Shown here in pieces: positions 1 to 64,000 of a stretch of 64,000 nt of DNA. The notes under the pieces are model-generated. The model was given only the letters and a program-made list of their open reading frames with translations, made no database searches and had not been told where the DNA came from. Position 1 is the first letter of the stretch. Every line of letters begins with the position of its first letter. The stretch is from the NCBI RefSeq assembly GCF_016924755.1, contig NZ_JAFFJX010000001.1:496001-560000 (forward strand), read 5' to 3'. Position numbers and translations under genes: made by a program. Source of the DNA: Longitalea arenae. GTDB lineage: Bacteria; Bacteroidota; Bacteroidia; Chitinophagales; Chitinophagaceae.

Positions 1-605
1 AACGCACGGCCATCCTGGAATTTGACATCCGCAAGCCTAAAATTTTAAAAGGACTGGGGCTACATGAGCGAAAAGGCATTACCAATTATATAGTAGGCAG
101 CCTGGATTTGGAGGAAGTGATCCATCCGGTTCCTGATACGGATAATTTATTTGTAATTCCGTGCGGACCGGTACCGCCTAATCCGGCCGAAATGTTGTTA
201 AACGAAAAAGTGGACCAGTTGTTCACCGAGCTTAAAAAACGGTTCGATGCTATCATTATTGATACGGCGCCTGTTGGCCTGGTGAGTGATGCAATTACCC
301 TTGGGCGTTATGCTGATTCTTCAGTATACATAGTGCGCCATGGCTATACAATAAAAAAGCAGATCCAGTTGATCGATGAACTGTACCGGAATAATAAACT
401 TCCTCATTTGTCTATTATTATAAACGACATTCATACGCAGGGCGGATATGGTGGATACTATGGATATGGCGGCTACGGTTATGGTTATGGGTATGGATTT
501 GGATTGAATGATGCCAATGGAGGTTATTTTGAGAACGGAGAATCGAAAACAAGTGGCTGGCGCAAGTGGCTGGGCGGAAAAAAGACTAAAAAAGCCAAGG
601 GTTAA
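1..605 (+). CDS. BY-type tyrosine-protein kinase (Wzc/CapB-like), C-terminal part
   Basis: This is the 3' part of a gene that begins before the window; the open frame runs from base 3 and about 200 residues are visible. They match the cytoplasmic kinase domain of bacterial tyrosine kinases that control polysaccharide chain length. Visible elements are a Walker A'-like segment (ILEFDIRKPK, with Glu where many homologues have the first Asp), a PPNPAEML motif, and a Walker B segment (IIIDTAPVG). The tail at about 441-503 is a Gly/Tyr-rich run with eight tyrosines, the expected position of the autophosphorylation cluster, followed by a Lys-rich end. The Walker A P-loop and any transmembrane chain-length domain lie outside the window. 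It fits functionally with the PHP phosphatase at 41631-42374. The family call is secure; whether it is fused to a Wzz domain cannot be seen. Confidence 0.9.
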   Translation, partial: RTAILEFDIRKPKILKGLGLHERKGITNYIVGSLDLEEVIHPVPDTDNLFVIPCGPVPPNPAEMLLNEKVDQLFTELKKRFDAIIIDTAPVGLVSDAITLGRYADSSVYIVRHGYTIKKQIQLIDELYRNNKLPHLSIIINDIHTQGGYGGYYGYGGYGYGYGYGFGLNDANGGYFENGESKTSGWRKWLGGKKTKKAKG

Positions 606-640
606 CATGTTAATGACCCCATTGACTGCATTATAAAAAA

Positions 641-1651
641 ATGGCATTGATCCGGTTTGCAATTATTGGTTGTGGAAGAATAGCACAGCGCCATGCTGAG
701 CAGATCTGCAAAAGGGGCAAACTGGTAGCTGTTTGTGATGTTATTCATGAAAAAGCAAGCAGCATGGCCGAAATGTATGGCGCACGTGCCTACTATAACA
801 TAACGGACCTGCTTTTTAAGGAAAGCAACCTTGATATAATAGTTGTATGTACACCCAACGGGTTGCATGCACAGCATTCCATCCAGTCATTGCAGGCGGG
901 TTTTCACGTTTTGTGTGAAAAGCCGATGGCGTTGCATGCAAAGGATGCAGCGGAAATGATAGCTGTGGCCAGGAAGAGTGGCCGGCAATTGTTTGTTGTA
1001 AAGCAGAACAGGTACAATCCACCGGTGGTTGCTGTTAAAAAGGCACTGGATGAGAATCGATTGGGAAAGGTGTTCAGCCTGCAATTGAACTGTTTCTGGA
1101 ACCGGGATGCTTCTTATTATAAAAATTCCTGGAAAGGTACCCGGGAACTGGATGGCGGCACACTGTATACACAATTTAGTCATTTCATTGACCTGCTTTA
1201 CTGGATGATTGGAGATATTAAAGAGGTGCATGCTGTTTTGGCGAATTATGCGCACCAGCAGATCATTGAATTTGAGGATACCGGTTCGGTATTGCTTCAG
1301 TTTGAGAATGGCGCTACAGGTACGATGAATTATACGGTGAACAGCTATAGTAAGAATATGGAAGGATCGCTTACGTTGTTTGCCGAGAAAGGAACTGTAA
1401 AGATCGGTGGGCAATACCTGAATGAGTTGGAATACCAGGATATCAAGGACTATCGTATTGATAACCTACCTGCAGGTAATATAGCCAATAACTATGGCAC
1501 TTATGTAGGCTCAATGAGTAACCATGACAAGGTGTATGATAATGTACTGGACGTGTTACATGATCGTGCACCAATAACCACTCCGGCCGAAGAAGGCCTG
1601 AAAACTGTTGAAATAATAGAAAGGATATACCAGACAGCTACCCGTTTATGA
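641..1651 (+). CDS. Gfo/Idh/MocA oxidoreductase, WbpB/WlbA-like sugar dehydrogenase
   Basis: A 336-residue NAD(P)-dependent oxidoreductase. The N-terminal Rossmann fold carries a GCGRIAQRH nucleotide-binding loop (residues 10-18), the family EKP motif is at residues 93-95, and the substrate-binding half contains GGTLYTQFSHFID with the usual His/Asp pair (H181, D184). WbpB/WlbA enzymes oxidise C3 of UDP-GlcNAcA on the way to 2,3-diacetamido uronic acids. The overlap (ATGA) with a WbpD-like acetyltransferase supports that pathway. The matching UDP-GlcNAc 6-dehydrogenase (WbpA) is not in this window, and the only other unassigned aminotransferase is at 11134. Substrate is therefore inferred; the superfamily is certain. 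Confidence 0.85.
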   Translation: MALIRFAIIGCGRIAQRHAEQICKRGKLVAVCDVIHEKASSMAEMYGARAYYNITDLLFKESNLDIIVVCTPNGLHAQHSIQSLQAGFHVLCEKPMALHAKDAAEMIAVARKSGRQLFVVKQNRYNPPVVAVKKALDENRLGKVFSLQLNCFWNRDASYYKNSWKGTRELDGGTLYTQFSHFIDLLYWMIGDIKEVHAVLANYAHQQIIEFEDTGSVLLQFENGATGTMNYTVNSYSKNMEGSLTLFAEKGTVKIGGQYLNELEYQDIKDYRIDNLPAGNIANNYGTYVGSMSNHDKVYDNVLDVLHDRAPITTPAEEGLKTVEIIERIYQTATRL

Positions 1652-2109
1652 ATGAACCCGTTTTATTAAGAGCTCAATTGAGAGACGTTACCTTCGGCGC
1701 CAATGTGAAGGTAGTGGAACCGGTAAATTTATATGGATGCACGCTGAGCGATGATAGCTTTGTGGGGCCCTTTACGGAAATTCAACAAAACGTACTTATC
1801 GGGAAAAGAACACGGATACAATCTCATAGCTTTATTTGCGAAGGCGTAACAATCGGTGACGATTGCTTTATTGGCCACGGCGTTATGTTCATTAACGATC
1901 TGTTTAAGGAAGGGAGACCGGCAGGCGATAGGGCAAAATGGAAAACCACACATATTGAGAACCATGTTTCCATTGGTTCGAATGCGACCATACTGCCGGT
2001 GTTTATTTGTGAAGGAACTGTAATTGGAGCAGGAGCAGTTGTGACCAGGGACCTCACCAAAAAAGGGATTTATGCCGGCAACCCGGCGCGGCTGGTGCGT
2101 ATACTATAA
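1648..2109 (+). CDS. Left-handed beta-helix N-acetyltransferase, WbpD/WlbB-like
   Basis: A 153-residue protein made almost entirely of hexapeptide repeats (for example VTIGDDCFIGHGV, HVSIGSNATILPV, TVIGAGAVVTRD), which fold as a left-handed beta helix and use acetyl-CoA. It ends with the usual GNPARLVR motif. Length and context match WbpD/WlbB, which acetylates the 3-amino group of UDP-GlcNAc3NA. Its ATG overlaps the stop of the preceding WbpB-like gene (ATGA), so the two are almost certainly translationally coupled. Other sugar O- or N-acetyltransferases of the same fold cannot be excluded. Confidence 0.82.
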   Translation: MNEPVLLRAQLRDVTFGANVKVVEPVNLYGCTLSDDSFVGPFTEIQQNVLIGKRTRIQSHSFICEGVTIGDDCFIGHGVMFINDLFKEGRPAGDRAKWKTTHIENHVSIGSNATILPVFICEGTVIGAGAVVTRDLTKKGIYAGNPARLVRIL

Positions 2110-2143
2110 TATTTAAGCAATTAAGATAATCTGATCAGAGTAA

Positions 2144-3013
2144 ATGAGTAAGACTGCGAGTAATACCCCCCCTGAGCATTTTGATATTGTGCTGCAACCC
2201 CAAACCAGCTTTTTCAAGCTCAACCTGGCGGAAGTATGGCGATACCGGGATCTTATGTGGTTATTTGTACGCCGCGATTTTGTAGCTCAATACAAACAAA
2301 CGATCCTGGGGCCTGTATGGCATGTAATTCAACCCCTGCTTACAACCTTAATGTTCCTTTTTCTGTTTGGAAAGGTGGCAAACATTCCTACAGATGGAAT
2401 TGAACCAGTCTTATTCTACATGTCGGGAATAACCATCTGGAATTATTTCTCTGCCTGCCTTACTAATACCTCCAATACTTTTATCAGTAATGCTGCGATA
2501 TTTGGAAAGGTATATTTTCCACGCCTGGTTATACCGCTTTCGGTTGTGATCTCGAATATTGTGCGTTTTGGAATTCAATTCGGCCTGTTGCTGGTATTTA
2601 TGATCGTTTACGCTTTTAAAGGTGTTCCAATACATTTTAATTTATACTGGCTTTGTATTCCGATACTTGTTTTTGTAATGGCAGGAATCGGCCTGGGGCT
2701 GGGCATCATCATATCATCGCTTACTACGAAATATCGCGACCTATCCTTTTTACTCACTTTTGCGGTGCAATTGGGTATGTATATAACTCCGGTTGCCTAT
2801 CCGCTCTCTTACCTGGAAAAGACAAAGTACAAGTGGCTGATCGATATTAATCCCCTGACATCTATAACCGAAGCATTCCGTTTTTGCCTGTTTGGTAAAG
2901 GCACTATTGAAATGCAGGGCGTTCTTTACAGTCTGGTATTTATGGTGCTTGTAATAGGTGTGGGTACGCTGGTATTCAACAGGGTGGAAAAGAACTTTAT
3001 GGATACAGTTTAA
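2144..3013 (+). CDS. wzm: ABC polysaccharide/O-antigen exporter, permease Wzm
   Basis: A 289-residue polytopic inner-membrane protein of the ABC-2 type. The N-terminal cytoplasmic stretch has the characteristic RRDFVAQYKQTILGPVW sequence before the first membrane helix, followed by about six hydrophobic segments. It forms the channel that moves undecaprenyl-linked glycan to the periplasm together with the ATPase encoded 12 bp downstream. Length is typical for Wzm/KpsM/TagG proteins. Its presence implies that at least one glycan from this locus is exported as a finished chain. Confidence 0.92.
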   Translation: MSKTASNTPPEHFDIVLQPQTSFFKLNLAEVWRYRDLMWLFVRRDFVAQYKQTILGPVWHVIQPLLTTLMFLFLFGKVANIPTDGIEPVLFYMSGITIWNYFSACLTNTSNTFISNAAIFGKVYFPRLVIPLSVVISNIVRFGIQFGLLLVFMIVYAFKGVPIHFNLYWLCIPILVFVMAGIGLGLGIIISSLTTKYRDLSFLLTFAVQLGMYITPVAYPLSYLEKTKYKWLIDINPLTSITEAFRFCLFGKGTIEMQGVLYSLVFMVLVIGVGTLVFNRVEKNFMDTV

Positions 3014-3025
3014 ATAAATGCGCAC

Positions 3026-4339
3026 ATGAGTGATATTGTAATAAAAGTAGAGGGGCTTTCGAAACAATACCGGTTGGGGCAGATCGGGACTGGCTCTTTA
3101 GCGCATGATATTAACCGGTTATGGTATAAGCTGCGAGGCAAGGAAGATCCATATTTAAAAGTAGGTGAGGAGAACGACCGTACCAAAAAAGCTGAAAGCG
3201 ATTATGTATGGGCGTTGAGGGATGTTAATTTTGACATTAAACAAGGTGAAGTAGTAGGTATTATTGGCCGGAATGGTGCTGGTAAGTCCTCCCTGCTTAA
3301 AATATTAAGCCGCACAACCTCGCCTACAACCGGTCAAGTGAAATTAAAAGGTAGGATCGCCAGTTTACTGGAAGTGGGAACCGGTTTTCATCCCGAGTTA
3401 TCAGGGCGGGAAAATATTTTCCTGAATGGTGCTATACTCGGCATGACGAAGTCGGAGATAAAAAGCAAATTTGATGAAATAGTTGCCTTTAGCGGAGTTG
3501 AAAGGTATATCGATACCCCTGTAAAAAGATATAGCAGTGGTATGTATGTGCGGCTGGCATTTGCAGTGGCTGCGCATTTGCAATCTGAAATTTTGATTGT
3601 TGATGAAGTGTTAGCGGTAGGGGATGCTGAGTTTCAGAAGAAATGTTTGGGCAAAATGAAAGATGTGAGTACCCAGCAGGGACGTACCGTGCTCTTTGTG
3701 AGTCATAACATGGGAGCTGTTCGGGGCTTATGCACCATGGGCATATTGATGCAACATGGTAAAGTAGAGCAACAGGGGCCAGTAAACAATGTAATTGCCA
3801 AATACCTCATAAATCCGTCTGCAGTATTTAATAATATTCTCAAGGATCCGAATGATAGTATAGTTATTGAAAGTGTTGCGTTCAAGAACTCGGCTGGAGA
3901 AAGCACACAGAATTATAAAATAGGTGATGATCTGATCCTGGAAATAAATTACTTCGCAAAAGATCGTTTTGAGCAACCCTATTTCTGGATCGGTGTGGAA
4001 AGCCAGTTTGGTTCTTTGTTCGGAGCCAACATGCTGATAGATGGCAAAAGGCCGGCAGAAGTGAACGGAAAAGGAACGATCGCATGCCGATTTAAAAATC
4101 TGCCTTTAATGCCACAAACATATTCCGTATGGATAGGTGCCAGAGCCAGTGATGGCAGGACGGGGCTTACCAAAGCGAAGGAGGTTGGGTTCTTCAATAT
4201 TGTTAGCAACATCCAGGATCTGTCTGCCGCTGAAAGTGACCATGCTGAAATTCTTGCTAACGATTCTACGCCGGTGATCATAAACTATGAATGGCAAATG
4301 CCAGACGGCAAAACAATTCCAGTAAACTTATTTAATTAA
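3026..4339 (+). CDS. wzt: ABC polysaccharide/O-antigen exporter, ATPase Wzt with C-terminal carbohydrate-binding domain
   Basis: A 437-residue ATPase. Walker A is GRNGAGKSS (residues 81-89), the signature is YSSGMYVRLA (169-178) and Walker B is ILIVDEV (189-195). About 160 residues after the ATPase domain (from about 275) match the beta-sandwich domain that in some Wzt proteins recognises the modified non-reducing end of the O-antigen before export. That extension is consistent with the methyltransferases and other decorating enzymes in this locus, one of which may provide the terminal cap. It is paired with wzm immediately upstream. Confidence 0.93.
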   Translation: MSDIVIKVEGLSKQYRLGQIGTGSLAHDINRLWYKLRGKEDPYLKVGEENDRTKKAESDYVWALRDVNFDIKQGEVVGIIGRNGAGKSSLLKILSRTTSPTTGQVKLKGRIASLLEVGTGFHPELSGRENIFLNGAILGMTKSEIKSKFDEIVAFSGVERYIDTPVKRYSSGMYVRLAFAVAAHLQSEILIVDEVLAVGDAEFQKKCLGKMKDVSTQQGRTVLFVSHNMGAVRGLCTMGILMQHGKVEQQGPVNNVIAKYLINPSAVFNNILKDPNDSIVIESVAFKNSAGESTQNYKIGDDLILEINYFAKDRFEQPYFWIGVESQFGSLFGANMLIDGKRPAEVNGKGTIACRFKNLPLMPQTYSVWIGARASDGRTGLTKAKEVGFFNIVSNIQDLSAAESDHAEILANDSTPVIINYEWQMPDGKTIPVNLFN

Positions 4340-4348
4340 ATATTTAAA

Positions 4349-5362
4349 ATGTTGAATAACAAATCGGTTCTGATAACCGGGGGTACGGGGTCATTCGGAA
4401 AAGCTTTCGTAAAGACCGTTCTGGAACGTTACCCCAATATCAAAAGGCTTGTTATATTTTCCAGGGATGAGCAGAAGCAATTCCAAATGGCACAGGAATA
4501 TCCCCATGACAAATATCCTATGATCAGGTTTTTCATCGGGGATGTAAGGGATTTTGAAAGGGTGAAGCGAGCGCTTAATGGCATTGATATAGTTGTGCAT
4601 GCAGCAGCTATGAAGCATGTGCCCATTGCCGAATACAACCCAAACGAGTGTATTCGCACCAATATTACAGGTGCTGAGAACATAATACATGCGTCGCTGG
4701 AATGCGGTGTAGAAAATGTGGTAGCCCTTTCAACAGATAAGGCGGCGGCCCCTATCAATTTGTACGGCGCGACTAAACTGGTATCTGATAAATTATTTAT
4801 TGCAGCGAATAATATTCGCGGAAATCATAACATTAAATTCTCAGTTGTTCGATACGGAAATGTAATGGGTTCTAACGGTTCAGTTATTCCGTTTTTCCTG
4901 AATAAGAAAAAAACAGGCATATTACCTATTACCGACCCTGAAATGACGCGATTTAATATCTCATTGAAAGAAGGTGTGCAAATGGTGTTATTCGCATTGG
5001 AAAATGCCTGGGGTGGCGAGCTGTTTGTTCCAAAGATACCTTCCTATAGTATTATGGAAGTGGCGAAAGCAATAGGGCCGAACTGTGAGCATAAACATAT
5101 TGGTGTAAGACCCGGTGAAAAGGTGCATGAAGAAATGATCACTGCTTCTGACTCATTGTTTACCTACGATATTGGCAAATATTACGTCATACTTCCTTTT
5201 ACACACGACTGGTCGTTGGAAGAATACATTAAAAAGTTTAATGCTGTGAAAGTACCTGTAGGATTCAGGTATAATTCAGGTGAGAATACGGAGTGGCTTA
5301 CTGCTGCCCAATTGAGATCATTAATTGTTGAACACGTTGATTCAAACTTTGTAGCATCATGA
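4349..5362 (+). CDS. pseB: UDP-N-acetylglucosamine 4,6-dehydratase (inverting), PseB
   Basis: A 337-residue short-chain dehydrogenase of the FlaA1/PseB type. It has the GGTGSFGKAF NADP-binding motif (residues 11-20), the STDKA motif (D130, K131) and the YGATK catalytic pair (Y139, K143). PseB converts UDP-GlcNAc to UDP-2-acetamido-2,6-dideoxy-beta-L-arabino-hex-4-ulose, the first step of pseudaminic acid synthesis. The stop overlaps the start of pseC (ATGA). Gene order pseB-pseC-pseG-x-pseI-pseF makes the call secure. Confidence 0.96.
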   Translation: MLNNKSVLITGGTGSFGKAFVKTVLERYPNIKRLVIFSRDEQKQFQMAQEYPHDKYPMIRFFIGDVRDFERVKRALNGIDIVVHAAAMKHVPIAEYNPNECIRTNITGAENIIHASLECGVENVVALSTDKAAAPINLYGATKLVSDKLFIAANNIRGNHNIKFSVVRYGNVMGSNGSVIPFFLNKKKTGILPITDPEMTRFNISLKEGVQMVLFALENAWGGELFVPKIPSYSIMEVAKAIGPNCEHKHIGVRPGEKVHEEMITASDSLFTYDIGKYYVILPFTHDWSLEEYIKKFNAVKVPVGFRYNSGENTEWLTAAQLRSLIVEHVDSNFVAS

Positions 5363-6510
5363 AGCCAATTCCTTACGGACGGCAGCACATAACAGAAAGT
5401 GATATTGAAGCGGTTATCACCACACTGACGTCGGATTTTTTAACCCAGGGGCCAACAATCGAGGAATTTGAAAAGGCATTCGCAAAATATATAGGCTGTC
5501 AATATGCAGTCGCGGTAAGCAATGGAACAGCGGCATTACACCTGGCTGCCATGGCTATGCAGGCAGGTGAAAATACGAACGTGATCACTTCGCCTATCAC
5601 TTTTGCGGCATCGGCAAATTGCGTTAGGTATTGCGGCGGTAATGTGTTTTTTGCAGACATCGACGCCAATACGTTTTGTTTAGACATAGAGAAAGTGGAA
5701 GCGCTGATCCAGTCAAAACCGAAAGGTTTTTTCCATGGAATAATACCGGTTGACCTGGCCGGCTACCCGGTAAACCTCGAATCATTCAGGCAATTGGCCG
5801 ATCAGCATGGATTATGGATCATTGAAGATTCCTGTCATGCGCCGGGTGGATACATCGTTGATTCAAAGGGTACGAAACAATATTGTGGCAATGGGATATA
5901 CAGTGATCTTGCCATATTCTCTTTTCATCCGGTAAAACATATTGCCTGTGGTGAAGGAGGCATGATCACTACCAATAATGAAGCATTGTACAAAAAATTA
6001 CTGCTTCTTCGCACACATGGTATTACAAAAGATGCTTCGCTCATGCATGAAAATCATGGCGGCTGGTATTATGAAATGCAGGAGTTGGGTTACAATTACC
6101 GTTTGACCGATTTTCAGGCAGCCCTTGGCCTCTCACAATTAAAAAGGGCTAACGAAGGACTTGAAAAAAGAAGATCCATCGCCTCCGTATACAATGAAGC
6201 GTTTAAGAACCGGTCCTTTATTAAAGGCCAATCAGGCGTAGTGGAAGGGCATGCCTATCATTTATATGTGATACGGACGGCAAAGAGAAAAGAGTTATAT
6301 GATTTTCTCCGCGCAAGGAATATTTTCTGCCAGGTGCATTACATACCGGTACATACGCTCCCATACTATCAATCGCTGGGTTGGAAAAAAGGTGCATTCC
6401 CTGAAGCCGAGCAGTACTATCAGGAATGTTTGAGCTTACCCATGTATCCTACATTAAAGCCGGAAGAGCAGGAATTCGTAATCAACAGCGTAATTGAGTT
6501 TCATAAATAA
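5359..6510 (+). CDS. pseC: UDP-4-amino-4,6-dideoxy-N-acetyl-beta-L-altrosamine transaminase, PseC
   Basis: A 383-residue PLP-dependent aminotransferase of the DegT/DnrJ/EryC1 family, with the PseC-typical N-terminus (IPYGRQHI) and the PLP lysine K193 in FHPVKHIACGEGG. D157 in IIEDSCHAPGG is in the position that contacts the pyridine nitrogen. It aminates C4 of the PseB product using glutamate. The length is normal for PseC. The product is the amino sugar that is normally acetylated by PseH; in this locus a formyltransferase follows instead. Confidence 0.95.
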   Translation: MKPIPYGRQHITESDIEAVITTLTSDFLTQGPTIEEFEKAFAKYIGCQYAVAVSNGTAALHLAAMAMQAGENTNVITSPITFAASANCVRYCGGNVFFADIDANTFCLDIEKVEALIQSKPKGFFHGIIPVDLAGYPVNLESFRQLADQHGLWIIEDSCHAPGGYIVDSKGTKQYCGNGIYSDLAIFSFHPVKHIACGEGGMITTNNEALYKKLLLLRTHGITKDASLMHENHGGWYYEMQELGYNYRLTDFQAALGLSQLKRANEGLEKRRSIASVYNEAFKNRSFIKGQSGVVEGHAYHLYVIRTAKRKELYDFLRARNIFCQVHYIPVHTLPYYQSLGWKKGAFPEAEQYYQECLSLPMYPTLKPEEQEFVINSVIEFHK

Positions 6511-7561
6511 GTACGTGTACACTGCCTTGAAAGATAGTAACCAAATACGTGTGGTGTTCCGTGCAGATGGTAATAGCAAAACAGGTCTTGGGCATATTTT
6601 TCGTTCATTGTCAATGATTGACATGCTGAAAAACGATTTTGAATGCGTGTTCATGATTAACAAACCTGATCCATCGCTTATTCGATTAATTGAAAGTTAT
6701 TGCAAATTTGTACTGTTGAATGCGGCAACCATTGAAGAAGAGTTGAGCGTATTGGATGAAAAATTGCTCGCTAATGATATTGTAGTGACGGATGGATATC
6801 AGTTTGACGAAGTTTATCAGCAATTTCTTAAGGCAAAAGTAAGAAAGCTGGTCATGGTAGATGATATGGCAGACAAGCATTATTATGCTGACCTTATCAT
6901 CAATCATGGTGATGCCTCAGTAAAAGATAAATACCGTAAAGAAAATTACACCAAAGTTTTAGCCGGTTTTCCCTATTCGATAATCCGGAAGGAATATCTA
7001 CGTGCGGCGCAGGTTAAAAAAGTTATTACGAAGATTGATACTATTTTCATTTGCATGGGAGGCGCCGATCCATTCAATATAACGATTAAAGCCATTACCG
7101 CCTCTCTGCAATGTGATTTTATCAACCAGATAGTGGTGGTTACCGGCAGTGCTTACAGCAACAGGGATGAACTGAAAAAGACCCTCAATGCAGTTACAGA
7201 TAAGAAAATTATACACGAAGAAAATATAGCAGCAAACCGCATGGTTGAGCTGATAAACATGAGTGAAATTGCCATTACCCCTGCCAGTTCCATTGCAATG
7301 GAGATCTGTTGTGTAAAAGCAGGCTTACTGAGCGGCACTGTCATCGATAACCAGGAAGCTATACTAAAACAACTTATAAGTGCAGGTTGTTGCCTTTCTT
7401 TAGGTGATTTTAATACCGCAACTGAACGGGATATAGCTGACCACCTCATGAAGCTGAATGACCGCCATCTGGTTACTTCCCTTGTACAGAAACAGGCGGT
7501 GGCAATCGATGGCGTTTCAGGTGAAAGAATATTGAATGAATTTAAAATGCTTGTGGCCTGA
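6494..7561 (+). CDS. pseG: UDP-2,4-diacetamido-2,4,6-trideoxy-beta-L-altropyranose hydrolase, PseG
   Basis: A GT-B-fold hydrolase of up to 355 residues. The hallmark is the N-terminal loop RADGNSKTGLGHIFRSLS, matching PseG. It removes UDP to release the free trideoxy sugar for PseI. No ATG precedes the conserved start: the open frame can begin at TTG 6494 (overlapping pseC by 17 nt), GTG 6515 or TTG 6527. The 6527 start would place the RADGN motif near residue 13, which fits the family better, so the first 11 residues are doubtful. The stop overlaps the next start as TGATG. Confidence 0.93.
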   Translation: MSFINKYVYTALKDSNQIRVVFRADGNSKTGLGHIFRSLSMIDMLKNDFECVFMINKPDPSLIRLIESYCKFVLLNAATIEEELSVLDEKLLANDIVVTDGYQFDEVYQQFLKAKVRKLVMVDDMADKHYYADLIINHGDASVKDKYRKENYTKVLAGFPYSIIRKEYLRAAQVKKVITKIDTIFICMGGADPFNITIKAITASLQCDFINQIVVVTGSAYSNRDELKKTLNAVTDKKIIHEENIAANRMVELINMSEIAITPASSIAMEICCVKAGLLSGTVIDNQEAILKQLISAGCCLSLGDFNTATERDIADHLMKLNDRHLVTSLVQKQAVAIDGVSGERILNEFKMLVA

Positions 7562-8439
7562 TGGAGCTTCAGTTTGGAATATTGGCCAGTGGTAGGTTAG
7601 GGGCCATTTGTACCGAACGCTTATTGAAAACGAAGCGGATAAGTTTTGTGTTTACCGACAAATTTTCAACAGGTGTCATCGAGCTGTGTAATAAAGGAGG
7701 CATCCCTTTATTCGTGGGAAATCCCAGAAATGGTAAAGCGGCATCCTTTATTGAACAATTTAAGGTAGACGTATTACTATCCATCAACTATTTGTTTATC
7801 GTAGAAAAGGATATTATCAACCTGGCCAGGAAATATGCGATTAACCTGCACGGTTCTTTATTGCCTAAATACCGCGGGCGAACACCACATGTGTGGGCAA
7901 TAATCAATAACGAAAAAGAAACTGGAATAACGGCTCACCTGATCACTGAAGGATGTGATGAAGGAGATATTGTTTTTCAGGAGAAGATCACAATAAATGA
8001 CAGCGATACGGGCGCTACGCTGTTGGAGAAGTTCAACGAGCGGTATCCGGCGATCATTAGTAAAGTCATTGACATGATAGAAAATCATACTATCATGCCT
8101 GTAAAACAAAATAATGCCGAAGCGACTTACTTTGGCAAGCGCACGCCGTTAGATGGTGAAATAAACTGGAACTGGCAAAAGGAGCAGATCAATAACTGGG
8201 TACGCGCTCAGGCCAGGCCTTATCCCGGGGCGTTTACTTTTTATGAGAATACAAAAGTTATTATTCATAAGATTGAATACGTGAATACGGGTTTTCACCA
8301 AAACGATCAGAATGGTAAGATATTAAATGCAGACCAGCTAATCGTAAAAACTCCCAATGGAGCAGTGAGGCTTGTGGATTTTGAAAAGGAGAATCATATA
8401 ATATTTAAAATTGGCAACGTATTTCATGCAGGACATTAA
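7561..8439 (+). CDS. N10-formyltetrahydrofolate-dependent sugar N-formyltransferase in the PseH position
   Basis: A 292-residue protein of the methionyl-tRNA formyltransferase family. The catalytic Asn and His are N95 and H97 in NLHGSLLPKYRG, and the Asp is D133 in CDEGDI, so the N/H/D triad is complete. The C-terminal part resembles the small Fmt-like second domain. It is embedded in the pse cassette (TGATG overlap with pseG, about 14 nt overlap with pseI), exactly where many clusters carry the acetyltransferase PseH. I infer that it formylates the 4-amino group of the PseC product, giving a 7-N-formyl pseudaminic acid. A role on another amino sugar made by the genes at 10181-12438 is the main alternative. 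A housekeeping tRNA formyltransferase is unlikely in this setting. Confidence 0.85.
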   Translation: MELQFGILASGRLGAICTERLLKTKRISFVFTDKFSTGVIELCNKGGIPLFVGNPRNGKAASFIEQFKVDVLLSINYLFIVEKDIINLARKYAINLHGSLLPKYRGRTPHVWAIINNEKETGITAHLITEGCDEGDIVFQEKITINDSDTGATLLEKFNERYPAIISKVIDMIENHTIMPVKQNNAEATYFGKRTPLDGEINWNWQKEQINNWVRAQARPYPGAFTFYENTKVIIHKIEYVNTGFHQNDQNGKILNADQLIVKTPNGAVRLVDFEKENHIIFKIGNVFHAGH

Positions 8440-9478
8440 AATTGGCAATACGATAATCGGCGAAAGCCATAAGCCTTTTATTATCGCCGAAATGAGCGGT
8501 AACCATAATCAATCTCTCGATAAGGCCTTATCTATTATTGATGCTGCAGCCGCTACAGGCGCCCATGCAATAAAACTTCAAACATACACCGCAGATTCCC
8601 TGACAATAGACGTTTCGCACAACGAATTCTTTATTTCTGATCCTACGTCATTATGGAAAGGAAGAAACCTGTATGAGCTATACCAGGAAGCACATACGCC
8701 CTGGAATTGGCACAAAGCATTATTCGACCGCGCTAAAGAAAAGGGGATTATTTGTTTCAGCACTCCATTTGATGATGCGGCGGTAGATCTGCTGGAATCA
8801 TTAGGTGCACCTGCTTATAAGATAGCTTCTTTCGAGAATAATCACCTGCCCCTGTTAAAGCGCGTTGCAAGAACAGGAAAGCCGGTTATAATGTCAACGG
8901 GTATTTCTACCCTGGCTGATATTGAAATAGCAGTAAAAACGCTAAAGGACAATGGTTGCCGTGACCTGGTGCTGTTAAAATGTACCAGCACGTACCCGGC
9001 AACCCCTGAAAATACCAATGTTGTTACGATCCCACATATGGCTGAGATGTTCAACTGTCATGTGGGGTTATCGGATCATACCCTCGGCATTGGGGTTTCC
9101 GTGGCTTCAGTTGCCCTGGGGGCGCGGGTGATAGAAAAACATTTTACCATTAGCAGGGCTGAAGGTGGTGTGGATTCTGCATTTTCGATGGAACCACAGG
9201 AATTCAAAATGCTTGTGGAGGAAACCGAGCGGGCATTTTTGGGATTGGGGAAAGTAACCTATGGCATCCTGGAGGATGAAAAGAAGAGCCTTACGTTTAA
9301 ACGTTCTATTTATATAGTGGAAGATATGAAAGCCGGTGACACTTTTAGTAGCCATAATATCCGGATCATACGCCCGGGTTTAGGTATGGCGCCGCGCTAT
9401 TTTGAAACTGTGTTAGGCAAATCGGTAAATAAAGATGTAAAAAAAGGAACTGCATTAACTTTTGATCTAATTGGATAA
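8426..9478 (+). CDS. pseI: Pseudaminic acid synthase, PseI (NeuB family)
   Basis: About 350 residues. A TIM-barrel NeuB domain (FIIAEMSGNHNQ near the start; STGISTLADIE; KCTSTYPATPENTN; GLSDHT) is followed by a C-terminal SAF/antifreeze-like domain (from about residue 290, KRSIYIVEDMKAGD). It condenses phosphoenolpyruvate with the PseG product to give pseudaminic acid. ATG 8426 is preferred over the in-frame TTG at 8411 because MQDIKIGNTIIG aligns with the usual PseI beginning. It overlaps the preceding formyltransferase and joins pseF through TAATG. Confidence 0.95.
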   Translation: MQDIKIGNTIIGESHKPFIIAEMSGNHNQSLDKALSIIDAAAATGAHAIKLQTYTADSLTIDVSHNEFFISDPTSLWKGRNLYELYQEAHTPWNWHKALFDRAKEKGIICFSTPFDDAAVDLLESLGAPAYKIASFENNHLPLLKRVARTGKPVIMSTGISTLADIEIAVKTLKDNGCRDLVLLKCTSTYPATPENTNVVTIPHMAEMFNCHVGLSDHTLGIGVSVASVALGARVIEKHFTISRAEGGVDSAFSMEPQEFKMLVEETERAFLGLGKVTYGILEDEKKSLTFKRSIYIVEDMKAGDTFSSHNIRIIRPGLGMAPRYFETVLGKSVNKDVKKGTALTFDLIG

Positions 9479-10188
9479 TGAATAACTGTATAGCCATAAT
9501 AACTGCCAGGGGCGGAAGCAAAAGAATTCCCCGGAAGAACATCAAGAACTTTTTGGGCAGCCCTATCATAAAATATTCCATCGATGCCGCCCGCTTTGCC
9601 GGTTGCTTCGATGAGGTAATGGTGTCTACCGATGATAAGGAGATTGCTGAAATTGCTTTATCACTGGGCGCCAACGTCCCATTTACGCGATCAAAAGAGA
9701 ATTCGGGCGACTTTGCCACAACAGCTGATGTTATTTACGAAGTGTTGGATTCGTATAAAAAGCAGGGCCGCGAGTTTAAATATTGTTGCTGCATTTATCC
9801 AACTGCCCCGTTTGTTACAGCGGAAAAGCTAAGACTCGCATACGACAAATTAATTGAGAGCAATGCAGAATCTGTAGTACCAATAGTGCGGTTTGGATTT
9901 CCGATCATGAGATCATTTAAGATCGAGAATGGATTGGTTAAAATGAACTGGCCTGAGCACATGAATACCCGGTCTCAGGACCTGCCACCAGCATTTCATG
10001 ATTGCGGACAGTTTTATTTTTTAAAGACTGAATCATTTTTGAAGAATAAAAAACTGTTTACCGATTTCACCGTACCTGTTGAAATGCCGGAATCGGAAGT
10101 ACAGGACATAGACAATGAAGAAGATTGGAAGATAGCGGAGATCAAGTATAGCTTTTTGCTGGACAAGAAAAGATCAGAGCATGTTTAA
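9478..10188 (+). CDS. pseF: Pseudaminic acid cytidylyltransferase, PseF
   Basis: A 236-residue CMP-nonulosonate synthetase. The N-terminal ITARGGSKRIPRKNIK motif binds CTP. It activates pseudaminic acid to CMP-Pse, the donor for a glycosyltransferase of this locus. Length is typical. The ATG shares bases with the pseI stop (TAATG), and the 3' end overlaps the next oxidoreductase gene by 8 nt, so the cassette is a single transcriptional unit. Confidence 0.95.
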   Translation: MNNCIAIITARGGSKRIPRKNIKNFLGSPIIKYSIDAARFAGCFDEVMVSTDDKEIAEIALSLGANVPFTRSKENSGDFATTADVIYEVLDSYKKQGREFKYCCCIYPTAPFVTAEKLRLAYDKLIESNAESVVPIVRFGFPIMRSFKIENGLVKMNWPEHMNTRSQDLPPAFHDCGQFYFLKTESFLKNKKLFTDFTVPVEMPESEVQDIDNEEDWKIAEIKYSFLLDKKRSEHV

Positions 10189-11131
10189 AGCGCTGGTGAT
10201 TGGGTGCGGAAATATTGGTGCGTTGTATGATTGGGATAATGATAAGATACTTACCCATGCAAAAGCTTTTCATAATCATGATCAGTTCAGTTTTTCGGTA
10301 TTCGACCTGGATAAAGAATTGGCGAAGAGTGTTGGTGATAAATATGGTTGCGAAGTAATAGAGCGAATAGAAAAGGATACGCTGGCATCCTTTGATTGTG
10401 TTAGTGTTTGCACGCCTACAAGTACACATTATGACCTTCTGCAGCAAATATTGAGCCGCGAAATTAAACTGGTGATCTGTGAGAAGCCTGTAGCAAATGA
10501 TAGCAGGCAATTATACAGGTTGAAGGAACTATACTATCAGGTCAACTCAAAAGTCATTGTCAACTACATCAGGAGATTTCAACCGGCATTCGCTTCCTTA
10601 AAGCAGTTTATTGCTGGTATTGCCGGGAAAGAATCGCTCACTAATATAGCTATAAGATACCAACGTGGCTTCTTAAATAATTGCGGGCATGCGTTGGATA
10701 CAATTGATTTTCTACTGGGTGATCCGCTGGAGCTGGAGGGTATAAAGATAAACAACATGGTGTATGACCAGTTTCCTGATGATCCAACTCTGTCTATACA
10801 GGCTACGAGCAAGCAAAAAACCAATATTGTTATAACCGGCCTCAGTGATATAAAGTTTAGTTTTTTTGAAATAGATATTTATTTCGAATATCATTATATC
10901 GCTATTAAGAATGCAGGGGCTGTCATCCGGATATATAAAGCCGAAAAAGATGAAAGAAGGTTCCTGCCATTGCAAATGCAGGATGCGTATTCCCAGGACG
11001 ATTGTTTGAAAGACTATATGAAACATGTAATTGAGCATGCATATAAATTGCTGAGCGGAAAAGAAACAACGGATAATTTTTCCGGATCGGTGGATCTGAA
11101 TCTTCGAATGTTAAAATACCTCAACCAATAA
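10181..11131 (+). CDS. Gfo/Idh/MocA family oxidoreductase next to the pse cassette
   Basis: A 316-residue NAD(P)-dependent oxidoreductase with the GCGNIG nucleotide loop (residues 8-13), the EKP motif (101-103) and a GHALDTIDFLLG segment with the expected His/Asp. It is only distantly similar to the first oxidoreductase at 641. It overlaps pseF and is 2 nt from the aminotransferase gene that follows. An oxidoreductase/aminotransferase pair usually replaces a hydroxyl by an amino group on a sugar, so it may modify a nonulosonic acid or make another amino sugar. Substrate unknown. Confidence 0.82.
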   Translation: MFKALVIGCGNIGALYDWDNDKILTHAKAFHNHDQFSFSVFDLDKELAKSVGDKYGCEVIERIEKDTLASFDCVSVCTPTSTHYDLLQQILSREIKLVICEKPVANDSRQLYRLKELYYQVNSKVIVNYIRRFQPAFASLKQFIAGIAGKESLTNIAIRYQRGFLNNCGHALDTIDFLLGDPLELEGIKINNMVYDQFPDDPTLSIQATSKQKTNIVITGLSDIKFSFFEIDIYFEYHYIAIKNAGAVIRIYKAEKDERRFLPLQMQDAYSQDDCLKDYMKHVIEHAYKLLSGKETTDNFSGSVDLNLRMLKYLNQ

Positions 11132-11133
11132 TT

Positions 11134-12438
11134 ATGGCCAAGCTTGCGATCAACGGAGGCAAACCGGTACGTACAAAATTATTTCCAGCTTATAATACGA
11201 TTGGCGAAGAAGAAAAACGCGCTGTAATGAAGGTGCTTGATAGCGGGAACCTCTCTCAATTCCTGGGTGCCTGGCACAAGGACTTTTATGGAGGGCCAAC
11301 TGTTCAACAATTTGAAAAAGATTGGGCAAGTTTTTTCGGTAATAAATATGCAATCAGTGTAAACTCGAATACCAGTGGTTTATTTACCGCAATTGGCGCT
11401 TTGGGTATCAAGGCTGGCGACGAAGTGATCGTTTCTCCATACACCATGAGCGCGAGTGCACTGGCGCCAGTAATTTATGGCGCAGTTCCGGTGTTTGCCG
11501 ATGTGGATTATAATAATTATGGGCTCGATCCAGAAAGTGTAGAAAGGTGTATAACACCGAGAACAAAAGCCATTTTGGTAGTGCATATTTTTGGTAATCC
11601 TGCACGTATGGATGAAATTATGGCTATTGCCAGAAAGCATAACCTGTATGTGATCGAGGATTGCGCACAAGCTCCCATGGCCACCTATAAGGATAAATAT
11701 GTAGGCAGCATTGGAGATATTGGCATTTTCAGCTTAAATTATCATAAGCATATTCACACTGGTGAGGGTGGCATAGTTGTCACTAACAATGATCAGATCG
11801 CCGAACGGGTTTACTTAATAAGAAATCATGGCGAAAATATTGTAGAGCCAAAAGGCATTAAAGATGTGTACAATACATTCGGCTACAATTACCGGATGAC
11901 AGAGATGGAAGCTGCTGTAGGCATTGAGCAATTGAAGAAGCTTCCGGCGCTGATAGAAGAAAGATTGAAGAATGCAGCCTATATGGCCACTGAATTTGGA
12001 AAAATTGAAGGCTTTACTCCCCCCCTTGTGGAAAGTAGCAGTAAGCATGTGTATTACCTTCAGGCTATTAAGTATAAAAAGGAAATCTTAGGCGTTGATC
12101 GCAACACATTTATAAATGCATTAAAGGCAGAGATACCTTCGGCTATATTACGCGAAGACACACCACTTATCAGCCCCGGGTATGTAAAGCCATTATATCT
12201 TCAACCACTCTATCAACAACGAGCTACCCATTGTTCGTTCAATTGTGAAAAGTACAAAGGCAGTGTTGATTATAGCAAAGGTATTTGCCCGAACGCTGAA
12301 AAGCTGCACTTCGATGAACTGTTCACCCATGAATATATGCGGCCGGGGATGAGCAAAAGTGATTTAGACGATGTGATAGCCGCATTTCGCAAAGTGGCTG
12401 AGAACATAAATGAATTAAAAGTTGCTGCCAGCGCTTAA
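11134..12438 (+). CDS. DegT/DnrJ/EryC1-family sugar aminotransferase, extended
   Basis: A 434-residue PLP enzyme. K205 in NYHKHIHTGEGG is the Schiff-base lysine and D176 in VIEDCAQAP binds the cofactor. It is roughly 50 residues longer than typical family members such as pseC here. The extra part, about residues 350-385, contains three cysteines (THCSFNCEKY, GICPNAEK). It probably works with the oxidoreductase 2 nt upstream to aminate a ketosugar. It could also act as the WbpE partner of the WbpB/WbpD-like genes at the start of the locus. The 3' end overlaps the next gene by 17 nt. Confidence 0.85.
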   Translation: MAKLAINGGKPVRTKLFPAYNTIGEEEKRAVMKVLDSGNLSQFLGAWHKDFYGGPTVQQFEKDWASFFGNKYAISVNSNTSGLFTAIGALGIKAGDEVIVSPYTMSASALAPVIYGAVPVFADVDYNNYGLDPESVERCITPRTKAILVVHIFGNPARMDEIMAIARKHNLYVIEDCAQAPMATYKDKYVGSIGDIGIFSLNYHKHIHTGEGGIVVTNNDQIAERVYLIRNHGENIVEPKGIKDVYNTFGYNYRMTEMEAAVGIEQLKKLPALIEERLKNAAYMATEFGKIEGFTPPLVESSSKHVYYLQAIKYKKEILGVDRNTFINALKAEIPSAILREDTPLISPGYVKPLYLQPLYQQRATHCSFNCEKYKGSVDYSKGICPNAEKLHFDELFTHEYMRPGMSKSDLDDVIAAFRKVAENINELKVAASA

Positions 12439-13378
12439 AGGAAAAGGCTTGTTTGTTTTCAGCGATCCGGGGGGAGCTAAACCCGTATTGGCAATGGCCC
12501 ATACCTTGAGATCACAGGGGCTGGTATCGCCAATAATTATTTCAGACCGGCAGTACGATTTTTTTGCTGATTTTGATGTAGAGGTAATGCCATATTGTGA
12601 AGGCGATGAATTAAAACAGGTTGCTTTATTCGAGCCCGATTTCATTTATACAGGAACTTCTTACACGTCTACCATTGAATTACGGTTCCTTGAACAGGCA
12701 CGAGCTAAAAATATTTTTTCCTGTTCATTCGTCGACCATTACTCGAAATTGCTGGAGCGGTTTCAACTCAATGACAAGCTGGTTTTCCCCTCGTCAGTTG
12801 CTGTAATTGACGACACGGCTTTTGATAAAGCAATCCAAAGTGGACTGCCGGCCGAACTACTGGTTGTAACAGGAAACCCTTATCACCAATATATTTCTAA
12901 ATGGCAACCATCGGTTGGTAAAAAGCAATTCTTTGAAGGGCTTGGATTGGATCCTGCAAAGAAAATGATCTTATATGCTCCTGATCCGCTCACCAATGTT
13001 GGTGGAAAAGAGAAGTACGGATGTGATGAAGTGATGGCGCTTGAGACAATACTTGATTGCCTTGGAGAAAATAAAAACAACATTCATATTATTGTAAAGC
13101 CTCATCCCAACCAGAACTTGAAATTGTTTGAAAAGTACACCGATCGCTCTTCAGTAACTGTCCTCACTTTCGTTCACTTAAACACGTTGATTTATTATTC
13201 GGATGTAGTTGTAAGTTTCTTTTCCAATATTTTAATTGAAGCAGGTTTGTTAGGTGCTAAAAGCTGCAGGCTGCTTATTAATTTTAAGGGTGATGACTAT
13301 CTGAACGAATCCAGGTATAACAATATAAAAAAAGTGACCACTCATCTCGATTTAGTTAATTTATTAAATACACTATAA
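12422..13378 (+). CDS. GT-B-fold glycosyltransferase-like protein, candidate nonulosonate transferase
   Basis: About 318 residues from a TTG at 12422; no upstream ATG exists and a later start near the GLFVFSDPGG segment is possible. The N-terminal half resembles a nucleotide-sugar-binding or epimerase-like GT-B domain. The C-terminal half has a KPHPNQ motif and a YYSDVVVSFFSN-ILIEA segment of the type seen in capsule synthesis (KpsS/KpsC-like) and CDP-glycerol-type transferases. Its place directly after the Pse and amino-sugar genes makes it a candidate transferase for the nonulosonic acid. That role is inference. It couples to the next gene through TAATG. Confidence 0.6.
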   Translation: MLPALKGKGLFVFSDPGGAKPVLAMAHTLRSQGLVSPIIISDRQYDFFADFDVEVMPYCEGDELKQVALFEPDFIYTGTSYTSTIELRFLEQARAKNIFSCSFVDHYSKLLERFQLNDKLVFPSSVAVIDDTAFDKAIQSGLPAELLVVTGNPYHQYISKWQPSVGKKQFFEGLGLDPAKKMILYAPDPLTNVGGKEKYGCDEVMALETILDCLGENKNNIHIIVKPHPNQNLKLFEKYTDRSSVTVLTFVHLNTLIYYSDVVVSFFSNILIEAGLLGAKSCRLLINFKGDDYLNESRYNNIKKVTTHLDLVNLLNTL

Positions 13379-14031
13379 TGTCTGAGAACAATCTCATCAA
13401 GCAAAAAGCAAATGATATTTATAACGAGGCTTTTAATCAGTATCATGATGATATAAGATCGGTGCTGTGTGCGAATCAGCAGCGGCAGTACCTGCGATTT
13501 GCTGAATTGTTGAAGTATGTCGATCATAATGATGCGTCGAAAGAGATCCTGGAAGTGGGTTGTGGATCTGCAGATTTGTATAAGTATTTAAACTTTAATG
13601 GTTACAGGGGAAAATACACTGGATACGATATCAACGAGAATCTGTTAAACCTGGCGAAAGCTAAATATGTAAACGTTAATGTAGAGTTGGTAGACATTTT
13701 GGAGAGCAAAGCAACCAGGAAATTTGATTATGTTCTTATGAGCGGTGTATTTAATGTGATGGTGGGACAGGATATGAATTGGATCAGGGCTTTTGTAACA
13801 AAAATGTTTGAGTTATGCACCAACCATATTGCATTCAACGCATTGTCTACATATGTCAACTTCAAGGATGATAAAATGTTTTATATAGATCCTTTTGAGA
13901 TCGCGAGGTATTGCACTGAAAACCTTTCGAAGAGAGTCACTTTATTACACCATAATTTGCCTTATAATTATACCCTGGTAGTGTTCAAAGACCAGGATTT
14001 AAATACAACAATTGAAAAGTCGGAAGAATAA
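13378..14031 (+). CDS. SAM-dependent class I methyltransferase
   Basis: A 217-residue methyltransferase. Motif I is ILEVGCGSADLY (about residues 57-68) and the next acidic motif is YTGYDINENLL, as expected for S-adenosylmethionine binding. Nothing reveals the acceptor; a sugar hydroxyl, amino or carboxyl group of the glycan is likely from context. It is TAATG-coupled to both neighbours. Confidence 0.78.
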   Translation: MSENNLIKQKANDIYNEAFNQYHDDIRSVLCANQQRQYLRFAELLKYVDHNDASKEILEVGCGSADLYKYLNFNGYRGKYTGYDINENLLNLAKAKYVNVNVELVDILESKATRKFDYVLMSGVFNVMVGQDMNWIRAFVTKMFELCTNHIAFNALSTYVNFKDDKMFYIDPFEIARYCTENLSKRVTLLHHNLPYNYTLVVFKDQDLNTTIEKSEE

Positions 14032-14987
14032 TGAGCTTTGACGTTAATTTTGATGAATCGAAGCAAAACTGGGATAACTTTGCTGTAACCTCGCCTCATT
14101 ATTCCATTTTCTTAAATAGTAAATTCCTGGATTCACTAAATAGCCCCTATAAGTGCATCACTGTATATGAGGACCATAAAATAGCAGCAGGCGCGGTTTT
14201 GTTTTTTGATGAAAGCGGACATCCACGGTTGAATAATATGGTGTATACGCAGTTTCAGGGGATGATACTTGCGGATCAGGGTGCCGCACCTGCCCATTCA
14301 AAATACCATTGGGAACTGGAGGTTATAAACTTTTTTATTGAAAGCCTGACAGCCAGGTTCAAACATTTTTTCTTATGCCAGTCGTGGAGGTTTGAAGATG
14401 CGAGGGCATTCCTATGGCATAATTACCACAGTCCGGATAAAGGCGTATTTAAATGTAATCTGCGATATACCGGGTTATTGCCTTTGAATGAATTGCATTC
14501 AGAGTCAGCTTATCTGGATGCTATCAGAAAATTGAGAAAAAGGGAATATCAAAAAGCGCAGAAAGCAGGATATACGATCCATGAATCGCAGGACATCCAG
14601 TTATTGAATCACCTGCACAACCTGACTTTTGAGCGTCAGGAAATTACTATCGGGGAAAGTGAACAGAAGCGATTAATGTCTATTGCGGAAGCGGCGATCA
14701 GTAACAGGTATGGTAAAATTTTGGTTTGCAGGAGTGCTGCGGGCGAAGTTACCAATGCTACCTTGTTTTTATATGACGCCAGGTGCGGTTATTATCTGAT
14801 AGGAGCTAATGACCCTAACTTCAGAAATTCAGGCAGTTCGACTTTTCTGATGATCAAAAACATTTTTGATTGTAAAGAAATGGGGCTGGAATATGTAGAT
14901 TTTGTAGGGATTAATTCACCCAACAGGGGCGATTTTAAAATAAGCTTCAACGCGGTTCCCAAATCATATTTTGAACTATCCATCTAA
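14031..14987 (+). CDS. FemAB/GNAT-like acyl- or aminoacyl-transferase
   Basis: A 318-residue protein with the FemAB/BioF2-like double-GNAT arrangement. The basic stretch LRKREYQKAQKAG lies in the middle, and the C-terminal domain has GYYLIGANDPNFRNSGSS followed by a YVDFVGINSPNRGDFK end, typical of this superfamily. Such proteins transfer acyl or aminoacyl groups to amino sugars in polysaccharide loci. It could supply N-acylation of an amino sugar, and it is an alternative candidate for an acetylation step missing from the pse cassette, although PseH is a single-domain GNAT of about 170 residues. Confidence 0.65.
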   Translation: MSFDVNFDESKQNWDNFAVTSPHYSIFLNSKFLDSLNSPYKCITVYEDHKIAAGAVLFFDESGHPRLNNMVYTQFQGMILADQGAAPAHSKYHWELEVINFFIESLTARFKHFFLCQSWRFEDARAFLWHNYHSPDKGVFKCNLRYTGLLPLNELHSESAYLDAIRKLRKREYQKAQKAGYTIHESQDIQLLNHLHNLTFERQEITIGESEQKRLMSIAEAAISNRYGKILVCRSAAGEVTNATLFLYDARCGYYLIGANDPNFRNSGSSTFLMIKNIFDCKEMGLEYVDFVGINSPNRGDFKISFNAVPKSYFELSI

Positions 14988-15017
14988 ATAGCACGTACAA
15001 GCACTATTGTAGTTTAT

Positions 15018-15980
15018 ATGTTTGATTACAAAGGGTTGACAGATCAGGAGTTAAGAAGTTTATGTTCAAATAGCGACATTCCTTATTATGACCGCATATC
15101 TTCATTGCCATTTTGGACAACAGAGCTGTATGGCTTTGGCAAATGGTTAAGAAAATATGCTTTTTACCCGAAACGATTTCCCATTTTTTTATATTCAGAC
15201 CATAGTGGTCCCAGTTTTACTAATGAAGTATTTGAATATGACCTGAACTTCAGGCATGCATATGCGATGCTTTTTCACACGCCTGAAGTAGTTGCGAAAT
15301 GGAATAAGGCCTATACTCCCAAAGCATATACTTTATTCTCTCCATTTGTTTTTTGCAGGCGTAATTCAAATATAAAAGTAAGCCCTCAGGCCAAAGGTAC
15401 ATTGGCTTATCCCAGCCACACTTTACCAGATATTGATGATTTTTCTGATGTTGAGAAATATATCGCTGATTTGAAAGCGCTGCCACCGCAATATCATCCT
15501 ATTGCGGTTTCACTTCACTACCATGATATTAATAAAGGAAGGCATAATATATTCATAAAGCATGGGCTTCCGGTATATACGGCGGGCACGCCATATGATT
15601 ACAGGTTTGCTGACAGATATTATTCGATCCTTCGGAATTTTAAATATGCGACTTCAAATTTCATCGGATCGTATATTTTTTACTCAGTAGAGATGGGTAT
15701 ACCGTTTTTCTTTTACGGGGATGGTCCCGAATATAAAACGACATCGGTCAATAACCAGTCAAGCTTTAACATTAAAGAGATCAATAAGGCACATAACAGC
15801 AGCGAATATATTTATTCTCTCTTCAGTGGTGTTAGGGATACCATTACCGACGAACAAAGAAAATTTGTATTGCACCAGCTCGGCATAAATGAAGGCATAG
15901 GGAGAATTAAATTGTCTGCCCTGATGTATATGGCATTATTCCGGCAGTTTATAAACACAAGGATCAAAAGAAAGAAGTAG
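15018..15980 (+). CDS. Uncharacterised polysaccharide-locus protein, possibly GT-B-like
   Basis: A 320-residue soluble protein, rich in aromatic residues, that I do not recognise. It has a central LAYPSHTLP segment and a C-terminal block with AGTPYDYRFADRYYSIL, a KYATSNFIGSYIFY stretch and IPFFFYGDGPEY. The order 'conserved Gly/Ser turn, then a Glu-containing helix, then a Gly-Pro loop' recalls the donor-binding half of GT-B glycosyltransferases. The basic end (TRIKRKK) may contact the membrane. The gene lies 30 nt after the FemAB-like gene and is part of the operon. A glycosyltransferase role is only a guess. Confidence 0.6.
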   Translation: MFDYKGLTDQELRSLCSNSDIPYYDRISSLPFWTTELYGFGKWLRKYAFYPKRFPIFLYSDHSGPSFTNEVFEYDLNFRHAYAMLFHTPEVVAKWNKAYTPKAYTLFSPFVFCRRNSNIKVSPQAKGTLAYPSHTLPDIDDFSDVEKYIADLKALPPQYHPIAVSLHYHDINKGRHNIFIKHGLPVYTAGTPYDYRFADRYYSILRNFKYATSNFIGSYIFYSVEMGIPFFFYGDGPEYKTTSVNNQSSFNIKEINKAHNSSEYIYSLFSGVRDTITDEQRKFVLHQLGINEGIGRIKLSALMYMALFRQFINTRIKRKK

Positions 15981-16058
15981 CAGCAGTGGTTGCAGTAATG
16001 CCGAATGATATACAGCCTCACTACATTATTTTCATAATCACGAAATAAAAAGTATAAT

Positions 16059-16910
16059 TTGTTTAAGCGCGCCAGACAGGCATATTCCTATAGTAAGTTC
16101 TTGATTAAGAAACGTTTGTTTCCTGAAAGAATTTCAGACATGATCCTTGTGTCGAAAGGACTTATTGATACTCAATGGCTGTACAAATTAAAAACAGCTA
16201 ACTATACAGAGTCTGAATTATGGGGAAAACCCGTCAGGATCACAGATTCGTTTTGGTATTTGCATTCTTTGAATGAGATCTTTGTAGAAGAGGTGTACAA
16301 GTTCAGGGCAGAAAACGATACGCCCTATATCCTGGATTGCGGATCCAATATCGGCTTAAGTGTGATCTATTTCAAAACACTATATCCCAAGGCCAGGATC
16401 GTAGCTTTCGAACCAGACAATCAGATTCATGGTTTATTACAATCTAATGTAAGCAGCTTTGCCTTGAATGATGTGGTGCTTGAGAATAAGGCCATCTGGA
16501 CAAAAAATGCAGTTCTCGAATTTGCCTCCAATGGCGCTTTGGGTGGGCGGATCAATGAGAATGACGACATCTCAAATGTAAACCGGCCAACCATAAAAGT
16601 TACTGCCGTAAGACTGGCTGACTATCTGACAAAGCAGGTAGATTTTTTAAAGATCGATATTGAGGGCCCTGAAGTTGACGTGTTAAAAGATTGTGCTGAT
16701 CTGCTCGGTAATGTGAAAAATTTGTTTGTGGAGTATCACAGCAGCCCGTCGAAAGAACAGGAGTTGGATGTCTTGTTGACCATTTTAAAGAAGGCGCAAT
16801 TTAAAGTGTATATAAAAGAAGCATGGAACAATCTGCCACATCCTTTTTTACGGAGGGATTATGATCCATTTTACGACCTGCAATTAAACATTTTTGCTTA
16901 CAGGCCATAA
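16059..16910 (+). CDS. FkbM-family methyltransferase
   Basis: A 283-residue SAM-dependent methyltransferase. The FkbM domain shows YILDCGSNIGLSVIYF (about residues 90-105), AFEPDN and KIDIEGPEVDVL. FkbM enzymes O-methylate sugars and polyketides; here a glycan hydroxyl is the likely acceptor. No ATG is available before the conserved region, so a TTG at 16059 is taken as start. It is separated by 78 nt from the previous gene, where I see no other feature. A second FkbM gene follows at 17975. Confidence 0.82.
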   Translation: MFKRARQAYSYSKFLIKKRLFPERISDMILVSKGLIDTQWLYKLKTANYTESELWGKPVRITDSFWYLHSLNEIFVEEVYKFRAENDTPYILDCGSNIGLSVIYFKTLYPKARIVAFEPDNQIHGLLQSNVSSFALNDVVLENKAIWTKNAVLEFASNGALGGRINENDDISNVNRPTIKVTAVRLADYLTKQVDFLKIDIEGPEVDVLKDCADLLGNVKNLFVEYHSSPSKEQELDVLLTILKKAQFKVYIKEAWNNLPHPFLRRDYDPFYDLQLNIFAYRP

Positions 16911-16931
16911 GCCACTGCCAACATACGTTAC

Positions 16932-17930
16932 ATGAACATCGCATTTACTATTTGTTCCAATAATTACCTGGCGCAGGCGAAAACCCTTGGCGATTCTATT
17001 AAAAAGTATCACCCGGAATATAAATTCGTCATTGCGCTCGTTGACCGGTTTTCAGACAAAATAGATTATAACTTTTTTCAACCGCATGAAGTTGTAAAGA
17101 TCGAGGACGTTGGCGTGGTGGACCTTGAGACCATGGTATACACCTATACCATTATTGAATTGAATACAGCTGTAAAACCATCTGTATTCACCTATCTTTT
17201 TAAAAAGTATCCCGCTGCCCAAAATGTAATATATTTCGACCCGGATATCATGTTATATGATAGATTAACGGTTCTTGAAAATGGGTTGAAGGAGAATAAT
17301 TTCGCTCTGACCCCCCATTTTTTCACCCCTATTTATGACGACAAGAAGCTGGCCGAGCCCGATATTTTGAATGCCGGTCTTTATAATCTCGGTTTTATTG
17401 CCATAAAAAGAAGTGCTGAGGGCGAAAAGATGCTTGACTGGTGGACCCGCAAACTAAAGAATGAATGTGTGGTTTCTTTTGACAGGGGCTTATTTGTTGA
17501 TCAGCTTTGGATAAACTTCGTACCTATATATTTTGAAAACGTTTTGGTATTAAAGCACAGAGGCCACAACATAGCTTATTGGAACCTACATGAGCGGAAG
17601 GTATTCCAGGAAGATGGTAAGTATTACGTTAATGACAAGCAGAATCCATTGGTTTTTTTTCATTATAGCGGCTATACTTTTACCAAAACCAACGTACTTT
17701 CAAAATACCAGAACCGGTTTACGTTTGAAAGCCGGCCCGATGTAGTGCCATTATTTACAGAATATACAAAGCTGGTGCTGGAAAACAGGCACCAGGATTT
17801 TGCAGGCATTGCCTGCTATTTCGTTGAAGTAAAAAAAGAACGGGACAGGTTAATAAGGAAGCAGGACAATTTGATCAAAAGAGGACGGCGTTATCTCAAA
17901 AGAAAATGGAATACCTATAAGAACAGGTAA
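16932..17930 (+). CDS. GT-A-fold glycosyltransferase (GT8-like)
   Basis: A 332-residue protein beginning FTICSNNYLAQAKTLGDSI, typical of nucleotide-diphospho-sugar transferases that begin with a conserved Cys/Ser/Asn strand. The metal-binding DxD motif is D103-P-D105 in IYFDPDIML. A NIAYWNLHER segment near the acceptor side and a basic C-terminus (RRYLKRKWNTYKNR) are also visible. It adds one sugar of the repeat; donor and acceptor are not predictable. It lies between the two FkbM methyltransferase genes. Confidence 0.78.
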   Translation: MNIAFTICSNNYLAQAKTLGDSIKKYHPEYKFVIALVDRFSDKIDYNFFQPHEVVKIEDVGVVDLETMVYTYTIIELNTAVKPSVFTYLFKKYPAAQNVIYFDPDIMLYDRLTVLENGLKENNFALTPHFFTPIYDDKKLAEPDILNAGLYNLGFIAIKRSAEGEKMLDWWTRKLKNECVVSFDRGLFVDQLWINFVPIYFENVLVLKHRGHNIAYWNLHERKVFQEDGKYYVNDKQNPLVFFHYSGYTFTKTNVLSKYQNRFTFESRPDVVPLFTEYTKLVLENRHQDFAGIACYFVEVKKERDRLIRKQDNLIKRGRRYLKRKWNTYKNR

Positions 17931-17974
17931 CTTGAGTTACAACTTTATTGAAGAACACGTATAAATTCGTTTAA

Positions 17975-18739
17975 ATGAATCACCACGACCTTGTAGCTGC
18001 TTTTAAGGGAATCATATATAGAAATGGGGAAGGATATCTGTTTAATAACAAAAAACTGTTATTTACAGCTGGCTCCCGCCCTGTGCGAAGGAAGTATATA
18101 AACTCAGAAAGCGACGTCGTAAGGAATGATGTGTTGCAAATAAATTATTTTGAACAAAATTTCAAGCCGGATAATGTTCTTTGGGATATTGGCGCACATA
18201 ATGGCATTTACAGCATTTTTGCCGCCTCCGTAGCAAAAGGTAATGATCAGGTCTTTTCATTTGAGCCTGATAATGTAGCCCGTGAAATTCAGCTAAAGAA
18301 CATTCGGCTGAATAAAATGCAAAATAGAATAACTGTTTTTGATATGGCGGTAAGTGACCATAACGGAACCTTGCATTTTCAAGCTTTGGGTGGCAATGCC
18401 AACTCGCATATCATTAAAGACGAGAACTATTCTGATAGCAATACTATAGAAGTAAAAACAAAAACGCTCGATACCCTTGCTCAGGAGTTGCCTTTACCTA
18501 CTTATGTAAAGATTGATACTGAAGGAGCCGAAATAGATATTCTGCGGGCAGGTGAAATATTGTTGCGGAATAAAGACATTACTTTCATTTGCGAACTGCA
18601 TCCTTTTGCCTGGAATAGCTTTAATGTTACTTATAATGACTTTTTAGAAATACTTAAGAAATATGATCGCCAGGTAAAACTTCTTGATCCAAGAAAAAAG
18701 TTGGAAGATTTACCCTACTATGGAACTGTAATCTTCTAG
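17975..18739 (+). CDS. FkbM-family methyltransferase, second copy
   Basis: A 254-residue protein with LWDIGAHNGIYSIFAA, FSFEPDN and VKIDTEGAEIDIL, the three FkbM hallmarks. It is clearly diverged from the FkbM protein at 16059, so the two are likely to methylate different positions rather than be a recent duplication. One may add the terminal methyl recognised by the carbohydrate-binding domain of Wzt, which is an inference. Confidence 0.83.
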   Translation: MNHHDLVAAFKGIIYRNGEGYLFNNKKLLFTAGSRPVRRKYINSESDVVRNDVLQINYFEQNFKPDNVLWDIGAHNGIYSIFAASVAKGNDQVFSFEPDNVAREIQLKNIRLNKMQNRITVFDMAVSDHNGTLHFQALGGNANSHIIKDENYSDSNTIEVKTKTLDTLAQELPLPTYVKIDTEGAEIDILRAGEILLRNKDITFICELHPFAWNSFNVTYNDFLEILKKYDRQVKLLDPRKKLEDLPYYGTVIF

Positions 18740-18796
18740 AATGTCCTAATTAAAGGAGCGCGTCGTTTACGATAGCAAACTTAAATTTTTCACACA

Positions 18797-20005
18797 TTGA
18801 ATATATTAATCGATGCAACCTGGATAGGTGGCATGTATGGTTCAAAGGTAATGCATGGTGGATTGCGGGTTACCAATGAGTTTTTGAAGCGATTGGGCAA
18901 TTTTAAGCAGCATACCTTTTATTTAACCAATACCAATTACCTTGAAAAGAATATTAATACGCTAAAGAAATACGTTTCAAACGAAATTGGTACAGACAAT
19001 GTAAAGGTGCAAGCCCGCGATATTAAACTGCTGAATAGCGCAAATTATACAAGATTGTATTCGAAGGTAAGCCGGTACGTGCCCATTCCTTATATATATC
19101 CTTTCGTTAGTTTAAATTTCCGGGGGAGTATTGATGTATATCATGCCCCGGTAGATCCAATACCAGGCATTATCAGGCATAATAAAAGAATAAAAAAGTT
19201 TTTTACCGCGCTTGATCTGATCCCATTGGTGCGGCCCGATTTATCGAACAATTTTTACGACTATACAAAGAAATTATACGACTCCCTCACCCCTGATATA
19301 AACATCCTCGCCATTTCGCAATCCACAAAAAATGATATCCTGAAATACAGGAATGACTTGCATCCTGATAAAATCAGGGTTACTTATCTGGGAGCAGATG
19401 AGAAATTGTTTTATAACATACCTGAAAAGGACCGGATACAAAAAGAATTGGCAAAAAGCAAGTTGCAGGGCAAAAAGTATGTACTCACAATCAATTCAAT
19501 GGCCCGGTATAAAAATGTAGAGTTTATTTTGGACAATTATTTTGCATTCATTCGGGAACATGGCATTGAGGATCTGCATCTCGTCGTAATTGGTCAAAAC
19601 CGCGAAACGAATTATAAGGAATACGTAGAAAATAAGTATGGTAAATACGACCGGGTGTTATTCTTTGATTATTTAGACGATGACGCACTGGTATATTTAT
19701 ACAATGGCGCTTTGGCATTTCTTTACATGTCGCATTACGAAGGTTTCGGCCTTCCCATTCTCGAGGCCATGCAATGTGGAACGCCCGTTATCTGTTCCAA
19801 TACTTCGTCAATGCCCGAAGTAGCAGGTAACGCAGCATTACTGGCAAGTCCTAATGATAACGAAACATTCCAAAGATCATTGAATGAGGTCTATCATAAT
19901 GCTGAATTGGCAAACAGGCTTAAGTTTGCCGGTCTCGAACAGGCGAAGAAATTTAGCTGGTCAAAATATGCCGAAGAGGTAGTGAGGGCATATGAAGAAA
20001 TGTAG
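18797..20005 (+). CDS. Glycosyltransferase family 4
   Basis: A 402-residue GT-B enzyme. The C-terminal domain has the retaining-GT motif YEGFGLPILEAMQCGTPV followed by SNTSSMPEVAGNAA, a standard E-x7-E donor site. The N-terminal half starts MNILIDATWIGGM from a TTG at 18797, because no ATG is in frame. It is preceded by AAAGGAG about 35 nt upstream, too far to act as a ribosome-binding site. Sugar specificity unknown; similar proteins often transfer mannose or rhamnose-type sugars. Confidence 0.87.
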   Translation: MNILIDATWIGGMYGSKVMHGGLRVTNEFLKRLGNFKQHTFYLTNTNYLEKNINTLKKYVSNEIGTDNVKVQARDIKLLNSANYTRLYSKVSRYVPIPYIYPFVSLNFRGSIDVYHAPVDPIPGIIRHNKRIKKFFTALDLIPLVRPDLSNNFYDYTKKLYDSLTPDINILAISQSTKNDILKYRNDLHPDKIRVTYLGADEKLFYNIPEKDRIQKELAKSKLQGKKYVLTINSMARYKNVEFILDNYFAFIREHGIEDLHLVVIGQNRETNYKEYVENKYGKYDRVLFFDYLDDDALVYLYNGALAFLYMSHYEGFGLPILEAMQCGTPVICSNTSSMPEVAGNAALLASPNDNETFQRSLNEVYHNAELANRLKFAGLEQAKKFSWSKYAEEVVRAYEEM

Positions 20006-20051
20006 TTAAAAGTGGAGATTGATTGTTTACTAAAATTGACATTGAATTATT

Positions 20052-21107
20052 GTGAGTCGTATACTGGTAATAAGTCCTTCCGGTAAGCTTTATGGTAGCG
20101 AAAGCGTATTATTCGACTATCTTACAAATAGTCGTTTAAACCCGCATGTTTATGTTCCTGAAAACAGTGATCTACAAAAGAAGTTAACTGAAGCAGGCGG
20201 AAGTTATATTGTAAAAACGTACAATCCGGCCAAATTACCCGCATTTTACATAAAGTTATTTATTCATCTTTTGATGCGCAGGTACAAAAGTGTATATGTA
20301 AATGAAGCGGGGCATGTAAAATATATCTTACTTCTCGCAAAGTATTTTCACAAGGTGCGTTTCACAGTACATGTTCGCATGATAGAGGATACAGCTCCAT
20401 ACAGATGGAAAATGGCAAACAATCACCTGCCAGAAAACCTTAGGGTGGTGTCAATTTCGAACTATATCTCCAATTTACTTACATTCTCGAATCAAATGGT
20501 TCCTGACCCCTTTATTTTCAGTGACAGACATCACAATGTTATTTATGAGCAGGGAAAATCATTTAATGTCGGAATAATCGGACGCGTTACACTTACTAAG
20601 GGTATAGAACTATTACTACTGTTATTAGACGAAATAAGCCATCGAGGGGCTGGCGATACTTTCACATTCCATTTGTTCGGAGAGCTAAGTAAAGATCTGC
20701 CTTCCGCAGTAATTTCAAGACTACAGAATAACAGCAATGTGGTTTTACATGGTTATGTAAAAGGAACGGAAAACATTTATGACAAGTTACATGCTGTAAT
20801 GCATTTGAGCAGGGTAGAAGCGCTTGGAAGGATCTTTTTTGAATCTGTTGACCACGGTTTACCTTTTATTGGGCTTAAAGCTGCCGGAATAGGTGAAATA
20901 GCAGATCTGTATCAATACAATGAATTGATGGTTAAATCGGGTACAGATATAGAGATTGCCAAAGGTCTGTTTGATGCCTTAACAGCACTGGTTAATAAAT
21001 ACCATGTGCATAAAGACTGCATCCTGAAGTTAAAAAGCAAAATGGCAGTAAATATGTCTGTGAAGGATTATAGCAGTAAGATAGACAAAATACTTAACGA
21101 CCATTAG
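20052..21107 (+). CDS. Glycosyltransferase family 4, diverged
   Basis: A 351-residue GT-B protein with a GTG start at 20052. The N-terminus has SPSGKLYGSESVLFDYL, and the C-terminal domain has VGIIGRVTLTKGIELLL and SRVEALGRIFFESVDHGLPFIGL, a recognisable but atypical E-x7-E site. It probably transfers a sugar of the repeat. It lies just before the acyltransferase-3 gene. Confidence 0.8.
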   Translation: MSRILVISPSGKLYGSESVLFDYLTNSRLNPHVYVPENSDLQKKLTEAGGSYIVKTYNPAKLPAFYIKLFIHLLMRRYKSVYVNEAGHVKYILLLAKYFHKVRFTVHVRMIEDTAPYRWKMANNHLPENLRVVSISNYISNLLTFSNQMVPDPFIFSDRHHNVIYEQGKSFNVGIIGRVTLTKGIELLLLLLDEISHRGAGDTFTFHLFGELSKDLPSAVISRLQNNSNVVLHGYVKGTENIYDKLHAVMHLSRVEALGRIFFESVDHGLPFIGLKAAGIGEIADLYQYNELMVKSGTDIEIAKGLFDALTALVNKYHVHKDCILKLKSKMAVNMSVKDYSSKIDKILNDH

Positions 21108-21116
21108 AATAATACT

Positions 21117-22103
21117 TTGCAAAGCGAACGAAAAATAAACGTAATAACGCAGTTGAGGGGAATCGCAGCTTTAGCGGTTTTTCTTTTTCATTTTGTATGC
21201 GTTTCCGGAGACTTTATTAACAGTAAGTTGGCGCATTCAATATTTTATTATGGGAAATATGGCGTTCAATTCTTTTTTGTTATATCGGGGTTCGTTATAA
21301 CCTATTCAATGATTAAGGGCGGATATACGCTGGGCAAGGCATTTATTTTTTTTAAGAAGCGTATAATACGAGTAGAGCCGCCTTATTTGGTTGTATTATG
21401 CTTGACCGTTTGTCTATTGTATTTAAAGAGCTATTTGGGATTGGCAAAAGGTACAGAACAAATTCCCGGTATATCCCAGATACTCTTACATGTAGGATAT
21501 TTGATCCCTTTTAGCAAGTATGAATGGCTTAGTATAGTTTTTTGGACACTTGCCATTGAGTTCCAGTTTTATTTGATTTTTTCAGTACTTTTTATAGCTT
21601 TTGCACATTCGGTTTGGCTACGTTCAATAGTGATAGCTTCTCTGATAGTCTTATACCTGTTTGAAACATCAGGTCAGAGTTTCTTTTATTGGTCCCCTAT
21701 TTTTATGTTAGGCATTCTTCTGGCCTTTTACAAAGTGCAAAAACTAAAAGCCTGGGAGTTATTATTATATTCAATTGTACTAGGCGCTTTTATTTATTAC
21801 AAACTTGGCTTTGTCAATCTTGTTTTTACAATTATTCCTTTTTTAATAATTTATTTGAACCCCGCGTTAAAAAGCCGGGTGCTTACCTTTTTCGGGGATA
21901 TATCGTATTCTTTATACCTGATCCATACATTAATAGCATTTACCATCATTAATTTGTCATTTAGATTTGGTGTAGGAACGGGAGGTAGAATAGCTTTTGG
22001 ATTTTTTGCGATCGCTTTAACCATTCTCGGAAGTTATTTACTCTATTTATTTGTAGAAAAGCCATTTAAAAAGCGTGCCTTAGAAATCTCTTATAAATCA
22101 TAA
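21117..22103 (+). CDS. Acyltransferase-3 (OafA/YrhL-like) membrane O-acetyltransferase
   Basis: A 328-residue integral membrane protein with about ten hydrophobic helices. The family motif LRGIAALAVFLFHF (R14, H25) is present at the N-terminus, and FFVISGFVITY follows. Such proteins O-acetylate O-antigens or exopolysaccharides from acetyl-CoA at the inner membrane. It lacks a periplasmic SGNH extension. The start is a TTG at 21117, 9 nt after the previous stop. Confidence 0.88.
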   Translation: MQSERKINVITQLRGIAALAVFLFHFVCVSGDFINSKLAHSIFYYGKYGVQFFFVISGFVITYSMIKGGYTLGKAFIFFKKRIIRVEPPYLVVLCLTVCLLYLKSYLGLAKGTEQIPGISQILLHVGYLIPFSKYEWLSIVFWTLAIEFQFYLIFSVLFIAFAHSVWLRSIVIASLIVLYLFETSGQSFFYWSPIFMLGILLAFYKVQKLKAWELLLYSIVLGAFIYYKLGFVNLVFTIIPFLIIYLNPALKSRVLTFFGDISYSLYLIHTLIAFTIINLSFRFGVGTGGRIAFGFFAIALTILGSYLLYLFVEKPFKKRALEISYKS

Positions 22104-22116
22104 TTACAGCGGAGTT

Positions 22117-23031
22117 ATGCCTGGTGTTTCAATTATTGTTTGTACATATAATCCTGTTGAGCACATATTTTCACGTTGCCTCGATGCCCTGACCAAAGCG
22201 ATTTCGGTCAGGAAACCAGATGAGATTATAATAGTAGATAATAATTCAACAACACCTTTGGCAGAACAGGATTATATAAAACGATTTATTGACTTGCATG
22301 CGAATGTATCAATAGTCAATGAATCAAAGCAGGGACTTACGCCCGCCAGGTTAAAAGGCATCAGCCTGGCTACAAGTGACCTGCTCGTTTATGTAGACGA
22401 TGATAACATAGTAGCACCCGACTTTATTGAAATGGGATTACAGGTAGCTGTAGATAACCCGCATATTGGGGCATGGAGTGGTCAGGTAAAACTTGAGTTT
22501 GAAAAAACGCCCGAACCCTGGACAAAAAAATATTGGGGATTGTTGGTTCATAGGGAATTCGATCGTGATTATTGGTCAAACCTGCCACATCTTGGCGAAA
22601 CAATGCCTTGCGGAGCAGGATTATTTATCCGTAAAACCGTTGCCGATTATTATTACCAGATTCATAAAAGCGGTAAAAGAAATATTCAGCTAGACAGGGA
22701 TGGCAAATCTTTATTCTCAGGCGGTGATAACGATATGGCGGCATGCGCCTGTGATCTCGGCCTGGGTGTTGGTCTTTTCCATAAAATTGTTGTGACGCAT
22801 TACATTCCTCCGTTTAGGGTAGAAAAAGAATATCTTTTGCGGCTGGCAGAAGGTATAGCTGCATCGGCGGTTGTATTCAGATCCTTTAGAGGTGAATATG
22901 CGACTGAACCTTCAATGAAGAACAGGTTGGCGTATCATCTCAGGTGCATACTTAAAAATCCCATTGACAGAGCATTTTACCAGGCAGTCACAAGAGGGGA
23001 AAAAGCTGGATTGAAAATGATCCGAAATTAA
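22117..23031 (+). CDS. Glycosyltransferase family 2
   Basis: A 304-residue GT-A enzyme. The N-terminus is VSIIVCTYNP and the metal-binding site is DDD (D94-D96) in VYVDDDNIVAPDF; a GGDNDMA acceptor motif appears near residue 205. It transfers a sugar from a nucleotide donor. The annotated end may be premature: the +1-shifted frame stays open to 23203 and encodes a hydrophobic helix, see the findings. Confidence 0.87.
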   Translation: MPGVSIIVCTYNPVEHIFSRCLDALTKAISVRKPDEIIIVDNNSTTPLAEQDYIKRFIDLHANVSIVNESKQGLTPARLKGISLATSDLLVYVDDDNIVAPDFIEMGLQVAVDNPHIGAWSGQVKLEFEKTPEPWTKKYWGLLVHREFDRDYWSNLPHLGETMPCGAGLFIRKTVADYYYQIHKSGKRNIQLDRDGKSLFSGGDNDMAACACDLGLGVGLFHKIVVTHYIPPFRVEKEYLLRLAEGIAASAVVFRSFRGEYATEPSMKNRLAYHLRCILKNPIDRAFYQAVTRGEKAGLKMIRN

Positions 23032-23137
23032 TCGTATTGCCTACAGGTCAGTACAAGTATTGGCGGCTCAATTGTTTTGGATACTAGCGTCTTATGCATA
23101 TTTGCTTCTGTCTTTTATTACTTTTCTTAAAGAGGTT

Positions 23138-23158
23138 TATCAGATTGAGAATCTGATA
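23138..23158. promoter_or_regulatory. Perfect 9-bp-arm inverted repeat in front of a glycosyltransferase gene
   Basis: The arms TATCAGATT and AATCTGATA are exact reverse complements around a GAG spacer, 13 nt before the ATG at 23172. It sits in the longest gap (140 nt) of this part of the locus. As RNA it could form a hairpin that partly limits translation or transcript stability; as DNA it could be an operator for an internal promoter. No T-tract follows, so it is not a standard terminator. Function is inferred. Confidence 0.4.
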
Positions 23159-23171
23159 TCGATCGTTCAAA

Positions 23172-24302
23172 ATGAGAATTCTTCATGTGGTAGAGAACCT
23201 TGATAAAGGGGCCGTCGAGAACTGGCTGGTAAATATATTTCTTGAAAGCAAAAAGGTGCGGCCAGATTGGGATTGGACTTTTTACTGCATTTTGGGGAGA
23301 AAGGGGCGGCTTGATGAAAGGGTGATCGCAGCGGGAGGTAAAATAGTTTACTCACCTTACTGGATCAGTGATAAGTTTAGTTTTTTAAAAGCTTTACGTA
23401 AAACACTAAAGGAAGGAAAGTTTGATATAATCCATTCACATCATGATTACCTAAGTGGTTTTTACCTTTGCGCCACGGCAGGTATTGATTTTAAAAGAAG
23501 GCTTCTTCATATCCATAATACCGACAAAGGCCTGCCAATAGGAAATGAGAGAATACAGAAACTCCTGTTGAAGCCCTTTCGCCGGTTAGCCATTTATTTC
23601 AGTGATTATATTGTTGGAATTTCAAAAGACACGTTGTCGGAATTCACATATAATAAGGGTTTAAAGAATAAGCGGTGTTCCGTATTATATTATGGGATCA
23701 ATTTAAGTCCTTTCAAGGATACTGCTGACCGGTTATCGGTTTGCAAAGAAATTGGCATACCAGATGATGCAAAAATGCTCCTTTTTGTTGGGAGAATGAA
23801 TACTCTTAAAAATCCAGTTTTTGTTATTGATATACTTGAGAGGCTTACTGAAATAAGAAAGGATGTCTACGCTGTGTTTATAGGGAAAGGAGAACAGGAG
23901 GAACTGGTTCTTCAGCGAACCAAAGAAAAGGGTTTACAGAACAAAGTTCGATTGATGGGCTGGCGCGATGATACAGCGATTATTATGAAAGCGGCAGATG
24001 TCTTTGTGTTTCCCCGCTTTGAATATCCAAAGGAGGGATTGGGCCTGGTTGTTGTTGAAGCGCAGGCTGCCGGTTTACCAATGGCATTATCAAATGGGAT
24101 CGTACCTGATGCAATTGAAATTCCTGAACTGGCTTTTATAATTGACCTGGCAAACAATCCTGAAGAATGGGCAAAAAGAATAAACGAAGTTTTGACTCAT
24201 GGAACATCAGTGAATAGAACGGAGGCTTATCATCGAATGAATAATTCAAAATTTGAGATCAGAAAAGCGACTGAAAATTTTATAGCATTATATGAGTCAT
24301 GA
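23172..24302 (+). CDS. Glycosyltransferase family 4 (tandem paralogue 1)
   Basis: A 376-residue GT-B protein starting MRILHVVENLDKGAVENWL. The GT4 donor site is EGLGLVVVEAQAAGLPMALS, with the upstream strand LLFVGRMNTLKNP. A HSHHDYLSG motif in the N-terminal half is shared, as HDHQDFVSG, with the next gene, so the two are tandem paralogues. Its stop overlaps the start of that gene by 11 nt. It follows the inverted repeat at 23138-23158. Confidence 0.87.
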   Translation: MRILHVVENLDKGAVENWLVNIFLESKKVRPDWDWTFYCILGRKGRLDERVIAAGGKIVYSPYWISDKFSFLKALRKTLKEGKFDIIHSHHDYLSGFYLCATAGIDFKRRLLHIHNTDKGLPIGNERIQKLLLKPFRRLAIYFSDYIVGISKDTLSEFTYNKGLKNKRCSVLYYGINLSPFKDTADRLSVCKEIGIPDDAKMLLFVGRMNTLKNPVFVIDILERLTEIRKDVYAVFIGKGEQEELVLQRTKEKGLQNKVRLMGWRDDTAIIMKAADVFVFPRFEYPKEGLGLVVVEAQAAGLPMALSNGIVPDAIEIPELAFIIDLANNPEEWAKRINEVLTHGTSVNRTEAYHRMNNSKFEIRKATENFIALYES

Positions 24303-25491
24303 GCTGCCTGTGAAATTAAAAGTACTTCATATTATAGATGGTTTTGGAACAGGAGGGGCGGAAACCTGGTTATTACAGGTTGCCAGGTATGCTCAGGCTC
24401 ATCCTGAGCTTGGTCTTTCGGTCGATTTTCTCGCCACAGGAGGCGAACCTGCTGTTTTTGACGAAGAGGTCTTAAAGACAGGATCCAAGATTTTTTATCT
24501 CAAATATTCACTGGGCAAATTGTTCAGTTTTCGTAAATCGTTCACTGAAATATTAAAAAAGGAAAAGTATACGGCCATTCATGACCATCAGGATTTTGTA
24601 TCAGGCTGGCATTTTTTATCAGCGATAGGCTTTTTACCTGCGGTAAGAATATCGCATCTTCATAATCCTTACAACTTTATTCGAAATTATGTAACAACAC
24701 CTTCCCGTTGGTTCTCTTTTAGAATGGGAAGGTTGCTTATGGTTCTTTTGTGTACAGGTATTACCGGTACCTCTAATGCTGTGATGAACGAATACGGATA
24801 TCATAAATGGCCGTATAGAAAAAAAAGAATTGATCCGGTTTATTGCGGCTTCGACGTCAATTTGTTTAAATATAATGGTGATGCAAAAGCCGGTTTATGT
24901 AAAGAGTTAGGCTGGAGTGAAGATACCAGGGTCGGCGTTTTTATTGGAAGAATAGATTCCGAAAATAACGATGTGAGCCGGAACCAGAAAAATCCGGCCT
25001 TCGCACTGGATGTTGCCAAGGAAGTTGTGCGGCAGAATAAGAACTGGAATTTCATATTTGCAGGGCTGAAAGGCGTGGTAGGATCACAAATGGAGGAAGA
25101 AGTAGAGAAGACAGGTTTATCAGGCCGAATAAAATTTTTAGGGGTCAGAAAGGATGTGCCTTCGCTATTATCTGCTTCAGATGTGCTCATTTTCCCGTCC
25201 TTGTGGGAAGGCTTGGGCATGATAGCGGTTGAGGCGCAGGCGACAGGCTTACCGGTGTTTGCATCTGATGCATTGCCCAGGGAAGCTATAATTATAAAAG
25301 AGCTGGTAAATACTGAATCATTGTCAAAATCAGTGACTGAATGGGCTCTAGAGTTACTCAATATTACCCAAAATGCAGGAAACAGGCCATCAGCCAACTC
25401 ATTCATAAACGATTCACCATTTTCAATTCAAAATTCGGTGGCAAGAATGATATCAGCGTACGGGAAACGATATGCCGGGGATATAAAATAG
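24292..25491 (+). CDS. Glycosyltransferase family 4 (tandem paralogue 2)
   Basis: A 399-residue GT-B protein. The N-terminus LKVLHIIDGFGTGGAETWL matches EpsF/EpsD-like transferases, and the donor motif is WEGLGMIAVEAQATGLPVF. It appears to be an older duplicate of the previous gene with the same domain layout. The two may add related sugars in sequence. It is 4 nt from the next gene. Confidence 0.87.
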   Translation: MSHELPVKLKVLHIIDGFGTGGAETWLLQVARYAQAHPELGLSVDFLATGGEPAVFDEEVLKTGSKIFYLKYSLGKLFSFRKSFTEILKKEKYTAIHDHQDFVSGWHFLSAIGFLPAVRISHLHNPYNFIRNYVTTPSRWFSFRMGRLLMVLLCTGITGTSNAVMNEYGYHKWPYRKKRIDPVYCGFDVNLFKYNGDAKAGLCKELGWSEDTRVGVFIGRIDSENNDVSRNQKNPAFALDVAKEVVRQNKNWNFIFAGLKGVVGSQMEEEVEKTGLSGRIKFLGVRKDVPSLLSASDVLIFPSLWEGLGMIAVEAQATGLPVFASDALPREAIIIKELVNTESLSKSVTEWALELLNITQNAGNRPSANSFINDSPFSIQNSVARMISAYGKRYAGDIK

Positions 25492-25495
25492 CATC

Positions 25496-26389
25496 ATGCA
25501 GATTGACAAAATATATATAAATACACATAGATACGATCTGAAATTTACAAGGATTTGTATAGCAAGTATCCGGTATTGGTATCCCGAAATAGCCATAAAC
25601 CTGATCATCGATTACTCAAATGGGGCCACAGATACAAAAAAGATGCAGCGGAATTGGAATATCGGCATCCTGGAAACCGGAAAGCAGCGATATGGTTGGG
25701 GGTTTGGCAAATTCGAACCACTTTTTTTAAATAAGAAAGAAACATTTCTTGTTTTAGATTCTGATACTGTGCTTGCCGGGCCCGTGTTAGATAAATTATC
25801 CGGTATTGAGGCTGACTTTGTAGTTGATAAAGAAGTTCAGCCAGCTGAAAAGCTTAAGCATCTTTATTATGATCCAGAAGAGATCATAAAGCTTTATCCC
25901 AATTTCAGATACCCTGGATACAGTTTTAATTCAGGACAGTGGGTTGGTAATAGCAAAGTATTATCAAAGAATGATTTTGACAATTTAATTACCTGGAAGC
26001 CTTCTCCTAAACTAAGCTATCCCCAATTTTTTAAGCAAGCCGATCAGGGACTTTTCAATCTTATAATTCATCTAAAGGAGCAGGAAAAAAAAGTTTCCGT
26101 TGCCAGAATCCCTCTAATGATCTGGCCTGATGGTGGAGCTGCCGATTTCATCGACCTCGACGCAATAAAAAATAAAGAGCGCAAATTTCCATATGTAATT
26201 CACTGGGCAGGTATGAAGTTTAAGTCCATCAGCGAATATCCCAGAATGGATATTCTTTCTTTTTATGAAGAATATTTCTACCATAAGTACAGCGCTTTGG
26301 AAAAATATCTGGATAAAGCTCAGGATAAATACCTGGAGAAAGAAAAGAAGTTCTTATTTACATTCAAAAAGCTGCAAAAGCATTTTTAG
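25496..26389 (+). CDS. Putative GT-A-fold glycosyltransferase, uncharacterised family
   Basis: A 297-residue soluble protein. The start IDKIYINTHRYDLKFTRICIASI and the D88-S-D90 motif in FLVLDSDTVLAGP look like a nucleotide-sugar transferase of the GT-A fold, with a VIHWAG motif near residue 244 that is typical of the product side of GT8-like enzymes. The C-terminal 50 residues are Lys- and Tyr-rich and likely helical. I cannot assign a known family with certainty. Confidence 0.65.
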   Translation: MQIDKIYINTHRYDLKFTRICIASIRYWYPEIAINLIIDYSNGATDTKKMQRNWNIGILETGKQRYGWGFGKFEPLFLNKKETFLVLDSDTVLAGPVLDKLSGIEADFVVDKEVQPAEKLKHLYYDPEEIIKLYPNFRYPGYSFNSGQWVGNSKVLSKNDFDNLITWKPSPKLSYPQFFKQADQGLFNLIIHLKEQEKKVSVARIPLMIWPDGGAADFIDLDAIKNKERKFPYVIHWAGMKFKSISEYPRMDILSFYEEYFYHKYSALEKYLDKAQDKYLEKEKKFLFTFKKLQKHF

Positions 26390-26392
26390 CAA

Positions 26393-27373
26393 ATGAGGTT
26401 CATCATTCCTAATTTTAGTTTGCCCGACAATTTTGCTGAAAATGTAGCAACTGCCTTGAGGACAATGGGGCATGAAGTGATTACTGCACCACAACCTGTT
26501 CGTGTATTTAACGATCGTGTCATGCACCTCATGCAGTTGGGATACGAAAAGTTCTTTCCCAATACGCTTACCCCCCAGGAGAAATGGCTTTTGAAAGTAT
26601 ACAAAAGTTTTAAACCTCATGTTGTACTGACACTTACCCAGTCATTGAATGAGGAGGTGTTGAATGCTTTAAAAAAAGAAGGGATTATTACTGTATGCTG
26701 GTGGGGCGACACGCCTGCCAATATGAGTAAACAGGGTTTGCTTTGTGATGGCTGGGATTTTATTTTCATTAAGGACAAATATGCTGCGTTCAAACTAAGG
26801 ACTTTAGACTTGAATGCATTCTATCTGCCGGAAGCGATGAATCCGCAGTGGCATAAAAAAAACTTTACAAACATCGATAATTCGGTCCTTTTTGCAGGCA
26901 ATACATACGACTACCGGCATTTTCTGATTAGTAAATTACTCAAGGCCGGAGTCAGGGACATCAAACTGTTTGGTAATAAGCCGCCGAGATGGGCTAAGCC
27001 GGAAGTGAAACAACTTTTCCTTAATAAATTTATTGTAAAAGAGGAGAAAAGTTTTTTCTTTGGCAGTAGTCTTGCCTGCATTAATTCAACCGCTATGTCG
27101 GAAGGTAATTCCCTCAATTGCAGGGCCTTTGAAATTGCAGGTGCAGGCGCACTGCAAATTATGGAATACCGTCCCGCTATTGAGGATTGTTTTGAGCCCG
27201 AAAAGGAAATAGTAACCTATTCTACATTCGAAGAGCTGTTATTTAAGATCGATTACTACAGGAAAAATGCAGATAGCGCATTGGAAATACGTGAAGCGGG
27301 CCGCAAAAGAGCATTGAATGAGCATACATACGAAAAACGCCTTACCACAATTATCAATACTATTAATAACTAG
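26393..27373 (+). CDS. CgeB-like glycosyltransferase
   Basis: A 326-residue protein that resembles the CgeB/DUF3880-type GT-B family. VCWWGDTPANM and DGWDFIFIKDKYAAF are seen in the N-terminal half, LFAGNTYDYRHFLI at the domain boundary, and CRAFEIAGAGALQIMEYR as the donor-side Glu helix in the C-terminal half. Members act on cell-surface or spore-surface glycans. It lies 3 nt after the preceding transferase gene. Confidence 0.78.
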   Translation: MRFIIPNFSLPDNFAENVATALRTMGHEVITAPQPVRVFNDRVMHLMQLGYEKFFPNTLTPQEKWLLKVYKSFKPHVVLTLTQSLNEEVLNALKKEGIITVCWWGDTPANMSKQGLLCDGWDFIFIKDKYAAFKLRTLDLNAFYLPEAMNPQWHKKNFTNIDNSVLFAGNTYDYRHFLISKLLKAGVRDIKLFGNKPPRWAKPEVKQLFLNKFIVKEEKSFFFGSSLACINSTAMSEGNSLNCRAFEIAGAGALQIMEYRPAIEDCFEPEKEIVTYSTFEELLFKIDYYRKNADSALEIREAGRKRALNEHTYEKRLTTIINTINN

Positions 27374-27404
27374 GATGAAATGCTTTTAAAGAGACGCTAT
27401 TAGA

Positions 27405-28847
27405 ATGCGGTATACATCATACATATGGTCGCTGGGGCAGTTGTTGATATTTACATTGTCGGTTGTATCAAATTGGTATGACCCACTGGTATATGGGTTG
27501 AGCATTCTTTCTGTTTTAATGGTGCTAGATAAACTGGGTAAGGGTATAGTGTTGCGTGAAATTATTGCTTTGCACGCTGTTTTTATCTGTTTGTTGATGC
27601 CATTGGTTGGATATCTGATATATAATCGAACGAATACGCTGGCATTGGTTTGGGTTAGATATATGCCCATTAATAAAGAAATCTATTTCAACTTTTGCCT
27701 GCCTGCAGTTTGTGGCTTCTGTATGTTGTTATGTTGGCCTTTAACCAGGGAAAATAAATCTGATTTTGGTGCTCCATTAAAAAAAATTATCGCCAATATC
27801 GGTAATCAGCTTGCAGGCAATCAACGAATTGGAATATACCTTCTTACTGTTGGCGTGATCACGAACACATTTGTTCACTATGTTCCTGCTTTTCTGCAAT
27901 ACGTTTTTACTTTAGTATACTTTTCTGCTTTTGCAGGTTTATTATATGTTTTTTTTGCCGGAAAGTTTGCCTATAGGAGAGTGATATTAATTGCGTTCGG
28001 TTTATTCATCATAGGAGTTGCATTGAGGAGTGGGATGTTTACGATTATCGCTTATATGGGTATGACGCTTTTTTCATTTTTCTTCATTGGAATGAAAGCC
28101 TCCATGCTAAGGAAAACGATTTATTTTCTGGCGGCATTTTTACTATTAGCGATCATTCAAAGCGTTAAGCCCGCGTATAGACATCAAATTAGCAGGAACC
28201 CAGATGGCAATAAAGCCCAGATATTCGCCAGCCTGGTAAAGAAGAGACTTAACAGTATGGACAACATTGTATCGCCTAATAACTATTTCTTTCTTTATTA
28301 CAGGGCCAACCAGGGCTACAATGTTGGATTGGTGATGCGGAATATGCCTGACGCTACTCCCCACGACAATGGATCCTATTTGCTGGTAAAAATTGCCGCG
28401 GCGTTCGTACCAAGACTATTGTGGCCAACAAAACCAGAGGCTGGTGGTATAGCGAACATGAAATATTACGCGAATGTTACCATAGTTGGTTTTGCAACCG
28501 ATGTGGGACCGCTGGGCGAAGCGTATGGCAGCTTTGGTGTTGTTGGCGGGGTTATTTATATGATGTTGCTTGGTTTATTCATTCGATTTGTTTACGGCCG
28601 GCTATTTCTAATAGCTCAAAAGTTGCCATTGATAATACTGTGGATACCGGTAATGTTTTATCAGGTTACCTATTCTTCAGAGAACGACACACTTCAAATC
28701 CTGAATTCCCTGATCAAATCGGCATTTTTTATTTTTCTATTATATAGGTTTTTACCAAAATTGTTCAGGCCTGACAAAAAGAATGTTGCTAATATCAGTT
28801 CAACAACAGGCGGGTATAGTAAGTTAAACACATCTCAAAACATATAA
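27405..28847 (+). CDS. Polytopic membrane protein, O-antigen/oligosaccharide repeat-unit polymerase-like (Wzy candidate)
   Basis: A 480-residue membrane protein with about ten or more hydrophobic segments and a large loop between the later ones. That loop carries FVPRLLWPTKPEAGG and a GPLGEAYGSFGVVGG motif, which match bacterial oligosaccharide repeat-unit polymerases. Such enzymes polymerise lipid-linked repeats in the periplasm. This is notable because the same locus encodes an ABC exporter, which normally works without Wzy. No Wzx flippase was found in the window. Confidence 0.75.
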   Translation: MRYTSYIWSLGQLLIFTLSVVSNWYDPLVYGLSILSVLMVLDKLGKGIVLREIIALHAVFICLLMPLVGYLIYNRTNTLALVWVRYMPINKEIYFNFCLPAVCGFCMLLCWPLTRENKSDFGAPLKKIIANIGNQLAGNQRIGIYLLTVGVITNTFVHYVPAFLQYVFTLVYFSAFAGLLYVFFAGKFAYRRVILIAFGLFIIGVALRSGMFTIIAYMGMTLFSFFFIGMKASMLRKTIYFLAAFLLLAIIQSVKPAYRHQISRNPDGNKAQIFASLVKKRLNSMDNIVSPNNYFFLYYRANQGYNVGLVMRNMPDATPHDNGSYLLVKIAAAFVPRLLWPTKPEAGGIANMKYYANVTIVGFATDVGPLGEAYGSFGVVGGVIYMMLLGLFIRFVYGRLFLIAQKLPLIILWIPVMFYQVTYSSENDTLQILNSLIKSAFFIFLLYRFLPKLFRPDKKNVANISSTTGGYSKLNTSQNI

Positions 28848-28849
28848 GC

Positions 28850-29812
28850 TTGAAGTCTGCCATTATTACCGGAATTACCGGTCAGGACGGAGCATACCTG
28901 ACCCGGTTGCTGCTTGAAAAGGGATATAAGATCATTGGTCTTATAAGATCACATTATGGATCAAATTTGAGCAGGCTGAAGTATCTGAACGTTCTAGATA
29001 AGGTTGAACTGATAGAGTGCGATCAGAGCGACCTTTCTCAGGTGTTGAATATTATTTCTACCCATAAACCCAATGAAGTCTATAACCTGGCGGCGCAAAG
29101 TTCTGTTTCCCTTTCTTTTCAACAACCGATCGGGACAATAAACTTCAATATCCAGTCAGTATTAAATATGCTGGAAGCCATACGCCTGCTTGATCCATCT
29201 ATCAGGTTTTATCAGGCTTCCACCAGCGAGATGTTTGGAAAAGTAAATAACCTGCCAATTACTGAAGATTCCATTGTGCATCCTTTAAGCCCCTATGCGA
29301 TATCAAAAGTTACCGCCCATTATATATGTATAAATTACAGGGAATCATATAATTTATATACGAGCTGCGGAATTCTATTCAATCATGAATCTTATCTACG
29401 TGGTGAAAACTTCTTTGTTAAGAAGGTAATTAAAGGGGCGATTGATATTAAATACGGTAAACGGCACTTTCTTGAATTCGGAAACCTTGATATTAAACGG
29501 GATTTTGGCTGGTCAGAAAAATATGTCGAAGCGATGTGGTTATTGTTGCAGCAGGACAAGCCGGATGATTACATTATCAGTTCCGGCAAATCGATAACCT
29601 TGCGGGAGATCGTTCATTATGTTTTTGATAAGTTACAAATAGACAGAAACCGGATCAGGATCAATCCCGCATTCTTCAGGCCTACAGAAATAGAGGACAT
29701 TTACGGTTCAAATAAAAAAGCACGTTCGGTGTTAAACTGGCAGTATAATTTGGATTTTTTCGAGGTATTGGATACTATCATAGAGGAAGAGTTTAAAAAC
29801 TATGGCAAATAA
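28850..29812 (+). CDS. GDP-mannose 4,6-dehydratase-family SDR (Gmd-like paralogue)
   Basis: A 320-residue extended short-chain dehydrogenase. It has [15 protein letters not shown] at the N-terminus, the STSEMFG motif (E127) and Y149/K153, and LFNHESYLRG as in Gmd. It is about 50 residues shorter than the Gmd at 38751 and lacks its RRSS nucleotide loop, having RSHYGS instead. It could be a second 4,6-dehydratase or a related 4-reductase such as Rmd. Its start is a TTG at 28850. It overlaps the next gene by 11 nt. Confidence 0.8.
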   Translation: MKSAIITGITGQDGAYLTRLLLEKGYKIIGLIRSHYGSNLSRLKYLNVLDKVELIECDQSDLSQVLNIISTHKPNEVYNLAAQSSVSLSFQQPIGTINFNIQSVLNMLEAIRLLDPSIRFYQASTSEMFGKVNNLPITEDSIVHPLSPYAISKVTAHYICINYRESYNLYTSCGILFNHESYLRGENFFVKKVIKGAIDIKYGKRHFLEFGNLDIKRDFGWSEKYVEAMWLLLQQDKPDDYIISSGKSITLREIVHYVFDKLQIDRNRIRINPAFFRPTEIEDIYGSNKKARSVLNWQYNLDFFEVLDTIIEEEFKNYGK

Positions 29813-30815
29813 GCAGATCCTGAAACCCAAGGTTGTATTCTTTCATAGAAAGCCGAGAAGTGTTGGCAACTACAGCGTTGAATTTATTTTTGAAGATGTT
29901 AGAAAACGGCTGAGTAATAAGATTGCTGCGGAGGTCGTAGTATCAAAGTACGAAAGTTCAGGGTTCTTAAAGCGGTTATATAACTGTTTGGAAGCCTGGC
30001 GCAAACAGGGCCCTGTGAATCATATTACCGGCGATGTAAACTATTTGGGCCTTTTTCTCAAGCGCAATACAACGATACAAACTATCCTTGACTGTGTTCA
30101 TCTGAATACATCAGCAGGCATTAAATATAAGATACTAAAGCTGTTCTGGCTTTCCATACCAGAGAAACGGTCGAGGTATATCACTGCAATTTCAGAGTCA
30201 ACGAAACAGGAGATATTGCGGCATCACTCATGTGATCCCGAAAAGATTGTAGTGATACCTGTTGCAATATCGCCCAATTTTAAACGTGCAGATAAGCCGT
30301 TTAATAAAGAGAAACCGGTGATCTTGCAGGTAGGTACCGCTCCCAATAAAAATATTCCTAACCTGATAGAGGCTTTGAAAGGATTACCTTGCATTTTGAA
30401 TATTGTTGGTAAACAGAATGATGAATACGAAGGGCTGTTGAAAAAGTATAGCATAGAATATAAATATGAATGGGGACTTAGTGATGAGGAGATCATTCGA
30501 CGCTATGAACAGGCAGATATTGTTAATCTCACTTCAACATACGAAGGTTTTGGCATGCCCATCCTGGAAGCACAGGCTGTAGGCAGGGCGGTTATAACAA
30601 GTAATTTATTTTCGATGCCTGAAGTGGCAGGGAATGCAGCTGTTATGGTAGATCCATTTAAAGTAGCCGAAATAAGAGAAGGCCTGCAAAAGATCATCCA
30701 TGATGACTCTTTCAGAAATGAATTGGTCAAACGGGGCTTTGAAAATATTAAAAGATTCGATCCTGACGTTATTGCCGCGCAATACCTCGATCTGTATAAA
30801 AGAATTTTAGCTTAA
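29802..30815 (+). CDS. Glycosyltransferase family 4
   Basis: A 337-residue GT-B protein. The donor site is YEGFGMPILEAQAVGRAVI followed by SMPEVAGNAAVMVDP, as in mannosyltransferase-like GT4 members. ILQVGTAPNKNIPNLIEAL marks the start of the C-terminal Rossmann domain. It overlaps the SDR gene before it, so it may use the sugar that SDR makes. Specificity is unproven. Confidence 0.87.
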   Translation: MANKQILKPKVVFFHRKPRSVGNYSVEFIFEDVRKRLSNKIAAEVVVSKYESSGFLKRLYNCLEAWRKQGPVNHITGDVNYLGLFLKRNTTIQTILDCVHLNTSAGIKYKILKLFWLSIPEKRSRYITAISESTKQEILRHHSCDPEKIVVIPVAISPNFKRADKPFNKEKPVILQVGTAPNKNIPNLIEALKGLPCILNIVGKQNDEYEGLLKKYSIEYKYEWGLSDEEIIRRYEQADIVNLTSTYEGFGMPILEAQAVGRAVITSNLFSMPEVAGNAAVMVDPFKVAEIREGLQKIIHDDSFRNELVKRGFENIKRFDPDVIAAQYLDLYKRILA

Positions 30816-30881
30816 TATAGTTGTTAAAACTTCCATTGTTAACTGGAGTTCTAATAATTACTATAAAGACTGCTTTGAACT

Positions 30882-32741
30882 ATGTGTGGAATAGCCGGTA
30901 TAGTATCCTTTACCCGAAATATTGATCTGTCAACTACGGTTCGGCGAATGACCGATGCCATGTCGCACCGGGGACCAAATGCAGATGGTTTTTATACGAA
31001 CGATACCATTGCCCTGGGTCACCGGCGGCTTTCTATCATCGATCTGTCTACAGCTGCCAATCAACCGATTGCTGATCACTCTGGCCGTTACCAGATCATC
31101 TTCAATGGTGAGATATACAATTTCCAGGACGTAAAGAAAATGCTTACAGGCTATCCGTTCAGCACAAACAGCGATACGGAGGTGTTGTTGGCGGCTTACA
31201 GCAAATGGGGGGTAGATTGTTTACCATATTTAAAAGGCATGTTTGCCTTTGCCATCTGGGACACGAGGGAACAGGTAATGTTCATTGCCAGGGACCGAAT
31301 GGGTGTAAAACCGGTGTATTACTATGTGAACGATAGCGCCTTTCTATTTGCATCCGAGATCAGAGGTGTGCTGGCAAGTGGCCTAATGCCTGCCAGAGCA
31401 AATACATCAGCTATCCAGGAGTTTCTCAGCTATCAATCAGTAGGATTTCCGGAGTCAGCTATCCAGGGGATTCAGCAACTGGAAGCAGGTAGCTCAATCA
31501 CAATCCGGAATCACAGGTATAGTATAAAAAAGTATTGGGATATTACCAGCAAGCCATCGGTCGAGTTTGACTTTGGTGACCGGTTAAAAGTGCAACAACA
31601 GGTTAGGCAATTGTTGCGGCAGGCTGTGGAAAGAAGGCTGGTAAGTGATGTGCCACTGGGAGCATTTTTGTCGGGTGGTATTGATTCCAGTGCTGTTGTT
31701 GGTTTAATGGCAGAGGTTGGCGCTTCCCGGCCTAATACATTTACTGTGGGTTTTGAGGAAAAGCAATTTGATGAATCAGGTTATGCTAATATCATTTCCC
31801 GCAAATTCAATACGCAGCATAACCAGGTATTACTAAAACCGGCTGTTTTTCTCGACGAATTGACTAATGCGCTGAACGCCATGGACACGCCCAGCGGTGA
31901 CGGTGTAAATACTTATGTGGTTTCGAAGGCGATCAAACAGAGCGGTCTTACCGTTGCTTTATCTGGAGTGGGCGGTGATGAGCTATTTGCCGGTTACCCT
32001 TTTTTCAAGCAATACCTGCAACTGAAGAAATACGAATCGTTGTGGAAACCTTCTAAATTCCTGCGTAGGGGCGCGGCACTTGCCTTAGGTAACAGCAACA
32101 AAGCGCTCCGCATCAAACAATTACTGAACGCGCCTGCCTCATCTATCCGATACTTTTATCCTGAATTCAGGAGGATCATTTCCCCACAATTACTAACGTC
32201 ACTAACCCGCTGGGAAAAAGGTCAGGCGACCTTACTTGAAAAGCAATTGAGCCTGTTGCCTCCTTCATTGGAGCAGTTCCCTTTACTAAGCCAGGTTTCC
32301 ATAGCTGAGTATACAGGTTATACACAACATACATTATTAAAGGATACAGATCAGTTCAGTATGGCCGTATCCCTGGAAGCCAGGGAACCATTTTTTGACC
32401 ACGATCTCATAGAATTCGTTCTGGCGATACCAGACCATATAAAATTCCCGGACTACCCCAAGCGATTACTGGTAGAATCGTTGCAAGGATTACTTCCTGA
32501 TGATGTGGTTCACCGCAAAAAGCAGGGATTTCTGTTCCCATGGAGTGTTTGGATGAAAAAAGAACTTCGTTCTTTCTGTGAAAAGCACCTGCAACGCATT
32601 GCCCAAAGGGAGTTTATCAACGAAAAAAACCTGATGGCTTACTGGCAGCGATTTTTAAATAATGACAATACAGTAAGATGGATGGAGATCTGGTTATTTG
32701 TAATACTGGAGTACTGGCTGGAGAAAAATTCAATAGACTAA
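30882..32741 (+). CDS. asnB: Asparagine synthase (glutamine-hydrolysing)-type amidotransferase
   Basis: A 619-residue class II glutamine amidotransferase. C2 in MCGIAGIV is the catalytic nucleophile after Met removal, followed by a glutaminase domain (about 1-200, with RGPNADG and FNGEIYN) and an AsnB-type synthetase domain with the PP-loop SGGIDSS (264-270) and GVGGDELFAGYP. In polysaccharide loci such proteins often amidate uronic acids or modify sugars rather than make asparagine. That would agree with the uronic-acid-type WbpB/WbpD genes at the beginning. It joins the next gene through TAATG. Confidence 0.88.
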   Translation: MCGIAGIVSFTRNIDLSTTVRRMTDAMSHRGPNADGFYTNDTIALGHRRLSIIDLSTAANQPIADHSGRYQIIFNGEIYNFQDVKKMLTGYPFSTNSDTEVLLAAYSKWGVDCLPYLKGMFAFAIWDTREQVMFIARDRMGVKPVYYYVNDSAFLFASEIRGVLASGLMPARANTSAIQEFLSYQSVGFPESAIQGIQQLEAGSSITIRNHRYSIKKYWDITSKPSVEFDFGDRLKVQQQVRQLLRQAVERRLVSDVPLGAFLSGGIDSSAVVGLMAEVGASRPNTFTVGFEEKQFDESGYANIISRKFNTQHNQVLLKPAVFLDELTNALNAMDTPSGDGVNTYVVSKAIKQSGLTVALSGVGGDELFAGYPFFKQYLQLKKYESLWKPSKFLRRGAALALGNSNKALRIKQLLNAPASSIRYFYPEFRRIISPQLLTSLTRWEKGQATLLEKQLSLLPPSLEQFPLLSQVSIAEYTGYTQHTLLKDTDQFSMAVSLEAREPFFDHDLIEFVLAIPDHIKFPDYPKRLLVESLQGLLPDDVVHRKKQGFLFPWSVWMKKELRSFCEKHLQRIAQREFINEKNLMAYWQRFLNNDNTVRWMEIWLFVILEYWLEKNSID

Positions 32742-35053
32742 TGAAACCTATTTTTTGTTCAGTTTTTTTGTTTGTTTACTGCATGCTCTTTATTGCGCCG
32801 GCAATGGCTCAAAGCCGGGAAGAGTTTAATGGTCCTTTGCCAGGATGGGCTGATGTAAAGAAGCAGTTTGGCGCCAGGGGAAATGGTAAGGACGATGATA
32901 CCCGTGCCTTTCAGCGTGCCATAGATGACCTCAGGAACCCGGTGACAAATTTTAATACCGGTAAAGGCGGGTATATGGTACTGTATGTGCCCGCAGGAAC
33001 CTATTGTATTTCGAATACGCTCGTACTGAGAGGAAAGATCGGGGTAAGTATTATTGGGGAGGATCCCAATAACACAGTGATCAAATGGACTGGCGCAGCG
33101 CAGGATACTATGCTGCTGGCCAATGGTTCGGCTTATTACCGGATATCCCGCCTAAGTTGGGACCCGAATGGTCGTAAAGACATGGAAGGAATTGGCATTC
33201 ATTGGATCGAAACCTGGAATAACAACAAATCGAGAAGTTTTGCTTCAGTGAACATCGAACTTTCTGATAACTATTTTAAAACCGGTTTTAAAAATGCGAT
33301 CAGTGGAGGAACTTATCAGCGGAAAGATGGTACCGGATCTAATGATTCCGAAGTTACCATTAAACGATGTACATTCGAAGGATGCACCGATGCAGGGATA
33401 AATATTCATGGATTCAATGCGCTGGATTATTGGATATGGGACTGCAAGTTCATTAAATGTTTTCATGGTGTGTATTGCGCCAATGGAAATTACCATGCAT
33501 ACAGGTCTTATTTTTCCGGCTCAACTTATTTCGATTTTAAGAATAATGGCGTTTTCTATTCTTCCGTACGCGGGTGCTTTTCTGAAAACTCTTTTGGTTT
33601 TTCTGTAGATGAAGGGTCAAGCTGTAATCCTTTTAAAAGAATATTTCAGAATAATACGGTATTGAACCTTGTGTATCACCCCATCGTTTTTTTACATACC
33701 GGAAAGATCACTTTGTGGAATAATAAGATTGGAAAGGTAAAGGACCTTAATAAAACTTATTCGGTTAAAACGGGCAGCTGGTGTAAGGGCATTTTTGAGA
33801 TCATGTCGATGAACAACAATTATGAGCTGAAGGATCCCTTACTAATTGAGAACGGTTCACTTACAAAGTTCACATTGGGCGATACCTATATACCAAAAAT
33901 TTCGGGTAGCGCCAACGATTTCATCAAAAGCATGGAACCATTGCCTGCTAAAAGAGCCAGAAAGATATTTTCTGTGCCGGCAGGCGCCAGCAGCAGAACC
34001 ATCCAGGAACTTGTTGATCAGGCAGCTGCCTTGAAAGGCCAACGCCCGGTTATTTATTTCAGCACCGGTACTTATGCACTCGATAAAACGCTGGTAATTC
34101 CTGCCGGTACCGATATGCAACTCGTTGGCGATGGATTACTTTACGCATCTGTAATTACCCGTGCAACAAATAGTGATTTCAGTAAGCAACCACTGATACT
34201 CGTAAAAGGACCCAGCCAGGTTACCATAAAAGATCTGCAGATCGGCGAAGAATCGGATAGTAACCCGTCTTCGGCTGTAGCATTTGAGAATGTTGATCAA
34301 CCGGCGTCACAGGCACACCTTGATCAACTGTATTCTCATGCAGATACCTCTCTGATCACCAACAGGCTCGATTATTTATACATAGAGAAAAACAATTCGT
34401 TTTTTTCCGATGGGAATGTACTCCGAGGGGGAACCCTTACCAAACAGGGGAAAGGTACTGCCCGTGTATCTTGCTTTGGCGGTCAGTTTGCCCGTTTATC
34501 GGTCAATGATGGCGCCAGGTTTATTGCAAAAGATTGCTGGTGGGAAGGAAAACCACGCATCCCGCTTGATATTAAAGGTTCCGGCGTAATAAGTATCGAC
34601 GGTAGTATGCTTGCTCCCTGGGCCGCCGATAGTACACCTACCATTAAGGTCGGTGAATTTAATGGTAACATCAGTTTGCTGAATATGTACATCCAGGGAT
34701 CGGTAAAAGTTGATCCGGGTAAATCAGCCCTTAATTTATTATTGTGGAATAATAATTTTTTCCACAAGCTTAGCCCACACGAGTATGTAAAATCTGGTAC
34801 GGCAGCAAAGATCGCTTTATTGGGTTCTAACTCGCAATGCGTCGATGGCAGGGAAGCATGTCAAACCATCTATTCAATTCCTGACCAGATGTATCGGGTG
34901 AACAGCATCCCGGCATTCATAAATGATATAACTGCTTTTGATCGTAGCCAGAAGCCGCAATTATTCACTAATCTTCCCGCCGGGGTGAGCAATATATATA
35001 TGTCGCGCGTAGCTATTGGTGCTGCCAGGCGTGGAGTTGTTTTCAGTAGATAA
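32741..35053 (+). CDS. Secreted right-handed beta-helix protein, pectate-lyase-3/GH55-like
   Basis: A 770-residue exported protein. ATG 32741 is chosen because it begins a clear signal peptide ending AMA-Q (cut after residue 23) and couples to asnB through TAATG; a longer frame upstream lacks a signal. Residues about 39-61 contain FGARGNGKDDDTRAFQRAI, the signature of the pectate-lyase-3 beta-helix superfamily. A second such unit begins near residue 412 (SVPAGASSRTIQELVDQA), the two-helix layout of GH55-like enzymes. It may trim, depolymerise or attach to the glycan made here in the periplasm or outside. Catalytic residues cannot be placed by eye. Confidence 0.8.
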   Translation: MKPIFCSVFLFVYCMLFIAPAMAQSREEFNGPLPGWADVKKQFGARGNGKDDDTRAFQRAIDDLRNPVTNFNTGKGGYMVLYVPAGTYCISNTLVLRGKIGVSIIGEDPNNTVIKWTGAAQDTMLLANGSAYYRISRLSWDPNGRKDMEGIGIHWIETWNNNKSRSFASVNIELSDNYFKTGFKNAISGGTYQRKDGTGSNDSEVTIKRCTFEGCTDAGINIHGFNALDYWIWDCKFIKCFHGVYCANGNYHAYRSYFSGSTYFDFKNNGVFYSSVRGCFSENSFGFSVDEGSSCNPFKRIFQNNTVLNLVYHPIVFLHTGKITLWNNKIGKVKDLNKTYSVKTGSWCKGIFEIMSMNNNYELKDPLLIENGSLTKFTLGDTYIPKISGSANDFIKSMEPLPAKRARKIFSVPAGASSRTIQELVDQAAALKGQRPVIYFSTGTYALDKTLVIPAGTDMQLVGDGLLYASVITRATNSDFSKQPLILVKGPSQVTIKDLQIGEESDSNPSSAVAFENVDQPASQAHLDQLYSHADTSLITNRLDYLYIEKNNSFFSDGNVLRGGTLTKQGKGTARVSCFGGQFARLSVNDGARFIAKDCWWEGKPRIPLDIKGSGVISIDGSMLAPWAADSTPTIKVGEFNGNISLLNMYIQGSVKVDPGKSALNLLLWNNNFFHKLSPHEYVKSGTAAKIALLGSNSQCVDGREACQTIYSIPDQMYRVNSIPAFINDITAFDRSQKPQLFTNLPAGVSNIYMSRVAIGAARRGVVFSR

Positions 35054-35115
35054 AAATTGTTGGCTGCCACCGTTTTAGCGTTCGCTTAACTATATATTAA
35101 ATTCTGTTTCGACGC

Positions 35116-36261
35116 TTGAGTAACAGGAAGACCATTTTACTTTTTGCCGACTGGTATGAACCCGGCTACAAAGCCGGAGGCCCCATTCGTTCCTGTGTAC
35201 ATTTTGTACACCAGATGAAAGACAGGTATTCTATCTATGTGTTCACTACTGACAGGGATCTGAATGATACCAGCCCGTATATTAATATCCCATGTGATCA
35301 ATGGCTGGAGATAGAAAAAAGCGTAAAAATATTTTATTGTTCTCCGCAAAAACTGGGTTGGACGCACATCCACAGGCAGATAAAAAGCATCTCGCCAGAT
35401 TACATTTATCTCAACAGTATGTACTCTCGGCACTTTACCATATACCCCCTGATGATGCGGCGATTAGGCATCATCAAGAGCAGTTTAGTGTTGGCGCCCC
35501 GCGGCATGTTGAAAGAAAGTGCCCTGCAATTTAAATCGGCTAAAAAAAAGCTTTTTCTGTCTGCATTCCGTCGAATGGGTTTACATCGCTTTATCCATTT
35601 TCATGCTACCGATAAAACTGAGTTAGCTGATGTAAAAAAATATTTTGGACATAATGCCAAAGTAACGCTTGCTTCAAATTTTCCGGGAATGATCAATGAT
35701 TATCCGGGCAGTATCAAAAAAACGAAGCATGAACTGTCGGTGATCTTCATTGGCAGGCTGCATCCGGTAAAAAACCTCGACTTTCTCTTGCGAGTGCTAA
35801 AAAATGTCATTGGTAATGTTTCACTCACTATTGTTGGTAATGCCGAGGACGAAAATTATGTAAATCATTGCAAGACTATTGTCAAAGGTTTTGGCCCGAA
35901 TATCAAGGTGTACTTTGCCGGTGAAATACCTAATAATGAATTAGGCAGAATTATTAGTCAACACCATATTTTTGCGCTGCCAACGCAGGGCGAGAATTTT
36001 GGACATGCCATTTTCGAATCGCTTGCTGCAGGCAAGCCGGTATTGATAAGTGATCAAACGCCATGGAGAAACCTTTATACTGTACGGGCCGGCTGGGATA
36101 TTTCATTACAGCAACCGGAGCAGTTCACAAAGGCTTTGCAGGAGGCGGTCTTATTTGATCAGAATGAATATGACGCCTTATCGCGGGGCGCCTGGGAATT
36201 TGTTCGGCGATTTGTACAACAATCAGAATTACAAACAGCATACAACAACATTTTTAGTTAA
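35116..36261 (+). CDS. Glycosyltransferase family 4
   Basis: A 381-residue GT-B protein from a TTG at 35116. The N-terminus LLFADWYEPGYKAGGPIRS is typical of GT4 enzymes of colanic-acid type loci, and the donor motif is QGENFGHAIFESLAAGKPVL. VIFIGRLHPVKNLDFLL begins the C-terminal domain. It precedes the carbamoyltransferase gene with 1 nt between stop and start. Confidence 0.87.
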   Translation: MSNRKTILLFADWYEPGYKAGGPIRSCVHFVHQMKDRYSIYVFTTDRDLNDTSPYINIPCDQWLEIEKSVKIFYCSPQKLGWTHIHRQIKSISPDYIYLNSMYSRHFTIYPLMMRRLGIIKSSLVLAPRGMLKESALQFKSAKKKLFLSAFRRMGLHRFIHFHATDKTELADVKKYFGHNAKVTLASNFPGMINDYPGSIKKTKHELSVIFIGRLHPVKNLDFLLRVLKNVIGNVSLTIVGNAEDENYVNHCKTIVKGFGPNIKVYFAGEIPNNELGRIISQHHIFALPTQGENFGHAIFESLAAGKPVLISDQTPWRNLYTVRAGWDISLQQPEQFTKALQEAVLFDQNEYDALSRGAWEFVRRFVQQSELQTAYNNIFS

Positions 36262-36262
36262 G

Positions 36263-38005
36263 ATGTATATACTAGGGCTTAATGCATATCATGCGGATTC
36301 ATCAGCAGCAATCTTTAAAGATGGAAAAATGATTGCTGCAACCGAGGAAGAAAGATTTCGGCGCCAGAAACACTGGGCTGGTTTCCCTTCCATGGCCATT
36401 CAATTTTGTTTGAAAGAGGCAGGCATTAGCCTTTCACAGGTAGATCATATTGCTATTGGCCGCGATCCATCGGCCAAAATGAATAAGAAGCTTTTATTCC
36501 TGTTGAAAAATCCGGGCGGAGGATTTAATGCAGTGCTCGACCGTTTAAAGAACGCCCGTAAAGTGGCATCGCTTGAAGAAGAGTTTGTACTACTAGACAA
36601 AACGGTTGATAAAGCAATTATCAAAAGCAGGATTCACCAGGTTGAGCACCACCGCAGTCACCTGGCTTCCGCGTTTTTTGCTTCACCTTTTGACGAAGCC
36701 GCCTTGTTATCAATCGATGGCTCGGGCGATTTTACTACTACCATGACCGGTATTGGACGGGGCAATCAGATTGAAGTGCTCGATTCGGTTGACTTTCCAC
36801 ATTCGGTGGGTTTGTTTTATACTGCCTTTACCCAGTTACTGGGTTTTCCGCACTATGGTGATGAATACAAGGTGATGGGCCTCGCACCCTACGGGCAACC
36901 AAAGTATGTTGACAAGCTTAAGGAAGTGTTGGTCTTCGGAAATGATGGATTATTTACTTTGGATTTGAAATATTTCCGTTCTGCGAAAAGCGGTATCGTT
37001 TCATACGGTGACGACCATATTCCTGTAGTGGCGCCGCTGTATTCGCCATTGATGGTGGAAAAATTCGGCGCCGTACGTAAAAAAGAAGAACCCCTGAGCC
37101 AGTATCACAAAGACCTGGCTGCCTCTGTACAACGTGTAACTGAAGAATTGATATTCCATATTCTCAATCATCTGCAAAAGCGTACGGGTTTAAACAGTGT
37201 TTGTATTGCCGGTGGAGTGGCACAGAATTCGGTGGCCAATGGTAAACTCACCCGCAATACCGGATTTAAGCAGGTGTACATTCCTTCAGCGGGGCACGAT
37301 GCCGGTATATCTATGGGTTCTGCCCTGTATGTTTATAACCATATTTTAAAACAGCAACGGGCCGCTCCGGTTTGGTCGGCATATACCGGTAGCCGGTTCA
37401 GCAACGAAGAGATTGAGCAATACCTGCAAAGCCGCAATATTGCTTTTAAAAGATATTCTGATGCAGAGCTATACGATAAAGTGAGCGATCAATTGATCAA
37501 TGCAGGTGTAGTGGGTTGGTTTAATGGCCGTGCCGAGTTTGGTCCACGCGCATTAGGCGCCCGTTCTATTTTGGCTGATCCGCGGCGCAGTGATGCCAAG
37601 GACCTCTTGAATGCAAAAATTAAGCGCCGGGAAAGCTTTCGCCCTTTTGCACCTTCCATTTTAAAGGAATATGTTGGTGAATATTTTGAAGTAACCGATG
37701 AAGTGCCATTTATGGAGAAGGTGTTCCCAATAAAGAAAGAGAAACATACCCTTATTCCGGCGGTAACGCATGCTGATGGTACCGGTCGCTTGCAAACGGT
37801 AGACAAGGCGGTAACTCCTCGTTACTATGAATTGATCGAGGCATTCCGTAAAAAAACAGGTGTACCTATTTTATTGAATACCTCTTTCAATGAAAATGAA
37901 CCGATCGTGAACTCACCGCATGATGCGTTGGAATGTTACCTGCGTACGAATATGGATATGCTGGTGCTGGAGAATTGTGTTATTACGCGGAACGGTTCTA
38001 TATGA
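36263..38005 (+). CDS. Carbamoyltransferase, NodU/CmcH family
   Basis: A 580-residue protein; ATG 36263 is the natural start (MYILGLNAYHADSSAAI), since earlier in-frame residues overlap the upstream gene. It has the ASKHA N-terminal domain (HHRSHLASAFFASPF; LLSIDGSGDFTTT; VAQNSVANGK) and the C-terminal carbamoyl-transfer domain (GRAEFGPRALGARSILADPR). NodU-type enzymes place a carbamoyl group from carbamoyl phosphate on a sugar hydroxyl, so the glycan is probably O-carbamoylated. It overlaps the next gene as ATGA. Confidence 0.93.
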   Translation: MYILGLNAYHADSSAAIFKDGKMIAATEEERFRRQKHWAGFPSMAIQFCLKEAGISLSQVDHIAIGRDPSAKMNKKLLFLLKNPGGGFNAVLDRLKNARKVASLEEEFVLLDKTVDKAIIKSRIHQVEHHRSHLASAFFASPFDEAALLSIDGSGDFTTTMTGIGRGNQIEVLDSVDFPHSVGLFYTAFTQLLGFPHYGDEYKVMGLAPYGQPKYVDKLKEVLVFGNDGLFTLDLKYFRSAKSGIVSYGDDHIPVVAPLYSPLMVEKFGAVRKKEEPLSQYHKDLAASVQRVTEELIFHILNHLQKRTGLNSVCIAGGVAQNSVANGKLTRNTGFKQVYIPSAGHDAGISMGSALYVYNHILKQQRAAPVWSAYTGSRFSNEEIEQYLQSRNIAFKRYSDAELYDKVSDQLINAGVVGWFNGRAEFGPRALGARSILADPRRSDAKDLLNAKIKRRESFRPFAPSILKEYVGEYFEVTDEVPFMEKVFPIKKEKHTLIPAVTHADGTGRLQTVDKAVTPRYYELIEAFRKKTGVPILLNTSFNENEPIVNSPHDALECYLRTNMDMLVLENCVITRNGSI

Positions 38006-38763
38006 AGATCTCAATAATCACGGCTACCTATAATAGTGCGGCTACCGTTAGGGATACTTTAAGCAGTGTCGCCGGCCAGCAATATCCAAACATAGAGCAT
38101 ATCATTGTTGATGGCTTATCAAAAGATAATACGCTGGAGATCATAAAGGAATTTACCCATGTGGCCAAAGTCATTTCTGAAAAAGACAATGGCATTTACG
38201 ACGCCATGAACAAAGGAGTGAAACTGGCTACCGGAGATATTATTGGCATTTTAAACTCTGACGATTTTTATACCAGTCCTTTGATCTTATCAAAAGTCGC
38301 AGCGGCATTTGAAGATCCGGCTGTTGAGGCCGTATACGGCGATCTTCAATACGTAAATGCCACGAACGTAAACCTTGTAACGAGAACATGGAGATCCGGT
38401 AGCTATAAAAAAGAATACCTGTACTATGGCTGGATGCCGCCCCATCCAACATTTTTTGTGCGCCGCCAGGTGTATGATAAATGCGGATTGTTCAATACTA
38501 CCTTGCGCTCTGCAGCAGATTATGAACTGATGTTGCGGGTATTATTAAAATATGATGTGCACGCTAAATATATAGCTGAAGTGCTGGTTAAAATGCGGGC
38601 GGGCGGTATGAGCAATGCATCGATAAAGAACCGGTTAAGGGCCAATAAAGAAGATGAAATGGCCTGGAAACTCAACGACCTAAAACCCTATTTCTTTACC
38701 ATGTGGCTAAAGCCACTACGAAAAGTTTTACAATTTAACCCGATCAACATATGGCAAAAGTAG
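38002..38763 (+). CDS. Glycosyltransferase family 2 (WcaA-like)
   Basis: A 253-residue GT-A enzyme. The ATG at 38002 shares bases with the previous stop and starts [16 protein letters not shown]; the upstream extension of the frame is not needed. The metal site is S86-D87-D88 in ILNSDDFY, and [11 protein letters not shown] is the acceptor-side motif. Its 3' end overlaps gmd by 13 nt. Fucosyl- or mannose-type transfer is plausible from the neighbours. Confidence 0.9.
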
Positions 38764-39866
38764 CATTGGTTACAGGGGTAACCGGGCAGGATGGTGCATA
38801 CCTTACCGACCTGTTATTAAAAAAAGGATACATTGTTCACGGAATTAAGCGGAGAAGTTCTTTGTTCAATACAGAACGCATCGATCATTTGTACCAGGAT
38901 CCCCATGAGCAAAATGTACGGTTTAAGCTTCATTATGGCGATCTGACCGATTCAACCAATCTCATTCGTATTATTCAGGAAACCCAACCTGACGAAATCT
39001 ATAACCTCGCGGCGATGAGTCACGTGCATGTAAGCTTTGAAACGCCGGAATATACAGCAAATGCAGACGGTATAGGTACCCTGAGAATACTTGAGGCAGT
39101 ACGTTTACTAGGGTTAACAAAAAAGACCAAAGTATACCAGGCTTCTACATCTGAGTTATATGGACTGGTGCAGGAGGTGCCTCAGTCAGAAAGGACGCCG
39201 TTTTATCCCCGCTCTCCTTATGCAGTGGCTAAATTATATGCATATTGGATCACAGTCAATTACCGGGAAGCATATAACATGTATGCGGTAAATGGTATTC
39301 TGTTCAACCACGAATCTCCTTTGCGTGGGGAAACATTTGTGACCAGAAAGATCACGCGTGGCGCAGCCAAGATAGCGCTGGGCTTGCAAGACAAAATTTA
39401 TTTGGGTAACCTGGATGCTCAACGGGATTGGGGCCATGCCAAAGATTATGTTGAGGCAATGTGGTTGATATTACAGCAGGAAAAGCCTGAGGATTATGTG
39501 ATTGCCACAGGTATTACTACGCCAGTTCGCGAGTTTGTACGAATGGCCTTTGCCGAACTTGGCATTGAGTTGGAGTTTAAAGGAAAGGACGAAAATGAAG
39601 TGGGTATCGTAAAAGCCTGCCACAATGCAGAATTTAAGGTTGAAATTGGAAAAGAAGTCATTGTTGTAGATAAAAAGTATTACCGGCCTACGGAAGTGGA
39701 TCTGTTGATCGGTGATCCAACAAAAGCGCAACAACAGCTGGGATGGAAGCCTAAATACGATCTGCCTGCACTCGTTAAGGAAATGGTATCAAACGATGTC
39801 GAATTGTTCAAGAAAGAAAAATTACTGCAGCAGTCCGGCTATTACGTTCGTAATCAGTTTGAATAA
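38751..39866 (+). CDS. gmd: GDP-mannose 4,6-dehydratase
   Basis: A 371-residue enzyme with the Gmd hallmarks: [41 protein letters not shown] (T133, E135), Y157 and K161, and [18 protein letters not shown]. It converts GDP-D-mannose to GDP-4-keto-6-deoxymannose. With fcl at 40661 it forms the GDP-L-fucose pathway. It is the full-length member; the gene at 28850 is a shorter paralogue. Confidence 0.96.
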
Positions 39867-39952
39867 CGGCTGAAGCGAAATAAAGTAATTGTTATTTAAC
39901 TCGTTCCAATTTTTTCTCGATCGATGGCACAAGGTTTATACAATACAGGGGG

Positions 39953-40657
39953 TTGATCAAAGAATTGAATGAATACGATGACAGTTGTAAACTGGTGATC
40001 TTTGCAGAGAATTTTTTCATTTTAATGCCCATTGATCAGTTAACGGAAGTAGACCGGTATATAGCCCATATCAATAACGACAACATTTACGAATCTTTAT
40101 ACCAGATACAGCCTGACCTGGTTTGGAAGTTACGGAACTTGCCCTTTTATAAATTCATCGCCATGAAGCATGGCTACATTAAAGCGGCAGCGAACGGCTT
40201 GAATAATATAAGGAGCGGACAGCAGTTAACAGACCCCTACCTGGGTTACACCCCAAGGAATTTAACGTGGCAGGCTGATATGGATAGCTTGAACCGGATA
40301 GGCAAACCAATAGATGTAAGTGTTGATAGTTGCATTTTCAAGACCTACAAAGAGATGGTACAGGAGCTGCAAATGAAAGGCCGACGTGTACTGATCATGA
40401 TACCACCCGTATACAAAGAAGGACTACGGCTTTTACATAACCTGGAAGCGGAGCGGGCTGCTTTTCGGTCACTGGAAGGAAATGGCGTTTACTTTATTGA
40501 TTATTCGAATTGTGCTTTATCTCAGGACAAAAGATTTTTCTATAATAACTCTCATGTGAACAGTATAGGAGCCGATTTGTTTACTCAATTGCTGATGCAT
40601 GATATTGAAAGGATCTTATCGGTTTCTCCGCAAAAAAATGAAGCTGAGATCAATTAG
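39953..40657 (+). CDS. SGNH-hydrolase-like protein, possibly N-terminally truncated
   Basis: Up to 234 residues from a TTG at 39953, with no ATG and no obvious ribosome-binding site. The C-terminal end SHVNSIGADLFTQLL matches the last block (catalytic His) of SGNH/AlgX-like O-acetyl esterases or acetyltransferases, and RVLIMIPPVYKEG resembles the strand before it. The N-terminal GxS nucleophile block of the family is absent. A short open frame in another phase (ATG 39924, MAQGLYNTGG) precedes it across a G5 run, so the intact gene may have been longer. It separates gmd from fcl. Confidence 0.5.
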   Translation: MIKELNEYDDSCKLVIFAENFFILMPIDQLTEVDRYIAHINNDNIYESLYQIQPDLVWKLRNLPFYKFIAMKHGYIKAAANGLNNIRSGQQLTDPYLGYTPRNLTWQADMDSLNRIGKPIDVSVDSCIFKTYKEMVQELQMKGRRVLIMIPPVYKEGLRLLHNLEAERAAFRSLEGNGVYFIDYSNCALSQDKRFFYNNSHVNSIGADLFTQLLMHDIERILSVSPQKNEAEIN

Positions 40658-40660
40658 ATT

Positions 40661-41599
40661 ATGAATAAGTCAGATAAAATATACATAGCGGGCCACCGTG
40701 GTATGGTTGGTTCTGCCATTGTTCGCAAGTTGCAAAAGGAAGGGTTTAATAATTTGCTATTGCGCACATCGGCTGAGCTTGACTTGCGTAATCAACTGGC
40801 CGTAAATGATTTCTTAAACCAGGAAAAACCGGATTATGTTTTTATAGCGGCTGCTAAAGTAGGGGGTATCCTGGCTAACAATACCTACCGGGCTGAGTTT
40901 ATCTATGACAATATAATATTGCAGTCAAACATCATTCATGCTTCCTGGTTAAATGGTGTGAAGAAACTGATGTTCCTGGGATCATCCTGTATTTATCCAA
41001 AACTGGCGCCCCAGCCGCTAAAAGAAGAATACCTGCTTACCGGAGAACTGGAGGCCACGAATGAACCTTATGCCATCGCTAAGATTGCGGGAATAAAGAT
41101 GTGCGATGCCTATCGTGCGCAGTACGGTTGTAATTTCATTTCTGTAATGCCTACGAACCTGTATGGGCCAAACGATAATTACAGCCTGGAAACCTCACAT
41201 GTACTACCGGCGCTTATCAGGAAGTTTCATGAGGCAAAGCTGAACAATGAGCCCTCGGTTATCATGTGGGGCACCGGTACCCCACGGCGTGAATTTTTAC
41301 ATGCAGATGATCTGGCTGATGCCTGCTACTTCTTAATGCAAGAATTTAATGAGCCAGGCTTTGTGAATATTGGAACTGGCGAGGATATTATGATCAGGGA
41401 TCTTGCTTTATTGGTTAAAGACATTGTAGGTTACAACGGCAATATTGAGCATGATCTGTCAAAGCCAGATGGAACACCACGTAAACTGATGGATGTACAA
41501 AAATTACATAAGCTGGGCTGGAAAGCACGTATAGACCTGCGGGAAGGGATTGAGAAAGTGTATCACGAGTTTTCGCAGCAATATGTTGCGGGCTCATAA
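40661..41599 (+). CDS. fcl: GDP-L-fucose synthase
   Basis: A 312-residue SDR. It has the [10 protein letters not shown] motif (11-20), C110 in GSSCIYPK, Y137/K141 in PYAIAK and H180, the expected catalytic set of GDP-4-keto-6-deoxy-D-mannose 3,5-epimerase/4-reductase. It makes GDP-L-fucose from the Gmd product. It is 3 nt after the SGNH-like gene and 31 nt before the phosphatase gene. Confidence 0.96.
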
Positions 41600-41630
41600 T
41601 TTTGTTTTCGGTATTCTAATTATAAGCTGC

Positions 41631-42374
41631 ATGTTTTCTATTTTTAAAAAAAAGAAAAAAGTACCTGTAGATCTAAGTGCATTGGGAACGGATATGCATT
41701 CGCACTTATTACCCGGCATTGATGACGGCTCACCTGATACAGAAACCTCGTTGCAGCTCATTGCAGGTCTGCAGGAACTTGGATACCGAAAATTCATTAC
41801 AACACCCCATGTTTTATGGGACATGTATAAAAATGATGCGAATACCATCGGAGCTGCATATCAGGAATTACAGCTGGCCCTGCAGGAAAACAACGCTGCT
41901 GTTCCTATAAAAGCAGCTGCTGAATATTTCCTGGATGAACATTTTGATGAATTGCTTGAAAGCAATACGCCATTACTTACCCTGCACGAGAATTGGGTAC
42001 TGGTTGAGTTTTCCTTTGTGACTACCCCGCTGAACTTTAAAGAGAAACTGTTCACTATGCAAATGAAAGGATACCAGCCGGTACTGGCTCATCCTGAGCG
42101 ATATTTGTATTTTACGAGCGATAAAAGATGGTACGACGAGTTAAAGAACGCCGGCTGCTATTTTCAATTAAATATATTGTCACTTACCGGCTATTACGGA
42201 AAAGCGTCTTTGCAACTGGCGCACTACCTGCTGAATAAACGTTATGTAAATTTGTTAGGTACTGATTGTCATCATTTTCGTCATCTCAATTCACTTCAAT
42301 CGGCCGGCAATAATATTATGCAGCCAGTACAATCACTTCTTGACAGCGGATTACTCTTAAATCCCATGCTGTAA
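41631..42374 (+). CDS. PHP-family tyrosine-protein phosphatase (CpsB/YwqE-like)
   Basis: A 247-residue metal-dependent phosphatase. ATG 41631 gives MFSIFKKKKKV followed by TDMHSHLLPGIDDGS (metal-binding H23, H25, D31); later metal residues are in AHPERYLY and GTDCHHF. CpsB/YwqE enzymes dephosphorylate the tyrosine tail of BY-kinases. This fits the kinase at the very start of the window and suggests that the two genes bracket one locus. The next gene on this strand follows after 189 nt, so the operon probably ends here. Confidence 0.92.
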   Translation: MFSIFKKKKKVPVDLSALGTDMHSHLLPGIDDGSPDTETSLQLIAGLQELGYRKFITTPHVLWDMYKNDANTIGAAYQELQLALQENNAAVPIKAAAEYFLDEHFDELLESNTPLLTLHENWVLVEFSFVTTPLNFKEKLFTMQMKGYQPVLAHPERYLYFTSDKRWYDELKNAGCYFQLNILSLTGYYGKASLQLAHYLLNKRYVNLLGTDCHHFRHLNSLQSAGNNIMQPVQSLLDSGLLLNPML

Positions 42375-42503
42375 ATGGTTGCTGGTCTCACTTACTCCCC
42401 ACAAAGTGTTCTTTCGCGCCTTGGCTTTCTCTCTGCATTATTATGTACAACTCCCTGTAAATCTTTTCATTAAATTGCAGTTCTCAAAAACAAGCATTTT
42501 TGG

Positions 42504-42530
42504 TTTAAGCATTCTTTGAGAATGTTTAAA
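42504..42530. promoter_or_regulatory. Near-perfect dyad operator upstream of the CarH-like gene
   Basis: Two 12-nt arms (TTTAAGCATTCT and AGAATGTTTAAA) are inverted repeats with one mismatch around a 3-nt TTG spacer. The dyad lies 33 to 60 nt before the ATG at 42564 and overlaps the putative -33 element. MerR-type regulators bind such dyads, so autoregulation is the natural reading. Confidence 0.65.
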
Positions 42531-42543
42531 CAATTTAACATTG
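42515..42543 (+). promoter_or_regulatory. Putative Bacteroidota promoter of the CarH-like gene
   Basis: A TTTG at 42515-42518 and TAACATTG at 42536-42543 resemble the Bacteroidota -33 TTTG and -7 TAnnTTTG elements, with 17 nt between them and one mismatch in the -7 box. The start codon is 20 nt downstream. Assigned by eye; the start site is not known. Confidence 0.4.
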
Positions 42544-42563
42544 CACTTTGTAGTTAACTGTAT

Positions 42564-43442
42564 ATGAATGCGTTTACCATAAAGGACCTGGAAAATCTTT
42601 CTGGTATCAAAGCCCATACGATTCGCATATGGGAGCAACGCTATTCCTTTCTTCGGCCGCAACGTACTTCTACAAATATCCGCTATTACACCAATGAAGA
42701 GTTGAAGATAGTGCTGAACATTGCGCTGCTTAATAAATACGGGTATAAAATTTCCCATATAGACAAGATGAGCTCCCAGGAAGTACGGGAAAAAATTGTG
42801 TCACTTTCTCATGCGCAGGCCCAGCAGGAGCGGCTGGTAAATGACCTGCTGCAATATATGATCGACCTCGACCTGGAGAAATTTGAAGATGTGCTGGATA
42901 ATTACATTATGGCAAAAGGGATCGATAAAGCCATCAGCTTTCTTATTTTTCCCTTCCTCGATAAAATAGGTATTTTATGGCAGGCCAGCCATATTCACCC
43001 TTGCCAGGAGCATGTGGTTACCAATATCATCAGGCAAAAGCTGATCGTGGGTATCGAGAGCGTGGTGTCACATATAACCGTAAACAAAAAAGTGATCCTT
43101 TTTCTGCCGGAAGGTGAATACCATGAACTGGGCCTCCTATACACCTACTATCTGCTTAAAAGCCGGGGGGTACAGGTTATTTACCTCGGCGCCAATGTGC
43201 CCTGCCATGACCTGGAATTTATAACCGGTTGTAAACAACCCGATTACCTGTACACCCACCTCACCTGTATTGCCGGCAACTTCAATTTTGAAAAATTTCT
43301 TAACCAGATCAGGCAGCATGCTCCCAAAGTGCAGATCATTGTTTCAGGCCAGCTGGCCAACTGCAATCTCAAAAAGCTTCCCACCGGCGTTCTCCTCAAA
43401 CGGTCCCTGCCCGAAGTTCTGGAATTTGTGGCCGTACTTTAG
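42564..43442 (+). CDS. MerR-family regulator with B12-binding domain, CarH/LitR-like
   Basis: A 292-residue transcription factor. Residues 1-70 form a MerR winged-helix domain (FTIKDLENLSGIKAHTIR; IRYYTNEEL). A helical bundle follows with W139 and E149-H150, then a cobalamin-binding Rossmann domain with EGEYHELGLL (E185, H187) and VIYLGANVP. In CarH the Trp, the Glu and the later His line the adenosylcobalamin pocket. The residue next to the Trp is Gln (Q140) here, where the light-induced His ligand of Thermus CarH is found, as I recall. It is expected to repress or tune carotenoid/isoprenoid genes; the ECF sigma and idi genes downstream fit that. Confidence 0.88.
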   Translation: MNAFTIKDLENLSGIKAHTIRIWEQRYSFLRPQRTSTNIRYYTNEELKIVLNIALLNKYGYKISHIDKMSSQEVREKIVSLSHAQAQQERLVNDLLQYMIDLDLEKFEDVLDNYIMAKGIDKAISFLIFPFLDKIGILWQASHIHPCQEHVVTNIIRQKLIVGIESVVSHITVNKKVILFLPEGEYHELGLLYTYYLLKSRGVQVIYLGANVPCHDLEFITGCKQPDYLYTHLTCIAGNFNFEKFLNQIRQHAPKVQIIVSGQLANCNLKKLPTGVLLKRSLPEVLEFVAVL

Positions 43443-43687
43443 GTTTTTTACAATATGTTCTCCTTCGCCTGAATTTTAATTTCCTTAACAAATATTTGGG
43501 GCTTTAGATCGTCAACAGAATAGGGGACGATCCGTGGTACGGTGTCTTACCCTTCGTCTGGCTGCTTTTTCCACCATCCGGCGGTAAACGGCCAGGGGCG
43601 AAAAATCACTGTGGAAGCGCTTCAGGCTGGTTTAATATTTTATTATAGAATTATTAAGCGCCCGGATTTTTCCCTTAAGTGATTTAT

Positions 43688-43716
43688 GTTTAAATTTACA
43701 GTGTAATTATTTAAAC
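43688..43716. promoter_or_regulatory. Dyad upstream of the ECF sigma gene
   Basis: Arms GTTTAAAT and ATTTAAAC flank an inner palindrome TTACA-G-TGTAA, 9 nt before the ATG at 43726. The 9-mer TTTAAACAA (43710-43718) also occurs upstream of the CarH-like gene at 42525-42533. A shared regulator site is a reasonable inference. AT-rich sequence makes chance similarity possible. Confidence 0.4.
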
Positions 43717-43725
43717 AACTTTTTT

Positions 43726-44226
43726 ATGTCGACGGTGGAATTCAATCAAATGCTGGTGAACAATGCGGAGTTTTTAAAGCCGTTTGCAATAACGTTGACT
43801 AGAGACTCCGAGGCTGCGAAAGACCTGTTTCAGGAAACGCTGTTCCGTGCATTGGCGAATAAGGACAAGTATAGTGTAGGCACAAATATCAAGGCGTGGC
43901 TGTATACTATCATGCGCAATATCTTTATTAACAATTACCGGAGAAAAGTTAAACAGAATACGATCTTCGATAGCACCCCCAATGATTTTCTGATTAACCA
44001 GACCCAAAGTGTTGTTGCGAATAATGCCGAATCAAATTTGCGGTTAAAGGATATTCAGGAGGCGATCCATAACCTGCCCCAGATATTCAGGAACCCGTTC
44101 CTTTTATATTTCGATGGTTTCAAGTATCATGAAATTGCCGATATGCTCGGGGAGCCGTTGGGTACCATAAAAAGCCGTATTCACTTCGCGCGCAAGCTGT
44201 TAAAGAACCAGATTGAGCGGCATTAA
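43726..44226 (+). CDS. ECF-family RNA polymerase sigma factor
   Basis: A 166-residue sigma-70 family factor. Region 2 has SEAAKDLFQETLFRALANKDKY and region 4 has FKYHEIADMLGEPLGTIKSRIHFAR, with no region 1 or 3. No anti-sigma gene lies next to it. Between a CarH-like regulator and idi it most likely belongs to the light- or stress-responsive control of carotenoid or isoprenoid genes, as seen in other Bacteroidota and Myxococcota. Confidence 0.9.
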   Translation: MSTVEFNQMLVNNAEFLKPFAITLTRDSEAAKDLFQETLFRALANKDKYSVGTNIKAWLYTIMRNIFINNYRRKVKQNTIFDSTPNDFLINQTQSVVANNAESNLRLKDIQEAIHNLPQIFRNPFLLYFDGFKYHEIADMLGEPLGTIKSRIHFARKLLKNQIERH

Positions 44227-44405
44227 ACCTGCCCTGCTTCCATTTACGAGTAAGTGGGTAGGGGGTATTCTGTACCTGAAAAGAATTGTTGCCTTAAGTT
44301 GTATTCCATATAACTCCCTTTAAGCCTGGAATTCATTTATTCAATAGGTTTGATATAGCTGGCTGTTTTCGGTTGGCCTGTTAATGACATGATTTTAAAT
44401 GGCAT

Positions 44406-44422
44406 TCATGGTAACACCATGA
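44406..44422. promoter_or_regulatory. Short inverted repeat before idi
   Basis: TCATGGT and ACCATGA are exact inverted repeats around AAC, ending 20 nt before the idi ATG. It may be an operator or an RNA hairpin at the 5' end. It does not share sequence with the dyads upstream of the two regulators. Confidence 0.3.
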
Positions 44423-44442
44423 TTATTTAGCAATTTTGTACC

Positions 44443-44985
44443 ATGAGCAAAGTAACTGACGTGATATTGGTAAATGAAAAGGATGAGCCGGTTGGAGTAA
44501 TGGAGAAGATGGAAGCACATCGCAAAGCCATACTGCACCGTGCTTTCAGTATTTTTATTTTCAACAGCAAAGGAGAAATGCTGCTTCAGCAGCGGGCTAT
44601 GGGCAAATACCATAGCGGTGGCTTATGGACCAATACCTGCTGCAGCCATCCATCGCCAGGCGAAGATACCCTGGAAGCGGCCACACGCCGCTTGCACGAA
44701 GAAATGGGTTTTACCACTATTCTTGAGAAAATATTTGATTTTGTATATCTGGCCGAATTCGAGCATGGCTTAACCGAGCACGAGTTTGACCATGTGTTTG
44801 TTGGCACCTATGAGGGCCGAATGTCGCCCGACCCCATGGAAGTAAAGGATTATTGTTATAAAAGCCTCGATGAAATTCAGGCTACACTCTTATCTCACCC
44901 CCAGAAATATACAGCCTGGTTTAATATAGCATTCCCGAAAGTGCAGCAATGGGCTGCCGAAAATCTGCTCAAAAAAGCAGTATAA
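44443..44985 (+). CDS. idi: Isopentenyl-diphosphate delta-isomerase, type 1
   Basis: A 180-residue Nudix-fold isomerase. C67 in WTNTCCSHP is the catalytic cysteine, the Nudix helix is in ATRRLHEEMGF, and E112/E114 lie in LTEHEFDHVF. It interconverts IPP and DMAPP for isoprenoids, including carotenoids. It stands 216 nt after the ECF sigma gene, in the same direction. No crt genes are in the window. Confidence 0.95.
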   Translation: MSKVTDVILVNEKDEPVGVMEKMEAHRKAILHRAFSIFIFNSKGEMLLQQRAMGKYHSGGLWTNTCCSHPSPGEDTLEAATRRLHEEMGFTTILEKIFDFVYLAEFEHGLTEHEFDHVFVGTYEGRMSPDPMEVKDYCYKSLDEIQATLLSHPQKYTAWFNIAFPKVQQWAAENLLKKAV

Positions 44986-45182
44986 CCTGGTACCACAGCC
45001 GCAAGCGATTTTATAGCAACTTATTACATATTACAGGAACACCCTTAGTAGCCTGTAAACATATTGATCATTTTATCAATTGACCGTTTGTATCATTATC
45101 AACCTGGCTTTTGGAAAGGTATTTTTGGAATACAAGATCCAATAACCTTTGAAGGCAGGCTCCGTTTTTAAAACGGTATCTT

Positions 45183-45245
45183 ATGAATGAAACAGTCATG
45201 TTTACCCGGAACCTCTGGAAGGTTATCATACGTCAATATCTATGA
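45183..45245 (+). CDS. Possible 20-residue peptide gene
   Basis: ATG AAT GAA ... to TGA 45243 encodes a small peptide with a basic, hydrophobic C-terminal half (LWKVIIRQYL). It lies 44 nt before the terminator at 45289. No clear ribosome-binding site is seen, and a frame this short arises often by chance. Recorded only because of its position between a palindrome and a terminator. Confidence 0.2.
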   Translation: MNETVMFTRNLWKVIIRQYL

Positions 45246-45288
45246 AGAATTAGTACGAACATCCTTTACAGGTGTCAAAATTACCTGG

Positions 45289-45322
45289 TCCTCCCGGCTT
45301 AAGTCGGGAGGATTTTTATTTA
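45289..45322 (+). terminator. Rho-independent terminator
   Basis: An exact 8-bp stem (TCCTCCCG / CGGGAGGA) with an 8-nt loop containing CTTAAG is followed by TTTTTATTTATT. The T-tract is on the + strand side only, so it terminates rightward transcription. Confidence 0.8.
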
Positions 45323-45361
45323 TTGGAGATCAGAACCTTCAGTGCTCCGCCATTCAGGATA

Positions 45362-45580
45362 TTACTGTTTTAATAACATAAAAGCAGGAATATCCAATGC
45401 CTCGGCCAACTGAGCCAGTGTATTGAGCGTAACATTCACCTCGCCGTTTTCCATTCTGCTTATTTCGGCATTGTCAATATTACATAGCGCATACAAATCG
45501 CGTTGACTTAGACCCTTTTCATTTCTGAAATGGCGCAGATTCACGCCGAAGGTTTTCAATATCTGGTGATTGGCAGCCAA
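45362..45580 (-). CDS. Small XRE-family transcriptional regulator
   Basis: A 72-residue protein that is essentially one helix-turn-helix: LRHFRNEKGLSQRDLYALC, then NAEISRMENGEVNVTLNTLAQLAEAL. The start is TTG at 45580, as no in-frame ATG precedes the domain. It is convergent with the terminator region to its left. No partner toxin or phage gene is adjacent. Function unknown beyond DNA binding. Confidence 0.8.
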   Translation of the reverse strand: MAANHQILKTFGVNLRHFRNEKGLSQRDLYALCNIDNAEISRMENGEVNVTLNTLAQLAEALDIPAFMLLKQ

Positions 45581-45772
45581 TGGTGTAGGTATTAAAAGGT
45601 TAAGATGGAATTTTTTTTTAATTTTTCGGCTGGGATATAGTACATCATATTAAAATATTTATTATCTTCGTTTAAGCATTATCAGGGGATTGCATCGGTA
45701 AGCCGCCTGTTTTAAAGGGCCCGCTTACATTTCAAAAAAGACTATTTCCTTCACCTTTATAACTTATTTGTT

Positions 45773-46051
45773 ATGCGGTCCCTTAATCATCATCCTGATT
45801 GGCATAATCAACCTCTTCGGCTAAGTGAAGAAGAAGTAAAGAATCCCCGGCTGGCCATTGAGAACTTCTTTGAGAGCTATCATTTACAGGAAGTAAGGCA
45901 AACCCTGTGGAACTGGATGGTTGAAATAGTGAGCAGCAGCCGTAGTATTTCCCAGGAAGGTCAGCAACGGAATGACCATATTTATTTCTACGAAAAAATG
46001 GAAGCCCTTGTTGAAGCAGCCTTTCTTATAAACCAAAGAACAGATCTATGA
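45773..46051 (+). CDS. Hypothetical 92-residue protein
   Basis: MRSLNHHPDWHNQPLRLSEE begins a mostly helical acidic protein with a C-terminal part EKMEALVEAAFLINQ. It has no signal peptide or membrane segment. Clear ATG start, good length for a real small gene and no competing frame. I do not recognise the family. It stands alone between the XRE gene and the convergent TonB operon. Confidence 0.6.
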   Translation: MRSLNHHPDWHNQPLRLSEEEVKNPRLAIENFFESYHLQEVRQTLWNWMVEIVSSSRSISQEGQQRNDHIYFYEKMEALVEAAFLINQRTDL

Positions 46052-46214
46052 AATTTTTTTGGCCCGTGTATCTTATGTTTTTAAATTCAAAATATTTTAA
46101 TACTAAAGACGGTTTATATATGGCTAACTTTTAGATGTATGTTTAGGTTTGGGGGATTCCTTCGCCTTTTATGTACCAATCCGTACCCTATATTTCACTT
46201 CCTGCAAAAACATA

Positions 46215-48614
46215 TTATTTATCCGTTACCTCGAAGGTCATAGAATAACTGCCTGAATAACCAGCATCATCTAATCCCTGTATAAGCACCACATAGGTTC
46301 CTTTGATATCTGACGTGTAAAATTCAACCGCAGCCTTACCATCGGCGTCCGTTTGTACATCAGGCGACCAGTATAAAAGATCTCTGAAATCGGGTAAACG
46401 GCTGCCAGCCTGTTGGTCAGTTTTATAAACAGGTGAGTAAAACTCACGCTTTAACTGCAGTCCTTCATAATCCAGGATCACCGCCCTGGTATCTAGTTTC
46501 AGGTCCTGCATATCGCCGTGGTAAGTAGTGAAATTTACAATACCCGGGTATATGAAATCACCTTTGATGTATTTGTTAGTGATCACTTCCAGCTTATTTA
46601 CTTTCAATGGATCATAATTCATAAGAATAGTGTTATCTACCTTAACGCCATCCAGTAATATTAACGGGTCCGTTGGATAAAAATCGCGCGCGTCAAAATC
46701 GAATACTTTTAAATGCAGTTGACCGCCATACCGGCGTACCGCGACTTCCGGTACATATTCCCGCAAGACTTCTTCCATTGTGGTAAAGCGGGTATAGTCA
46801 TCGAGGTTATACACTTTGTACGGGTTGCCATAAAAAGGCATCGTATCAATATCCGGTAATGCAAATCTGCTTAATTTATCTGCTGCGTAGGTATTCACTA
46901 CCTGCATGCCTACGCTTTGCTCATTCAGCGTATTTTGCTTCGAGGCTGGTAATGAAAACGGAGGCAAGGGCACATCACTGTACTTTTCTGAAAACGGATT
47001 CAATACATCAACCCGGAAATTACTATCGGCTGCATCCGTTTGAATAATGATCTCATTTTGCCCATAATAATCCCTTACATCAAAATAGGCTTTACCGGAT
47101 TCATTGAACTTGCAATTATAGAATTGCAGTTGAACACCGGGTATCGATAACCAGGCGCTCATCTCGCTAATGGGGGCAGGACCGGTAGCATGTTTAAGCT
47201 GACAACTGATAATATGGCCGTCAAACTCAGGCGCATATTCAAAGGCAGGACGGTTATCATTGAATACCTCGTCCCAACTAAATTTTCTAAAACCATGCAC
47301 CAGCATCAGGTTATCTGCCGCTTCTTTTCCATCGGCCTCTGTAGATGAAAGATAGTAATCCGGTGATTCAACAAGACCCTTTAATTCAGTAGTGAGCCAC
47401 AAATAAGAGAAAATAGAGTTGGAACTGATTGTTTGCAGTGAATCGAGGCGGTACACGGCCATAGACAGGTTGGCAGACGTGCCACTGCCTGCCTTGGATT
47501 GCTGTGTATTTATTTCAAGCGCTACCCGTTTGCGGGTTCCATATTGCGTGCTTTTGCTGGTGGCTGCAATGCTTAACTCCTGCGTAGGGCGCCTGAAGTA
47601 CAAACGTTCGCATACAGCTTGTTGCCGGGCGTTGAAAATCGTAAAATTTGAAATACCTTCTGCCAGTTTGTTTTTATCGATCAAGAAGCTGGTCACTCCG
47701 TTAAGGGGTGATCCTTTTTCAGCCACCTGCATGAGCTCGTGGCTATGCACAAATAGAAATACAGGTTGTTCAGGTATATTTTTGCTGGTAACAATAACTT
47801 TGATTTTGTCGGCGCCTTCCTCGCGCAGCTCCATTACATAGCCCTGTTCGTAAGCAGCCGGTAACTCCTGGGTTAGCGTGCGGCCATCCGGCAGCGTGAT
47901 CAAGGCTATATCCGCCGCTGCGCTGCCCGGTGTATACGTAAAATGTCCCATGCCAAATTTGAACGACTGAAACGAAAGCAGGGTATCCTTGTTGGCCGAC
48001 AAAATAATGCCCTTGCAGTCAACACCTTTGCCATACGCATCTGTTACCTGGAAAGCTACTTTACTGGTAACGTCTTTAACGAGGTTGCCACCTTCGGGGA
48101 AAAATGCGGCATGGTAGCGGACGCCTGTATCTGCAGCCGGAGGGATCAACGTTTTTAAAGTATTTACAATGGTTATTGGCTTCTCAAAATACCTACTGGC
48201 CTGAAAATTTTTCATCCAGTTAGTATAGGCACGTAACTTATAATTGCCCGAATTAACAGACACCGGTAAAAAGAATGAACCGTTCCCTTTGCCTTTAGTA
48301 AGCGCAATTTTGGCTTGCATTACCGGTTTGTTGTCCCTGTCGAGGATTTCAACATAGGCGATCTTGCTCAATGCCGCAGGTTTATATAAGGAGCCATCAA
48401 CATTATAGATCTTGAACCACATTAACTCACCAGCCAGGTAAAAATTTTTATCAGTATGCACAAATAGCTTCTCGGTCTGATGGCGGTTATTATACTGTTT
48501 AAAACTTTCAGGAATAGCCGCAAAAGCATCCTGGGCATTGGATCGCTTTACAGAAAGGATCGAAAAGCAGAGGATTAAAACGGTTACTTTTTCTATAGTA
48601 TTGGCAGCTTTCAT
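46215..48614 (-). CDS. Secreted MG2-like protein with TonB-plug-like segment
   Basis: A 799-residue exported protein. The signal peptide ends SNA-Q (about residue 27). EKLFVHTDKNFYLAGELMWFK is the hallmark of an MG2 (alpha-2-macroglobulin-like) domain common in Bacteroidota outer-envelope proteins. The region around PLILLDGVKVDN with LREYVPEVAVRRYGG looks like a TonB-receptor plug fragment, and the C-terminal part has a further beta-sandwich. It is the last gene of the four-gene leftward operon, 33 nt after the DUF4249 gene. The exact role is unknown; surface cargo capture or protection is a guess. Confidence 0.75.
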   Translation of the reverse strand: MKAANTIEKVTVLILCFSILSVKRSNAQDAFAAIPESFKQYNNRHQTEKLFVHTDKNFYLAGELMWFKIYNVDGSLYKPAALSKIAYVEILDRDNKPVMQAKIALTKGKGNGSFFLPVSVNSGNYKLRAYTNWMKNFQASRYFEKPITIVNTLKTLIPPAADTGVRYHAAFFPEGGNLVKDVTSKVAFQVTDAYGKGVDCKGIILSANKDTLLSFQSFKFGMGHFTYTPGSAAADIALITLPDGRTLTQELPAAYEQGYVMELREEGADKIKVIVTSKNIPEQPVFLFVHSHELMQVAEKGSPLNGVTSFLIDKNKLAEGISNFTIFNARQQAVCERLYFRRPTQELSIAATSKSTQYGTRKRVALEINTQQSKAGSGTSANLSMAVYRLDSLQTISSNSIFSYLWLTTELKGLVESPDYYLSSTEADGKEAADNLMLVHGFRKFSWDEVFNDNRPAFEYAPEFDGHIISCQLKHATGPAPISEMSAWLSIPGVQLQFYNCKFNESGKAYFDVRDYYGQNEIIIQTDAADSNFRVDVLNPFSEKYSDVPLPPFSLPASKQNTLNEQSVGMQVVNTYAADKLSRFALPDIDTMPFYGNPYKVYNLDDYTRFTTMEEVLREYVPEVAVRRYGGQLHLKVFDFDARDFYPTDPLILLDGVKVDNTILMNYDPLKVNKLEVITNKYIKGDFIYPGIVNFTTYHGDMQDLKLDTRAVILDYEGLQLKREFYSPVYKTDQQAGSRLPDFRDLLYWSPDVQTDADGKAAVEFYTSDIKGTYVVLIQGLDDAGYSGSYSMTFEVTDK

Positions 48615-48647
48615 GTATGCAGTGCTTATAACAGCTCAGGAATATTA

Positions 48648-49793
48648 TTATGGCCAGAAAGAAGGTTTAACATTAACGCCGCCGCGTAACCTGCAATCCA
48701 CACAAGTTGGCGTAACGGCTAGGTATTTTACGATACCTGATGCATCGTATTCAACGGGCGAAACAGGCATGTACATGGAATAATATTTGGCAGAATCAAC
48801 ATGTACTACTTCTGTTTCGCACGGAAATACATATTGCCAGCCGGGCACTTCGTTGCGCCTGATCCAGATCCTTTTTTCCTGGCGATTGGCAATGCCAATA
48901 AACCCGATCACCGGTTCTTTGACATCTGTTAAACAACGTACATTGCCTTTGAGCTCAGCTGGCTGGCGTCCGAATATATTGCCCGTTTCTTCTGAATTCT
49001 TTCTCATCTTTTCCAGGAATTCGTATTCTTCCCTGTCAAGTGCATACTGTTTTACATACAGGCTATACAAAACACCCAGCTTCACCGTGTTTGCCGGAAT
49101 ATATACTAATGGCTTATGTATGCTGTCGATACTGAGCTTGGCTGATGAGCCCAGAATGAGGTTGGTGGAGTTTTCATTACTCCAGCAAATGAACCAACCT
49201 CTTTCCGGTGACATGTCGGGATAGCGCCATTGTATGCCTATGATCTGATGGGTGATTGGATCTTTTTTAAAGTCAAGGCTGGTATAATAGTAAGAACGAT
49301 ATTCCCAGGTTTCTTCGGTCGTCCAGCGATAATACCAGGTATTGTTGTTGGGGTCATGCGTATCTACGGAGATCTGCACGCCACCGGTATTATCCTGAAC
49401 CCAGCTTACATTATCGATCAACGGGGCCGTCTTTACCTTCACATAATCTGAAGCATATTCTTTTGCTTCTCTTGTTTTAATATACAACCGGTATTGCTGT
49501 GCAGGATTGAGTGATTGCCAGTTATAGCTGTACAGGCCCTGGCCTTTTTCGGTGAGCACATAAGTGCTGTTATCGCGTCCCTGCAGCTCTACCCTGGCCA
49601 GGGTTTCATTAATGAGCCTGGCAGTATCGTCTAAAGGAACGGAGCGGGTAAGACGTATTTCAGCAGGCCCGTCGGCGCTGATATAACCTTCAATGACCAG
49701 GTAGCCGGTGGCCGGCGCTTTCACGGGCGGTTCATACCTGTTTTTACAGCACCACAACAGGATCGTTACACAGCAGTAAAAGATCTTTCTCAT
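48648..49793 (-). CDS. DUF4249-family envelope protein
   Basis: A 381-residue protein that matches DUF4249, with the conserved ending VDCRLRGG and an early VIEGYISADGPAEIRLTRSVPL. The N-terminus MRKIFYCCVTILLWCC is hydrophobic with cysteines, so it is probably a lipoprotein, although the lipobox is not canonical. DUF4249 genes regularly accompany TonB-dependent receptors such as the one directly upstream (10 nt gap). Confidence 0.82.
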   Translation of the reverse strand: MRKIFYCCVTILLWCCKNRYEPPVKAPATGYLVIEGYISADGPAEIRLTRSVPLDDTARLINETLARVELQGRDNSTYVLTEKGQGLYSYNWQSLNPAQQYRLYIKTREAKEYASDYVKVKTAPLIDNVSWVQDNTGGVQISVDTHDPNNNTWYYRWTTEETWEYRSYYYTSLDFKKDPITHQIIGIQWRYPDMSPERGWFICWSNENSTNLILGSSAKLSIDSIHKPLVYIPANTVKLGVLYSLYVKQYALDREEYEFLEKMRKNSEETGNIFGRQPAELKGNVRCLTDVKEPVIGFIGIANRQEKRIWIRRNEVPGWQYVFPCETEVVHVDSAKYYSMYMPVSPVEYDASGIVKYLAVTPTCVDCRLRGGVNVKPSFWP

Positions 49794-49803
49794 GTTTTAT
49801 CAT

Positions 49804-52572
49804 TTAAAATCGGATATTGAAATTCACGTACGGAATGGCATTTCCGAAGATTGACAGTTTATACCCGTTGATGGCGCCATTCTCTGATACATAATACACA
49901 GAGTATGGATTTCTTCTGCCTGTAAGGTTGTAGATACCTACCGTCCACGAATTATGTGTTTTCTGATGTACTTTATGGTTGCCTTCAATATTCATCGACA
50001 GATCAGTACGGAAATAGTCTGGAATGCGATAGGCATTGCGGTCGGCATACAAGGCACGCCATGAATTGGCGTAAAAAATGCGCCCGATCGGTAAGGTAAT
50101 AGGCCGGCCGGTACTGTAGGTTACATTCATGGAAACGCTGAACCGGTGGCTGAACCGGTAATTACCCACCATGGTGATATCATGCGGTTTATCGTAACTG
50201 GCAGGATAATAGTCGCCATTATTGATCACCTCCCCGGCCGTAGAATCATTCATTCTGAGTAATATTCTCGACCAGGTGTAACTGATCCAGCCATTCAGTT
50301 TGCCATTTTGTTTCCGTACCAGCAATTCAACTCCATACGCTTTTCCCCTGGTGCTCATCACATCTGTTTCAATATGATCGTTCAAAAGCAGTTGGGCGCC
50401 GCTTTTAAAGTCCAGGTAATTCTTTATTTTCTTATAGTAAACCTCTGCTGAAGTTTCAATGGTATTGGATTTGAAATTTTTGTAGATGCCAAATGACAGC
50501 TGGTTACCGGTTTGCGGTTTTATGTTTGGATCGCTAAGCTTCCAGATATCGGTCGGCGAGATGGCTGTAGTGTTGGATAACATATGAATGTATTGCCGCA
50601 ATGAATTATAGCCCGCTTTCAGTGACAAACTTTCGCTGAGGCTGAAACGGATCGCCAGCCGGTATTCAGGGCCGTGGTAGGTATGAATGAATTTATTTCT
50701 GTCATAGGTTCTTGTTTGCAGCAGATTATCTTCAGTGATGGGCAGGCCTGGTGAATATTTATTTATAGTTTTAGGTCCCACGAAATTGTAAAGCGAATAA
50801 CGCAACCCCGCCTGCAGCGACAATGCATCGGTAATATTCCATTTCTCACTAAGGTAGGCAGCGCTTTCCAGCGCATGTTCGGCTTCCATTTCGTCTTTGA
50901 TTATCCGCGATTGTTTGCTGTTCGGTTCATAGGTGCCGGGATTCAATAAATAATGAATACTACTAACACCAAAATCAACCGTATGATTGGCATTGATATA
51001 CCAGTTGAGGTCTGATTTGAAATTGAACTGGTTGATGTCGAATTTCATTTTATAAGCAAACAAACTATCCTTATCGCTGCCGATACTGTAATCATAATGA
51101 TCATAACCGCCGGTTAACACCATGGTGAGTTTATTGGAGAAAGTATGTTTCCATTTAATGGAAAGATTGCGATTGCTGTAACTATAGGTCGTATCGCTGT
51201 TTAAGTTGAACCGGTCTTTACTCATGTAAGCGGTTATGTATAAATTGTTCTTTTTGTTAAACTCGTGACTCATGTTCAGGTTTACATCATAAAAAGAAGC
51301 GCGGCTGTGCTTATATTCATCTGGTAAAAACTGCAGCAGCCAGTTGGCATAAGTGCCCCGGGCGCCCAGGATAAAAGAGGTCTTATCTTTTTTGATCGGT
51401 CCCTCGAGGGTAACACGGCTGGTAAGCAAGCCAATGCCTGCAATGCCTGCAAAGTTCTTCTTATTGCCTTCTCGGGTGCTGATATCGAGTACCGACGAAA
51501 GCCGTCCACCGTATTTTGCGGGAATACTGCTTTTATACAATTCTACTTCTTTTACAACTTCCGGATTGAATGCAGAGAAGAAACCAAAGAAATGTGTCGG
51601 GTTATAAATAGTAGCATCGTTGAACAGGATCAGGTTTTGATCGGCAGAACCACCCCTTACATTAAAACCAGTGCTTGCTTCACCTACTGTTTTCACCCCC
51701 GGCAGCATCAGTACGGCTTTTAAAATATCGGCTTCCCCGAATGCAGTGGGTACCTGTTTAATGGCTTTGATAGTTAAGCGGTTGGTACCGAGTTGAACGT
51801 TGCGCACATTGGCCAGCTTTTGCGCAGAAACGATCACTTCTTTCAGGGATGTAACCCGCTCATTCATGTCGATATCAAAATTACCCGTTGAATAAACCAT
51901 TACCTGGCGGCGGGTATCTTTCATACCTATGCCCTGTATGGTTAGCAGATGGCGGCCTTTCGGCAAAGTGAGTGAGTAGTATCCATACTGGTCGGTAGCC
52001 ACGCTCGTGGCAGCATTTGCGATCGAAATGATGGCGCCGGCAACCGGTTCGCCGGTCTTGACATTGCGTACATAGCCCGCCAGCGCTACGGAACCAGCAC
52101 CGGGACTGTTATTCCTGGGACCGATCTCAAATAATTTATTTTCTATGGAAGCATCTATGCGGCTTTTCTTTTTATCGCCATAGGCAGCCACAGCGCCCTC
52201 TGTGCTATCGGTGCCTGACCCGGAAAAGAAGCCGGGCGGTAAACTCGTTTTTATGGTAGCTCCCCTGGTAAGCAATACATAAGTCTTTTTGGGCGGTATG
52301 GCGAAATGATATTCCGAATTGGCGAATACCAGCTCCAACACTTTTTGCAGGGATACATTGGACGCAGAGATGCTCACACGCAGACTATCAAATTGAGCAG
52401 GATCATAGTAAAAATGGTAGCCGGTTTGTGCTTCCAGTTCTGCTACCAGGCTATCGATAGAGGCATCTTTCAGATCGAGGCGAACGCTTTTGCCGCCGGG
52501 CTGGGCTTGCACGGAAATAGCAACCACTAAAAAGATCAGGTTACATACTATCAGCAGTAGCAGTTTTCTCAT
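49804..52572 (-). CDS. TonB-dependent receptor with STN and carboxypeptidase-regulatory domains
   Basis: A 922-residue outer-membrane receptor. Signal peptide to about residue 23; an STN domain at about 28-100 (LDLKDASIDSLVAELEAQTG); a carboxypeptidase-D regulatory-like domain at about 163-250 (AGYVRNVKTGEPVAGAIIS); a plug at about 255-370 (VRGGSADQNLILFNDATIYN); and a C-terminal beta barrel ending in Phe (NFNIRF). An STN domain usually signals to an anti-sigma/ECF pair, but none lies beside it. It probably imports a large ligand together with the DUF4249 protein. Confidence 0.9.
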   Translation of the reverse strand: MRKLLLLIVCNLIFLVVAISVQAQPGGKSVRLDLKDASIDSLVAELEAQTGYHFYYDPAQFDSLRVSISASNVSLQKVLELVFANSEYHFAIPPKKTYVLLTRGATIKTSLPPGFFSGSGTDSTEGAVAAYGDKKKSRIDASIENKLFEIGPRNNSPGAGSVALAGYVRNVKTGEPVAGAIISIANAATSVATDQYGYYSLTLPKGRHLLTIQGIGMKDTRRQVMVYSTGNFDIDMNERVTSLKEVIVSAQKLANVRNVQLGTNRLTIKAIKQVPTAFGEADILKAVLMLPGVKTVGEASTGFNVRGGSADQNLILFNDATIYNPTHFFGFFSAFNPEVVKEVELYKSSIPAKYGGRLSSVLDISTREGNKKNFAGIAGIGLLTSRVTLEGPIKKDKTSFILGARGTYANWLLQFLPDEYKHSRASFYDVNLNMSHEFNKKNNLYITAYMSKDRFNLNSDTTYSYSNRNLSIKWKHTFSNKLTMVLTGGYDHYDYSIGSDKDSLFAYKMKFDINQFNFKSDLNWYINANHTVDFGVSSIHYLLNPGTYEPNSKQSRIIKDEMEAEHALESAAYLSEKWNITDALSLQAGLRYSLYNFVGPKTINKYSPGLPITEDNLLQTRTYDRNKFIHTYHGPEYRLAIRFSLSESLSLKAGYNSLRQYIHMLSNTTAISPTDIWKLSDPNIKPQTGNQLSFGIYKNFKSNTIETSAEVYYKKIKNYLDFKSGAQLLLNDHIETDVMSTRGKAYGVELLVRKQNGKLNGWISYTWSRILLRMNDSTAGEVINNGDYYPASYDKPHDITMVGNYRFSHRFSVSMNVTYSTGRPITLPIGRIFYANSWRALYADRNAYRIPDYFRTDLSMNIEGNHKVHQKTHNSWTVGIYNLTGRRNPYSVYYVSENGAINGYKLSIFGNAIPYVNFNIRF

Positions 52573-52573
52573 G

Positions 52574-53293
52574 TTACTTGTTTAACGAATCATAATAAGC
52601 AGTAGCTTTTACAATTGCTGTTTCAGGGCCTTTCCGGTACCTGATCCTGTTTTTGCGCAGGTACTGTTTTACCGCCGGCGCTTTATCTTTCAGCATGGCA
52701 AAAAGTCCTTTTTTATTTTTAATGTAATAGTACCTGCCATCTTTCTGTATGTAGATCATATCCAGGGAAATGAATTCCCGCTCCAGTTCATCCTTGATCG
52801 TTTCGTCAATAAATTTTTCCCTTTTCACCAGCACTTTTAACTGGCCGGTATATACTTCATCGTAAAACCCGGTGATCAAAGAAGCGCCGGATGTACTGTC
52901 GAGCCGAATAAAGTGATGGTTGAGCAGGGTGAACTCTTTTACCTTGGCTGAGATCAGCGCCACTCTCGTAAAACCGTTAAGGTGTTGAACAACTACCTGG
53001 TCTTTAAAGAGGTCGTATGCCATGGGAACATTGGTAAATTCCAGTTCATCATACACAAGCTTGCCTGTGGCCAGTTCTTTTTGCAGAAAGTAAGCATGGT
53101 TTTTTATTCTCACGGAGTAACCCAGGTGTTCGGTTCCGTTATACAGGCGCGATTGATTTGCAATAAAGGCGTTGTAAACATCACCGGCGTTTACAATGAC
53201 GGGTGTTGCGTTGGAAGCAGTTATATTGTTCTGCGCCTGTGCAGGCTTCAGCAAAGCCGCAAAGCAAAATGCAAGAACAGGGTGTTTTACCAT
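52574..53293 (-). CDS. Exported hypothetical protein, first gene of the TonB operon
   Basis: A 239-residue protein with a signal peptide ending AQA-Q (about residue 21). The mature part is mixed beta with a basic C-terminal tail (LRKNRIRYRKGPE). No recognised domain. The gene ends 1 nt before the start of the TonB receptor gene, so they are co-transcribed. It may be a periplasmic or outer-surface partner of the receptor. Confidence 0.7.
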   Translation of the reverse strand: MVKHPVLAFCFAALLKPAQAQNNITASNATPVIVNAGDVYNAFIANQSRLYNGTEHLGYSVRIKNHAYFLQKELATGKLVYDELEFTNVPMAYDLFKDQVVVQHLNGFTRVALISAKVKEFTLLNHHFIRLDSTSGASLITGFYDEVYTGQLKVLVKREKFIDETIKDELEREFISLDMIYIQKDGRYYYIKNKKGLFAMLKDKAPAVKQYLRKNRIRYRKGPETAIVKATAYYDSLNK

Positions 53294-53830
53294 TAGCAGT
53301 TAGTTTAAGCTGAAATACTTCAGTTATACCAGTTCTTTAAAAAGCTGTACGCATTATTAAATCCGGTAAACTGTTCACCTTTTTTTCTGGTAGGCGCCTG
53401 TGGGTATTGGGTTTCCAAGTTAGGTAATGTCATGAATGTATAACCGCCTTTTATTGAAAATTAATTTGTACACAGCTTCATATTAGTGATTTTTAAATGA
53501 TAGCTCATGCAACTGCTTCGGTTGCCAGAGGGAGTTACACCAGGCCCCAGTTTGAAAAGTTCACTGGTTGAGCGAATGGCAGGAGAGAAACCGCACGACC
53601 TGCCTGGCCATTCTGGCCGCTATTTGCCGAAAAATCTCATCAAACCAAAACGCTGCGCAGGTGTTTTAGAGGGGTAGGGATCAATTTTCGATCGATCTGG
53701 ATTTCATTTTTTTCTTAATCTATTGAACGCCAGGGAGATAATTTTTGAAAAATATCTAATATTTTAGCCAGTTGCATGAAACCACCCGTAAAGCAAGTAA
53801 ATTTGCACGCCGCCGGCGCGGCCCCAATCA
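53294..53830. other. Divergent intergenic region, 537 nt
   Basis: It separates the leftward TonB operon from the rightward dehydrogenase gene and must hold both promoters. I see short inverted repeats at 53310-53323 (CTGAA/TTCAG) and 53578-53604 (GGCAGG/CCTGCC), and an AT-rich stretch at about 53735-53765. No tRNA, small gene or clear Bacteroidota promoter was recognised. Confidence 0.4.
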
Positions 53831-53840
53831 AAGGAGAAGA
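53831..53840 (+). promoter_or_regulatory. Ribosome-binding site deciding the dehydrogenase start
   Basis: AAGGAGAAGA lies just before ATG 53844 (7 nt after AGGAG). Shine-Dalgarno sequences are uncommon in this window, so this site argues strongly for ATG 53844 over the upstream in-frame TTG at 53772. Confidence 0.7.
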
Positions 53841-53843
53841 TTC

Positions 53844-56768
53844 ATGAACAATTCTTTACAGCAGTTGGCTAAGGACCTGGAAGGCGAATTGTATTTCGAT
53901 AAAACCATGCGGGTTCTTTATGCTACTGATGCCTCGGCCTATCGCGAAATGCCCCTGGCTGTAGCCATACCCCGGAATGTGGATGATATTAAAAAGCTCA
54001 TCAGCTTTGCCCATACGCATAAAACCTCACTGATACCAAGAACAGCGGGAACCTCCTTGGCTGGCCAGGTAGTTGGGAATGGGATCGTGGTAGATGTTTC
54101 CAAAAACTTTACGCAGATACTTGAACTGAATGCGGCTGAAAAATGGGTGCGCGTTCAACCCGGCGTTATCCGCGATGAATTGAACCTGTTCCTTAAGCCG
54201 CATGGGCTGTATTTTGGTCCCGAAACCTCTACCGCCAACCGGGCCATGATCGGTGGTATGGTGGGCAATAACTCATGTGGTTCCAACTCGGTGGTTTATC
54301 GCAGCACGCGCGAACATTTGCTCGAAGTAAAAGCTTTGCTGAGCGATGGCTCCGAAGCGGTGTTTTCGTCCATGAGCATCGACGAATTCCATCAAAAATG
54401 TGAAGGTGATACCCTGGAAGGCAATATTTATAAAACGGTGCGCAGCCTGTTGAGCGACTACAACAACCAGGTTGAGATCAGGAAAGAATTTCCCAAGCAA
54501 AGCATTGAAAGACGTAATACAGGATATGCAGTGGATATGTTGCTGGAAATGGCGCCATTCACCGCAGGCGGTCCTGATTTTAATTTCTGCAGCCTCATCG
54601 CCGGCTCTGAAGGGACCCTGGCATTTATTACCGAAATAAAGCTGAATGTAGTGCCGCTGCCGCCGAAAGAGGTAGGCCTTTTATGCGTGCATTTCAATAC
54701 GATCGATGAATCGCTGCGCGCCAATCTGATCGCATTGCAATACAGCCCCAGTGCCAGCGAGCTGATCGATCATTATATTCTTGAATGTACAAAAGATAAT
54801 ATCGAGCAAAGCAAGAACCGCTTTTTTGTGCAGGGCGACCCGGGCGCTATTCTCGTAATAGAATTTGCCAGAAATACGCGCGAAGAGGTCATTGAGATCG
54901 CCGGTAAGGTGGAAGCTGACATGCGCGCCGCCGGACTTGGTTATCATTTCCCATTACTGTTTGGCGCAGATACTAAAAAGATCTGGACCTTACGGAAAGC
55001 TGGTTTGGGATTGCTGGGCAATTTGCCGGGCGATGAAAAAGCCGTACCGGTTATTGAAGATACGGCGGTAGACGTGAATGACCTCCCGGCTTATATCCGC
55101 GACTTTAATGAAATACTGAAGAAATACGGCCTGTATTCTGTGCATTACGCGCATGCCGGTTCGGGTGAAATCCATTTGCGCCCTATCCTTAACTTAAAGA
55201 CCGAGGAAGGCAATAAGTTATTCAGGACCATTGCCGAAGAAATTGCCACCCTGGTTAAAAAATATTCCGGTTCATTGAGTGGTGAACATGGCGATGGCCG
55301 GTTACGCGGTGAATTCATTCCGCAAATGGTGGGTGAAAAGAATTATCAGTTACTCAAGCAGATCAAGTATACCTGGGACCCGGAAAACATTTTCAACCCG
55401 AACAAGATCGTGGATACACCATCCATGAACAGTTACTTACGCTATACGCCCGGGCAAAAGACGCCGGCCTTCAATACGATCTTCCGGTACCATAATCAGG
55501 ATGTATTGCAACATGCAGAACAATGTAACGGTTCAGGCGATTGCCGTAAAACGCATTTGTCGGGCGGAACCATGTGTCCTTCCTTTATGGCAACCCGTAA
55601 CGAAAAAGATACGACCCGGGCAAGAGCGAATATCCTGCGTGAGTTCCTCACCCGTTCCGAAAAAGTGAACCGCTTCGATCATGAGGAGATCTATGAGGTC
55701 ATGGACCTTTGCCTGAGCTGTAAGGGCTGTAAATCGGAATGTCCGTCGAATGTAGACGTGGCCAAACTGAAAGCCGAGTTCCTGCAGCATTATTACGATG
55801 CCAACGGCGTGCCTTTCCGGGCCAAACTGATTGCCGGTTTTTCCAGTTCGGCAAAACTGGGCGCCATTGCTCCGGGACTGTACAATTTTGCTGTGACCAA
55901 CCCGGTCATTGGTAAAATGATAAAGAAGTTTTCAGGCTTCGCCGTTGAGCGTTCCATGCCCACAATGTATAAAACAACCTTGCTGAGCTGGTATAAGAAG
56001 AACGCCAAAAGCGCCACATCGCCCAATGGTAAAGGCGATAAAAAGGTCTATCTCTTCTGCGATGAATTCACCAATTACAATGATACCGAGATCGGCATCA
56101 AAGCGATCAGGTTATTGGAGAAGCTGGGTTATGAGGTTGTTATTCCTCATCATATTGAAAGTGGAAGAACCTGGCTGTCGAAGGGATTGTTGCGCAAGGC
56201 AAAAGAGATCGTAAATAAAAATATTGGATTGCTGTATCCGATCATTTCGGAAGAAACGCCGCTCATTGGAATTGAACCATCGGCCATTCTCACCTTCCGC
56301 GACGAATACATTGACCTGGCTACAGATGAGCACCTGGAAGCAGCGAGAGAACTGAGCAAACATGTATTTACGTTTGAAGAATTCATAGCCCGCGAAATAG
56401 AGAAAGGCGCCATTCGTAAAGAACAGTTCACCACAGAGAAAAAAGTGATACAGTTACATGGCCATTGCCAGCAAAAATCATTGTCTTCTACCAGTTATTC
56501 GGTAAAAGTGATGACATTGCCGGTAAACTATACGGTGCAAACCATCCCTTCCGGTTGTTGTGGTATGGCCGGTTCATTTGGTTTTGAAAAAGAGCATTAT
56601 GACCTGTCAATGAAAATTGGCGAGCTGGTATTATTCCCCACTGTTCGCAAGCAAGCTGAAGATGTGATCATTGCTGCCCCGGGCACGAGTTGCCGCCACC
56701 AGGTAAAAGATGGTACGGGCCGCCATGCCTTACATCCGGTAGAAGTGCTTTTCGATGCACTTGTTTAA
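53844..56768 (+). CDS. FAD-linked D-2-hydroxyacid dehydrogenase with Fe-S and CCG domains (YdiJ-like)
   Basis: About 974 residues from ATG 53844. The N-terminal half is an FAD-binding type-4 domain (TAGTSLAGQVVGNGIVV; GSEGTLAFITEI; HAGSGEIHLRP). The middle has two cysteine clusters for Fe-S centres, near residue 561 (CNGSGDCRKTH) and 621 (CLSCKGCKSECP). The C-terminal CCG-type domain has HCQQK and PSGCCGMAGSFG. This order matches YdiJ/GlcD-GlcF fusions, which oxidise D-2-hydroxyglutarate, D-lactate or related acids and feed electrons to the respiratory chain. The substrate is not fixed by sequence. Confidence 0.9.
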   Translation: MNNSLQQLAKDLEGELYFDKTMRVLYATDASAYREMPLAVAIPRNVDDIKKLISFAHTHKTSLIPRTAGTSLAGQVVGNGIVVDVSKNFTQILELNAAEKWVRVQPGVIRDELNLFLKPHGLYFGPETSTANRAMIGGMVGNNSCGSNSVVYRSTREHLLEVKALLSDGSEAVFSSMSIDEFHQKCEGDTLEGNIYKTVRSLLSDYNNQVEIRKEFPKQSIERRNTGYAVDMLLEMAPFTAGGPDFNFCSLIAGSEGTLAFITEIKLNVVPLPPKEVGLLCVHFNTIDESLRANLIALQYSPSASELIDHYILECTKDNIEQSKNRFFVQGDPGAILVIEFARNTREEVIEIAGKVEADMRAAGLGYHFPLLFGADTKKIWTLRKAGLGLLGNLPGDEKAVPVIEDTAVDVNDLPAYIRDFNEILKKYGLYSVHYAHAGSGEIHLRPILNLKTEEGNKLFRTIAEEIATLVKKYSGSLSGEHGDGRLRGEFIPQMVGEKNYQLLKQIKYTWDPENIFNPNKIVDTPSMNSYLRYTPGQKTPAFNTIFRYHNQDVLQHAEQCNGSGDCRKTHLSGGTMCPSFMATRNEKDTTRARANILREFLTRSEKVNRFDHEEIYEVMDLCLSCKGCKSECPSNVDVAKLKAEFLQHYYDANGVPFRAKLIAGFSSSAKLGAIAPGLYNFAVTNPVIGKMIKKFSGFAVERSMPTMYKTTLLSWYKKNAKSATSPNGKGDKKVYLFCDEFTNYNDTEIGIKAIRLLEKLGYEVVIPHHIESGRTWLSKGLLRKAKEIVNKNIGLLYPIISEETPLIGIEPSAILTFRDEYIDLATDEHLEAARELSKHVFTFEEFIAREIEKGAIRKEQFTTEKKVIQLHGHCQQKSLSSTSYSVKVMTLPVNYTVQTIPSGCCGMAGSFGFEKEHYDLSMKIGELVLFPTVRKQAEDVIIAAPGTSCRHQVKDGTGRHALHPVEVLFDALV

Positions 56769-56795
56769 AGATCTATTTCAATGCTGATACTGAGA

Positions 56796-56825
56796 CCATC
56801 CTGCTGCCAGGGTGGTTTTTTATTT
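56796..56825 (+). terminator. Rho-independent terminator after the dehydrogenase gene
   Basis: Arms ACCATCCT and AGGGTGGT form an 8-bp stem with one G-U pair around a 6-nt loop, followed by TTTTTTATTT. It stands 27 nt after the stop at 56768, so it ends that transcript. Confidence 0.75.
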
Positions 56826-56974
56826 CTCAACACTCAATTCTGTGGAAACCGGTGACTGGCTGCGGCCAGCCGCCATTGGTTTCTTCCGCCGTTTGTGGTG
56901 CCAATCGGTCGTTTGTCTAAGAATTCAAAGCATTTTGTTGATTTAAAGGTAATTTAGAAGAGAATTTCGGGGGT

Positions 56975-58006
56975 ATGAATTACAATAAAAGCAATGTCAG
57001 GTTAGGAGTTTTATTTTGGCTGCTTTACTTTTTGTACGAGTGGATAGGGCAGGCTACCATCTCCAATGAATATTACCGTTATTTTATAAATGCCTGTGTT
57101 ATTGTACCCATTGCCGCGCTGGCAACCTGGTTTACTACCCAAATTCTAATAAAGAAATTTCTGCTGAAGAAAAGGCTGGTGGAATTCCGTATCTGGTTTA
57201 TAGTAAGCGTGATCGTGTTTACCCTTGCACGGCGCTCTTTCAATTATTTTTATACCTATCCTACTTTTTATAATACCCATTGGAATCAACCATTCCTGTT
57301 CCCGCCCAAGCTAATTATTGAAGCGGTTAATATCTACCTGATCGTAGCGCTGTATACCATGTTTTATTTTTTGCGGGCCTGGTACGAACAGCAACGGCTG
57401 GCGCAGGAACTGCAGCGCGATAAAGCGGTTGCTCAGCTGGAATTACTGAAGAACCAGGTACAACCACATTTTATTTTCAATACGCTGAATAATATTTATT
57501 CGCTGTCACTGAAAAACAGTCCGCGAACTTCTGACCTTATATACCGGTTGTCGTCTTTGTTAAGCTATATGTTATACGATAGCCGCCAGGAATTCATTCC
57601 GGTAAGCAAGGAGCTGGAATACATTCACAATTATATTGAGCTGGAAAAGATCCGGTATGGTGAGCGCCTGGATGTTTCCGTAAACTGTTTCGATTCCGTT
57701 GATCAGTTCACCATCCCGCCCTTGCTGATATTGCCGCTGGTAGAGAACAGTTTTAAACATGGTGTGAGCAATGATGTGGGCAATAGCTGGATCCGCGTCG
57801 ACCTGTCGGTAAAAGATGACTGGCTTACCGTTAAAATAGAGAACAGCCGGGTGTCAGATACCCTGAACGGTCATGCTGTTTACAAAGGCATAGGCATGGA
57901 AAATGTGAAAAAGCGGCTGGAGATAATTTATCCCGACCGGCATGAATTTAAATGCATGAGCGAAGGCCAGTCGTTCCTTACAATCCTTAAAATTAAAAAA
58001 CGCTGA
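56975..58006 (+). CDS. LytS-type sensor histidine kinase
   Basis: A 343-residue kinase. Four hydrophobic segments (about residues 9-23, 38-55, 72-88, 113-133) precede a short coiled coil (QQRLAQELQRDKAVAQLELL) and a His_kinase domain with H165 in QVQPHFIFNTLNNIYSL. The ATP-binding part has LPLVENSFKHG. It shares a short spacing with the LytTR regulator (the genes are 1 nt apart) and forms a two-component system with it. Its signal is unknown. Confidence 0.93.
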   Translation: MNYNKSNVRLGVLFWLLYFLYEWIGQATISNEYYRYFINACVIVPIAALATWFTTQILIKKFLLKKRLVEFRIWFIVSVIVFTLARRSFNYFYTYPTFYNTHWNQPFLFPPKLIIEAVNIYLIVALYTMFYFLRAWYEQQRLAQELQRDKAVAQLELLKNQVQPHFIFNTLNNIYSLSLKNSPRTSDLIYRLSSLLSYMLYDSRQEFIPVSKELEYIHNYIELEKIRYGERLDVSVNCFDSVDQFTIPPLLILPLVENSFKHGVSNDVGNSWIRVDLSVKDDWLTVKIENSRVSDTLNGHAVYKGIGMENVKKRLEIIYPDRHEFKCMSEGQSFLTILKIKKR

Positions 58007-58007
58007 T

Positions 58008-58718
58008 GTGAAAATACAGTGCCTGATAGTTGATGACGAACCTCCTGCCCGGGAGCTGTTGGCATCCTATATAGAAAAAATGGATGATCTCGAGATCACC
58101 GGCCAGTGCGGTAATGCATTGGAAGCATTTGCCTTTATTCAAAAATACCCGGTCAATATACTTTTTCTCGATATTCAAATGCCGCGGATGAATGGCCTGG
58201 AACTTATTAAATCCCTGCAGGAGCGGCCGCGAATAATACTAACAACCGCCTACCGGGAGTTTGCGGTGGAAGGGTTTGAGCTAGATGTGCTTGATTACCT
58301 CGTAAAGCCGGTATCCTTTGAGCGTTTCCTGAAATCTATTTCAAAATATCACCAATATAATGTACTAAAGCAACCGGCTGCTGTTGACAATAAAGAAGAG
58401 GCCTTTGAGAAGGCCTATATGTATTTTAAAGTGAACAAGGAACTGGTGAAGATCTTTTTAAATGAGATCATCTACATCGAAAGCATTAAAGACTACGTAA
58501 AAATAGTAACGTCCGGCCGCAGTGTGATCACCTACCAACGCATTGGTTATATGGAAGAGAAGTTGCCGGAGAACAAGTTTGTGCGCATCCATAAATCGTA
58601 TATCGTCTCAGTCGATAAAATTGTAAGCTATAATAACGAAGAAGTGAACGTGCAATCTATTTCATTGCCTATCGGCCGGAATTATAAGCAACAATTCCTT
58701 CGGGTGCTCAGTGTTTAA
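58008..58718 (+). CDS. LytTR-type response regulator
   Basis: A 236-residue regulator with a GTG start at 58008 directly after the kinase stop. The receiver has D9/D10 acidic pocket residues, the phosphoacceptor D55 in FLDIQMP, and conserved Thr/Lys near LTTAYRE and LVKPVS. The C-terminal LytTR DNA-binding domain covers about 130-236 (KDYVKI; VRIHKSYIVSVDKI). Targets are not identifiable here; the secreted protein at 58802 or the receptor at 59641 are near. Confidence 0.94.
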   Translation: MKIQCLIVDDEPPARELLASYIEKMDDLEITGQCGNALEAFAFIQKYPVNILFLDIQMPRMNGLELIKSLQERPRIILTTAYREFAVEGFELDVLDYLVKPVSFERFLKSISKYHQYNVLKQPAAVDNKEEAFEKAYMYFKVNKELVKIFLNEIIYIESIKDYVKIVTSGRSVITYQRIGYMEEKLPENKFVRIHKSYIVSVDKIVSYNNEEVNVQSISLPIGRNYKQQFLRVLSV

Positions 58719-58735
58719 ATAACAGCATAAATATT

Positions 58736-58777
58736 AATGGCGGGCAGGGTTTAGTCAATGCTTCCCTGCCCGCCATT
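58736..58777. terminator. Bidirectional terminator between convergent genes
   Basis: A perfect 14-bp stem (AATGGCGGGCAGGG / CCCTGCCCGCCATT) with a 14-nt loop lies between the convergent ends of the response regulator and the secreted-protein gene. AT-rich sequence flanks both sides, but T-tracts are weak. Confidence 0.65.
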
Positions 58778-58801
58778 TACTGGTCGCTTATTGTTAAAGA
58801 G

Positions 58802-59287
58802 TTATTCGCACAATTGTAGGGTCTCCGTTCCATTCGTACTGAACTGAATCAACCGCACTTTGTTGGCTTTGTTATAATGTAAGACCAGGGTGCCATAAGA
58901 GGTTTGATAAGCATCCCAGCTGGCGTCTTTCATTTTGGGATTACCTAATGTTTTGAATAAACTTCCGCGGGCCGCTCCCAGTAAGGGAACACTGAGTTTA
59001 CCTTTAAAGCCTTCCTTGATCTCTATATAATCCCTGCCGGTATAAAACGAAATGCCTTTGTCTTTATAAAATACGCCTTCGCCGCATTTGGCGGTGTCGG
59101 TAGTCGTACTGCTGAAACAAGGCCATTTGCCTTTGATCTGGCCGGCAATGGTATTGGCTTTGAAACCATTTACTTTTCCATCCAGGATATCTACTTCAAA
59201 TGGGGGGCAGGTAACGGTTGCTTTTAACTGAGCCATGGAAACAGCGGCCAGGCAAAGGAAAGCAAATAAAAAACAGATCTTTTTCAT
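58802..59287 (-). CDS. Small secreted hypothetical protein
   Basis: A 161-residue protein with a clear signal peptide (MKKICFLFAFLCLAAVSMA-Q). The mature part contains four cysteines (TCPP, KWPCF, AKCGEG, QLCE), so disulfide bonds are possible. Nothing else is recognised. It is convergent with the LytTR regulator gene. Confidence 0.72.
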   Translation of the reverse strand: MKKICFLFAFLCLAAVSMAQLKATVTCPPFEVDILDGKVNGFKANTIAGQIKGKWPCFSSTTTDTAKCGEGVFYKDKGISFYTGRDYIEIKEGFKGKLSVPLLGAARGSLFKTLGNPKMKDASWDAYQTSYGTLVLHYNKANKVRLIQFSTNGTETLQLCE

Positions 59288-59640
59288 ATTAGTGATTTTT
59301 TGAGGGGCGCGCAGCCTGCAGCTTACAGGGCGGCGCTCTCATATATACAAAATCCTTGCTAGAATTAACCGGTTGAATCAATTTATTTTACTTAAATTAG
59401 GATACTGTTAATATCAGACTGCCCGGATCGTGAATCCCGAAACAGGTGAACGGAAAATCTTCTTATCTATTTGTAAATCTGGCAGCTACCTTCTGTAAAA
59501 ATCCGCGGCTTATTTAATCTGTATCGTTTATGCCGGGCCATTGAAAAGAACTGATTAGTCGCATACCCCCGATGCCCGTCCTTCAATGTACTAAATGATC
59601 AGTAAGTCAGACTGGTATTCATAAACAAAAAACAACTGCT
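59288..59640. other. Divergent intergenic region, 353 nt
   Basis: It should hold promoters for the leftward secreted-protein gene and the rightward TonB receptor gene. The palindrome AACCGGTT is present near 59367-59374. No promoter matched the Bacteroidota consensus well, and I see no RNA gene or small reading frame worth reporting. Confidence 0.4.
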
Positions 59641-62600
59641 ATGAGACATGATGCAAAGCATGCGATTATTTTGCTGCTCTTATTTTCGATATGCCCACCG
59701 GTTTTATATTCCCAGGTTACTACCGCCACACTCAGCGGTATCGTTAAAGATCCCAAAGGCGCACCGCTGCCATCGGCAACAGTAGTAGTTGAATATGCCG
59801 ATGCCGGTTTCAAACAGTCGCTGGCTACAAGAGCCGATGGCCGGTTTACGGTTCCGAACCTGCGGGTGGGTGGTCCATACAGGGTGACGGTCACCTTTAT
59901 AAATTTTCAACAATCGGTTGTTGACAATGTATTCCTCGAGCTGGGGCAGGATAACTCCGTCAACATTCAGCTAAAGGAAAAAGCTGCCGAACTGCAGCAG
60001 ATAACGGTCACGGGCAGGTCGGCCATCTTTGATAACAAAAAGACCGGCGCTTCCACGAATATCAACAGCCGACTGATCCGCGCCCTGCCTACCATTTCCC
60101 GTTCTGCCGATGATTATATCAGGCTTACCCCATCTGCCTCGTTCACTTATAATGGACTTTCTTTTGCCGGCCGTAATGGACAATACAATAATTTTTCCCT
60201 GGATGGCGCTGTTTTCAATAATCCATTCGGCTTGGATGCACCAACGCCCGGTGGGCAAACCAATGCCCAGCCCATTTCCCTGGACGCCATTGATCAGATC
60301 CAGGTGAATATAGCACCTTATGATGTTACTCAGGCGGGCTTCACGGGTGCAGGCATAAATACCGTTACCAGGTCAGGGAATAACAATTTTACAGGTACAG
60401 TATATGGCTTTTACCGGAACGAATCCCTAACCGGTTCAAAAACAGAAAAGAATAAACTGGTATTGCCCGATCTGAAACAATTGCAGGCCGGCTTTGCATT
60501 AGGCGGCCCCGTTATAAAAGACAAGTTGTTCTATTTTATAAGTTTTGAAACGGAACAGCGGAGCGATCAGGCCTCATCCTATGTAGCCCAAAACAGCACA
60601 AATGTTGGAAAGACCAATACCAGCAGGGTGCTGGAATCGGACCTGCAACAGGTGAGCTCCATCCTGCAATCAAAATTCAATTACCAAACAGGTCCCTATC
60701 AAAATTATACCCTCGACCAAACAAATTATAAATGGCTGATCAAGGCCGACTGGAACATAAACGCCAATCACCGCCTCTCATTCACTTATAATGGCCTCGA
60801 TGCCAGTAAGGACAAACCGGCGCATCCCAGTGCCATTGGAAGGCGTGGGCCCGATTTTACAACCTTGCAATTCAGGAATTCAGGCTATGAAATGGTAAAC
60901 AAACTGCAGTCATTTGGAGCAGAACTGAAATCGAATTTCCGCAGCGACTATGCCAATAAATTGCGGGTGGTGTACACTACCTTCCGCGACAAACGCAATC
61001 CATTTTCCTCACCGTTCCCTGTTATTAATATTACGAAGAATGGCGTGCGCTATATCATTGCAGGCCATGAACCGTTTTCAATCAATAACCGCCTGAACCA
61101 GGATGCATTCCAGGTGACCAATAATTTCAATATGTTTTTTGCCAACCACACGGTTACCGCAGGCGCTTCCTTTGAGTCATTCAAATTTGCCAACTCTTTT
61201 AATTTAACCGGCTATAATGCAACTCTCTTTTCAGAAGCCGATATTAGGACCTTTATCGATAGTGTGCCGGTCAGCGGAAATTACGTGTTTGGCGCTTACC
61301 CGCTTGATGTTGATGTGGCATACGCACGCAACCGGGGTATTGCCCAACAATGGACCTGGTACTATTTAACCGTAGGGCAGCTGTCTGCTTATTTGCAGGA
61401 TGAATGGCAGGCAACTAATAATTTAAGGTTGACATTGGGTCTGCGGATGGATATACCTTTTTATTTCAACGCCAGCTACCGGAATCCTATTATGAATGCA
61501 GATGGCAGTTTTTCCGGCAAGTTTGATGAAGGAGAACCTACTTTACCTAACAGAGATAGCCTTATTTTATTCGACAAAGATGGCAGGCGGGTCAGCAACG
61601 GTCCCGGTAGGGATGTTGACAATACGAAGTTCCCAGAAAGAAAGCCCTTGTTCTCACCCCGCTTTGGCTTTAACTGGGATGTCATGGGCGATAAGACCAT
61701 CCAGGTGCGTGGTGGATCAGGTTTGTTTACCGGCCGTTTCCCATTTGTGTGGCTCGGCAACCACATAGGCAATCCTTATAGCTTTTTCTACAATGTAACC
61801 GATCGTGATTTTAAGTGGCCCCAGGTATGGCGTTCAAACCTGGGAACCGATATTAGGATGCCGTTCGGCACCATATTTACCGTTGACCTCGCTTACACCA
61901 AAGATGTGAACGGCATGATGGTGCGGAACTATAAATTAGGTATACCCAGTGGTACTTTGAATTCGGGAACGGGCGACAGGCGCAGGATCTACCTGACAAG
62001 CGACCAGGGTACTGCGAATGCCTATGTATTTACCAATACCAGTGTAGGTTACCAGTTGAATGGAACTTTTCAGGCGCAGCAGTTTTTTGGAAACGGGTTA
62101 TACGCCATGGTAGGGTATAACTATTTGACGGCAAAAGACGCCAGTTCCATTTCTGCAGAAATTTCGAGTGACGCTTTTGACAGAAATCCTATTCTCAATA
62201 ATGCGAATGAGGCGGTTTTGTCGCGTTCGCTGTATGGCAATACGCATCGCATTGTGGCCGCCTTTTCAAAGAAGTTCACGTATACGGAACGGCTTGCTAC
62301 TACGGTTTCCCTGTTTGGTTCCTGGAATTCAGGCAACCGCTTTGCGTATGTATATGGTGGAGATATCAATAACGATGGAACAGGTACCAACGACCTTTTG
62401 TATGTACCTACGGATGCAGAGATCGATAACATGCAATTTTCGCCCCTGATCGATGTGAACGGCAATGTGCAGGATGCGGCAGCACAACGTACTGCATTAA
62501 GGAATTATCTTGCCAACGATAAATACCTCAGTGAGCGCCGGGGCGAATACACGGAAAAGTATGGCGGAGAGAATCCATGGATAGGGCAGGTTGATCTGCG

Positions 62601-62871
62601 CATTCTGCAGGACCTTATTTTAAATCCCAAAAAGAAACCATCAACGCTGCAATTAAGTATCGATTTTGTAAACATCGGTAATTTGCTGAACAGCAATTGG
62701 GGCGTAGTGAAATATGCAACCACCTCGGGCTACTTCCAGCCATTGTCTGTAAGCTATAATAATAATTCGCCTGTTTATCAGTTCGATCCTTCATTAAGAT
62801 CCACCTTCATTACCAGTCCCGATCTTCAATCGCGCTGGCAAATGCAGATTGGATTAAGGTATACTTTTTAA
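59641..62871 (+). CDS. Oar-like TonB-dependent receptor
   Basis: A 1076-residue outer-membrane protein. Signal peptide to about residue 24 (VLYS-Q), a carboxypeptidase-regulatory-like domain at about 28-115 (TATLSGIVKDPKGAPLPSATV), a plug region with PTISRSADDYIRLTPSASF and AGINTVTRSGNNNF, and a long barrel ending GLRYTF. This architecture is the Oar subtype, associated in Bacteroidota and myxobacteria with surface adhesion, secretion or uptake of large molecules. It has no SusD partner beside it. Confidence 0.9.
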   Translation: MRHDAKHAIILLLLFSICPPVLYSQVTTATLSGIVKDPKGAPLPSATVVVEYADAGFKQSLATRADGRFTVPNLRVGGPYRVTVTFINFQQSVVDNVFLELGQDNSVNIQLKEKAAELQQITVTGRSAIFDNKKTGASTNINSRLIRALPTISRSADDYIRLTPSASFTYNGLSFAGRNGQYNNFSLDGAVFNNPFGLDAPTPGGQTNAQPISLDAIDQIQVNIAPYDVTQAGFTGAGINTVTRSGNNNFTGTVYGFYRNESLTGSKTEKNKLVLPDLKQLQAGFALGGPVIKDKLFYFISFETEQRSDQASSYVAQNSTNVGKTNTSRVLESDLQQVSSILQSKFNYQTGPYQNYTLDQTNYKWLIKADWNINANHRLSFTYNGLDASKDKPAHPSAIGRRGPDFTTLQFRNSGYEMVNKLQSFGAELKSNFRSDYANKLRVVYTTFRDKRNPFSSPFPVINITKNGVRYIIAGHEPFSINNRLNQDAFQVTNNFNMFFANHTVTAGASFESFKFANSFNLTGYNATLFSEADIRTFIDSVPVSGNYVFGAYPLDVDVAYARNRGIAQQWTWYYLTVGQLSAYLQDEWQATNNLRLTLGLRMDIPFYFNASYRNPIMNADGSFSGKFDEGEPTLPNRDSLILFDKDGRRVSNGPGRDVDNTKFPERKPLFSPRFGFNWDVMGDKTIQVRGGSGLFTGRFPFVWLGNHIGNPYSFFYNVTDRDFKWPQVWRSNLGTDIRMPFGTIFTVDLAYTKDVNGMMVRNYKLGIPSGTLNSGTGDRRRIYLTSDQGTANAYVFTNTSVGYQLNGTFQAQQFFGNGLYAMVGYNYLTAKDASSISAEISSDAFDRNPILNNANEAVLSRSLYGNTHRIVAAFSKKFTYTERLATTVSLFGSWNSGNRFAYVYGGDINNDGTGTNDLLYVPTDAEIDNMQFSPLIDVNGNVQDAAAQRTALRNYLANDKYLSERRGEYTEKYGGENPWIGQVDLRILQDLILNPKKKPSTLQLSIDFVNIGNLLNSNWGVVKYATTSGYFQPLSVSYNNNSPVYQFDPSLRSTFITSPDLQSRWQMQIGLRYTF

Positions 62872-62895
62872 CGACAAATGCGGAACGCTTAGCGT

Positions 62896-62932
62896 ATGCG
62901 TGCCATGGTTCCGGCAGGGCACGTATCTTTTT
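62896..62932 (+). terminator. Probable terminator after the TonB receptor gene
   Basis: Arms ATGCGTGCC (62896-62904) and GGCACGTAT (62918-62926) form a 9-bp stem with one G-U pair, a 13-nt loop, then CTTTTT. It touches the 3' end of the convergent MFS gene. Confidence 0.5.
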
Positions 62933-64000
62933 CAGGCGTTGCCCGGTATTTTCTTCCTTACCAGTAATAACCATATTACGCCCGGCAAGGCAAAACAACC
63001 AAGCAGCAAGACCGGAATATGATCTATCGTGTCGGTGGATGCGGTTAATAACTGCATGCCAAGCGCCAGCAGGGACAGACCCAGGCCAGCGCCGATAAAG
63101 TAAGAAGTTGTGCAGATGCCCGCCGCCACACCTTGCTGGGCATCGGGAATATCCCGTATGGCCAGTGCCGTTAAGCTGGGATAACAAACCGACATGCCAC
63201 TGCCGGTAACACAGGCAATTGATAAGAGGATCAACACCAGATTATGATCAAACAAAAGCGCGGCCATTAACAACAGGGCGCCGGTAAACATCAGGCACAT
63301 ACCCAGGATACCCGTTTGCAGTACCGTCATCCTTTTGAACAGGGCGGGTACCATATAACGCGATACCAGGAATGAACACAAACTGAAGGGAAACAACAGC
63401 AAACCGGCGCGTGCTGCGGTGAAATGCATATTATGCTGCAATACGAGGGTTAGCAGGAAGAGGTAGCTTAAGAAGAAAGCACCCAACAAAATGGTGATCA
63501 CATTGCCGGTGAGGGTGCCCGTACCTTTAAAAATAGTAAAATCGATCAATGGCTGTTTCCGGCTGCGTTCGCGGCGCAGGAATAAGAACAAGGCGGCTGC
63601 GATCACTGCCATACATAAAAGTAACTGTTTATGATTTTTCGAGAAGTCAGGTAAATGGTGTACCACGTAGGAGATCAACACGATACTTATAGTAAGCAGC
63701 ATGCTGGATACTATATCGGGAAATTGTTGATGCTTGTTCACAACATCTTTATCGATGAACCGGTAAGCCAGGATCAGGGCTACGGTGATCACCGGTACAT
63801 TGATGAAGAAGATCCATTGCCAGCCCATATAGGTAGCCACAATGCCGCCCAGGGCCAGACCACAACCAGAACCAATGGCGGCAAAGGAACTGAAAATACT
63901 GATGGAGCGGTTACGTTCTGCCGGGTCTGTAAATGTATTTGTAATAATAGACAATGCCGAAGGCATTACCATGGCGGCAGCCAGCCCTTGCAATGCCCTG
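62932..64000 (-). CDS. MFS exporter, DHA2 (EmrB/QacA) type, partial
   Basis: The C-terminal part, about 355 residues, of a drug/H+ antiporter whose 5' end lies beyond the window. The first visible residues (ALQGLAAAMVMPSALSII) correspond to the conserved motif before the family's GWQWIFFINVPV segment, and about ten further membrane helices are present. The basic C-terminal tail ends LLLVRKKIPGNA. It likely exports toxic compounds from the cytoplasm. No regulator is visible. Confidence 0.88.
   Translation of the reverse strand, partial: RALQGLAAAMVMPSALSIITNTFTDPAERNRSISIFSSFAAIGSGCGLALGGIVATYMGWQWIFFINVPVITVALILAYRFIDKDVVNKHQQFPDIVSSMLLTISIVLISYVVHHLPDFSKNHKQLLLCMAVIAAALFLFLRRERSRKQPLIDFTIFKGTGTLTGNVITILLGAFFLSYLFLLTLVLQHNMHFTAARAGLLLFPFSLCSFLVSRYMVPALFKRMTVLQTGILGMCLMFTGALLLMAALLFDHNLVLILLSIACVTGSGMSVCYPSLTALAIRDIPDAQQGVAAGICTTSYFIGAGLGLSLLALGMQLLTASTDTIDHIPVLLLGCFALPGVIWLLLVRKKIPGNA

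Follow-up and report, generated by a model that had tools for sequence, protein, structure and literature searches.

The window analysed here, a stretch of 64 kb from Longitalea arenae (Bacteroidota, Chitinophagaceae; assembly GCF_016924755.1, contig NZ_JAFFJX010000001.1, positions 496,001-560,000, forward), contains a cassette for the synthesis of pseudaminic acid (Pse), in which PseB, PseC, PseG, PseI and PseF all score above their curated NCBIfam cut-offs and a formyltransferase, hereafter FMT, occupies the slot of PseH. The cassette and its immediate neighbours are the following:

2144-4339, + strand: ABC polysaccharide exporter (PF01061, PF00005, PF14524)
4349-5362, + strand: pseB, inverting UDP-GlcNAc 4,6-dehydratase (TIGR03589, 512.3 bits, cut-off 407.75)
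5359-6510, + strand: pseC, aminotransferase leading to the UDP-4-amino sugar (TIGR03588, 469.3 bits, cut-off 423.5)
6494-7561, + strand: pseG, UDP-sugar hydrolase of 355 aa (TIGR03590, 182 bits, cut-off 153.55)
7561-8439, + strand: FMT, formyltransferase in the PseH slot (PF00551, PF02911)
8411-9478, + strand: pseI, pseudaminic acid synthase (TIGR03586, 506 bits, cut-off 340.25)
9478-10188, + strand: pseF, CMP-Pse synthetase (TIGR03584, 301.4 bits, cut-off 205.7)
10181-11131, + strand: Gfo/Idh/MocA oxidoreductase, a conserved neighbour outside the Pse pathway itself (PF01408)
11134-12438, + strand: DegT-family aminotransferase, with matches below cut-off to the PseC and LegC families

The ORF coordinates and NCBIfam scores confirm the order pseB-pseC-pseG-formyltransferase-pseI-pseF and the overlapping ends that an earlier note on this DNA had described. 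With the longest ORFs taken, the successive junctions overlap by 4, 17, 1, 29 and 1 bases, the values of 17 and 29 being upper limits, since there is an in-frame ATG five codons into PseI and the NCBIfam model matches PseG from residue 19 onward only; the start codons of both pseG and pseI are TTG. The PseG of the window has no Pfam match at E 0.001, and lacks the C-terminal GNAT domain that is common in its relatives (and present in four fused PseG relatives of 475-511 aa). The exporter upstream, composed of a membrane protein (2144-3013) and an ATPase with a Wzt_C domain (3026-4339), provides a glycan context, while downstream the Gfo/Idh gene overlaps the 3' end of pseF and is followed by the DegT gene, a pair that the earlier note had left unmentioned.

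The formyltransferase and its relatives

FMT is a protein of 292 aa with two domains, Formyl_trans_N and Formyl_trans_C, and its Asn-His-Asp triad (N95, H97 and D133), which the earlier note had described as complete, is indeed intact and kept in 18 of 18 aligned sequences. Its AlphaFold model has a pLDDT of 92.3, and the structural comparison with sugar N-formyltransferases that the same note had proposed finds the nearest folds in ArnA: the top ten PDB fold matches are all ArnA entries (TM 0.85-0.90, 30-33% identity), with a Foldseek E of 1.9e-27. Domain layout, fold and catalytic triad thus place FMT among the ArnA-type two-domain sugar N-formyltransferases. It is not ArnA proper, because it falls below the cut-off of that model and has no fused dehydrogenase. 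In fact, it reaches no NCBIfam cut-off at all, its top model being ArnA (PRK08125) with 197 of 777 bits. None of the five FMT-family members scored reaches a cut-off, so that the family has no name in current models.

The catalytic core of FMT scores 83 bits to ArnA, 72 to WbkC and 59 to PseJ, with LgrA and methionyl-tRNA formyltransferase (Fmt) level with PseJ. This order of scores rules out orthology with PseJ and sets FMT outside the PseJ family by catalytic-domain sequence. Since PseJ is no nearer to FMT than Fmt is, FMT probably represents a second, PseJ-independent recruitment of a formyltransferase, judging from sequence, in a lineage that recurs in Bacteroidota. The formyltransferase tree groups long branches, 17 of its 28 inner branches have a support below 80, and low-scoring formyltransferases take no stable position in it.

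PseH, GNATs and FMT in the genome and across Bacteroidota

The earlier note saw no PseH in the window, and this is borne out by the ORFs of at least 70 aa in the 64 kb, none of which matches the models of the slot GNATs or of G185 (a GNAT-fold protein discussed below) at E 0.1. A search of the whole genome gave four matches to the PseH family, none of them over the cut-off (best 46.5 of 93.1 bits). For three of these GNATs another family gives the higher score, and for the fourth there is no match to PseH at E 1e-6; with the best rival GNAT, L006, PseH reaches 46.7 and the best family 49.2. However, the same cut-off is missed by the GNATs found in the slot in L019 and L016. The PseH model is weak in Bacteroidota, so that a diverged PseH may lie elsewhere in the genome.

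Close FMT relatives (E 1e-45) occur in 6 of 395 sampled Bacteroidota genomes, in every case inside a pse cassette. Among 58 pseI genes of Bacteroidota, with neighbours counted within 6 kb, 6 have FMT, 36 a GNAT, 16 neither and none both (Fisher P 0.0018); when the threshold is relaxed to 15 bits, a GNAT also appears at one of the six FMT loci (L038), some 5 kb away from pseI (P 0.012), and both P values overstate independence, since the sampled genomes are related. The set derives from 59 pseI matches, of which G364 (L107) was dropped for a pseI under the 250-bit blastp filter, and G567 (L106) was kept in spite of being under the cut-off and cut by its contig. The 16 genes with neither protein imply that FMT and GNATs do not explain every cassette. 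L016, from the same family as the window organism, keeps the gene order of the window starting with pseG, a GNAT standing where the window has FMT. In all 25 copies examined, pseI lies directly 3' of the FMT-family gene (24 copies when L041, the same record as L015, is not counted). GNATs that do not occupy the slot are also present in L046, L048, L051/L053 (equal scores, perhaps one species) and L015/L041 of the wider FMT set, which is biased, most of its loci having been collected by way of FMT.

Short formyltransferase-like ORFs (217-234 aa, 22-41 bits) are present in L096, L097 and L104, in the first two together with a PseG-GNAT fusion. They were considered as candidates for PseJ and left unassigned; that of L104 has ArnA as its best PDB match, and PseJ is absent among its 15 matches. 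L013 and L014, of one genus, have an identical low-scoring formyltransferase and equal G185 scores.

A further observation concerns the PseG slot, which in some pse cassettes is occupied by G185. The usual acetyl-CoA loop motif is absent from 21 of 22 G185 copies, and none of the 22 G185 genomes tested has a PseG above the cut-off. Polaribacter porphyrae, Algoriphagus aquaeductus and Cyclobacterium xiamenense, cultured relatives in which the FMT family is present, are likewise of the G185 type.

The predicted pathway and its alternatives

The slot, the near-exclusivity with GNATs, the constant adjacency to pseI and the ArnA-type fold support the earlier note's prediction that FMT formylates the PseC product and so takes over from acetylation by PseH. 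Replacement of PseH in the cassette is thus a well-supported role, and we consider it probable (roughly 0.8) that the cassette makes a pseudaminic acid that is CMP-activated and formylated on N7, predicted to be CMP-Pse5Ac7Fo. In this pathway PseB and PseC would convert UDP-GlcNAc into UDP-4-amino-4,6-dideoxy-beta-L-AltNAc, and, as we infer for the substrate, donor and product of FMT, a formyl group from 10-formyl-tetrahydrofolate would be transferred to the 4-amine that PseH would acetylate. PseG would then take off UDP, PseI would condense the formylated sugar with phosphoenolpyruvate and PseF would attach CMP. In ArnA itself, the amine that is formylated is at position 4 of a UDP-beta-L-sugar.

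Could FMT serve another amino sugar of the cluster, such as the product of the DegT aminotransferase, with one of the GNATs encoded elsewhere acting as PseH? The Gfo/Idh-DegT pair directly 3' of pseF and the several GNATs of the genome would fit, but the pair is also found 3' of pseF in the GNAT-carrying, FMT-free cassettes of L016, L017 and L019, and among the 25 FMT copies it accompanies only those of the window and L044 (DegT alone in L015/L041, some loci reaching contig ends), whereas pseI adjoins all of them. This makes such a role improbable. Slightly less probable still is that FMT works on the same nitrogen after PseG, PseI or PseF, with the free sugar or 7-amino-Pse, for instance, as its substrate: its gene stands between those of PseG and PseI, and the order of the genes need not be that of the reactions, but ArnA, the nearest solved relative, uses a UDP-sugar, and the GNAT versions carry a GNAT in the same slot, PseH acting before PseG according to PMC5109656.

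There are also other acyltransferase-like genes in the window, as listed by a Pfam scan that covered some of the ORFs beyond 16 kb:

1648-2109: hexapeptide acetyltransferase (NeuD/PglB/VioB sugar acetyltransferase subfamily, 74.8 bits, under the 160.8 cut-off)
14031-14987: FemAB/Acetyltransf_6 protein (weak matches to PF02388 and PF13480)
21117-22103: Acyl_transf_3 protein, acyltransferase-like

That either of the first two replaces PseH, with FMT introducing an additional modification, is suggested by these subfamily and domain matches and is nonetheless quite unlikely: neither gene is part of the cassette, that of the hexapeptide protein forms a pair with an oxidoreductase gene (641-1651), an arrangement known from 3-amino-sugar pathways, a comparison of 93 pse-locus stretches gave no relative of the FemAB-like protein at E 1e-5, and PseC leaves a single free amine for acylation. 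Finally, a duplicated methionyl-tRNA formyltransferase without a sugar role, for which FMT scores 133.9 bits to that model (below the 201.5 cut-off), is ruled out by a separate 328-aa formyltransferase on C40, which the signature motif GTPEFA close to its N-terminus presumably marks as the housekeeping Fmt, and by FMT itself, which scores lower to Fmt than to ArnA.

If FMT formylates the PseC product, genome sequences could predict which bacteria display formyl or acetyl pseudaminic acid, a difference that could be read by antibodies, phages and lectins. More tentatively, and with rather less than even confidence, Bacteroidota Pse synthesis might be a two-by-two module, with a GNAT or the PseJ-independent, ArnA-like FMT for the acyl step, and PseG or, replacing it, G185 without the acetyl-CoA loop for the hydrolase step. 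If so, the window would be the PseG-plus-formyl version, and G185 would either act as a novel type of UDP-sugar hydrolase or hold the key to a route that does without PseG. With this GNAT-fold protein standing where PseG is expected, a step of a well-studied pathway that has no assigned enzyme would become open to direct testing.

Comparison with known systems

No description of the FMT family or of G185 was found in the open-licence literature searched. In Geobacillus, the available part of PMC5109656 describes flagellin glycosylation islands II-IV with pse genes and no PseH, and a formyltransferase gene, fmt2, in both strains with type III islands; fmt2 is likened to FMT by gene content, and that part of the paper does not place it in the Pse pathway.

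The two-domain layout and the triad are shared with the N-terminal formyltransferase domain of ArnA, the top match in both sequence and fold, although FMT lacks the fused dehydrogenase domain and stands in a pse context rather than in lipid A modification. PseH, a GNAT N-acetyltransferase, shares with FMT the slot and, by inference, the substrate nitrogen, but their folds are unrelated and their acyl donors differ.

A formyltransferase named PseJ is found in PDB entries 6ci2, 6ci4, 6ci5 and 6edk; in Anoxybacillus it reportedly takes the role of PseH, with the PseC product as substrate and a 7-formamido Pse as the outcome. It has the superfamily of the catalytic domain in common with FMT, but its chains comprise 192-217 residues, of which some 97 core residues align to FMT at 59 bits, and the C-terminal PF02911 domain distinguishes FMT from it. 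The earlier note was right that 7-N-formyl Pse is known, 7-formamido Pse being on record in the literature; together with the PDB entries of PseJ, this lowers the novelty of a formyl-for-acetyl exchange that the note had implied. The principle itself is already known in outline from another bacterium, and what appears new here is a different enzyme lineage recurring in Bacteroidota.

The formyltransferase cassette and its setting

The cassette with a formyltransferase in the PseH slot (i.e., the gene place directly before pseI) is real, and the interpretation already proposed in the earlier note, that this enzyme formylates the PseC product in place of PseH to give a Pse5Ac7Fo-type product, is likely right as a predicted activity (probability about 0.8), considering the slot itself, the adjacency to pseI, the near-exclusivity with GNATs and the ArnA-like fold. 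The genome has 7.28 Mb and an estimated completeness of 99.98%, and a domain scan of ten flanking proteins completes the following picture:

641-2109: Gfo/Idh oxidoreductase, then a hexapeptide, acyltransferase-like protein (1648-2109)
Upstream of the cassette: ABC polysaccharide exporter with Wzt C-terminal domain
4349-10188, + strand: pseB, pseC, pseG, formyltransferase (7561-8439), pseI, pseF
Downstream of the cassette: two glycosyltransferases, two FkbM methyltransferases, one Acyl_transf_3 protein
14031-14987: FemAB/Acetyltransf_6 protein, weak match

The gene order holds as first described, with PseB, PseC, PseG, PseI and PseF all passing their NCBIfam cut-offs, and so do the overlaps between adjacent genes, of 1-29 bases, these being upper limits at the two TTG starts. 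The exporter, the glycosyltransferases, the FkbM methyltransferases and the Acyl_transf_3 protein around the cassette identify the setting as a surface polysaccharide cluster. The pair at 641-2109 is reminiscent of the pairs that acylate 3-amino sugars.

The absence of PseH from the window is supported, since no ORF of at least 70 aa matches a model of slot GNATs (the acetyltransferases standing before pseI in other loci) at E 0.1. In the whole genome, the search for a PseH homologue returned four matches of the family, all below the cut-off (best 46.5 vs 93.1 bits), though this model is an unreliable negative here, as it also misses the slot GNATs of two compared loci, L019, which reaches 72 bits, and L016, unmatched at E 1e-10, in both of which Pfam detects GNATs. 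Three of those four proteins score better to a family other than PseH (L006 narrowly, 49.2 vs 46.7; L007; L008), and the fourth, L009, does not match PseH at E 1e-6. Two further GNATs of the genome match one other family (L110) or none (L112), and a profile built from seven GNATs gave ten weak genome-wide matches, of up to 46.4 bits, all outside the window. A second point of caution is that the window contains acyltransferase-like genes of other kinds, those at 1648-2109 and 14031-14987.

The place before pseI across Bacteroidota

Close relatives of the formyltransferase (FMT) were found in 6 of 395 Bacteroidota genomes, always inside pse cassettes, and scanning named genomes yielded 18 loci, most of them from Bacteroidota but including one MAG labelled Chloroflexi and one MAG labelled Bacteriovorax. 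In all, 25 ORFs reach 363 bits or more (the next one has 64), and FMT directly precedes pseI in 25/25 (L041 and L015 being one record), itself preceded by PseG in 13 and, in 12, by G185, a conserved GNAT-fold protein or domain.

The 395 genomes contained 59 PseI matches, 57 of them above the cut-off. When 58 pseI genes were classified within 6 kb, counting both GNATs joined to PseG or to G185 and stand-alone ones no more than three genes away, FMT was near 6, a GNAT near 36, neither near 16 and both near none (Fisher P 0.0018, a value that, like the one in the next sentence, overstates independence, the sampled genomes being related and this sample sharing members with the order-level one below). 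Lowering the GNAT threshold from 35 to 15 bits placed both in one locus, L038, with 6- or 9-kb spans (P 0.012), and again in none with a 3-kb span. Directly before these pseI genes stand FMT (6), PseG-GNAT fusions (20), free GNATs (8-10), G185-GNAT fusions (2), other ORFs (19-21) and pseF (1). An order-level sample of 23 pseI genes, which shares members with the former, gave FMT 3, GNAT 15 and neither 5, three of these last lying near a contig end or on a short contig. The exchange is well illustrated by L016, from the window's family, where pseG, GNAT, pseI, pseF, Gfo/Idh and DegT repeat the window order with a GNAT replacing FMT, apart from three extra ORFs between pseC and pseG. GNATs outside the slot in some FMT loci (L015/L041, L038, L046, L048, L051/L053) argue, nonetheless, against a perfect exclusivity.

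Other genes stand out in pse clusters. Short formyltransferase-like ORFs of 217-234 aa (L096:11420-12115, L097:9782-10486, L104:10637-11290), scoring 22-41 bits, possibly belong to another formyltransferase lineage; the one of L104 immediately precedes pseI and the others are one to two ORFs away from it; two of the three share their locus with a PseG-GNAT fusion. The Pse-associated methylase TIGR03587 is above its cut-off inside the pse cassettes of L017 (11914-12522) and L045 (8040-8684), the latter with FMT. A GNAT of 164-188 aa together with ORFs of ~290, 253 and 435 aa forms a recurrent run (L038:4847-8259, L051, L064, L071), probably a separate sugar pathway, in pse clusters with and without FMT.

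G185 at the place of PseG

G185 (~185 residues) occupies PseG's place in many cassettes lacking PseG (e.g., L047:9390-9947, L013:10274-11281, L063:8405-9418 and L101:11417-12970, the last fused to a carbamoyl-phosphate-synthase-like domain matched below cut-off). Near the 58 pseI genes, PseG was found at 45, G185 at 8, both at 0 and neither at 5 (Fisher P 6.7e-7). Among 23 FMT genomes, many of them MAGs of completeness not given, PseG is above cut-off in the 11 with PseG beside FMT and not in the 12 with G185; nor is it in another ten G185 genomes, which are 98-100% complete and have no FMT, making 22/22 G185 genomes tested, while it is in 4/4 comparison genomes without G185. The predicted fold of G185 (pLDDT 90.5) is that of a GNAT, and its best match is the acetyl-CoA complex of H. 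pylori PseH. The acetyl-CoA loop motif of GNATs, Q/R/H-x-x-G-x-G/A/S, is nevertheless missing within 40 residues from strand 4 on in 21/22 copies, and occurs anywhere in the domain in 3/22, versus 40/57 slot-type GNATs. A second GNAT is fused to G185 in L013, L014, L063 and L065, as PseG is likewise found fused to a GNAT. Together these results suggest that G185 replaces PseG. Its fold also allows a plainer reading, in which G185 is a PseH that has diverged and some other gene encodes the hydrolase; in that case the 12 FMT loci with G185 would have FMT in addition to PseH and not in its stead. The proposed replacement of PseH by FMT in the window is independent of this, because the window has PseG and no G185.

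Relation to known formyltransferases and formylated pseudaminic acid

The enzyme comprises Formyl_trans_N and Formyl_trans_C, shares 41-58% identity with 17 aligned relatives, and its Asn/His/Asp triad (N95, H97, D133), noted previously, is kept in 18/18 aligned sequences. Structure prediction, suggested earlier as a check, gave an AlphaFold model (pLDDT 92.3, pTM 0.84; alignment of 18 sequences including itself) whose ten best solved folds are all ArnA entries (TM 0.85-0.90, 30-33% identity). The relation is chemically coherent, since UDP-beta-L-Ara4N, which ArnA formylates at its 4-amine, and the PseC product are both UDP-beta-L 4-amino sugars.

The PDB contains molecules named formyltransferase PseJ, and the PseJ study reportedly reconstituted the steps of the Anoxybacillus pathway as far as the formylation. 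In sequence, PseJ (58 bits) lies well under ArnA, first in the PDB at 137 bits with the full-length protein; residues 1-184 alone rank ArnA (83), GDP-perosamine formyltransferase (72), LgrA (60), PseJ (59) and Fmt (59-60 bits). That 7-N-formyl Pse is a known sugar is borne out by the literature, as 7-formamido Pse in the Pseudoalteromonas distincta KMM 638 polysaccharide (PMC3210612) and N7-formylated Pse in the trisaccharide on the pilin of Pseudomonas aeruginosa 1244 (PMC6222762). PMC5109656 describes Geobacillus type II-IV islands with the other pse genes and no PseH, and a formyltransferase gene in both type III strains. The principle of formyl-type Pse is therefore already known. The present case differs in the lineage of the enzyme, in the constant position of its gene ahead of pseI across Bacteroidota, and in the fact that a GNAT can take its place there.
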